From: Acidobacteria bacterium RIFCSPLOWO2_12_FULL_54_10
GTDB lineage: Bacteria; Acidobacteriota; Terriglobia; 2-12-FULL-54-10
Direction of reading: 5' to 3'
Assembly: GCA_001767075.1 (NCBI GenBank)
Contig: MEKX01000139.1
Span: forward strand, 1-39,838
Length of the DNA stretch: 39,838 bases
Shown: one piece after another, positions 1 to 39,838 of the stretch
How the letters are laid out: each line of letters starts with the position of its first letter
How positions within the stretch are numbered: position 1 is the stretch's first letter
The notes under the pieces: generated by a model
The model's input: the letters and a program-made list of their open reading frames with translations, nothing else
Databases searched by the model: none
What the model was told of the DNA's origin: nothing
Made by a program: the position numbers and the translations under genes

Positions 1-134
1 TGTCGTGAAGCATCTGGCGGGACACCCCCAGAGCTTTCGCCGCTGCGGTCACGGACAGGCCGACAGACGGCAGGATATCTTCCTTGATGATCTCGCCCGG
101 ATGGACGGGCGGCAGTCCGTTCTTTCTCTCCATA
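1..134 (-). CDS. higA: HigA-family antitoxin (XRE/HTH), truncated by window edge
   Basis: Reverse strand from ATG at 134 reads [44 protein letters not shown]..., typical of the HigA '[11 protein letters not shown]' N-terminus and HTH; it directly follows the HigB toxin. Confidence 0.9.
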
Positions 135-143
135 ACTTCCTCC

Positions 144-419
144 TTAATGGTAGTCTTCCAAATCGACATCCCAGGCGTTTTCGCCCAACCAGCCGAAGGT
201 GATCCGGTAATTCCCTGTCACGCGCACCGACCAGCGTTTCGGGTTGCCTTGCAGCCCGTGTAAGCGAAACCCTGCGATGTTCATGTCATCGGGCTGCTCC
301 GCTGCTTCCAGCAATTGCAGGATGCGCACGCACTTCCTGATATGGCCGGCGCCGATCCGGCGTGACTTGCCGGTGCGATGGATCTCATCAAGCCCTTTAT
401 GCCTGAAGCCACCGATCAT
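144..419 (-). CDS. higB: HigB/RelE-family type II toxin
   Basis: 91 aa; [14 protein letters not shown]...[28 protein letters not shown]...VDLEDYH motif of HigB toxins. Confidence 0.93.
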
Positions 420-436
420 TCCTTCAGCGTAAAGGT

Positions 437-459
437 TTTAGTTTACAGTGTCAACTAAA
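437..459. promoter_or_regulatory. Inverted repeat TTTAGTT-9-AACTAAA overlapping the putative higBA -35 (candidate autoregulatory operator)
   Basis: Seen directly. The minus-strand TTGACA (454..449) lies inside the palindrome; TACGCT (431..426) sits 17 nt downstream. Confidence 0.55.
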
Positions 460-591
460 CGGTTGTCTCTTTTGGAAATGCCCGGGATAGACGAGGAAGC
501 CCGGAGACTGACGGGACGTTTCCCACCGCTCGGCAAGGCAGGTTAGAATGGAAAATTCGATTTTCATTCTTGTTATGCTAAAGGAATTATT

Positions 592-966
592 ATGGACCCT
601 TACCTCATCATCGCCTTCGGATCAGCCCTGGGCGGGGCGTTGCGTCACGGCGTCAATGTAACCAGCGCCCGGCTGCTCGGCGACGGCTGGCCTTACGGAA
701 CCCTTATCGTCAACGTCGCCGGATCATTTGCTATGGGCTTGATCGCGGAGTATTTCGCTCTCAAAGGACAAGCGCCCCAAGCCTGGCGTCTATTTCTGAC
801 CACCGGTATTTTGGGCGGCTTCACAACCTTTTCTGCATTTTCTCTTGATATCGCATTGTTTTACGAGCGAGGCCAGTGGGCCTCTGCGCTCATTTACGCT
901 GGTTCCTCCGTCATCATTTCCATCATCGCTCTTTTTGCTGGTTTGAGCTTGATCCGCCACCTATAA
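592..966 (+). CDS. crcB: CrcB/Fluc-family fluoride ion channel
   Basis: 124 aa, GSALGGALRHGVN...PYGTLIVNVAGSFAMG...TTGILGGFTTFSAFSLD signature. Confidence 0.95.
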   Translation: MDPYLIIAFGSALGGALRHGVNVTSARLLGDGWPYGTLIVNVAGSFAMGLIAEYFALKGQAPQAWRLFLTTGILGGFTTFSAFSLDIALFYERGQWASALIYAGSSVIISIIALFAGLSLIRHL

Positions 967-1058
967 ACCCTAGCATCGACCATCCATTTGACGGCAGGCC
1001 GCATCTCACCTAAACTGAAACTATTAGCACGAAAAGTTCCATCGAAAGGCAGCGCCCC

Positions 1059-2636
1059 TTGGGCTTCAACAGCATTCAAAAGCCTTTATCGTGGCTCGCA
1101 CTAGGGTGCCTGCTCGCGCTTAGCCCTATTTGCCTGGTAGCTCAGGAAATTACGGTCGGGCCGAGCCTCCAGGTCTTTACGGTTCTGGCTTCCATCCAGG
1201 CTGTTGCTCAAAGCGATGCCGATCTGGACCCCTTCGGCTCTCCGCTTGGTTCCGCGATTGGCCAGGAACTCACCGGAAAAGACATCCCCATCCTTCCCGC
1301 CTTGCGGGATTTTTACATGTCCCACAAACAGTCTGACCCGTTGCGCGAACAGAGCCAGTATGTGTCCCTGGCGCTGTTTCTTGGCGACGCTCCATTTTTT
1401 GATTTAAGCGAGAACCCTTCCACGCTGCCGCAGGAGGTCTGGGATTTGCGCGACATGGTTCCTCTGGTCGTTGATTTCTACCAACAGGCGAAGATTGACG
1501 AGCTTTGGCAGAAGTACCGCCCGCAAATTGAGGCCGACAGCGAAAAGTACCGCGCTGCGATGACCAGAATTATTCAGGAAATGACCGGTTACTTGCGCAT
1601 GGACCCCACGGAATTCCGCAGCCGTAATTTTTCCGTCCTGATGAATCCATTCGCGGCTTCCAATCTCACCGATTCCAGAATTTATGAGAACAGATATTAT
1701 CTGGTGGTCGGTCCTGGTGGCGCTGTTCCCGAAGAAGAGATGCGCCATGCCTGGCTGCATTATCTTCTCGATCCGCTTCCATTCCGCAATCCGCGGGAAA
1801 TGCTCTCCAAGTCGGCGTTGATCAAAATCACGCAGCGGGCGCCTGCTCTCGACAATGCGTTTCGCGACGATTTCGATCTCTTGCTCACCGAATCCTTGAT
1901 CCGCGCCGCCATCGTTCGCCAATCCAAGGGTAATGCAGCAGCGAAGCAGGCTGCGATCCAGCAGGCTGTCCAAGAGGGATTCGTGCTGGGCCATTATTTT
2001 TTTGAAGCCTTGGAAACTTTTGAAAGGCAACCGGTGGGTATGCGCCTTTATTTCCCCGATATGGTGGACGAGATCAATGTTGCGGACGAGGAGAAGCGTT
2101 TGTCAGCGGTGCAGTTCCTCGCCGTTCCTCCCAGGCCGAAAGAAAGAATTCGCCGCTCTCGTTTGGATGAGATGACGCGGCTCGCTGAAGACAGCATTGC
2201 GCAAGGCGATTACGAATCCGCCCGGCAGATTTTAGCTCCTCTGCTCGAGCAGTACGGGCCACAGGCCAGGGTTTTCTACAGCCTCGCTATTATTGCCAGC
2301 CAGCAGAAAAACGCGGATTTGGCTAAACAATATTTTCAGCAGGCCGCAGCTCTTTCCTCGGACCCCAGCATCAAGTCTTGGTCGCATGTCCTGCTCGGTC
2401 GTCTGCATGACTTGGAGGGAAACCGGGATTCCGCGCTGGTCGAATACGCTGCGGCTTTGAAGATTGATGATGCTCCTGTGGAAACGGTGGTCGCTGCCCA
2501 GAAAGGCTTGCAGGAAAGTTTTGCTCCGGCTGGCGCCACGCCTCCTCCGTTACCGCAAGAAGATCCGAAACCTCGCCACGGCGTGCCCCTGGGCCGCGAT
2601 GTTCCGAGTACCCCAAGCACACCTAGTAACCCTTAG
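1059..2636 (+). CDS. Secreted TPR-repeat protein (TTG start)
   Basis: Signal-peptide-like N-terminus (LSWLALGCLLALSPICLVAQ); C-terminal TPR-like ARVFYSLAIIASQQKNADLAKQYFQQAAAL...GRLHDLEGNRDSALVEYAAAL. Confidence 0.7.
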   Translation: MGFNSIQKPLSWLALGCLLALSPICLVAQEITVGPSLQVFTVLASIQAVAQSDADLDPFGSPLGSAIGQELTGKDIPILPALRDFYMSHKQSDPLREQSQYVSLALFLGDAPFFDLSENPSTLPQEVWDLRDMVPLVVDFYQQAKIDELWQKYRPQIEADSEKYRAAMTRIIQEMTGYLRMDPTEFRSRNFSVLMNPFAASNLTDSRIYENRYYLVVGPGGAVPEEEMRHAWLHYLLDPLPFRNPREMLSKSALIKITQRAPALDNAFRDDFDLLLTESLIRAAIVRQSKGNAAAKQAAIQQAVQEGFVLGHYFFEALETFERQPVGMRLYFPDMVDEINVADEEKRLSAVQFLAVPPRPKERIRRSRLDEMTRLAEDSIAQGDYESARQILAPLLEQYGPQARVFYSLAIIASQQKNADLAKQYFQQAAALSSDPSIKSWSHVLLGRLHDLEGNRDSALVEYAAALKIDDAPVETVVAAQKGLQESFAPAGATPPPLPQEDPKPRHGVPLGRDVPSTPSTPSNP

Positions 2637-2642
2637 TATTCA

Positions 2643-3620
2643 ATGATGCGTAATCATTACTGCCATTTTGCTGCTCATAAATTTATTTTCTGTAAGCGGA
2701 GCTTTCTTTCTCTGGCCTTTGTAGTTTTGGGGATTTTGCTTTCTGGTCTGCTGGCTTCAGCTCAACAAAATGGGAATTCACCGGCCCCGCCTTCTAATTC
2801 CCCGCCCGCGAGCGCTCCTGATCGCCCTGCGTCCGAAAACGCCGGCGCCTTGCAATCGCCCCCCGTCCCGCAGGCGAAGTCCCCGGAAGAATTGGCGGCA
2901 TTTCAGGCCTTCATGAATGAAAAGGAGCCGGATGCCAGGATTCTTTTGGTGGAAGATTATCTCCTCGATTTCCCTGAATCCGAATTGAAAGAATTTGCAT
3001 TTCAGTCCGCCGCGGAAGCTTATCAGGCAAAAAATGATTTCCCCCATGTCATCACCTACGGTGAACTGGCCCTGGCGGAAAATAAAAACAACGTGGTCGC
3101 TCTGCTTATTTTGGCAACCGCATTAACCGAGAGAACCGAGAGAACCGATCCGGATCGGGACGAAAATTTCGAGCATGCAAAAACGTACGCCGAGCGCGTG
3201 CTTGAAATTTTGAAGGCCATGTCCAAGCCTTCCCACCTTGCGGATGAATTGTGGACGCGCAATAGAAACGATGCAGAAGCCTCGGCTTATTCTGCCTTGG
3301 GCATGGCTTTTATGATTCGCGAGCAATACGATCAGGCAGAATCGCATTTCCGTCAAGCCGTGTCTCTTGCGGTGCGTCCGGAGCCGGTTCTTCACTACCG
3401 GCTGGGCCTGGCTTGTTTTTATGCAAGAAAATATGACTCCGCCCTCGAAGCTCTTCAGAAGTCCGACGAGCAAGGCGGTGTGAAGCTCGCTAACCCTGAT
3501 GGCTCCACTCGGGACTTGGTTGAAGAAGCAATGGATTTTGTTATACGGGGTCGCGATGGCTGGGAGGAGCCACCATCGGATAAGCCTTTGCCTCCTCCGC
3601 CTGAACCAACGAACCAATGA
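2643..3620 (+). CDS. Secreted TPR-repeat protein
   Basis: 325 aa; hydrophobic N-terminus then TPR units (SALGMAFMIREQYDQAESHFRQAVSL; HYRLGLACFYARKYDSALEALQKS). Confidence 0.7.
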   Translation: MMRNHYCHFAAHKFIFCKRSFLSLAFVVLGILLSGLLASAQQNGNSPAPPSNSPPASAPDRPASENAGALQSPPVPQAKSPEELAAFQAFMNEKEPDARILLVEDYLLDFPESELKEFAFQSAAEAYQAKNDFPHVITYGELALAENKNNVVALLILATALTERTERTDPDRDENFEHAKTYAERVLEILKAMSKPSHLADELWTRNRNDAEASAYSALGMAFMIREQYDQAESHFRQAVSLAVRPEPVLHYRLGLACFYARKYDSALEALQKSDEQGGVKLANPDGSTRDLVEEAMDFVIRGRDGWEEPPSDKPLPPPPEPTNQ

Positions 3621-3647
3621 TGTTTGATAACATTGTGGCCGAGCCAT

Positions 3648-4364
3648 ATGCAATTTGCTAACGAGAATCTTGCCGAACTGGAAAATACAGTTGGTCACGT
3701 CTTCAACGATATTGGTTTGTTGACAAGGGCCGTCACTCACAGTTCTTTCTGTCGCAGTGCTTCAGGCCAGGCAGGAGAGCAATCCAATGAGCAGATGGAA
3801 TTTCTTGGGGATTCCATCTTAGGTTTTATCGTAAGTGATGCCTTGGTATCTCTTTTCCCCGATGAATCCGAAGGGCAGCTATCCAAAAGAAAAGCTCGGA
3901 TCGTCAGCGCCTCGCATTTATATCATGCTGCAAGAAGGTTGAACTTGGGTCACCACCTGCGCTTAGGAAAGGGTGAAGAGAAATCCGGCGGCAGGACTAA
4001 ACCGGGTTTGCTGGCGGATGCTTTTGAAGCTTTAGTTGCATCCATTTATCTCGATGGCGGTTTGGAGCCGGCAAGGAGATTAGTCCAGAACTGTTTGCTA
4101 GAATCGATTCCATCCCCTATTAGCGCGGACAGCGACTGCAAAACAGCCCTGCAAGAATTTCTGCAAGGACGGCGGTTGCCTCCTCCAAAATATGTGGTTG
4201 TGGAGGAAAAGGGCCCGGAACACGATAAGATATTTACTGTGCAGGTTTTCATCGGTGAAACGCGGCTTGCGCAAGCGGAAGGCCCGACAAAGAAAACGGC
4301 CCAACAGGCAGCCGCTCGCATAGCGCTCAGTGATTTGAGGAGCAGGCAGATTGAAGCAAAATAA
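3648..4364 (+). CDS. rnc: Ribonuclease III
   Basis: NEQMEFLGDSILGFIVSD signature, LADAFEALVASIYLDGG, C-terminal dsRBD (TKKTAQQAAARIALSDL). ATG 3648 chosen over the ORF start at 3624. Confidence 0.96.
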   Translation: MQFANENLAELENTVGHVFNDIGLLTRAVTHSSFCRSASGQAGEQSNEQMEFLGDSILGFIVSDALVSLFPDESEGQLSKRKARIVSASHLYHAARRLNLGHHLRLGKGEEKSGGRTKPGLLADAFEALVASIYLDGGLEPARRLVQNCLLESIPSPISADSDCKTALQEFLQGRRLPPPKYVVVEEKGPEHDKIFTVQVFIGETRLAQAEGPTKKTAQQAAARIALSDLRSRQIEAK

Positions 4365-5127
4365 ATCAGAGAACGTTGAAACAGAAGTAGCTGCGGAAGA
4401 AACGTCGAGGAAATCGACGGCCAGAGAGTATCTGGAATCTCTTGTGGTTACAGTGATACTCGCTTTGTACGGAACAACTTTTTTAATTCAGGCTTTTAAG
4501 ATTCCATCGAGTTCCATGGAAGATACCCTGCTCATCGGCGATCATCTAATGGTTGATAAAGTTAGCTTCGCTCCAGCCCCTTTTTTACGGGGGATTCTTC
4601 CCTATGACGAAATCAAGCGGGATCAAATCATCGTCTTTCGCTACCCCCTGGATCCGAAAACCTATTTTGTGAAACGTGTCATTGGACTGCCTGGCGACCG
4701 CATTCATCTGAAGAATAAAATGGTTTACCGAAACAATGTGCAATTAAACGAACCTCATGCTGTTCATAAAAGTTCTGAGATCGAGGAGTATCGAGATAAT
4801 TTCCCTAGTCCCTTTTTGACCGCCGCATTCCCCGACTGGGCTAGCAATTGGGTGGAGCACATTGAAGATGGAGACATTGTGGTTCCTCCAGGACAATATT
4901 TCGTCATGGGAGATAATCGGGACTTCAGCTCTGATAGCCGTTATTGGGGTTTGGTTCCCAGGGAAAATATTGTCGGCAACCCACTCCTGATATACTGGTC
5001 TTTTGAAACTTCCAGCGAAGAGTATCAACGCACAGCTCCTGGAGATTACTTCGGTCGGTTGATTGACATCTCATTGCATTTTGCGCAAAAAACCCGCTGG
5101 GATCGCATGTTAGACGTTGTTCAATAA
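4351..5127 (+). CDS. lepB: Signal peptidase I
   Basis: IPSSSMEDTLLIGDHLMVDK, FVKRVIGLPGDRI, YFVMGDNRDFSSDSRYWGLVP boxes. TTG start; overlaps the 3' end of rnc. Confidence 0.96.
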   Translation: MKQNKSENVETEVAAEETSRKSTAREYLESLVVTVILALYGTTFLIQAFKIPSSSMEDTLLIGDHLMVDKVSFAPAPFLRGILPYDEIKRDQIIVFRYPLDPKTYFVKRVIGLPGDRIHLKNKMVYRNNVQLNEPHAVHKSSEIEEYRDNFPSPFLTAAFPDWASNWVEHIEDGDIVVPPGQYFVMGDNRDFSSDSRYWGLVPRENIVGNPLLIYWSFETSSEEYQRTAPGDYFGRLIDISLHFAQKTRWDRMLDVVQ

Positions 5128-7706
5128 TGCTTCCACCTGCCCAAAAAGATTCCCGCTCATTTCGTAAAAGCAGATTCATCTGGATTTTGATTTTGCTCGC
5201 TGGGTTCGCTACCGTTGTGCCGCAATTCATTACCGTCAATATACTGCGGGATGTGATCGCCGTATCGCTTTCGCAGCATCTCGGCAGGAACGTTAGCGTT
5301 GGCGAGATCCACTTCACGCTCTGGAACGGCCCAGGCCTTGAAATCGCCAATGTGGCCATTGCCGACCTTCCTGAGTTTGGACCAGAGCCTATTCTGCGCA
5401 TGGAGTTCTTGCGTGCAACACCCTCGTTGATATCTATTTGGAAGGGCCGGATTGAATTTTCATCTTTGGAGTTCGTGCGTCCCAGCTTAAATCTGGTTCG
5501 CGATCAAAATGGAAAGTGGAACATCGGCGCTGGCCGAATGGTCAGTGCTTCTCCTGAAGTTACTTCCGAAGTGGAACCGGAACGATTCCTTCAAGACTTG
5601 CCGCGATTCCAAGTGAGTTCCGGCAGAATCAATTTCAAATTCAACCATACAAAGACGGCCTTTTTCTTGAGTGAGGTCGACTTATCATTAAAACCTGCGG
5701 CATCCGCCAATGAACCCTGGCAAATGCAGTTTGAGGCTACCCCCAGCCGCAGTGACATTCAATTTTTCCCAGCCAGCCGGATTCAGGGCACGGCGGAATT
5801 CTCGCCTCCGCCAGCCAGATTGCAGCAAGCAGCGGGAATACCTTTGCGCCTGGAGCTTACGGCAGACAGCGCCCAACTATCCGATCTGGTTCAGGTAGTT
5901 TTTGGAAGCGACCCAGGCGTGCGTGGGAATCTCCATTTCGATTCGCTTCTGACAGGCACAACTTCATTATTGCGTTTCTCGGCACGAGCGGACTTCTCAG
6001 AACTGCACCGTTGGGATCTTCCACCAGGCTCAAAAGATGATTTATTCACTACTGCCATGGCAGGCGTGATTGATCTCTCCCAGGCATCCTTGAATCTGCA
6101 AGCGAATACTAAATTAGCCGGCGACGGGCAGTTAGTTATTTCCAGTCAAATGGATAGTATCTTTTCACAATCGGAACCTTCCTTGCTGTGGAATATTAAA
6201 AGAGTGCCCGTTAAATCCTTACTTCAGCTTAGCCAGAAATTCACACCTCACTTGGATCGCATGCCGCTTGTCTCCGGTACGGTGGAAGGAACTGTGAGCA
6301 TGTCTGTCAAGCCATTTGTGATGGATGGAACGCTTCAAGTTTCCGATGTCGTGATCGCAAAAAATGAAGCTGCTCGCCGGTTTATATTTTCTGATTTCCC
6401 GCTTTCCATCCATTGTCACGACATCAACATCGGCCCCATGATAACCACGATGGGGGAGAATGGCACCCTCTCGGCAACGATATTCTGGAATACCCAATCG
6501 GCTGAGTCTCGCACCGCTATTCGTGGAGATCATTTGCCTATCGCAGATTTTATGGATTTGGTCGTTGCGCTGGGCGGGCCTCAGGGAAATCTTAAAAGTG
6601 TTGCTGGCGATCTCGCACTGAATGTCAGTGTTGTAGGCGCTCGCGAGCGGCCAATACAAGCCAACGGGTCGGCACAGTTATCAAATGCTGCTTTCCAGCT
6701 TGATTCTTCAAATGAGCGATTAGTAGTTCATTCCGCAAGATTGCTGTTGCAAGATCGTCAAGTTCGTCTCAATAACTTGAAAGTTACGGCAGGCCATACC
6801 GATTTCTCCGGTTCATTGGTCGTGTCGATGCCCACTCAATTCTTCAGCGTTCAGGAGGCAGTTGACCATAAGCCTTGGCAGGTTCAATTCAATCTCAATA
6901 GCCCAATCATTGATATTGCAGACATGGAGATTCTCTTGCATAACCGTCTTGAGGGCGCAGGTAATTCTGCCTCGCTGAATTTAAATAATGAGAATAACAG
7001 TCTTTACTTTCTGCATAATATCGTCGCCATTGGCAAATTACAGGCCGACGAGTTGAAGTATCACAACTTGTCGATGTCAAATGTCCAAACTGCGCTGTCA
7101 TACTCCAACCGCATTCTCACCATCAATGACTTCACCGGAGTATTGGCGGGCGGCGTTCACTCTGGGAAAATGTCCGTCCAATTCGGCCCGGTCCATCCTT
7201 TCCTTTCCATCGAATCCCAATTCCGTAATTTGGATGTAAGCCAGTTAAGCTCCTGGATTCCGTCATTGCCCCCAAGCATGTCCGGCAAACTGAGCGGTCG
7301 TTTGCGTCTGGCTGGAGGCGGCCTAACTAAGGCGGATTTTCTCGATAAACTCGGGGGGTCTGGTACGATTGAATCCGGGAACTTGGATATGGATATTTCG
7401 AGCCAAACCACAGGACTCGATTCTTTTCCAGACAACAGGCTATTCATCGATTCTCTTGCCGCAACATTCCAGATTATGCGCCGGGAAATTATTTTGAACG
7501 ATTCCCAATTGAGCATCACTATCCCGAATCTTACGGTCGACAATCTGCCTGGCGGCAACTATGACTGGACTGTTACAGGTTCCATTGGTTTTGATAAGCA
7601 ATTAAATCTGCTCGCTAGGCCGGAATTTGGCTCGCAGGAATACCGTTGGGCCGGCAGTTTGTTGGCGCCTCAATTAACACAAACGGTTTCCAGCCTTTTA
7701 CCTTAG
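5127..7706 (+). CDS. AsmA-like / large envelope protein
   Basis: 859 aa, N-terminal TM then '...REVSVGEIHFTLWNGPGLEIANVAIADLPEFG' AsmA-type start and beta-rich repeats; C-terminal DUF3971/AsmA_2-like region. Confidence 0.75.
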   Translation: MLPPAQKDSRSFRKSRFIWILILLAGFATVVPQFITVNILRDVIAVSLSQHLGRNVSVGEIHFTLWNGPGLEIANVAIADLPEFGPEPILRMEFLRATPSLISIWKGRIEFSSLEFVRPSLNLVRDQNGKWNIGAGRMVSASPEVTSEVEPERFLQDLPRFQVSSGRINFKFNHTKTAFFLSEVDLSLKPAASANEPWQMQFEATPSRSDIQFFPASRIQGTAEFSPPPARLQQAAGIPLRLELTADSAQLSDLVQVVFGSDPGVRGNLHFDSLLTGTTSLLRFSARADFSELHRWDLPPGSKDDLFTTAMAGVIDLSQASLNLQANTKLAGDGQLVISSQMDSIFSQSEPSLLWNIKRVPVKSLLQLSQKFTPHLDRMPLVSGTVEGTVSMSVKPFVMDGTLQVSDVVIAKNEAARRFIFSDFPLSIHCHDINIGPMITTMGENGTLSATIFWNTQSAESRTAIRGDHLPIADFMDLVVALGGPQGNLKSVAGDLALNVSVVGARERPIQANGSAQLSNAAFQLDSSNERLVVHSARLLLQDRQVRLNNLKVTAGHTDFSGSLVVSMPTQFFSVQEAVDHKPWQVQFNLNSPIIDIADMEILLHNRLEGAGNSASLNLNNENNSLYFLHNIVAIGKLQADELKYHNLSMSNVQTALSYSNRILTINDFTGVLAGGVHSGKMSVQFGPVHPFLSIESQFRNLDVSQLSSWIPSLPPSMSGKLSGRLRLAGGGLTKADFLDKLGGSGTIESGNLDMDISSQTTGLDSFPDNRLFIDSLAATFQIMRREIILNDSQLSITIPNLTVDNLPGGNYDWTVTGSIGFDKQLNLLARPEFGSQEYRWAGSLLAPQLTQTVSSLLP

Positions 7707-7744
7707 TGGCATCGTCTGTCCTCGGATCATCATCTAATAAATCC

Positions 7745-8398
7745 ATGCGCGTAAATTTTCCAGGCGGACTTCCATTGCCGATCTTCAAACACATTAATGC
7801 ATTGTTTTTAGCATTACTGTTTTGCTTCACCCTGCCGGCCTCTGCGCAGGAACCGCAATGGGACAGAGGGATTTCTCAGGCGGCGGCGCAATCAGCAGCT
7901 TCTAAATTCCAGCTCATACAAAACAACACGGCATCATCTCCGCAATTCCAAACGATCCGTGTCGCCGAAGATGAAGTCAATTCCTATCTTCATTTTCAGC
8001 TAACTTCCGCTTACCCGCCGGGTGTTTCCAAAATCCGCATGCAATTTAGTAATGGCCGCCCGGTGGGCTTTGCCAGGGTGGACTTTGATCAATTGATGAA
8101 CTCCATGAAGGACCCTCCCAATCTGATCATCCGTTACCTGCTTGCAGGAGTGCATTCGGTTGCCGCTGAAGGAGCTTTCGCGAGCAACCAGGGTGTCGCT
8201 CGATTTCAACTGGAGCAGGTGACATTGGATGGCGTGGAACTGCCGGACTTCGCAATCCAGTATCTGATGGATCGCTACGTCAGGAAACGATATCCGAATG
8301 CCGATATCAGCAAGCCATTCCAATTGCCATTTTCATTAAAGAAAGTCATCGTGGAAGACCGGGAAGTCGCGTTCGAAAGTTCGTCGATTCAGGATTGA
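7745..8398 (+). CDS. Hypothetical secreted protein
   Basis: Start ATG 7745 gives a signal peptide (ALFLALLFCFTLPASAQ); otherwise no recognised domain. Confidence 0.6.
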   Translation: MRVNFPGGLPLPIFKHINALFLALLFCFTLPASAQEPQWDRGISQAAAQSAASKFQLIQNNTASSPQFQTIRVAEDEVNSYLHFQLTSAYPPGVSKIRMQFSNGRPVGFARVDFDQLMNSMKDPPNLIIRYLLAGVHSVAAEGAFASNQGVARFQLEQVTLDGVELPDFAIQYLMDRYVRKRYPNADISKPFQLPFSLKKVIVEDREVAFESSSIQD

Positions 8399-8445
8399 TT
8401 AGCAACAATCGCATTGATCAGCGCAGGATACATTTAGCATCCCCG

Positions 8446-9900
8446 ATGAAACAAGATTACGATCTCATCGTTTTGGGCGGCGGGTCTGCGGGCTTGACAG
8501 CTGCAGGCATGGCTGCACAACTGGGCGTCAGGACATTGCTTGTTGAGCGCCACAAACTCGGTGGCGAATGCCTGAACACAGGCTGTATTCCGAGCAAAGC
8601 CCTTGTCCGGTCGGCCAACGTCGCTGCGTTGATGTCCCGCGCTTCGGAGTACGGCCTTGGGTTCGGCGGGCAAGTGGACTTCCCTGCTGTTATGGACCGC
8701 GTTGCGCAGGTCATTCGCCGTATTGAACCGCACAACAGCGCCGAAACTCTTGCCCGCTACGGCGTAGAAACCCAGTTCGGACAGGCCGCATTCCTTTCCA
8801 ATCACGAAGTCCAATTGAATGGCAGCACCCTGCGAAGCAGCAAGTTCGTCATCGCCACAGGATCACGTCCATTTGTGCCGCCTCTCGAAGGTCTAACCGA
8901 CTACCTCACCAACGAAACTCTATTCAGCATTCGCAACCAGCCTGCCCACTTGGTCATCGTTGGCGCGGGACCGGTCGGCGTGGAGATGGCTCAGGCATTC
9001 CGGCGCTTGGGCAGCAACGTTACGCTGCTCGAAAGGGCTCCTCGAATCTTGCCACGCGAGGATGAAGAAATATCGGCACACGCCGCAGTCTCTTTGAAGG
9101 CCGACGGTGTGCGAATTTATGTGGATGCAAAGTTGCTTTCCGACCGGGTTGAGTCGTCTCGTGTGGGAATAATCCACACCATTACTTTGGATCATCACGG
9201 CACTCAGGAGTCAATTACAGGTGACGCGCTGCTTGTCGCTGCTGGCCGCTTTCCGAATTTCGAGGAATTAAATCTGGACAAGGCAGGCATCATCGCCGAC
9301 CGCCAGGGAATTCGCATCGATAATCGCTGCCGGACGACCGCACCGAATATTTTCGCCTGTGGCGACGTCACCGGTCATTTCCAATTTACGCACATGGCGG
9401 AATATCAAGCCAAGGTTGCTGTCAGCAACGCCATCCTTCATTGGCCCATGAAGCTCGATTATCGCGCCGTGCCGTGGGCGATTTTCACTGATCCTGAGAT
9501 TGCCCGTGTGGGCTTGACCGAATTGGAAGCCAGAAAACAATTCGGTTCTGTTACCATCTTTCGCTCCTCGTTCCTCGATGAGGATCGCGCGATTGTTGAT
9601 GGATCGAATTCAGGCATGATCAAAGTCATCGCCAGCAAAAACGGCCGGAAAATCCGCGGTGCGCACATCATCGGCCCCAGAGCGTCTGAAATTATTATGG
9701 AGTTTGTGATTGCCATGCAGCATGGGCTTTCCGTTGCTGACCTTTCAAACACGATTCATCCTTACCCTTCTTATTCTCTGGCTGCGCGCCATGCAGCCGA
9801 TGGATACTGGCTCAAGAAATCCTCCCCAACGCTCGTGCGCTGGATTCAGCGAATCTTCGGCTATTCTGGACCCATTGCTGAACGGTTTCGGGGAGATTGA
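8446..9900 (+). CDS. FAD-dependent pyridine nucleotide-disulfide oxidoreductase (mercuric reductase / dihydrolipoyl dehydrogenase-like)
   Basis: DLIVLGGGSAGLTAAGMAA, redox-active GGECLNTGCIPSKAL, VIVGAGPVGVEMAQ, NIFACGDVTG, C-terminal dimerisation domain. Confidence 0.9.
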   Translation: MKQDYDLIVLGGGSAGLTAAGMAAQLGVRTLLVERHKLGGECLNTGCIPSKALVRSANVAALMSRASEYGLGFGGQVDFPAVMDRVAQVIRRIEPHNSAETLARYGVETQFGQAAFLSNHEVQLNGSTLRSSKFVIATGSRPFVPPLEGLTDYLTNETLFSIRNQPAHLVIVGAGPVGVEMAQAFRRLGSNVTLLERAPRILPREDEEISAHAAVSLKADGVRIYVDAKLLSDRVESSRVGIIHTITLDHHGTQESITGDALLVAAGRFPNFEELNLDKAGIIADRQGIRIDNRCRTTAPNIFACGDVTGHFQFTHMAEYQAKVAVSNAILHWPMKLDYRAVPWAIFTDPEIARVGLTELEARKQFGSVTIFRSSFLDEDRAIVDGSNSGMIKVIASKNGRKIRGAHIIGPRASEIIMEFVIAMQHGLSVADLSNTIHPYPSYSLAARHAADGYWLKKSSPTLVRWIQRIFGYSGPIAERFRGD

Positions 9901-9941
9901 CGTACTATCCCCTTCAGTCCATCATCGCTCATGAGGAATCG

Positions 9942-11015
9942 ATGAAAGAGCCATCCGCTATCCTTGCTATAGTTTTAGTAATGGCAACGAACGCAATGCA
10001 TGCTCAAAGACCTGCTGAAACCTCCGCAGGCAGTGTGCGAAAAGCAATGACAGGCTTTGTATACGATGAAATCTATCTGCGGCATTTGGCTGGCGATACC
10101 GGCCATCCTGATCGCCCCGAGCGCCTGACTGCTGTACAGGACGGTTTGAAATCCAAGGGCTTGCTAAAGTTGTTGCTTCCCATCCAAGCGAGAAAAGTTT
10201 CCGATGACGTGCTGGAATTGGTCCATGACAAGGACTATCTTGCTTTGCTGCGCCGAGAGGCCGTGGATATTGCGGGTTTGCGGATGCTGAGCACGGGGGA
10301 CACGGTTATTTCCCCCGATTCACTTGAAGCGGCCTATTGGGCTGCTGGCGGAGTGCTTTCAGCCGTGGATGCGGTGATGAAGGGCGAGGTCGGCAACGCT
10401 TTCGCTGCCGTCCGGCCGCCAGGCCATCATGCCACCAGGAATCGCGGCATGGGGTTCTGCATCTTCAATAATGTGGCCGTTGCCGCGCGCTACTTGCAGC
10501 AAGCTCACGGCATTGCTCGCGTTTTAATTGTTGATTGGGATTATCACCATGGCAACGGTACGCAGGACATTTTTTACGATGACCCATCGATCTTTTATTT
10601 CAGCACTCACGATACCAGCGCCTATCCTGGTACCGGCTCTTCCAACGAAACGGGCAGTGGTCCTGGCGCAGGGGCTACGCTCAACATTCCCTTGCCGCGA
10701 GGCGCATCCGATGAGTTAATCCTCGAAGCTTTTCAGCAGCACCTGGTGCCAGCAGCCAGAATATTCAAACCGGACTTCATCTTGATCAGCGCTGGTTTTG
10801 ACGCCATGCGAAACGACTTGCTTGGCGAATTCGATGTCACCCCAGCGGGTTTTGCCGCCCTCACTCGCGTTGTCCACGATCTTGCGGTTGAGCTGAGTCA
10901 TGGCAGACTCGTCTCGGTCCTCGAAGGCGGTTACCGTTTGGATGGACTAGCCGCAAGCGTTGCAGCCCATGTTGAAGTATTGATGGAACCCGCTACCTCT
11001 GCACAATCCCACTAG
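9942..11015 (+). CDS. Histone deacetylase / acetylpolyamine amidohydrolase-family protein with putative signal peptide
   Basis: RPPGHHATRNRGMGFCIFNNVAVAARYL, VDWDYHHGNGTQDIFYDDPSIFYFSTH, DFILISAGFDAMRNDLLG; N-terminus MKEPSAILAIVLVMATNAMHAQ. Confidence 0.9.
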   Translation: MKEPSAILAIVLVMATNAMHAQRPAETSAGSVRKAMTGFVYDEIYLRHLAGDTGHPDRPERLTAVQDGLKSKGLLKLLLPIQARKVSDDVLELVHDKDYLALLRREAVDIAGLRMLSTGDTVISPDSLEAAYWAAGGVLSAVDAVMKGEVGNAFAAVRPPGHHATRNRGMGFCIFNNVAVAARYLQQAHGIARVLIVDWDYHHGNGTQDIFYDDPSIFYFSTHDTSAYPGTGSSNETGSGPGAGATLNIPLPRGASDELILEAFQQHLVPAARIFKPDFILISAGFDAMRNDLLGEFDVTPAGFAALTRVVHDLAVELSHGRLVSVLEGGYRLDGLAASVAAHVEVLMEPATSAQSH

Positions 11016-11049
11016 CGTTAATGCAAGTCACCTGTTGTAACATTGCGAT

Positions 11050-12606
11050 ATGCACCGATCATCAAGTCATCCGACCGGTAAAGTGTATCTGGTCGGCGCT
11101 GGACCAGGCGATCCAGGTCTGCTGACGGTCAAAGGCAGACAGATTCTGCGCAGCGCGGATGTCGTTGTTTATGACTATCTCGCCAATCCTGAGCTACTCC
11201 TGGATGCCAAGCCGACCGCAGAAATCATTTATGTAGGCATGCACAAAGAAGAAAGGCTTTCTCAGGATCAAATCAACCGTCTTCTGGTCGAGCACGCTCA
11301 AGCGGGCAAGCAGGTTTGCCGTCTTAAAGGCGGCGACCCGTTTGTCTTTGGCCGCGGTGGAGAGGAGGCCGAGCACATCGCCGCTGCTGGCATTCCGATG
11401 GAAATTGTGCCTGGTGTCAGCGCTGGATACGCCGTGCCTGCTTATGCCGGAATCCCTCTAACGCACCGCCGCCTTTCCTCCAGCGTGTTGTTTATCACCG
11501 GCCATGAGGACCCGGAAAAAGAAAGTGCGTCCAATCTGAATTGGGAGGACATTTCACGAGGCGCCTCCACCTTGGTCTTCTTCATGGGCGTTAAAGCTCT
11601 GCCGCAGATCGCAGAAAACCTCATGCGAGTCGGGAAACCTGGTTCCACTCCGGTTGCTGTCATTCGCTGGGGCACCAGGGGCGAGCAACAAGTAGTCTTA
11701 GGTACCTTGGAAAACATCCAGAAGAAAGCTCAGCAAGCAGGCCTGAAACCGCCGGCCCTCACCGTCGTAGGCGATGTCGTTAATTTACGCGAGAAGCTTC
11801 GATGGTTTGAATCCCTGCCGCTTTTCGGCCAGCGGATATTGATCACCCGCCCACGGGAGCAAGCCGCAGCGCTGGCTGCGCCCTTGCGCGCGCTCGGTGC
11901 TGAAACCATCGAGTTGCCCACAATCGCGATTCAGGACCCGGACTCGTGGTCACCACTCGATGAAGCGATTTCCAGTATTCAGCAGTACCACTGGATTCTA
12001 TTTACCAGTTCCAACGGGGTGCGTAAATTCATGGATCGCATGAAAGCAGCCAACACCGATGTTCGGAAACTGAACGGCATCAAGATATGCGCCATCGGGC
12101 CGGCTACGGCGGATGAGTTAGCCAGATACCTTATTCAGGTCGATAAGGTTCCGCAAGAGTACCGCGCCGAAGGCATACTGGAGGCTTTCTCTGACGTGCC
12201 ATTAAACGGTGTCCGCATACTGATCCCCAGGGCTAAGGTTGCTCGCGACCTCCTGCCGGTTCAGTTGCGTCAGCGTGGCGCGGTAGTCGATGTAATCGAG
12301 GCTTACCGCTCCTTATTGCCTTCCGGCTCCCAGGAAAAAGCAGAGATCATTTTCACGCGCCACCGCCCCACGTTAATTATTTTCACCAGTTCTTCCACGG
12401 CGGAAAACCTCTTATCTCTCATCCCCTCGGAAAATATCTCAACGTGGCTCCGCGAGGTCAAAATAGCCTCTATTGGCCCGATTACCAGCCAGACGATTCG
12501 CAAGCATGGCCTGAAAGTGGATATTGAACCGAAGGATTTTACAATTCCTGCCTTAGTTGAGAGCATTGTCGCTGCTGTTCGGGGGGCATCCAAAGGCAGC
12601 GGTTGA
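11050..12606 (+). CDS. cobA-hemD: Uroporphyrinogen-III C-methyltransferase fused to uroporphyrinogen-III synthase
   Basis: KVYLVGAGPGDPGLLTVKG, CRLKGGDPFVFGRGGEEAE, PGVSAGYAVPAYAGIPLTHR (CobA/SUMT) followed by a HemD domain (GQRILITRPREQAAALAAPLRALGAE...). Confidence 0.95.
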   Translation: MHRSSSHPTGKVYLVGAGPGDPGLLTVKGRQILRSADVVVYDYLANPELLLDAKPTAEIIYVGMHKEERLSQDQINRLLVEHAQAGKQVCRLKGGDPFVFGRGGEEAEHIAAAGIPMEIVPGVSAGYAVPAYAGIPLTHRRLSSSVLFITGHEDPEKESASNLNWEDISRGASTLVFFMGVKALPQIAENLMRVGKPGSTPVAVIRWGTRGEQQVVLGTLENIQKKAQQAGLKPPALTVVGDVVNLREKLRWFESLPLFGQRILITRPREQAAALAAPLRALGAETIELPTIAIQDPDSWSPLDEAISSIQQYHWILFTSSNGVRKFMDRMKAANTDVRKLNGIKICAIGPATADELARYLIQVDKVPQEYRAEGILEAFSDVPLNGVRILIPRAKVARDLLPVQLRQRGAVVDVIEAYRSLLPSGSQEKAEIIFTRHRPTLIIFTSSSTAENLLSLIPSENISTWLREVKIASIGPITSQTIRKHGLKVDIEPKDFTIPALVESIVAAVRGASKGSG

Positions 12607-12978
12607 AAAGTGGCAGGAGTTCTGTCTTAAAATCTCATCCAAATTTTGCGAGAAAACCGACCTGGGCAGCACCAAGTCGCAGCCTGCTTTATAGGCTTCT
12701 CGCTCGCGTTCCTTCTGAACATGGGAGATATAGCCGATGATATGAACTTTCAATTTTTCGTTCGCCTTCAGGCTGCCGATTAACGCCAAGGGTTCAGGAT
12801 TCACATTATTCAGGTCCAGCAGTAATACAGCAAGCGCTCCTGCCGCTTTTTCCAAAAATTTGCTTTCGTTGTTTGCGAATACTACCTCGATGCCCACCCG
12901 CTTCGCGGCAGCAGCAATCTTTCCCGTGAAGATCAGGTCTTGGGTGATCGCGAAGAAACGCGGTGTCTGCTGATCCAA
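12553..12978 (-). CDS. Degenerate response-regulator receiver-like protein
   Basis: 141 aa with receiver-like pattern (VLLLDLNNVNPEPLALIGSLK; KVHIIGYISHVQKEREREAYKAGCDLVLPRSVF); TTG start, upstream GGAAGGA. Confidence 0.65.
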   Translation of the reverse strand: MDQQTPRFFAITQDLIFTGKIAAAAKRVGIEVVFANNESKFLEKAAGALAVLLLDLNNVNPEPLALIGSLKANEKLKVHIIGYISHVQKEREREAYKAGCDLVLPRSVFSQNLDEILRQNSCHFSTAAFGCPPNSSDNALN

Positions 12979-13003
12979 TTTTTGTTATCCTTCCCGTTTT
13001 ATT

Positions 13004-13061
13004 AAAAAAACGAGCCGGGAGGCCCTAATCAATTTGGTGGGTTTGATTAGGTTCCCGGCTC
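13004..13061 (-). terminator. Rho-independent terminator of the candidate leader RNA
   Basis: Minus strand GAGCCGGGA-A-CCTAATCAA-loop-TTGATTAGG-GCC-TCCCGGCTC-G-TTTTTTT; two 9-bp helices and a U7 tail. Confidence 0.85.
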
Positions 13062-13173
13062 TAAGGACGCGCCATCCTGGGTGGATGGCTTTGGTCAAGT
13101 CTAGTCAGTGTGTGTGGTTCCAACGGAGCCTTTTCGCCTCAAGTCGGTCTCACTTGGGGCAGGTACCGTTGTT
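13004..13173 (-). ncRNA. Candidate structured leader RNA / sRNA (about 170 nt) ending in an intrinsic terminator
   Basis: Minus-strand hairpins: CAACGG...CCGTTG enclosing CCCCAAGT/ACTTGAGG; GCCATCC-ACCCA-GGATGGC; terminator stem GAGCCGGGA...TCCCGGCTC plus T7. Extended -10 promoter lies just upstream. Confidence 0.65.
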
Positions 13174-13179
13174 TGATAA

Positions 13180-13208
13180 ACAGTAGCAAATTTTTATATG
13201 GTTGTAAA
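13180..13208 (-). promoter_or_regulatory. Sigma70-type extended -10 promoter
   Basis: Minus strand TTTACA (13208..13203), 17-nt spacer ending TGC, TACTGT (13185..13180). Confidence 0.65.
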
Positions 13209-13377
13209 GATTATTTTATTTTTTTCTACAATAATTGAAATTCATTGATTTTGCTCTCCTATCCGAGAAGAGCTTCAACCCAGTTTGTTTAGAAGGACAT
13301 GCCATTAAAAAATTGGGAAATCGATTTCGCCTATCCCTATGATAAATTGAATCTTCTTATTCAATAGGAGGAAAACC

Positions 13378-13575
13378 ATGCCTCATGTACAGATCACATT
13401 GTTGGAAGGCCGGACCCCTGAGCAAAAACGCCGTGTCGTGGAGCGTATTACTCAGACATTAGTTGAGGAGATTGGAACAAATCGGGAAAACATCAGCATT
13501 GCTTTTTTAGAGGTGACCCCGGCCTGCTTTTCACTCGGCGGAATGCTCATGCTCGACCGCAAGAAAAGCCCGTAA
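13378..13575 (+). CDS. 4-oxalocrotonate tautomerase family enzyme
   Basis: 65 aa, MPHVQITLLEGRTPEQKRRVVERITQTLVEEIG; catalytic Pro1 after Met; AGGAGG RBS upstream. Confidence 0.88.
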   Translation: MPHVQITLLEGRTPEQKRRVVERITQTLVEEIGTNRENISIAFLEVTPACFSLGGMLMLDRKKSP

Positions 13576-13590
13576 GTTTTTTCGCAAGTA

Positions 13591-14748
13591 TTACGTTCTT
13601 CGCTTAAATTGTTTGCTGAGCGATAATCCTTGTGCCTGGTAGGATGATCCGATGCCCACTCCGTAGATTTTTTCCGGCGGCTCCATGAGCCGTTCGTACA
13701 CCAGTCGCCCGACGGTTTGTCCATCTTCAATCACGAAGGGTACCTCATGGGATCGTACTTCGAGCACGGCATGGGTTCCCTTGCCCTGTTCGAGCCCGTA
13801 TCCAAATCCTGGGTCAAAAAAGCCAGCGTAGTGAATCCGGAACTCGCCGACGGAGGGATCATAGGCGACTAACTCGCCGGCCAGATCAGGCGGAATGCTT
13901 ACTTTTTCCTTGGAGACCAGAATGTAAAAATCATCCGGATTGAGGATGATTCTCTGGCTTCCTTTGATCGGCTCCCAGAACTCTTCCATGTCGTAATAGT
14001 TCACGCGGCTGAGGTCTATGAGCGGTGCATGGCTCTTTGCTCTATAGCCAATCGTCTCACTTTGTTCTTTGCTCCTTAAGTCGATGGAAATCGGCAACCC
14101 GTGGCGGATTTCCGTGATAATCGCGGTATCATCTGAAGAATATACCAGGGGTTCTTCCTCGTGCAGCTTGCCCAGCGTGGCGCTTTCGCGCAGCAGCGGC
14201 GGTGTTCCCCGGATTAAACGTATTTGATTTAAGCGCATCCCTGAGTGCGCTGCTATGGTAAACGTTCGCGGCACCACCTCGGCATAGAGTTTCCCCCGGT
14301 ATCCGGACGGAACCCGTTCGAACTCCACGCCATAATCTGTTATCAGGCGAGTGAAAATATCCAGTCTTCCTGTCGTGCTTTTGGGATTTGCTTTCCCGGA
14401 TACGTCTTCCGGAAGATTCATCTCCTCCACCAGGGGGATGATGTACACGCACCTTTTTTCCAGGATCGCTCCTTGGCTCAGGTCGATCTGGATCATGCCA
14501 ATATCCCGGATTTTTTCGTCGACAGTAGAATGTTTTCCCGGCAGGAAGCTCGCTCTCACCCGATAAGCTACCGGTCCCAACCGCAAATCCAGGCTGGCCG
14601 GCTGCACCTGCACTTCATCGATCGGCGTTTCAGCTCGGATATGCTCTTTGTCGATGTATTCTTTTATTTTTTGATAGGGAAAGACTCCAGTAGTTCGTGA
14701 CTCCCGAAGGTCCTTCGACAATTCTGGAAACAATAAGTTGCGTGTCAT
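13591..14748 (-). CDS. 2'-deoxycytidine 5'-triphosphate deaminase family protein (two-domain)
   Basis: 385 aa; VQPASLDLRLGPVAYRVRASFLPG, GKANPKSTTGRLDIFTRLITD, KLYAEVVPRTFTIAAHSGMRLNQIRL; duplicated dCTP deaminase/dUTPase fold. Confidence 0.88.
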   Translation of the reverse strand: MTRNLLFPELSKDLRESRTTGVFPYQKIKEYIDKEHIRAETPIDEVQVQPASLDLRLGPVAYRVRASFLPGKHSTVDEKIRDIGMIQIDLSQGAILEKRCVYIIPLVEEMNLPEDVSGKANPKSTTGRLDIFTRLITDYGVEFERVPSGYRGKLYAEVVPRTFTIAAHSGMRLNQIRLIRGTPPLLRESATLGKLHEEEPLVYSSDDTAIITEIRHGLPISIDLRSKEQSETIGYRAKSHAPLIDLSRVNYYDMEEFWEPIKGSQRIILNPDDFYILVSKEKVSIPPDLAGELVAYDPSVGEFRIHYAGFFDPGFGYGLEQGKGTHAVLEVRSHEVPFVIEDGQTVGRLVYERLMEPPEKIYGVGIGSSYQAQGLSLSKQFKRRT

Positions 14749-14959
14749 ATCAAATTCAAAAGGGAAAAAGCAAAACTAGCATCCAAGAGCGTTGGGGTCA
14801 AGATATCTTCGCATGGAAGGCTGATGCGTCCATTTAGCCCCTGTTTACGTGAACGTTAAAATCATTTGCGGATTCCCCTATCCCAGGCCGTGTCTTTTCA
14901 TTAGAATATATGGGTTGTACATGCTTAGGGCTTCATGCGTGTGCCAGGGCATTTGCGTT

Positions 14960-17476
14960 ATGAACAAACATTTGGAAAAAGCCGAACGCTATTTGCAAAA
15001 GGGCAAACTGGAGAATGCCCTGGAAGAGCTATTGCTGGCTCGTAAAGATGAGCCCAAAAATGAATCTGTGGTGCAAAGCATTGCCGACATTTACCAGCGC
15101 TTAAATAAGCTGGAGGAGTGCCGCCAGTGTTACGGCTTTCTCTTCGACATCGTGTCTGAAAAGGGGGAGGCCTCCCGTGCTGCTGACTATATTCGCAAAA
15201 TGCAGCGTTTGGGTGCCGTAGAACCTCGTCGCTTGCTCCGCTGTGCTCAGTTGACGGAATCAATCAGTCCTTCCGATGCGGAAGAGTTTTACCGTCAGGT
15301 CTTGCAAACGCCTGGCTCGCAGGACCCCCAAACGGCATTGCAGTGCTATGTGGCGTTAGCCCGTTTCCAGCCGAACTCCCTGGAGAATCATCTGCGTTCA
15401 GCCTCTTTAGCTCTGAAGCTGGGTAAGAAGGCTATTGCTATCGCCTCCTATCAGAGAATCGGAGAGTTGCGTGCTGAGGTGGGCCGTTTTGACGAGGCCG
15501 TGGAAGCCATGGAAGAGGCTCTTCGTTTGTCCAGTAACGAGTTTGTTTATCGCATTTCCCTGGCGGCCATCTGCGCTAAAGCCGGGCGTTCTAGCCGCGT
15601 AATTGAATTACTGTCGGATGTCACCATTGAATCCAATAACTTGGACGCTTTGCGCCTATTGGCGGACGCTAATTTTAAGGAAAAAAACCTCTCTAAAGCC
15701 GAGCCGATTTACTGGAAGCTCCTCGATACGTCTCCCAATGCTATTAAGCCCATCATCGAAATGGCTATTTATTGTCTGCAGCAAAATCGCACCCCTGAAG
15801 CGATTTCTCTCTTGCGCAAGATTGAGGAGTATTTCGCCAAATCTGGGCGTGAAGGCGATCTGCGTTCCGTTGCGGAAAAAATCAGCACCATTGAATTTAA
15901 TTCGATTCCTGTCTTGGAGCACCTCACTAGACTGTTTGACCGTTTTCAGATGGATACTCCTTTGGGTGAGGCGCTGCACCGGCTGTTCCCGCTTTATTTT
16001 GAATCCAACCAATTCGATCGTGCGGTCGAACTCCTGGAGCGTCTGATCCAGCTTGACCAGTATGATCCTGGTACTTCCAGAAAACTCGATCAATTAAATG
16101 GGAAAATCGATCCAGGGCAGTGGAAGGACTTGGCCAGTCGCATGGGGAGAACTGCAACGACCAGCGACATGTTAACAGCGGATTCGGCTGCTTCCGATGA
16201 TCCAGGAAAAGAACCTACGACTTCGATCAAGCCCAATGAGTCAGGAAGCCTTACCGATCTGATGCTGCAAGCCGAGATTTTTCTGCAATACAACCTGGCG
16301 GATAAGGCCAAGGAACGTCTGGAGCGGATCGCGAAACTTTTCCCAGGCGAGGAAGAAGCGAATCCATCTCTCCGTGAATTGTACGAAAAGGCCGGTATTC
16401 GCCCGCTCTCAACATCTCCGGCTGCCAGCTCTACGGCACAAGCTTCCTCAGGCCATCAGGGTGACATTCGCGCTTTTCTTACCCGCGTCTCGGATATCAG
16501 CCGTAATCTCTCCAGACAGGGCAATGTTAAAAATGTTCTCTCGACAGCCGTCAACGAAATCGGCAAGCACTGGCTGGCCAGTCGTTGCGTGATCGGCCTG
16601 GGTGCGCCGGGCCGTTCGCCGAGCATGGTTCTGGAATTTATTTCATCCGAGATACCACCTTCGGACCCGGCTCAGATGGGCAAGCTGGTGATGGGATTGC
16701 AGCAAATATTATCGACGCATGGCTCTACTTTGGTTGCCGACAATCTCAAGAGCATCCCCAAGCTGGCGCCGCTTGCGGGTACTTTATCAGCCTTGCAAGT
16801 GAAATCTTTGGTTGCGCTGCCGCTGCGCGACTCCGATCAGCAAATCGGCATTCTCATTTTGGAGCAATGCGAGGATCGCATCTGGAAGAGCGGCGAGTTG
16901 GCTGGCTTGGAGGCTCTTTCCGAGCAGATTGTTCTCTCGGTTTCCAATGTCCGCTTGCGCAATCTGATGAAGGCTCTGGCCGTCACCGACGAGGAATCCG
17001 GCATGCTGCACCGGGATTCTTACATTCCTTGCCTGCTCGCTGAAGCGGAAAGGATGCAGTCACAAAAAAATAGCTTGACCTGTGTCATTATTGATTTTTC
17101 GCCTCAGGCTAATACTTCTTCTGCTCCGCTCCCGGATAGCTATGTCAAAGAAATCACCAGTTCAGTAGTAACCCATCTCCGCCAGAACGATATTGCCATC
17201 AAGTACGGCCCCTTTTCTCTAGCCATGCTCCTGCCGGGAACTTTGACCAAGGATGCTTCTGCTGTTGTTGATAAACTCCGGAAGCTGACGGCATCTCGCG
17301 TTAAACCTCTGCCTGCCATTTCTGCCGCCGTGGCCGAGGCCGTAAAATCTGAAAAAATGGAAGCAGCAGACGTGGTCACGGAGTTGATCAATCGCCTGGA
17401 ATTCGGACTGGAATTAGCGCGTCGGGACGGCAAAAATCAAACGTCCGTTCTGAATCCCCCGCACACTTCTTCCTAA
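14960..17476 (+). CDS. TPR-GAF-degenerate GGDEF multidomain protein
   Basis: N-terminal TPRs from MNKHLEKAERYLQKGKLENALEELLLARK; GAF-like VKSLVALPLRDSDQQIGILILEQCEDRIWKSGELAGLEALSEQIVLSVSNVRL; C-terminal GGDEF-like fold with KYGPFSLAMLLPG. Confidence 0.7.
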   Translation: MNKHLEKAERYLQKGKLENALEELLLARKDEPKNESVVQSIADIYQRLNKLEECRQCYGFLFDIVSEKGEASRAADYIRKMQRLGAVEPRRLLRCAQLTESISPSDAEEFYRQVLQTPGSQDPQTALQCYVALARFQPNSLENHLRSASLALKLGKKAIAIASYQRIGELRAEVGRFDEAVEAMEEALRLSSNEFVYRISLAAICAKAGRSSRVIELLSDVTIESNNLDALRLLADANFKEKNLSKAEPIYWKLLDTSPNAIKPIIEMAIYCLQQNRTPEAISLLRKIEEYFAKSGREGDLRSVAEKISTIEFNSIPVLEHLTRLFDRFQMDTPLGEALHRLFPLYFESNQFDRAVELLERLIQLDQYDPGTSRKLDQLNGKIDPGQWKDLASRMGRTATTSDMLTADSAASDDPGKEPTTSIKPNESGSLTDLMLQAEIFLQYNLADKAKERLERIAKLFPGEEEANPSLRELYEKAGIRPLSTSPAASSTAQASSGHQGDIRAFLTRVSDISRNLSRQGNVKNVLSTAVNEIGKHWLASRCVIGLGAPGRSPSMVLEFISSEIPPSDPAQMGKLVMGLQQILSTHGSTLVADNLKSIPKLAPLAGTLSALQVKSLVALPLRDSDQQIGILILEQCEDRIWKSGELAGLEALSEQIVLSVSNVRLRNLMKALAVTDEESGMLHRDSYIPCLLAEAERMQSQKNSLTCVIIDFSPQANTSSAPLPDSYVKEITSSVVTHLRQNDIAIKYGPFSLAMLLPGTLTKDASAVVDKLRKLTASRVKPLPAISAAVAEAVKSEKMEAADVVTELINRLEFGLELARRDGKNQTSVLNPPHTSS

Positions 17477-17511
17477 CAGATTTTCCGAGGGCGTTCAGAA
17501 GGCGAGTCAAT

Positions 17512-18405
17512 ATGGAAATTCATCAAGTGGGGATTATCGGCTGCGGGCAGATGGGTTCTGGCATTGCCCAGGTCGTAGCTTTTCATGGCTATCAAGCTAT
17601 TGTCATCGAAGCAACGGAAGACCTCTGCCAGCGCGGGATTCGCGGCATCCACCAACGATTGGATAAACTGGAGCAGAAAGGCTCCATTTCCGGTGATCAA
17701 AACGCAGCCATCAAAAACCGCCTGCGAGCTTCCACGGATTTATCCCAGCTCTCGGCCTGTGACTTGGTGATCGATGCCATCATCGAAAACCGCGAGGCTA
17801 AACTCCATTTGTGGAAGTCGCTCGATCCCATCCTGAAGCGCGACGCCATACTGGCCAGCAATACTTCTTCTCTTTCCATTACGGAAATGATGATGGCTAC
17901 CAGCCGTCCCGCCCGCTTCCTGGGCTTGCATTTTTTCAATCCGGTCCCCGTGATGACTCTAGTGGAAATCGTCCGCACCATCGCGACTTCCCCGGAGGTC
18001 ATTCAAACCGCCGCGGACTTTGTCGGCCGTCTCGGTAAAACTCCGGTTTTCACTTCCGACCGCGCCGGTTTTATCGTCAACCGTATTCTCATCCCCTATT
18101 TGCTGGACTCGATCCGCATATTGGAAAATGGCACTGGAACCATTTCGGACATTGATCGCGCCATGAAATTAGGATGCAGCCACCCGATGGGTCCATTTGC
18201 ACTTGCCGATTTTATCGGTTTGGATACTACGGCGGCGATTGCCGAAATCCTGTTCGAAGAATTTCGCGAACCGCGCTTCGCTCCCCCGGGACTATTGAAG
18301 CGCCTCGTGACGGCTGGCCGCCTCGGTCGCAAATCCGGCAAGGGCTTTTACGATTACTCCGATCCTGCTTCACCAAAACCTATGGACGAGTCAGGGCGCA
18401 TCTAA
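17512..18405 (+). CDS. hbd: 3-hydroxybutyryl-CoA dehydrogenase
   Basis: VGIIGCGQMGSGIAQVVAFHGY, ASNTSSLSITEMMMATSRPARFLGLHFFNPVPVMTLVEIV, C-terminal LGCSHPMGPFALADFIGLD. Confidence 0.94.
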   Translation: MEIHQVGIIGCGQMGSGIAQVVAFHGYQAIVIEATEDLCQRGIRGIHQRLDKLEQKGSISGDQNAAIKNRLRASTDLSQLSACDLVIDAIIENREAKLHLWKSLDPILKRDAILASNTSSLSITEMMMATSRPARFLGLHFFNPVPVMTLVEIVRTIATSPEVIQTAADFVGRLGKTPVFTSDRAGFIVNRILIPYLLDSIRILENGTGTISDIDRAMKLGCSHPMGPFALADFIGLDTTAAIAEILFEEFREPRFAPPGLLKRLVTAGRLGRKSGKGFYDYSDPASPKPMDESGRI

Positions 18406-18476
18406 TCACAAACCATCTCTCCTTATGACAACTTTCTCTGTGCAAATCACGAATCGTTGCGAAAAGGTTGACTGAA

Positions 18477-19259
18477 ATGCCCTACGAAAATCTGCTTCTT
18501 GAAACGACGGAATCCATAGCCCTCGTCACATTTCAGCGGCCCAAAGTCCTGAACGCCCTAAATAATAAAACTCTTGCGGAGTTGGAGGATTGCCTGGAAA
18601 AACTCCGCCAGGATGACAGCGTCCGGGTTGTGATTTTCACCGGAGCTGGCGACCGCGCCTTCGTGGCCGGTGCGGATATCGGCGAGTTTGCTTCTCATTC
18701 GCAAAGCCAGGCGCGGGACTTTTCAATGTGCGGGCAAGCAGTTTTTAATAGCATCGAAACCTTGGGCAAGCCTACCATTGCGGCCATTAACGGATACGCG
18801 CTGGGCGGTGGCTGTGAGATGGCCCTAGCCTGCTCCATGCGCATAGCGACCCCTTCGTCTCGCCTGGGCCTGCCGGAGGTTAAACTCGGAATTATTCCAG
18901 GCTACGGCGGCACGCAGCGTTTGCCCCGCCTGGTAGGCAAGGGTGTGGCTCTCGAAATGATCCTCACGGGCGAGCCGGTCACGGCGGAGGAGGCGCTCCG
19001 CGTCGGCCTTGTCAATCGCATCGTTCCAGCCGATGATCTGATCCCGGTCGCCAAGGCACTGGCGAAGAAAATCATTGTCAACGCGCCCATTGCTGTTCAT
19101 TATTGCTTGGAGGCCGTGCATCAGGGCTTGGATGAGACGCTGGATCAAGGATTACTGTTGGAAAGCACTTTGTTTGGCATGACCTTCGCCACGGAAGACA
19201 TGCGGGAAGGCGTCAAAGCATTCATCGAGAAACGCCCCGCGCGCTTTACCGGACGCTGA
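18477..19259 (+). CDS. crt: Enoyl-CoA hydratase / crotonase
   Basis: RPKVLNALNNKTLAELE, FVAGADIGEF, INGYALGGGCEMALACSMRIA, GIIPGYGGTQRLPRLVG. Confidence 0.93.
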   Translation: MPYENLLLETTESIALVTFQRPKVLNALNNKTLAELEDCLEKLRQDDSVRVVIFTGAGDRAFVAGADIGEFASHSQSQARDFSMCGQAVFNSIETLGKPTIAAINGYALGGGCEMALACSMRIATPSSRLGLPEVKLGIIPGYGGTQRLPRLVGKGVALEMILTGEPVTAEEALRVGLVNRIVPADDLIPVAKALAKKIIVNAPIAVHYCLEAVHQGLDETLDQGLLLESTLFGMTFATEDMREGVKAFIEKRPARFTGR

Positions 19260-19283
19260 CATCGCATCGGTTATAGGAGTCGA

Positions 19284-19805
19284 ATGAGCACGTCAGAATG
19301 GAAGAATTCCAAGTTCCGCGAGATTTCGGGAACCTTCAATGCCTCAGGCCTTCGCTTTGCCATCGTCGTCAGCCGTTTCAATGAGTTTGTCACCAGCCGT
19401 CTTCTGAACGGCGCCGTGGATGCCCTCACTCGTTCCGGTGCCGCCAGCGACGACATCACCGTGGTGCGCGTCCCGGGAAGTTTTGAAATTCCCGTCACTG
19501 CCAAGCACCTCGCTGCTTCGGGCCGCTTTCACGCCGTAATCTGTTTGGGCGCGATCCTGCGCGGCGAGACGCCTCATTTTGAATACATCAGCGCCGAGGC
19601 TTGTCGCGGAGTCGCTGCGGCATCTCTTGAGTCCGGTGTCCCCATGTCTTTTGGCATTCTGACCGTGGATACCTTGGATCAAGCCATTGACCGTGCGGGC
19701 CTCAAATCGGGAAACAAAGGTTTCGAGGCCGCCATGTCGGCCATCGAAATGGCTAATCTCTTCCAGGCGATTCGCAAGCCTTCCACGCCATCCAAACGGA
19801 AGTAG
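19284..19805 (+). CDS. ribH: 6,7-dimethyl-8-ribityllumazine synthase
   Basis: [58 protein letters not shown]. Confidence 0.95.
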
Positions 19806-19867
19806 CCAACAAGATGAATCCTGCGCAATTCTAGGTTTCTACCCCCGGCCCTGCTACTCTAATCTTC

Positions 19868-20293
19868 ATGCCTTCCCGCCGCAAATCCCGTGAGTGCGCC
19901 TTGCAGATGCTGTTCCAATGGGATATGGCGCACGATTCCGTCGAGAAAGTGGAAAAGCATTACTGGTCCAACACTCGCCCCGATTCAGACGATCTGTTGA
20001 TCGCATTCGCGAACAAACTCTTTGCAGGTGCTGTCGATCACATCGAGGAAATCGACGTTCTGATTCGCAACTGCACCGACCACTGGCGTCTGGAGCGCTT
20101 GGCTGCTGTCGACCGCAACATTATGCGCCTGGGCATTTTCGAAATGTTGTATCAGCCGGACACGCCTCCTGCCGTAGTCATTAATGAAGCCCTGGAAGTG
20201 GCCCGCAAGTTCAGTTCTGTGGAGTCTGTGCAATTCCTCAATGGCGTTCTCGACTACGTCCGCAAGGAAATCGCCAAGCAGCATTCCAGATAA
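19868..20293 (+). CDS. nusB: Transcription antitermination factor NusB
   Basis: MPSRRKSRECALQMLFQWDM...WRLERLAAVDRNIMRLGIFEMLY...PPAVVINEALEVARKFSSVESVQFLNGVLDYV. Confidence 0.96.
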   Translation: MPSRRKSRECALQMLFQWDMAHDSVEKVEKHYWSNTRPDSDDLLIAFANKLFAGAVDHIEEIDVLIRNCTDHWRLERLAAVDRNIMRLGIFEMLYQPDTPPAVVINEALEVARKFSSVESVQFLNGVLDYVRKEIAKQHSR

Positions 20294-20396
20294 ATTCCCT
20301 GCCCCCTCTTCTGCACAACTTTTGTTGAATTAAGTGGTAAAATATAAATGGAAGCTTGAGTTCTTCCCCGATGGTGGGCGGGTGAGAGGAGGCAAT

Positions 20397-20873
20397 ATGT
20401 ATCTTCTAACTCGAATCAAACAATATCTGGATCAATCGGGCGTTCCCTACGAACATCATGTTCATCGGACGGCATTCACAGCGCAAGAAATTGCCGCCGA
20501 AGAACACGTCCCTGGTAAATTGGTAGCCAAAACCGTAGTTCTCAAGGTGGACGGCAAATCCGTTATGGCGGTGCTTCCAGCCTCTGAGAAAGTCGATTTG
20601 GCTGCATTCCAGGCGCAGTTAAACAGCAAAGATATTCGCCTGGCTACGGAATTCGAATTTGCAGGCATATTCCCCGATTGCGAAGTGGGCGCCATGCCAC
20701 CCTTCGGCAATCTCTATAATCTGCCGGTTTACGTTGATGACACGCTAACGAAGGACCCTGAGATTGTCTTTAACGCCGGCACGCATCAGGACACCATCCG
20801 CATCAAGTACAGCGATTTTGCACGGTTGGTGCAGCCTCAGATTTTTTCATTTTCTTTAGTTCTTGCTGCCTGA
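20397..20873 (+). CDS. YbaK/EbsC-family (ProX-like) aminoacyl-tRNA deacylase
   Basis: VPYEHHVHRTAFTAQEIAAEEHVPGKLVAKTVVLKVDGK...FPDCEVGAMPPFGNLYNLPVYVD. Confidence 0.87.
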   Translation: MYLLTRIKQYLDQSGVPYEHHVHRTAFTAQEIAAEEHVPGKLVAKTVVLKVDGKSVMAVLPASEKVDLAAFQAQLNSKDIRLATEFEFAGIFPDCEVGAMPPFGNLYNLPVYVDDTLTKDPEIVFNAGTHQDTIRIKYSDFARLVQPQIFSFSLVLAA

Positions 20874-20891
20874 GCTTTTCGTCTGGTATAG

Positions 20892-20930
20892 CTCCTGGTC
20901 TTCCTCGCGAAGGCCAGGAGTTCCTTTTTT
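20892..20930 (+). terminator. Rho-independent terminator downstream of the YbaK gene
   Basis: CTCCTGG-tcttcctcgcgaagg-CCAGGAG then TTCCTTTTTT. Confidence 0.8.
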
Positions 20931-20951
20931 CCCTGGTTCAGTTTGCAACTA

Positions 20952-21641
20952 TCAGATGCGTTCCACCAGCGCTGGAACTTCGTGGATGGAATTCGCCTTG
21001 AACAACCGGGGGTGGTGTTCTACGTCTTCGTGTTCCAGGTCCCACGTATGCGGATGCGGAATGTAGATGGCCCACAGCCCGGCGGCTAGCGATGGTGTTA
21101 CGTCGGATCGCGGGCTGTTCCCAATCATCACGGTTCTATTAGGCCGCAGCCCGCGAGTCTTGATCAGGCCATGATAAGCGGCGGTATCTTTCTCCCTGAC
21201 GATCTCCACCCAGTCGAAGTATTCCTGCAAGCCGGACCGCATCACCTTGCTCGTTTGTTCCCCATGCTCGCCTTTGGTGAAAACCATCAGCCGGTGCTTT
21301 TGCCGCAGCTCTGCAAGTATCGCTGACACGCCGGGCAGCAACTGCATCGGATGGCTCCTCAGCCGGGTCCCGATTTCTTCAATATTGCTCAAGGTTCCTG
21401 CCCCGTCCGCTCCGGCATAAAATCGCCGGAAAGTTTCTTTGAGCGCCTTCAGAAAATTGCCGGTCCCGTAGCCTCCTTGCGGAATCAGTTCCCTCTCCAC
21501 TTGCGTCAGCACCCGCAGAATTTCTTCGCGATCTGCGGCAATATCCGCAATGACCTCCAGAAATTCCTCAATCGCTCGCAGGAAATAGACGTTGTTTTCC
21601 CACAACGTATCGTCGGCATCGAAGATAAGGCATTTATGCAT
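20952..21641 (-). CDS. HAD-superfamily hydrolase
   Basis: MHKCLIFDADDTLW (motif I), LMVFTKGEHGEQTSK, MIGNSPRSDVTPSLAAGLWAIYIPHP. Confidence 0.88.
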   Translation of the reverse strand: MHKCLIFDADDTLWENNVYFLRAIEEFLEVIADIAADREEILRVLTQVERELIPQGGYGTGNFLKALKETFRRFYAGADGAGTLSNIEEIGTRLRSHPMQLLPGVSAILAELRQKHRLMVFTKGEHGEQTSKVMRSGLQEYFDWVEIVREKDTAAYHGLIKTRGLRPNRTVMIGNSPRSDVTPSLAAGLWAIYIPHPHTWDLEHEDVEHHPRLFKANSIHEVPALVERI

Positions 21642-21855
21642 CGCAGTTAGTCGGCATATTCTCCATGCAGCAGCGTATGTAGCATATTATACTCTGTCCG
21701 AATTCCGGCTTTTGGCTATGACCCTAAGGTCCTATCGAAAATGTAACCTTTGGTCTATTTCCACAAAATCGCTCCCAGCTTACCGTGTAGTTGTAAGTGA
21801 GGCAGAGCGAGATCGAGGAACGCCGGGGGGACGAACTTCCATCTTGCTCTTCCAG

Positions 21856-21889
21856 AAGGCTGGTGAATTTCACCAGCCTTTTCTTTTTT
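21856..21889 (+). terminator. Rho-independent terminator between the HAD gene and trmFO
   Basis: AAGGCTGGTGAATTTCACCAGCCTT followed by TTCTTTTTT; no plus-strand CDS is recognised upstream of it. Confidence 0.8.
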
Positions 21890-21945
21890 GATCAAACCTT
21901 TTCCATTTGTTGAACAACCTCGAACAGTGTCATTCTGAAACCCGA

Positions 21946-23316
21946 ATGCGGCAATCACTCACCATTATCGGCGGAGGCTTGGCGGGATCGGAAGCCGCCT
22001 GGCAGGCTGCGCGCCGTGGTATTTCGGTGGATTTATACGAAATGCGGCCCATTATTCCCACTCCGGTTCACCGCACCGGAATGCTGGCTGAGTTGGTCTG
22101 CAGCAACTCCCTCAAAAGCGACCGTGAGCACAGCGCCTCCTGGCTTCTCAAGGAGGAATTGCGCCGCGCCGGTTCGCTCCTTTTGCAGATCGCCCGCGAA
22201 TCTGCCGTCCCCGCTGGCCAAGCCTTGGCCGTTGACCGCGACCGTTTTTCTTCCGCTGTCACTCAAGCCATCGAGTCGGAACCGCTCATTCGCATCCACC
22301 GAGCCGAGTTGTGCGAGATTCCCGCCGCCGGGCCGGTCATCATCGCTTCCGGCCCGCTCACCAGCGACGCTCTCGCCGCTCACATCCAGAATCTCACCGG
22401 TTGCGACCGACTGTTCTTTTACGACTCCATCAGCCCTATCGTCGATGCCTCCACCATCGACTTCACAAAGGTCTTTGCCGCATCTCGCTATGATTTCACC
22501 CTCACGCCTGATCAGCCCGCAGGCTCCAGCCATGCAGACGGTGATTACCTGAACTGTCCAATGAACCAAGAGCAATACCAGCGCTTCTACGATGCCCTGT
22601 TAGCTGCTGAAGAAGTCACCCGGCATGATTTCGAGCAAGCGAAATACTTTGAAGCCTGCCTGCCTATCGAGGAACTGGCGCGCCGTGGCCGCGACACCTT
22701 GCGCTTTGGTCCCATGAAGCCCGTCGGCCTTGTCGATCCACGCACCGGCAGGCGGCCATATGCCGTGGTGCAATTGCGCAAGGAGGATCTTCGCTCCGGA
22801 AGTTACAATCTCGTCGGCTTTCAGAATCACATGAAGTTTGGCGAGCAAAAACGGGTTCTGCAAATGATTCCCGGCCTGGAAAACGCGGAGTTCCTGCGCT
22901 ACGGGCAGATTCACCGCAACACGTACATCAACGCCCCCGCTTTGCTATCGCCCACTCTCCAGTTGCGCGACAATCCTCAAATCTTCTTTGCCGGCCAAAT
23001 TTGCGGCGTCGAAGGTTACGTCGAATCCATCGCCACCGGCCTCCTCGCTGGTATTTGCGCCTCTCTCGTTTGCACTGGTCAGTCACCCATTCCCCCGCCC
23101 CGCGCCTCCGCCATCGGCTCGCTCTGCCATTACGTTTCTTGCTCCAACCCAAAAAATTACCAGCCCGCCAACATCGCTTTCGATCTATTGCCTCCCCTCG
23201 ATGAGCCTCCCGGCTCGCGCAAACTCCCTCGCCCGGAGCGTCGCGCACGTCAATGCAGCGACTGCTTATCATCCTGGGATCAATGGCTTATGGAGATAAA
23301 TGGCAGCTTTACTTAA
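21946..23316 (+). CDS. trmFO: Methylenetetrahydrofolate-tRNA-(uracil-5-)-methyltransferase TrmFO
   Basis: LTIIGGGLAGSEAAWQAARRGISVDLYEMRP, ELVCSNSLKSD, YDSISPIVDASTIDFTKVF, YLNCPMNQEQYQRFYDAL, FAGQICGVEGYVESIATGLLAG. Confidence 0.96.
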   Translation: MRQSLTIIGGGLAGSEAAWQAARRGISVDLYEMRPIIPTPVHRTGMLAELVCSNSLKSDREHSASWLLKEELRRAGSLLLQIARESAVPAGQALAVDRDRFSSAVTQAIESEPLIRIHRAELCEIPAAGPVIIASGPLTSDALAAHIQNLTGCDRLFFYDSISPIVDASTIDFTKVFAASRYDFTLTPDQPAGSSHADGDYLNCPMNQEQYQRFYDALLAAEEVTRHDFEQAKYFEACLPIEELARRGRDTLRFGPMKPVGLVDPRTGRRPYAVVQLRKEDLRSGSYNLVGFQNHMKFGEQKRVLQMIPGLENAEFLRYGQIHRNTYINAPALLSPTLQLRDNPQIFFAGQICGVEGYVESIATGLLAGICASLVCTGQSPIPPPRASAIGSLCHYVSCSNPKNYQPANIAFDLLPPLDEPPGSRKLPRPERRARQCSDCLSSWDQWLMEINGSFT

Positions 23317-23411
23317 AGTGTCGTTGGCGATCTTTGTAATCTTTCTATCACCCTGCCAACCCGCTTTGCTTGCGCTTCATTCGCTGCAATTTCCTCCATA
23401 ATGAAATTGCC

Positions 23412-24377
23412 ATGAAGCCAAGCTTCCCGTCAGCGATTCGCCAATTCCTCGAATACCTGCGCATCGAGCGCAATTTTTCCCCGCACACGCTGCGCAACTA
23501 CCAAATTGATCTCAACGCCTTTGCTCAATTCCTGGCCCATCCAGCATCTTCTGCTGCAAATGCCGATGACAAAAAATCGTTACCGCCCGATTTGCCGCTG
23601 CCGGAGGATCATCGCCTCATTCGCGATTTTATGGGCAGGCTATATGTGAGCAAGAACCAGCCCGCCACCATCGCCCGCAAGCTCGCTGCCCTGCGCTCTT
23701 TTTACCGTTACGCCTGCCGCGAGGGGTGGACCAAGGAGAACCCTGCCAAACTGGTTTCTCGTCCGCGACAGCCGCAGAAGCTCCCGGACGTGATGACCGC
23801 CGAACAAACGAATCTCCTGATCAATACCGTTACCGCTGCCCCCTTGCCCGGCGGCCCGCAGCAGGCGGGGTTGGCTTCTCGCGACCGCCTGATTTTGGAA
23901 CTGCTTTATGGCTGTGGCTTGCGCGTCAGCGAGCTAGTGGATTTGAACCTGGACCGCATCGACCGCAAAGAAGGTTTACTGCTGGCTCGCGGCAAGGGGA
24001 AAAAAGAGCGCACCGTCCCCTTCGGCGAAAAAGCTGCTCAGGCGCTGGATGATTATCTTCCTCTGCGCAACAAAATCCTTCTCGAACATCATGCGGAATC
24101 AGGCGCCCTGCTGATTAATTCTCGCGGCGCCCGGCTCACCACCCGTTCCGTGGCGCGCATCGTCAAGCGCTATGCCCTGCTCATTCGCGGCGACGTCACG
24201 CTGCACCCGCACTCCCTGCGCCATGCCTTCGCCACGCACCTGCTGGAAGAGGGTGCGGACCTCCGCGCCATCCAGGAACTTCTAGGCCACAGCAGCCTGT
24301 CCAGCACCCAGAAATACACCCGCATCTCCATCCGGCAATTAATGGAAGTCTACGACAAGACCCATCCCCGCGCTTGA
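23412..24377 (+). CDS. Tyrosine recombinase XerC/XerD
   Basis: N-terminal SAM-like domain; LLYGCGLRVSELVDLNLDRID, PHSLRHAFATHLLEEGADLRAIQELLGHSSLSSTQKYTRI (R-H-R-H-Y catalytic set). Confidence 0.95.
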   Translation: MKPSFPSAIRQFLEYLRIERNFSPHTLRNYQIDLNAFAQFLAHPASSAANADDKKSLPPDLPLPEDHRLIRDFMGRLYVSKNQPATIARKLAALRSFYRYACREGWTKENPAKLVSRPRQPQKLPDVMTAEQTNLLINTVTAAPLPGGPQQAGLASRDRLILELLYGCGLRVSELVDLNLDRIDRKEGLLLARGKGKKERTVPFGEKAAQALDDYLPLRNKILLEHHAESGALLINSRGARLTTRSVARIVKRYALLIRGDVTLHPHSLRHAFATHLLEEGADLRAIQELLGHSSLSSTQKYTRISIRQLMEVYDKTHPRA

Positions 24378-24463
24378 CCCGCATCGTTTCCCGGCGACAA
24401 ATCCGGCAACTTCGCATATTCTTACCCTGACACCGAGCTTTGCGAGAAGGGTTCTTGAGCGGC

Positions 24464-24724
24464 ATGAATCTTAAACAAGCCATCGACCTCTACCTCAAAA
24501 CCGTCGGCACCTTCGGCAATCCCATGCCTCTGTCTGCCTTCTCGCTTCCGCCGGACGATCTAGTGAATATGATTGCCGCCTGGGAGGACGACTATCATCT
24601 CAACCGTCATTTTGAGCTGCTGCCACCTTCGCCTGCCAGCTCAGAATCCGCCTCGTTCTCCATCAACGGGTCCGCGTACACAGCCATTATTTTCCGGGAG
24701 TCGATTCTGGATGTCCTCGCCTGA
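24464..24724 (+). CDS. Small conserved-looking hypothetical protein
   Basis: MNLKQAIDLYLKTVGTFGNPMPLSAFSLPPDDLVNMIAAWEDDYHLNRHFEL...; overlaps the next start codon, consistent with coupling. Confidence 0.5.
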   Translation: MNLKQAIDLYLKTVGTFGNPMPLSAFSLPPDDLVNMIAAWEDDYHLNRHFELLPPSPASSESASFSINGSAYTAIIFRESILDVLA

Positions 24725-25181
24725 CCCCGCTTCCGTTTCTTTCCGTCCTTACGCCCCTTCCGACTTCAATGTCATATGCCAGTTGGACCGCCTGTGCTTC
24801 CCTGTCGGCATCGCCTATCCGCCGGAGGAGATGGCCTTCGGCCTGATCCAACCCGGCGCATTTTGCCTTGTTGCCGAATCATCTGGCCGCGTGGTCGCCT
24901 TTTTACTTGCTTGTGTAGAACGCCGACAGCGCGGGCACATCATCACCATCGACATTCATCCCGATTTCCGCCGCTTGGGGCTAGGCGCACGCCTGATGCA
25001 GCTTGCTGACGCGCACTTTCGCGAGCATGGCGTTGCGCGCGTGCTTCTGGAAGTCGCCTGCGAAAACACCTCGGCGATCCGTTTTTATGAAAAGCTTGGG
25101 TTCACCGAACAACGCGTCCTGCCGAACTACTACCGCACCGGCGCCGACGCCCTGCAAATGAAAAAGCAATTGGATGGATGA
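24711..25181 (+). CDS. GNAT-family N-acetyltransferase (RimI-like)
   Basis: IITIDIHPDFRRLGLGARLMQLADAHFREHGVARVLLEVACENTSAIRFYEKLGFTEQRVLPNYY; start ATG 24711. Confidence 0.9.
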   Translation: MSSPDPASVSFRPYAPSDFNVICQLDRLCFPVGIAYPPEEMAFGLIQPGAFCLVAESSGRVVAFLLACVERRQRGHIITIDIHPDFRRLGLGARLMQLADAHFREHGVARVLLEVACENTSAIRFYEKLGFTEQRVLPNYYRTGADALQMKKQLDG

Positions 25182-25194
25182 TGTGATTTTGTCA

Positions 25195-25235
25195 GGTAGC
25201 GCAGCGTTTGCGTTCTTCAAACTCTGCGGCCTGTA
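25195..25235 (+). repeat. GTAG-headed palindrome, family B copy 1
   Basis: GGTAGCGCAGCGTTTG-cgttctt-CAAACTCTGCGGCCTGTA. Confidence 0.75.
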
Positions 25236-25272
25236 TTTTGCTTTGATTTTTAGTTATTTCTGAATTTGTTTT

Positions 25273-25308
25273 GGTAGCCGCGATGAGCGCCTTCCTCATC
25301 GCGGGTAG
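25273..25308 (+). repeat. GTAG-headed palindrome, family A copy 1
   Basis: GGTAGCCGCGATGAG-cgcctt-CCTCATCGCGG. Confidence 0.75.
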
Positions 25309-25365
25309 TTGGTTTTTCGCGCAGTCGACCACCGGAAGCCGCGCGCATGCCCGCCACGGAGTGGC

Positions 25366-25399
25366 CCGAGCCGCGCGCGTTAGCAAGCGGGCAGGTTTT
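25366..25399 (+). repeat. Module C copy 1 (CCGAGCCGCGCACGTTAGCAAGCGGGCAGGTTT-like)
   Basis: Near-identical strings at 30289, 39257, 39384 and 39644. Confidence 0.7.
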
Positions 25400-25405
25400 A
25401 TCCGA

Positions 25406-25447
25406 GCCGCTCCCTAAACGACATATGGATGTCGTTTAGGGAGCGGC
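25406..25447. repeat. Perfect 19-bp inverted repeat (module E copy 1)
   Basis: GCCGCTCCCTAAACGACAT-ATGG-ATGTCGTTTAGGGAGCGGC; decayed relative at 31392-31415. Confidence 0.85.
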
Positions 25448-25462
25448 CACGCTCGTCAAGGC

Positions 25463-25510
25463 TGTCATTCCGAATCCTCGCGAAGCGACGGTGAGGAATC
25501 TGCACTTGTG
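25463..25510 (+). repeat. Module D copy 1 (GTCATTCCGA...GAGGAATCTGC)
   Basis: gtcattccgaatcctcgcgaagcgacggtgaggaatctgcacttgtg; relatives at 30236, 31439, 39219, 39602. Confidence 0.7.
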
Positions 25511-25656
25511 TTTCGTCGGAACTCGAAATCATCAGTGCCGAAAATACTTTGCTTGAGCTTCCTACCTCGCTGCCGCAGGCCGGAGCGCAGCGCACAGCAG
25601 ATAGGCGCTTTTCTTCGCGGATGGAGTTTTCGGTAGGCACAAGCTGCTCGGTACAC

Positions 25657-26199
25657 TCAAAAACGCGCTGATGTTATGACCTTGTACAACGTATCCATCA
25701 ACTGCTCATCTCCGTAATAGCTAGCCATCAGGCGGTTTATTTCGAAAAAACAAATGCTTTCGGGACGTCCCGTTGCGCTACTTAACTCAAGACAAACGAC
25801 TGCTGTAGGGGTTTGAAATTCCTTAATATTCCTAATTTTATAACCACGTGATTCGAACTGACTAGGTGCAAGCACTTTCCAACGCGCTAGTGCTTCTCCA
25901 TTCGTCATATTTGAATCTCGCCGTTGAGAGATTATGATTAATGGGTAATTTCCCTGCTTTCCAAATAGCGTCACCGGGAGCCGCATTAACGATAGTTTAG
26001 ATGAATCCCCCCAACTTTTGGGCATGGTTACCCAACCAGTAGGCACTATGAACTCAGCGCCAGCGAATTTTATTTGCCGTGAGTGAGTAAGTCTCCATAT
26101 GCCAGTATAAAGACCGGGGGCAAAGGTGCTTACCACTGTGATAACTCCAAAAATAATGCAAATTGCATTTCTGCTTTTCTTTGGTAATTTTATTTCCAT
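25657..26199 (-). CDS. Orphan hypothetical membrane-anchored protein
   Basis: About 180 aa from MEIKLPKKSRNAICIIFGVITVVSTFAPGLY (single TM) followed by a soluble domain; ORF extends to 26256. No recognised family. Confidence 0.55.
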   Translation of the reverse strand: MEIKLPKKSRNAICIIFGVITVVSTFAPGLYTGIWRLTHSRQIKFAGAEFIVPTGWVTMPKSWGDSSKLSLMRLPVTLFGKQGNYPLIIISQRRDSNMTNGEALARWKVLAPSQFESRGYKIRNIKEFQTPTAVVCLELSSATGRPESICFFEINRLMASYYGDEQLMDTLYKVITSARF

Positions 26200-26279
26200 A
26201 CTTTGGTCACAAACTAAAATTCTGTGATAGACGGGATGTTCTTCCGAACCGTACAATCTTTTAGTAGTCCAATTATTCA

Positions 26280-26320
26280 GGTAGCGCAGAGTTTGCGTTC
26301 TTCAAACTCTGCGGACTGTA
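26280..26320 (+). repeat. GTAG-headed palindrome, family B copy 2
   Basis: GGTAGCGCAGAGTTTG-cgttctt-CAAACTCTGCGGACTGTA; perfect 11-bp stem. Confidence 0.8.
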
Positions 26321-26467
26321 TCTGGATTTGGGCACGAAATAAACCATGCTGAATGTGCCTTGCTTGTGAATGCTACCTTGCTGCCGCAGGCCGGAGCGGA
26401 TCCCGAGGCTTTGCGAAGGGCGCAGCGCAGCTTGATTTTCCCCTGCCCCTGATTTTTCGTTTCAATC

Positions 26468-27418
26468 TCAAAAGTGCTGAAACCCCTTCACTGGCAACAC
26501 CGATTCCCCCCCCCCGCTCTCCAGCCAAATCTTGCGCCCGCCAACAATTTCCCCGATCCGCGTCAACGCTACTCCGCCCCAAGCGCGCGGCACCTGCGAT
26601 GCCTTGCGCGCTGCCACCGTAAACAGCAGTTCCAAATCCTCCCCGCCATGCAACGCGTTTTGCAGCGACGCCCCAGCGGCTCGCGGAATCTTTTCTTCCA
26701 CCAGCACTGCGCCGACACCGCTTCGTTCGCACAGCCGCGCCAGATCAATCGACAACCCATCGCTTAAATCAATCATCGCCGACGCCAGCCCACGCTCGCG
26801 CAGCATTCGCCCAATCTCCAACCTCGGCGCCGGATAAAATTGCGCCGCTTTCCCTCGCCGCAGCCTGTTGAGCGTAGCAGCCGCCCCGCCCAATTTTCCT
26901 GTCACCCAAATTTCATCCCCTGCCCGCGCACCGCTGCGCAGAATCGCCTTACCTCGCGGCGCTTCCCCGATGACCATCACGTCCGCAAAAACCCCGCCCG
27001 GCGATGCTCCCGTGTCGCCTCCCGCCAACTGCACCCCCGTCGTTTTCGCCAGCGCCAGAAACCCGCGCACGAATTCCTTCGCCCATTTGCCACGAGTTTC
27101 CTTCGACAGCGCCAAAGATAAAAATGCCAGTCTCGGTGTTCCGCCCATCGCGGCGATATCACTCAATCCTCGCGCCAGCGCCTTATAGCCTGCCGATTTT
27201 GCTGTCTGCCAATCGCGCCGAAAATGAATGTCTTCGAGCAGCATATCCGTAGTAATCAATAAATCGTTTTTTCTCGTCCAGCCAATAACGGCGCAATCAT
27301 CCCCAATCCCTTCCCGCAGCGACAGCTCCTTTGAAAACCCGGTTGCAGCTTTCCCTGTGCGGGGCTTCGCTTCACTCCGCAGGAACTCCACGAACTGTCT
27401 TTCGCTCATCCTCATCAC
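26468..27418 (-). CDS. thiL: Thiamine-monophosphate kinase
   Basis: GIGDDCAVIGW, LITTDMLLEDIHFRRDW, ALARGLSDIAAMGGTPRLAFLSLAL, GGDTGASPGG, MIDLSDGLSIDLARL. Confidence 0.95.
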   Translation of the reverse strand: MMRMSERQFVEFLRSEAKPRTGKAATGFSKELSLREGIGDDCAVIGWTRKNDLLITTDMLLEDIHFRRDWQTAKSAGYKALARGLSDIAAMGGTPRLAFLSLALSKETRGKWAKEFVRGFLALAKTTGVQLAGGDTGASPGGVFADVMVIGEAPRGKAILRSGARAGDEIWVTGKLGGAAATLNRLRRGKAAQFYPAPRLEIGRMLRERGLASAMIDLSDGLSIDLARLCERSGVGAVLVEEKIPRAAGASLQNALHGGEDLELLFTVAARKASQVPRAWGGVALTRIGEIVGGRKIWLESGGGESVLPVKGFQHF

Positions 27419-27424
27419 GCTTCG

Positions 27425-28450
27425 CTATTCCTTCTCGCTTGGCGCGCTGGCGTTCAACCTCTCCGATGTTTCACGATCCCACCGCCATTGCATCACCACG
27501 GATTTGCCCACCTGCTCCACTGCCACTCCCTCGATCAATGCCGGCAATTTCTGTTCGATCCCGTCCCCTTCACCCGCCGGAATGCTTTGTATGATTTTCA
27601 TAAACGTCTTCATTGAGTTTGCGATGCGCTCTGCATCTATATCGTTTTCGCAAACTACCTCCACGCGAAAGTCAATCGCTGTCAACCCGCTATCAGCAGA
27701 CCCATAGATTCTTCCGCCGCCTCGCAAAACCGCCCGCAGAATCGACATCACCAATGTCGATGGCGCATTGCCGCCCAGCATCTTCTCGGCATCTCCGACC
27801 ATTTCCACTTCGCTGTTCGCCAGAAAATGCTTTCCTGCATCGGCCTGTGCGAACTCCTGGATCGCCGATTCCGCCTCCGGCTGTTGTCTGCGCCGAATCA
27901 TCTGCCGGATCGCATCCTCTCCCGCCCCCGCCGTGAACAGCGCCTCGCCATCTTCGTCCATCATCAGTCGAAACGGCCGCACTTTGCCAAACGTGTAGAT
28001 CGTTTGGCCCAGCTCAATTGATTTCACTGCTCCTTGGCTTTCCAGGTATTCGATGATTTTCTGCCGGTCGAAATCCCCTCTGGCTGCTCCCAGCCAATCA
28101 GGGCCTATCTTGGCCAAGGCCACCACGCTCAGGTCGCGCTGGTAGACAAAACCCGTGCCGTTTACAAACTCTTCGTAATCCTTATCGACATCCATCTCCG
28201 GCGGTTCGGAAAGCAACCGCCTTACCCCAAGATTCCTCTGCAAGCCTTGCACGTCAGCCGCCACGTATACATCAGCCCCAGGCGGCAACAGTCGCAGCAA
28301 CTCTCTAGCGCTGTCGGTTGGACGCAACACCACTATCGCCGCCATCGCTGCCAGCGCCGCCGCTCCCGCCAGCAGCCAAATCATCTTGCTGCGATTCGGC
28401 TTCGCTGGCTCCGGTTGTTGTTCCTCTATTTCGTTCACGATATTCTCCAT
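27425..28450 (-). CDS. Membrane-anchored hypothetical protein
   Basis: Start at 28450: MENIVNEIEEQQPEPAKPNRSKMIWLLAGAAALAAMAAIVVL; large soluble domain (LLPPGADVYVAADVQGLQ...). Confidence 0.6.
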   Translation of the reverse strand: MENIVNEIEEQQPEPAKPNRSKMIWLLAGAAALAAMAAIVVLRPTDSARELLRLLPPGADVYVAADVQGLQRNLGVRRLLSEPPEMDVDKDYEEFVNGTGFVYQRDLSVVALAKIGPDWLGAARGDFDRQKIIEYLESQGAVKSIELGQTIYTFGKVRPFRLMMDEDGEALFTAGAGEDAIRQMIRRRQQPEAESAIQEFAQADAGKHFLANSEVEMVGDAEKMLGGNAPSTLVMSILRAVLRGGGRIYGSADSGLTAIDFRVEVVCENDIDAERIANSMKTFMKIIQSIPAGEGDGIEQKLPALIEGVAVEQVGKSVVMQWRWDRETSERLNASAPSEKE

Positions 28451-28660
28451 GACCCATGGTAAATCAACTTCTGCCGCCCTGGATATTCTGAGGTACCCTT
28501 TCTGCCCTATCGATCCTTTCGCCATCCCATTGCCAACAGTTGACAATCCTTGCAAGAATGAGGGTAAAATAAAAGAGGAACCACGCGCTTTTGAATGTTT
28601 CAACGGATACGGTCAACAGCGGCGGGCATTTGCAAATCAGGTTCAATCTAGGAGGATGAC

Positions 28661-28996
28661 GTGGGAATCACTTTAAGCCCTATAGCAGTCAGCAAAGTAA
28701 AAGAGATCATACAGCAGCAGGAGCCTGCTCCTGCCGGCTTGCGAATCGGTGTTGTGGGTGGCGGCTGTTCCGGCTTTTCCTATTCGATGTTGTTTGAATC
28801 CAACAGCCAGGACGACATGGGCATGGATAAGGTCTTCGATTTTGACGGCCTGAAGGTCTATGTGGATCAGGCCAGCCTGCTTTATCTGGATAACGTGCAG
28901 GTCGATTACATTGAGTCATTGGAAGGCTCTGGATTCAAGTTTTCCAACCCCAACGTAAAGAGCACCTGCGGCTGCGGCAGCTCTTTCAGCGTCTAA
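28661..28996 (+). CDS. IscA/ErpA/HesB-type iron-sulfur cluster assembly protein
   Basis: GTG start after AGGAGG; LRIGVVGGGCSGFSYSMLFE...VDYIESLEGSGFKFSNPNVKSTCGCGSSF (C..CxC). Confidence 0.95.
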   Translation: MGITLSPIAVSKVKEIIQQQEPAPAGLRIGVVGGGCSGFSYSMLFESNSQDDMGMDKVFDFDGLKVYVDQASLLYLDNVQVDYIESLEGSGFKFSNPNVKSTCGCGSSFSV

Positions 28997-29024
28997 CCGT
29001 TCGCGCGGCGAACTGTTCTGGTCC

Positions 29025-29100
29025 TTCATTCCGACCCTGCGCCTGTCCTGCTTGTCCTGAGCGAAGTCGAAGGGAGCTTGTCGAAGAGGTGGAATCTGCG
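29025..29100 (+). repeat. Chimeric/interrupted module D-like repeat
   Basis: tcattccgaccctg ... cttgtcctgagcgaagtcgaagggagcttgtcgaag ... aggtggaatctgcg; looks like one repeat interrupting another. Confidence 0.45.
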
Positions 29101-29207
29101 TTTTATCCACCCCGCCTGATTAGTATGCGGATTCTCCCCTCGCCTGCCCTATTTTGAAGAGGCGCACCTGGGGTTGCCCTTCGCCGGAAAACCCATTTGA
29201 GGCTGGC

Positions 29208-30191
29208 ATGCCCCTGGATCAATACAACCGCGAAATCGATTATCTTCGCATCTCTCTCACCGACAATTGCAACCTGCGTTGCGTTTATTGCATGCCCATC
29301 AACGGGCTGAAGTTTCTCCCGCCGGAACACCTGCTCACTCCTGCCGAAATCGCCGCGGTCGCGCGTGCCGCTGTTTCTGTCGGCTTTCGTAAATTCCGCT
29401 TCACGGGCGGCGAGCCGACACTGCGCCAGGATTTGATCGACATCGTCAGCCGCATCAGTGCCATCGATGGCGTCGGGGACCTGGCCATGACCACCAACGG
29501 TATTCTGCTGCCCGAACTGGCCCGCCCATTGGCAGCTGCCGGCCTGCGCCGCGTGAATATTCACCTGGACTCCCTGCACCCCGAGCGCCTCAGCCGCATC
29601 ATGCGCTGGGGAAGAGTCGAACAAATCTGGAAAGGCATTGAAGCCGCAGAAAGTGCGGGCCTCACTCCCATCAAGTTGAATGCCGTCATCGCCGCCGGCT
29701 ACAATGACCATGATGTCGTCGAGCTGGCCGCGCTCACCATCCAGCGCGACTGGCATTTCCGGTTCGTTGAGATGATGCCGTTCGGCAACGGCGAGTGTTC
29801 CACTGTCGCCCGCGATCAGTACATTTCCAATCTTGAAATCCGCCAACGCATCGAGCAGCGCCTGGGTCCATTGTCCCCTCTTCCCGGCGATCCCTCCGAC
29901 GAGTCGCAAAACTTCCGCCTTCCCGGCGCTCGCGGCGTGGTCGGCTTCATCAGCCCCGTCTCGGAACCCTACTGCGATCACTGCAACCGTATGCGCCTCA
30001 CCGCCGACGGCAAATTTCATCTCTGCCTGCTCAACGACGATGAGATGGATATCAAGCGCCAGCTCCGCGAGCACGGCCCCGATGCTGTCCGCGAAATCCT
30101 GCGCAAAGCCGTCCACTTCAAGCCCGTCGGCCACCGCTTGAGTGAAGGCCACTTCACCCGCAACCGCAGCATGTTCCAAATCGGCGGCTAA
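29208..30191 (+). CDS. moaA: GTP 3',8-cyclase MoaA
   Basis: Radical SAM CNLRCVYCMP, FTGGEPTLRQD, C-terminal CDHCNRMRLTADGKFHLCL, terminal GG. Confidence 0.96.
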   Translation: MPLDQYNREIDYLRISLTDNCNLRCVYCMPINGLKFLPPEHLLTPAEIAAVARAAVSVGFRKFRFTGGEPTLRQDLIDIVSRISAIDGVGDLAMTTNGILLPELARPLAAAGLRRVNIHLDSLHPERLSRIMRWGRVEQIWKGIEAAESAGLTPIKLNAVIAAGYNDHDVVELAALTIQRDWHFRFVEMMPFGNGECSTVARDQYISNLEIRQRIEQRLGPLSPLPGDPSDESQNFRLPGARGVVGFISPVSEPYCDHCNRMRLTADGKFHLCLLNDDEMDIKRQLREHGPDAVREILRKAVHFKPVGHRLSEGHFTRNRSMFQIGG

Positions 30192-30235
30192 CGCATTTTC
30201 ACAATTAACATAAAGTAACCCGCCACTTCGCGATG

Positions 30236-30269
30236 CTGTCATCCCGAGCTTGCCGAGGGATCTGCTTTT
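30236..30269 (+). repeat. Module D copy 2
   Basis: ctgtcatcccgagcttgccgagggatctgctttt. Confidence 0.65.
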
Positions 30270-30288
30270 CGCCGCAATGAATTAATCA

Positions 30289-30319
30289 GAGCCGCGCACG
30301 TTAGGGAGGGGGCAAGTTT
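30289..30319 (+). repeat. Module C copy 2
   Basis: gagccgcgcacgttagggagggggcaagttt, directly abutting the family A palindrome. Confidence 0.65.
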
Positions 30320-30359
30320 GGTAGCCGCGGTGAGTGTTTTCCTCACCGCGGGCTTTTTT
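30320..30359 (+). repeat. GTAG-headed palindrome, family A copy 2; also terminator-like
   Basis: GGTAGCCGCGGTGAG-tgtttt-CCTCACCGCGGGCTTTTTTG. Confidence 0.75.
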
Positions 30360-30514
30360 GTTTGCAATTTCGTGCTTTGAATTTGTTTAGGATTTTGTGC
30401 TTAGGATTTAGGATTTTCATTTTTTCTTCTGAGCGAAACTGCAATGTCCTTGCTGCTCTAAAATCCACGCTCCGTTTGCCCTCTCCCCCACCCCCTGCTA
30501 CTATTTGAACTTGT

Positions 30515-31297
30515 ATGCCCCTGCCCGTCGCACTCACCATTGCTGGCTCCGACCCTTCAGGCGGCGCGGGCATCCAAGCTGACCTCAAAACCTTTCACCA
30601 GTTCGGTGTTTACGGCATGAGCGTCATCACGCTGCTGACTGTGCAGAACACCTGCAACGTCACCCGCGTCGAGCACGTCTCGCCGGACCTGGTCCTCGCG
30701 CAACTTGATGCCGTCCTCGACGACATCCCTCCGCAGGCCGCCAAGACCGGCGCTCTCGGCTCGCGCGAAATCATTGAAGCCGTTGCCGCGCGCGCTGCCG
30801 AGTTCCCTTTCCCGCTGGTCGTCGATCCGGTCATGATCAGCAAGCACGGCGCGCCCTTGCTCAATGACGAAGCCCGTTCCGCTCTAGTAAAATATCTCTT
30901 GCCCCACGCCCTGTTGCTCACACCCAATCTTCACGAAGCCATGGCCCTGGCCCGCATGGAATATAGTGGCGCATCCTCCATCGAAACCGCCGCCCGCGCC
31001 ATCGCCGATCTCGGCCCCCGCGCTGTGCTCATCAAGGGCGGCCACCTGGAAGACGAAGCCTCCGACGTTTTATTCCTGTCCGGCGAATTCCATCTCTTCA
31101 CCGCCCCGCGCACCGACACACCGCATACCCACGGCACCGGCTGCACCTTTTCTGCTGCCATCACCGCATCACTCGCCCAGGGTGATGACCTGCTCACCGC
31201 CATCCAATCCGCCAAACGCTTCATCAGCAAAGCCATTGAAACCAACCCCGGCCTCGGTCACGGCTTCGGACCCGTCAACCACTTCGCCAAATTGTAG
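30515..31297 (+). CDS. thiD: Hydroxymethylpyrimidine/phosphomethylpyrimidine kinase
   Basis: ALTIAGSDPSGGAGIQADLKTFHQFGVYGMSVITLLTVQNT, VVDPVMISKHGAPLL, TPNLHEA, HTHGTGCTFSAAITASLAQG. Confidence 0.96.
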   Translation: MPLPVALTIAGSDPSGGAGIQADLKTFHQFGVYGMSVITLLTVQNTCNVTRVEHVSPDLVLAQLDAVLDDIPPQAAKTGALGSREIIEAVAARAAEFPFPLVVDPVMISKHGAPLLNDEARSALVKYLLPHALLLTPNLHEAMALARMEYSGASSIETAARAIADLGPRAVLIKGGHLEDEASDVLFLSGEFHLFTAPRTDTPHTHGTGCTFSAAITASLAQGDDLLTAIQSAKRFISKAIETNPGLGHGFGPVNHFAKL

Positions 31298-31336
31298 AGT
31301 TTTTATTCCAACTCGCGCGCATAAGCAAGCCGGTTT

Positions 31337-31370
31337 GGTAGCCACGGTGAGCGCTTTCCTCGCCGTGGGC
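31337..31370 (+). repeat. GTAG-headed palindrome, family A copy 3
   Basis: GGTAGCCACGGTGAG-cgcttt-CCTCGCCGTGGGC. Confidence 0.75.
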
Positions 31371-31391
31371 TTTTATTTCGAGCCGCGATAT

Positions 31392-31415
31392 TGAACGACA
31401 TATAGATGTCGTTCA
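31392..31415. repeat. Inverted repeat, module E copy 2 (decayed)
   Basis: TGAACGACAT-atag-ATGTCGTTCA. Confidence 0.65.
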
Positions 31416-31438
31416 GGAAGCGCCCACTCTCGTTAAGG

Positions 31439-31485
31439 CTGTCATTCCGAGCGAGCGTAGCGAGTCGAGGAATCTGCTTTTTGTG
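31439..31485 (+). repeat. Module D copy 3
   Basis: ctgtcattccgagcgagcgtagcgagtcgaggaatctgctttttgtg. Confidence 0.7.
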
Positions 31486-31519
31486 TTGCCGACCCGCGCA
31501 CTAGGAAGCAGTTAGCTTT

Positions 31520-31552
31520 GGTACCCACGGCACGAACTTTGTGCCGTGGGTA
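31520..31552 (+). repeat. Palindrome related to family A (GGTACC head)
   Basis: TACCCACGGCAC-gaacttt-GTGCCGTGGGTA, perfect 12-bp stem. Confidence 0.75.
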
Positions 31553-31696
31553 TTTTCCGAGCCGCGACTGGCCAGCCCTAAGCTTATCGAAGGGTGGGCT
31601 TATTTTCGTTTTGGATTTTGTGCTTTGAATTTTGAACTTGTTTAGGATTTGGTGCTTAGTATTTTGGATTTACTTTCCTTCGCCAGCCACAGTCTG

Positions 31697-31975
31697 TTAC
31701 TTCTTCTCCGGCGGCACGTAATCCGGCGGCGGCTTCAACCCTTCGCCGAAGAAATACGCTTCCATCTGCTGGCGGACAAATTTCTGCGCCTCGCGGTCGG
31801 CCAGGTTCAGGCGGTACTCGTTCATTATCATCTTGAGCTGCTCCACCCACTGCCGCCAGGCGTCCTCCGACACGTTCTCGTAGATGCGCTGGCCCAGTTC
31901 GTTCGTGAACGGCGGCTCCGCCAGCCCCGGCAGCATTTTCCCCAGCTTCACGCATTTCACCATCCGTTGTGCCAT
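31697..31975 (-). CDS. YggX-like Fe(2+)-trafficking protein
   Basis: MVKCVKLGKMLPGLAEPPFTNELGQRIYENVSEDAWRQWVEQLKMIMNEYRLNLAD. Confidence 0.92.
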   Translation of the reverse strand: MAQRMVKCVKLGKMLPGLAEPPFTNELGQRIYENVSEDAWRQWVEQLKMIMNEYRLNLADREAQKFVRQQMEAYFFGEGLKPPPDYVPPEKK

Positions 31976-32110
31976 CCGCTTGTCTCCTTGTGTTGTTGAA
32001 TTTCAGCCTAAGGGTATTCTCTATTGCTTGTCAACAAGGTATAGTATTTCTGCTAGGCGGCGGGGCACGATATTTGCCCTTGGATAACCCTCACATACTG
32101 GAGACCGACC

Positions 32111-33007
32111 GTGAAAATCGCTATCACCGGCGCCAGCGGATTCATTGGCTCATCTTTGATTCCCTCGCTCATCACATCCGGCCATGAGGTTCACCCCATG
32201 GTCCGCTCGCAGCAGAAATCCACCGCCGGCACGATCTTCTGGAACCCCGACACGGCTTACGTCAACACTCCCGCATTGGAGGGCATCAACGCCGTCATCC
32301 ATCTTTCCGGCGAGCCGATTACTGGCCGCTGGAATCCCGCTAAAAAAGATCGCATTCGCAATAGCCGCGTTCGCGGCACGCGCCTCCTCTCCGAGGCTCT
32401 CTGCCAGGCGCGCAAGCCTCCTCAATTGCTGATCTCCGCCTCCGCCATCGGTTACTATGGCGACCGCGACGACCATTGGCTCACCGAAAACAGCGACCCG
32501 GGCGCCGGATTTTTAGCCGACACCTGCGTGGAGTGGGAGCTTGCCACCGAGGCGGCCCAGCGTCACAACATCCGCGTCGTTATGTTGAGAATGGGCCTCA
32601 TTCTCAGCACCAAAGGCGGCGCTCTGGCTCAAATGCTTCCTCCCTTCAAGATGGGCGTTGGCGGCAAGCTGGGGTCGGGCAAACAATACATGAGCTGGAT
32701 CGTCCTTGACGATCTCATCGCCATCGTTCATCATCTGCTGGCCACGGAAACCATTGCCGGCCCCGTCAATGCCGTTTCCCCCAACCCGGTCACCAATAGA
32801 GAATTCACCAAAACGCTGGCCAAAGTCCTCGGTCGTCCGGCTATCTTTCCCGTCCCTGCATTTGCTGTGCGCCTGATGTTTGGTCAAATGGGCGATGAAG
32901 TTGTGCTCGCTGGCGCGCGCATCAAGCCCGACCGCCTGCTCCATTCCGGCTTCCACTTCCACTTCGCCGAACTTGAACCCGGCCTGCGCCATCTCTTGCC
33001 TGCTTGA
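32111..33007 (+). CDS. TIGR01777-type NAD-dependent epimerase (SDR)
   Basis: KIAITGASGFIGSSLIPSLITSGHEV, VIHLSGEPITGRWNPAKKDRIRNSRVRGTRLLSEAL, SASAIGYYGDRDD. Confidence 0.93.
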   Translation: MKIAITGASGFIGSSLIPSLITSGHEVHPMVRSQQKSTAGTIFWNPDTAYVNTPALEGINAVIHLSGEPITGRWNPAKKDRIRNSRVRGTRLLSEALCQARKPPQLLISASAIGYYGDRDDHWLTENSDPGAGFLADTCVEWELATEAAQRHNIRVVMLRMGLILSTKGGALAQMLPPFKMGVGGKLGSGKQYMSWIVLDDLIAIVHHLLATETIAGPVNAVSPNPVTNREFTKTLAKVLGRPAIFPVPAFAVRLMFGQMGDEVVLAGARIKPDRLLHSGFHFHFAELEPGLRHLLPA

Positions 33008-33083
33008 TCGCCCATTTCGGTGGCGGTGCAGTTTCATATTAGGTAACTAGTATTTGGAAACTAAGTTGTGTCATGCTATCAGC

Positions 33084-33239
33084 ATGGGCAGCAAGGATCA
33101 CCAAAAACGAGAAATCAGGAAGCCAAAAAAGAAGGAGCCTAAACTCCTCAGCCCGGCCAAAAGCGCTCCGCCACGCGAAGACTACAACAAAGCTGCTTTC
33201 CGCGCCGTTCAGGAGACTTTTCGAAAAGCCGAGTCTTAA
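33084..33239 (+). CDS. Small lysine-rich hypothetical protein
   Basis: 51 aa: MGSKDHQKREIRKPKKKEPKLLSPAKSAPPREDYNKAAFRAVQETFRKAES. Confidence 0.45.
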   Translation: MGSKDHQKREIRKPKKKEPKLLSPAKSAPPREDYNKAAFRAVQETFRKAES

Positions 33240-33344
33240 GACTCATTCTTCCCTACATCTCCCTGAAACCCGCAGTCTGACAATTTCGTAAACCCTTGGC
33301 ATCGTCGTAGGATCCTCTAATTCTGATCCTGCCTGGAATACTGT

Positions 33345-33372
33345 TTTACAGCTTCAAACTGTGATGTATACT
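33345..33372 (+). promoter_or_regulatory. Putative sigma70 promoter for the BNR-MoaD-like operon
   Basis: TTTACA (33345-33350), 16-nt spacer, TATACT (33367-33372); about 155-nt leader before ATG 33533. Confidence 0.5.
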
Positions 33373-33532
33373 GTCCCAACGATAGGTACAAAAGGTCGGG
33401 CGGGTCAGCAAGCATTCCTACGGCGCGTTTCGGAACAGTCGTGTTTCGGTCGGCGATGGACAGCCCAACCTGTTGGCGGATTAATCTAACAACGAGCGGA
33501 AGCCTCGCAGCAGAAGCTCAAAAGGAGAAACT

Positions 33533-34720
33533 ATGAGCAAGGTGCGCGTATTGGTGGGTACACGCAAGGGCGGTTTTATTCTCTCTTCGGATGGTAAGCG
33601 CGAAAAATGGGATGTCAGCGGCCCCCTCTTCGGTGGATGGGAAATCTACCACGTCAAGGGTTCTCCCGCCGATCCGGATCGGATATATATGTCGCAGACT
33701 AGCGGTTGGTTCGGGCAGATTATTCAACGCTCCGATGACGGCGGAAAAACATGGCACCAGCCGGGCACACCACCCGGAGAAGCGACCACTACGCCCGACG
33801 GCATGCCCAAAGCCGAGAGCAACAAGTTCGTTTACGATACCTCTCCTGAAAGCGGCAAGCCGCTCACCACTCACCAATGGTATGACGGCACGCAACACCC
33901 CTGGGAGTTCAAGCGCGTCTGGCATCTGGAACCATCACTCACCGACCCTGACACGGTCTACGCCGGAGTGGAGGACGCCGCGTTGTTTCGCTCCACCGAT
34001 GGTGGCAGGAATTGGCACGAGCTAGCCGGCCTGCGCGGCCATGGTACTGGACCTCAGTGGCAACCGGGTGCGGGCGGCATGTGTCTGCACACGATCCTTT
34101 TGGACCCGGGCAATCCGGGCCGGATTTACGTTGCCATCTCGGCAGCGGGCGCGTTCCGCACCGACGACGCAGGCCAATCGTGGCGGCCGATCAACCGCGG
34201 TTTGAAGTCGCAATATATCCCCGACCCCGACGCCGAAATCGGCCATTGCGTTCATCGCATTGCCATGCACGGTTCGAAACCGAATGTACTATTCATGCAG
34301 AAGCACTGGGACGTGATGCGCAGTGACAATGCGGGCGACTCGTGGCACGAGGTCAGCGGCAACCTGCCCACCGATTTTGGTTTCGTAATCGACGTTCACG
34401 CCCATGAGCCGGAAACGATCTACGTCGTGCCCATCAAGAGCGATGGGGAGCATTACACGCATGAAGGGAAGCTGCGCGTCTTCCGCAGCCGCACGGGCGG
34501 CAACGAGTGGGAGCCGCTCACCAAAGGCCTGCCGCAACAGAACTGTTACGTCAACGTGCTGCGCGATGCGATGGCCGTCGATTCGCTCGACCCCTGCGGT
34601 GTGTACTTTGGAACCACCGGAGGTCAGGTCTACGCCTCGGCCGATTCCGGTGACAGTTGGGCCCCCATCGTCCGCGATCTTCCGGCTGTGCTTTCCGTCG
34701 AGGTTCAGGCGCTGCCATGA
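33533..34720 (+). CDS. BNR/sortilin-like repeat protein (sialidase/VPS10-type beta-propeller)
   Basis: Repeated Asp-box-like segments: [69 protein letters not shown]. Confidence 0.88.
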
Positions 34721-35013
34721 TCCGCGTCGTGCTGCCGCCGCACCTGCGCGCACTCGCAAACATCAGCGGAGATGTCGAACTCCACGTCGATCCTCCGGTA
34801 ACACAATGCTCGGTGCTCGACGCTCTCGAAGCCCGTTATCCCATGCTGCGCGGCACCATCCGCGACGCCGTCACCAAACAGCGGCGGCCTTTCCTGCGCT
34901 TCTTCGCCTGCGAGCAGGACCTCAGCCACGAGCCTCCCGATGCCACTCTGCCCGCTGCAGTCGCATCGGGTGCCGAGCCTTACTTCATCATCGGAGCCAT
35001 CGCCGGCGGCTAG
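34717..35013 (+). CDS. MoaD/ThiS-like small sulfur-carrier-fold protein
   Basis: 98 aa, [24 protein letters not shown]...[20 protein letters not shown]...[13 protein letters not shown]; ends in Gly-Gly; ATGA overlap with the preceding stop. Confidence 0.8.
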
Positions 35014-35102
35014 AAGTTGCCCCCCCGGAGGGAGCGACAGAAATCACTCTCCTTTACTCACTACATATCAATTGTATAAATGCCCAAGGTGGCGGGGTTG
35101 AA

Positions 35103-35128
35103 GTAGGGACAGGCATTCCTGCCTGTCC
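35103..35128 (+). repeat. GTAG-headed palindrome, separate family
   Basis: GTAGGGACAGGC-attcct-GCCTGTCC; 8-bp stem. Confidence 0.6.
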
Positions 35129-35393
35129 GCTTTTCTGTCTGGCAAGTCAATCTTGACCGCTCTTGGCAGTTACGCGCCCCCTGCCCGAAAGCTCAATCTG
35201 TCCCACCCCCCATGTCTCATCCCTTTGCCGCACCCTCCCGCCGGTGGTAAGATTGAGCATTGAACTGAAATTACCTTTCATCTCATGAAACCAACCACAT
35301 TCTTCTTTCGTATATGTTTGATAGGGTCCTATTAACCATGACTTTTTTTCTCATGCGTTCCGCCCCTTGCAAATTTCCGTGCCGGAGGAATCT

Positions 35394-37331
35394 ATGCCGT
35401 TTCCAATGCCATATTCAATAAAGTCGCTGCGCGCTAATCTGCTTCGCACCTTTGCGGTCTGCCTCGCCGCAGCCACCGCTGCGTTGCCTGCCGCCGCTCA
35501 GACTACGCAGGCCTCGCCGGATCTCCTGCGCGATTACTCCCGCGGCCCGTCGCTGTTCCGCTCCTATCAGGAGCAGCCCGTCCCGCCCATGGTGCTTGAG
35601 AACTCCACGCGTCTCCGCGATCTTGTGCGCGATGGCAAACTGGAACTTTCGCTCGCCGACGCTTTGGCTTTGGCCATTGAGAACAATCTGGACATCGCCG
35701 TGCAACGTTACCTCCGCCCCATGGCTCAAGCCGACGTTCTGCGCGCCAAGTCTGGACAAGCTGCTCGTGGAATCTCTGGCGCTTCGGTGCCGGGCGGTCT
35801 CAGCGCCGGGGCTATCGGAGCGGGCATCACGGACTCCTCCGGCGCCGGCGGCACAGGTTCCGCCGGAGGCATCACCGGCGGCGGTGGTGCGGTCAACATC
35901 GGCCAGGTCGGAGCCTTCGATCCTTCCATGAGTTTCGGTTTTAGCTGGGATCGTGCTTCCTCTCCGCTAAATTCTCAGGTGGTCGCCGGAGTCCCCTCGG
36001 TCACCACTTATGCCACGGCCTATTCCGCCAGCTACGCCCAGCTTTTCCCCACGGGCACCAGCTACTTCCTGGCGCTTTCCGGTCTTCGCTCCAGTTCCTC
36101 GCAGCAGAATCTTCTCTTCAACCCTGCCGTGGTCACCCGCTTTTCCGTCGGCTTCAACCAGCCGCTCCTGAACGGCTTTGGTCGCCTGCCCAACGAACGG
36201 TTTCTTCTGGTCTCGCAGAACAACCTGCGCATTTCCGATGAGATTTTTCGCCAGCAGGTCGTCACCTCCGTCGTCGCCGTCACCAATGCCTATTGGGACC
36301 TCGCCGCCTTCCAGGAAAATGTCCGCGTTGCCGAGCAGTCGCTTTCCGTCGCGCAAAAACTTTATCAGGACAATAAAAAGCAGGCTGAGATCGGCACTCT
36401 CGCGCCGCTCGATGTCGTTGCCGCCGAGGCCGAAGTCGCCGCCCGCGAGCGCGATCTGGTGGTCGCTCAAACCAATCTGCAAATTCAGGAGACGCGCCTC
36501 AAGAATCTTCTCTCGCGCCGCACTGAGCCGGAGATGGACAATGCTCGTGTCGTGCTCACCGACCGCCTGCCCGAGCCTCGCGACGCCGACATCCCCGCTC
36601 TGGATGCCGCCCTGACTTCAGCTTTCAACAACCGCCCGGACCTTCGCCAAACCGAAGGCAACCTCCAGAACCAGGCCATCTCTCTTCGCTTCACCAAGAA
36701 CAGTCTGCTGCCCAGCGGCAGCATTTTTGGCCTTTACTCCGGCTCCGGCTTGGACGGCAATCAGCTAGTGGGTGGCGTCCCCGTAACCAGCGGCGGCACT
36801 GGCGATTCTTTCTCTAAAACCTTCGCCGGAGACTTCCCGGAATATGCTGGCGGCTTGAGCCTCAGCCTGCCTTTACGCAACCGCGCGGCGCAGGCCGACA
36901 ACCTCCGCGCCCAACTCGAAGGCAGCCAAATGGAAATCTCTCTCCAGCGCGCTCGCAATCAGGTCGCCCTGGAAGTCCGCCAGGCTCTGGTCGCACTCGC
37001 CCAGGGCAAGGCCCAAGTCGAAGCCGCGCACCAAGCCGTGCGCCTCGGTCAGCAAACCCTTGATGCCGAGCAGAAGAAGCTCGAAGCTGGCATCTCCACC
37101 CCTTACCAAGTCGTGCTTCGCCAGCGCGATCTTTTTACCAGCCAGCGCGCGGAAGTCCAATCCGTCGTCAACTACGCCAAGAGCCTTGTTGAAATCGGCC
37201 GCGCAACCGGCACCACGCTCAACCGCAACGGCATTGAAATGTCTGATGCTTGGACCGGCTCGCTCTCGCGCCTCCCCAATCCGCCCGTCAGCGTTCAAGG
37301 CTTCACCACTCAGCCTGAGGCTACCCGGTGA
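35394..37331 (+). CDS. TolC-family outer membrane efflux protein (1)
   Basis: LSLADALALAIENNLDIAVQRYL..., AYWDLAAFQENVRVAEQSLSVAQKLYQDNKKQAEIGTLAPLDVVAAEAEVAARERDLV; signal peptide. Confidence 0.92.
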   Translation: MPFPMPYSIKSLRANLLRTFAVCLAAATAALPAAAQTTQASPDLLRDYSRGPSLFRSYQEQPVPPMVLENSTRLRDLVRDGKLELSLADALALAIENNLDIAVQRYLRPMAQADVLRAKSGQAARGISGASVPGGLSAGAIGAGITDSSGAGGTGSAGGITGGGGAVNIGQVGAFDPSMSFGFSWDRASSPLNSQVVAGVPSVTTYATAYSASYAQLFPTGTSYFLALSGLRSSSSQQNLLFNPAVVTRFSVGFNQPLLNGFGRLPNERFLLVSQNNLRISDEIFRQQVVTSVVAVTNAYWDLAAFQENVRVAEQSLSVAQKLYQDNKKQAEIGTLAPLDVVAAEAEVAARERDLVVAQTNLQIQETRLKNLLSRRTEPEMDNARVVLTDRLPEPRDADIPALDAALTSAFNNRPDLRQTEGNLQNQAISLRFTKNSLLPSGSIFGLYSGSGLDGNQLVGGVPVTSGGTGDSFSKTFAGDFPEYAGGLSLSLPLRNRAAQADNLRAQLEGSQMEISLQRARNQVALEVRQALVALAQGKAQVEAAHQAVRLGQQTLDAEQKKLEAGISTPYQVVLRQRDLFTSQRAEVQSVVNYAKSLVEIGRATGTTLNRNGIEMSDAWTGSLSRLPNPPVSVQGFTTQPEATR

Positions 37332-39169
37332 CCTGTCTTCCGTCATCCATACGCAGAGGGCATTGCCTCTGCCGTCGCGCTGCGTTGCTTCTGGCCCTGC
37401 TTGCGATTATCCCCTCGCTCCGCGCCCAAACTCCTGGCGCGTTTGTTTCCGACTACAGCCAGGGCCAAGAGGCGTTTCCTCGTTTTTACAAGCCTTATAT
37501 CTCGCAGCCCGTCGCGCCGCCGGATTTGTCCAACTCCGCGCGCATTTCGCAGTTGATCCGCGACGGCAAGTTGCAGCTTTCCCTGCGTGACCTGTTGGCC
37601 ATCGTACTCGAAAACAACCTCGACGTGGATTCCGCCCGCTATGAGGTCTTGATGGCGGACACCGACATTCTCCGCGCCAAGTCCGGCCAAGCGCCTCGCG
37701 GCACCGCCAACATCCGCGTTCCCAGCGGCCTCTTTGCCGGCGCCATCGGCGCGGGCGTCAGCGGCACGGGCGGTGGCGGCGGCGCAGGAGCCGGGGGTGG
37801 CGGCAGTTCCATCACCGGCAGCGCGCGCCAGATCTCGGTCGGCGCTCGCGGCAGTTACGACCCGTCCCTGCGCGTCAATTTCAGCATGGACAACTCCACC
37901 AGCCCATTGAATTCCATCCGCGTCGCCGGAATTCCTGTGGTCACCACGCACACCACCGCGATGCAGTTGTCCTACTCCCAGGCGTTCACCTCCGGCTCGA
38001 GCTTCAGCCTGAGCTTCACCAACCAGCGCCAAAGCTCCACGCAGCGCTCGCTGCTCTTCAACCCGGACCTTTCCTCGCGCTACAACTTTTCGATCCACCA
38101 GAATCTGCTGGCTGGCTTCGGCTTCTCCGTCAACCGCCGTTTCCTGCGCGTCGCCGAGCGCAACCGCCAGCTCGCCCGCGATGTTTTCCACCAGCAGGCC
38201 ATCCAGGCGCTCTCACAGGCTCAGAATTTGTATTGGGATTTGGTGGCCGCCCGTGACCGCGTCCGCGCCGCCGAGCAAGGCCTGACCGTTGCCGAGCAAC
38301 TGCTCCGGGACAACCGCAAGCGCGCCGAGCTGGGCGCATTGGCTCCGCTCGATGTCGTCGCCGCCGAAGCCGAGGTCGCCGCCCGACAGCGCGATCTGGT
38401 CATCGAGCAAACCAACAGCCAGCTTGCCGAGTTGCGCCTCAAGAACGCCATCAGCCGCCAGGTCGATGATGCCATCGGCAACGCCGCCATTGAGACTACC
38501 GAAGCCCTCCCCGATCCCCAGGCCTCAGAAATGCCTGCGCTCGATGAGGCCATCACCCAGGCCCTGCGCAATCGCCCGGAAATGGTTTTGAGCGAAGGGC
38601 GCGTTCTCAATCAGGAGATCGCGGTCGAGTTCACCAAGGACCGACTGCGGCCCACTCTGGGCATCTTTGGAGTGCTCGCCGGAGCCGGTCGCTCTGGTGC
38701 GTTGCCCACATCGGTTCGCCAACTGGGAGGCTTTGATTTCCCGGAATATGCGTTCGGCTTTTCGCTGTCGGTCCCGGTCTTCAACCGCGCCGCCCAGGCC
38801 GACCATACGCGCTCGCGCCTCGATCTCCGCCAAGCTGAAACCGCCGTCCAGCAGACCCGCAATCAGATTCAAACCGAGGTCCGCACCGCCGTCATTGGCC
38901 TGTTGCAGACCCGCGCACAAGTCGCATCTGCCGATAAAGCGGTGGACAAAACCCGCCAGACCCTCGACGCCGAGCAGAAGCGCCTCGACGCCGGTGTCTC
39001 CACGTCCTATAGCGTTATCCAAATCCAGCGCGATCTCATCACCGCCGAGGCCGCCGCCGTCGAAGCCCGCGCCGCCTTCGCCCGCGCCCGCGTCGAATAC
39101 GACCGCGCCACCGGCGCCACCCTCACCAACAACCAACTCTCCCTCGACTCCGCCCTCACCGGTCGCTAA
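37328..39169 (+). CDS. TolC-family outer membrane efflux protein (2)
   Basis: LSLRDLLAIVLENNLDVDSARYEV..., LYWDLVAARDRVRAAEQGLTVAEQLLRDNRKRAELGALAPLDVVAAEAEVAARQRDLV; GTG start overlapping the previous stop (GTGA). Confidence 0.92.
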   Translation: MTCLPSSIRRGHCLCRRAALLLALLAIIPSLRAQTPGAFVSDYSQGQEAFPRFYKPYISQPVAPPDLSNSARISQLIRDGKLQLSLRDLLAIVLENNLDVDSARYEVLMADTDILRAKSGQAPRGTANIRVPSGLFAGAIGAGVSGTGGGGGAGAGGGGSSITGSARQISVGARGSYDPSLRVNFSMDNSTSPLNSIRVAGIPVVTTHTTAMQLSYSQAFTSGSSFSLSFTNQRQSSTQRSLLFNPDLSSRYNFSIHQNLLAGFGFSVNRRFLRVAERNRQLARDVFHQQAIQALSQAQNLYWDLVAARDRVRAAEQGLTVAEQLLRDNRKRAELGALAPLDVVAAEAEVAARQRDLVIEQTNSQLAELRLKNAISRQVDDAIGNAAIETTEALPDPQASEMPALDEAITQALRNRPEMVLSEGRVLNQEIAVEFTKDRLRPTLGIFGVLAGAGRSGALPTSVRQLGGFDFPEYAFGFSLSVPVFNRAAQADHTRSRLDLRQAETAVQQTRNQIQTEVRTAVIGLLQTRAQVASADKAVDKTRQTLDAEQKRLDAGVSTSYSVIQIQRDLITAEAAAVEARAAFARARVEYDRATGATLTNNQLSLDSALTGR

Positions 39170-39218
39170 TCTACCCGCTCCCCACGCTCCGCCTCACCAA
39201 CAGTTCACGTGGTCCGAT

Positions 39219-39250
39219 TGTCATCCCGAGCTTGTCGAGGGATCTGCACT
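39219..39250 (+). repeat. Module D copy 4
   Basis: tgtcatcccgagcttgtcgagggatctgcact. Confidence 0.65.
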
Positions 39251-39256
39251 TGTTTT

Positions 39257-39283
39257 CCGAGCCGCGCACGATAGCAAGCGGTC
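39257..39283 (+). repeat. Module C copy
   Basis: ccgagccgcgcacgatagcaagcggtc. Confidence 0.65.
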
Positions 39284-39328
39284 GATTTTGCTTTTCATTG
39301 CTGCGATCTTGACGGAGCAGACAGGTTT

Positions 39329-39364
39329 GGTAGCCACGGTGAGCGCTTTCCTCATCGTGAGTAG
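39329..39364 (+). repeat. GTAG-headed palindrome, family A copy
   Basis: GGTAGCCACGGTGAGcgctttCCTCATCGTGAGTAG. Confidence 0.7.
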
Positions 39365-39383
39365 TTGTGTTTGTATTTTGATT

Positions 39384-39417
39384 CCGAGCCGCGCACGTCA
39401 GCAAGCGGGCAGGTTTG
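39384..39417 (+). repeat. Module C copy
   Basis: ccgagccgcgcacgtcagcaagcgggcaggtttg. Confidence 0.65.
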
Positions 39418-39601
39418 GTTTGATCCAAGCCGCGACAGTAATGGAGCGCCCACCCAGGTTGCAAATGAGTGTTTCGCGCCATAATCAGTATTTGTAGGTT
39501 CCTAACCCGAGCCGCGCCCGGACAGCCCTGGTTTACCAGGGCAAGGGAGCGGTTGATGTTCGTAGCCTCTGCCCGAACTCTTTACCGTAAGCTTTTTTGT
39601 C

Positions 39602-39640
39602 GTCATCCCGAGCGAGCGCAGCGAGGAATCTGTTTTTGTG
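39602..39640 (+). repeat. Module D copy 5
   Basis: gtcatcccgagcgagcgcagcgaggaatctgtttttgtg. Confidence 0.7.
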
Positions 39641-39643
39641 TTT

Positions 39644-39677
39644 CCGAGCCGCGCGCGCCAGTAAGCGGTCAGCTTTG
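39644..39677 (+). repeat. Module C copy
   Basis: ccgagccgcgcgcgccagtaagcggtcagctttg, abutting the family B palindrome. Confidence 0.65.
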
Positions 39678-39716
39678 GGTAGCGCAGAGTTTGCCGACCG
39701 CAAACTCTGCGGTTTG
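39678..39716 (+). repeat. GTAG-headed palindrome, family B copy 3
   Basis: GGTAGCGCAGAGTTTG-ccgaccg-CAAACTCTGCGGTTTG. Confidence 0.8.
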
Positions 39717-39755
39717 TTTTCTATTTTGATTATTGTATATTGCAAGGGTGATTTT

Positions 39756-39788
39756 GGTAGCCTCGGCGCGCACTTTGTGCCGTGGCTC
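39756..39788 (+). repeat. GTAG-headed palindrome, family A variant
   Basis: GGTAGCCTCGGCGCGCACTTTGTGCCGTGGCTC. Confidence 0.65.
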
Positions 39789-39796
39789 TTGATCTT

Positions 39797-39838
39797 GGTA
39801 GCCGCGGAGAGTGCCTTCCTCGCCGCGGGTAGTTGTAT
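39797..39838 (+). repeat. GTAG-headed palindrome, family A copy (at window end)
   Basis: GGTAGCCGCGGAGAGTGCCTTCCTCGCCGCGGGTAGTTGTAT. Confidence 0.65.

Follow-up and report, generated by a model that had tools for sequence, protein, structure and literature searches.

Results

Anatomy of a predicted RNA gene

Is a structured RNA that ends at a terminator closely upstream of a gene the leader of this gene, or is it a gene in its own right? This question is raised by a locus of the uncultured Acidobacteria bacterium RIFCSPLOWO2_12_FULL_54_10 (GCA_001767075.1, contig MEKX01000139.1), from which a stretch of 39,838 nt, here called the window, was analysed. An earlier note on this DNA had described an extended -10 promoter, two hairpins, a linker and a terminator with seven U residues, and it had offered two readings, a riboswitch or attenuator and a freestanding sRNA of about 170 nt. 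All these elements are present on the minus strand (Table 1), and the fold predicted for the RNA is unusually stable (z = -6.5 as compared to dinucleotide shuffles, with none of 200 shuffles being equally stable). At the level of the sequence, the anatomy between 13208 and 13004 can be regarded as confirmed. In the relatives, the predicted length is about 110-210 nt as compared to about 170 nt in the window. With simple consensus scanners, the locus did not score above shuffles, and the promoter scanner even missed the predicted promoter. Thus, it is the conservation of the -35 region, the core and the terminator that makes the locus stand out, not the agreement with simple consensus sequences.

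Table 1. Predicted features of the RNA locus and the gene downstream (positions in the window)
Feature	Position	Strand	Description and basis
Promoter	13180..13208	minus	-35 TTTACA 13208-13203, 17-nt spacer, extended -10 TGC-TACTGT 13187-13180 (hexamer TACTGT 13185-13180); sequence and TTTAC[A/T] in homologues
Predicted RNA gene, ~170 nt	13004..13173	minus	fold and homologues in 7/7 family genomes; start predicted at ~13173
5' bulged hairpin	13121..13171	minus	closed by CAACGG 13171-13166 / CCGTTG 13126-13121; z = -3.8
Near-invariant single-stranded stretch (CCACACACACTGACTAGACTTGACC + A run)	13090..13119	minus	alignment, identity; predicted to be mostly unpaired
Hairpin H1, 7 bp	13071..13089	minus	GCCATCC-ACCCA-GGATGGC, C-rich loop ACCCA; fold and alignment
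Intrinsic terminator	13004..13061	minus	stem-loop 13061-13011, U7 13010-13004, conserved loop CCCACC within 13042-13036
Pseudo-receiver-like gene, downstream neighbour outside the RNA gene	12553..12978	minus	TTG start at 12978, 25 nt past the U tract; no Pfam family; weak response-regulator match (marginal, E = 0.15)

The RNA had not been assigned to any known motif in the earlier note, and this status was borne out: covariance models of 4227 Rfam families gave no match at the gathering level anywhere in the window. When 12960-13260 was scanned under relaxed conditions, the one match obtained (HgcG, E = 6.1) was meaningless. Membership in a known RNA family was therefore rejected. Acido-1 (RF01686) and Acido-Lenti-1 (RF01687) are likewise noncoding RNA candidates from Acidobacteria that were judged not to be cis-regulatory (PMC2864571); the window RNA matches neither of the two models. 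The Solibacter-1 candidate carries no Rfam accession in that study (PMC2864571). For the phylum Acidobacteria, one tally counts only four distinct annotated sRNAs (PMC9029176, Table 1).

Conservation and distribution of the RNA

The earlier note had made its case dependent on conservation in related genomes, and such conservation is indeed observed. When 61 genomes were searched at the DNA level, each of the six further genomes in this set that belong to the same acidobacterial family proved to have a homologue (83-86% identity along about 115-123 nt, E <= 5.4e-25), and no convincing match came from outside these seven genomes. The covariance model R1 found no further members in a class-level set of 399 genomes and a phylum-level set of 396; the two sets overlap and correspond to about 790 genome searches, with strict filters that very weak relatives could escape. 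Among 85,462 species genomes, seven stretches contain an exact 20-mer of the core, and the titles of all seven name Acidobacteria; in viral contigs the 20-mer is absent, and a phage or viral origin was therefore rejected. According to the record titles, the genomes with homologues are MAGs of Acidobacteria, one of them labelled Candidatus Sulfopaludibacter. Weak matches of query 81-99 in the genus g12 were short, concerned the non-conserved 5' hairpin and were judged to be due to chance. In other families, the regions upstream of seven pseudo-receiver homologues were inspected by eye and showed no similar RNA. Most likely, we are dealing with an RNA gene family of a single acidobacterial family that had so far not been described.

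The conservation differs strongly between the parts of the RNA. Mean identity between the genomes is 96% for a core of 54 nt (consensus CCACACAYACUGACUAGACUUGACC(A)AAAGCCAUCCrCCCCGGAUGGCGCGUCC), 63% for the tautomerase gene and 62% for the terminator region, and it falls to 52% in the pseudo-receiver gene and to 34% in the 5' leader. Conservation is thus highest in the 'linker' (13119-13090) together with H1 rather than in the 5' hairpin, a point absent from the earlier note. Core and terminator are kept in all seven genomes, and the six homologues with upstream DNA on their contig have a -35 region TTTACA or TTTACT in common, mostly behind an A/T-rich tract. For all six of them, a leader hairpin is predicted directly in front of the core despite the unconserved sequence (z = -1.9 to -4.5, with the weakest values in G003 and the near-identical G005 and G006). 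Two additional copies of the RNA in genome G001 have almost no 5' leader.

Covariation, which the earlier note had named as a check, gave a mixed picture. The stem of H1 is nearly invariant, with 100% of the alignment cells paired, and because of this conservation little covariation is seen. The one compensatory change in H1, from C-G to U-A in a diverged paralogue of genome G004, is by itself weak evidence since 78 of 500 shuffles reach the same score. The terminator stem is variable and shows some compensatory changes as well. Its loop CCCACC is kept in all seven orthologues while the stem varies, a constancy that a plain terminator would not seem to need; in the two additional G001 copies, the loop reads CCUCC, which is complementary to GGAGG. 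The alignment of the homologues revealed no conserved reading frame: the core has an indel of 1 nt, and the indels of the terminator are not multiples of three. The possibility that the locus encodes a small peptide was rejected, since the indel in the core breaks the frame.

Genomic context of the RNA and its copies

Most members of the family share the gene order dCTP deaminase - tautomerase <-> RNA - pseudo-receiver - cobA-hemD. This arrangement makes it tempting to regard the RNA as a cis-acting leader, i.e. a riboswitch or attenuator that terminates transcription before the pseudo-receiver gene and in which a ligand, a protein or an RNA controls read-through. In five of the seven genomes, the gene immediately behind the RNA is a pseudo-receiver homologue, and this also has to be counted against a freestanding RNA. 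Moreover, in three of them (the window genome, the orthologous copy G001a of G001, and G003) a distance of just about 25 nt separates the terminator from the start of this gene, which leaves little room for a separate promoter. Several observations speak against a leader function, however. The distance between terminator and gene is not constant, with values of about 25 nt in some genomes and of about 60-90 nt in others. In G004, the RNA and the tautomerase side are kept, but the next gene downstream, a cation-efflux-like frame, is convergent, and a pseudo-receiver homologue was not found in this MAG, which is 83% complete so that the absence is uncertain. The two additional G001 copies, C125 and C91, are located at unrelated loci and lack a substantial same-strand gene just downstream: downstream of C125, the first noteworthy frame is a PilZ gene in convergent orientation, and near C91 the only same-strand frame is a weak one of 67 aa. 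The constant link to a regulated gene that characterizes riboswitches and attenuators was thus not seen in G004 or at either of the additional G001 copies. Finally, when seven copies were folded without the 3' arm of the terminator, the thermodynamic, ligand-free prediction gave no alternative pairing common to them, and no shared antiterminator could be found. Taken together, a riboswitch or attenuator is unlikely and disfavoured as the main role of this RNA; it is possible as a side role.

The diverged G004 paralogue (C167) has a promoter (TTGACA-17-CAGAAT), H1 and a terminator of its own, and another promoter-like site lies between this terminator and the gene that comes next. An additional copy of the conserved single-stranded stretch, with two mismatches in 22 positions, is present in G003 (G003:C3:29650-29760; L057:1480-1590), where a GC-rich hairpin is followed by ACATACTGACTAGATTTGACCAAAAACC and joined to a different 3' part.

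Homologues of the pseudo-receiver-like protein are encoded in 52 of the 61 genomes. Next to additional RNA copies in G001 and G004 are encoded two small proteins (L023:2531-2857, L059:2010-2324) that seem to be exported, match no Pfam family and resemble each other by eye.

Discussion

We favour the idea that the locus encodes a freestanding, probably trans-acting small RNA with its own promoter and terminator; this is the best reading and, in our judgement, a likely one. It is preferred because the RNA need not be linked to the pseudo-receiver gene, as seen with G004, the additional G001 copies and the G004 paralogue, and because no antiterminator pairing common to the copies was predicted. 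In addition, promoter, core and terminator are conserved as one unit, the core is far better conserved than the neighbouring genes and the 5' leader, and a conserved reading frame is missing. Of the two readings of the earlier note, the freestanding RNA has thus gained in weight at the expense of the riboswitch or attenuator. The combination of a promoter, an intrinsic terminator and no conserved frame corresponds, as far as sequence prediction goes, to what is expected of a trans-acting sRNA, and the near-invariant single-stranded stretch and the C-rich loops would provide an accessible conserved region for pairing.

In the mechanism that we propose, transcription would start at the sigma-70-type promoter of the RNA gene and stop at the gene's intrinsic terminator. 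The RNA would then display to mRNAs the constant unpaired stretch that separates the 5' hairpin from H1, together with two C-rich loops, one in H1 and one in the terminator. It would pair in trans with several mRNAs at sites that are rich in G or complementary to it, and these sites would probably be located at the ribosome binding sites. Action in trans by base pairing is the most likely mode, as we infer from these features. Hfq may be involved in pairing, and the host encodes an Hfq protein (PF17209, E = 9.8e-26). In this genome, three matches exceed the Pfam cut-off for Hfq, one of them strong and two weak (G000:C91:28149-28331, C53:3892-4059, C77:4152-4295). A pseudo-receiver gene close behind the RNA may in addition be supplied by some read-through, since its start is so near to the terminator in the window genome, G001a and G003.

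A search for long complements of the RNA (14-mers with one mismatch) returned the RNA copies and a few scattered matches near the control level. With no conserved complement, long antisense targets were rejected, and pairing would have to be short, at the scale of seeds that lies below the range of this search; alternatively, the RNA may have a protein partner. Indeed, the conserved single-stranded stretch might bind a protein, as a sponge or scaffold, instead of mRNAs: its 25-30 almost invariant nucleotides exceed the usual length of sRNA seeds, no long complement was found elsewhere in the genomes, and the stretch recurs at G003:C3 in front of another 3' part. On the other hand, a known protein motif was not recognised in the stretch, and the C-rich loops agree with pairing to mRNAs of the kind described for LhrC (PMC4132741), so that we regard protein binding in place of mRNA pairing as very unlikely. 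Besides the orthologue and the two additional G001 copies, the stretch is present at G003:C3, where the 3' part is unrelated, and this last copy, if transcribed, would make the stretch a module that different RNAs have in common. It is tempting to speculate that this near-invariant sequence, about 25-30 nt in length, is a module which a lineage-specific core RNA shares with further RNAs and which points to a common RNA or protein partner; the idea is rather improbable, but if true it would represent a new regulatory circuit rather than ordinary pairing by short seeds.

The 6C RNAs have longer C runs than the acidobacterial RNA, which also differs from 6C/B11 in that its dominant feature is the conserved single-stranded stretch and in that it has no match in Rfam. 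Hairpins with C-rich loops, as in the acidobacterial RNA, are found in the 6C/B11 sRNA of mycobacteria (PMC10470900); in B11, two loops act redundantly, and a G-tract in the 5' UTR is the likely site (PMC10470900). The LhrC family of Listeria monocytogenes (PMC4132741) also occurs in more than one copy per genome, and by analogy blocking of the Shine-Dalgarno sequence would be the likely mode of action of the acidobacterial RNA. The LhrC motif is CUCCC or UCCC as compared to ACCCC, ACCCACC or CCUCC here, and the two RNAs come from different phyla. We do not claim a relation in sequence.

Our analysis corrects the tempting interpretation of the locus as a riboswitch. The RNA gene family is undescribed; it most likely belongs to an already known kind, the sRNAs, with a predicted transcript and a putative action on mRNAs. 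With a promoter, a terminator, conserved putative pairing surfaces, an occurrence in seven genomes and diverged copies, it is a well-delimited candidate that is ready for target prediction and for a test of its expression.
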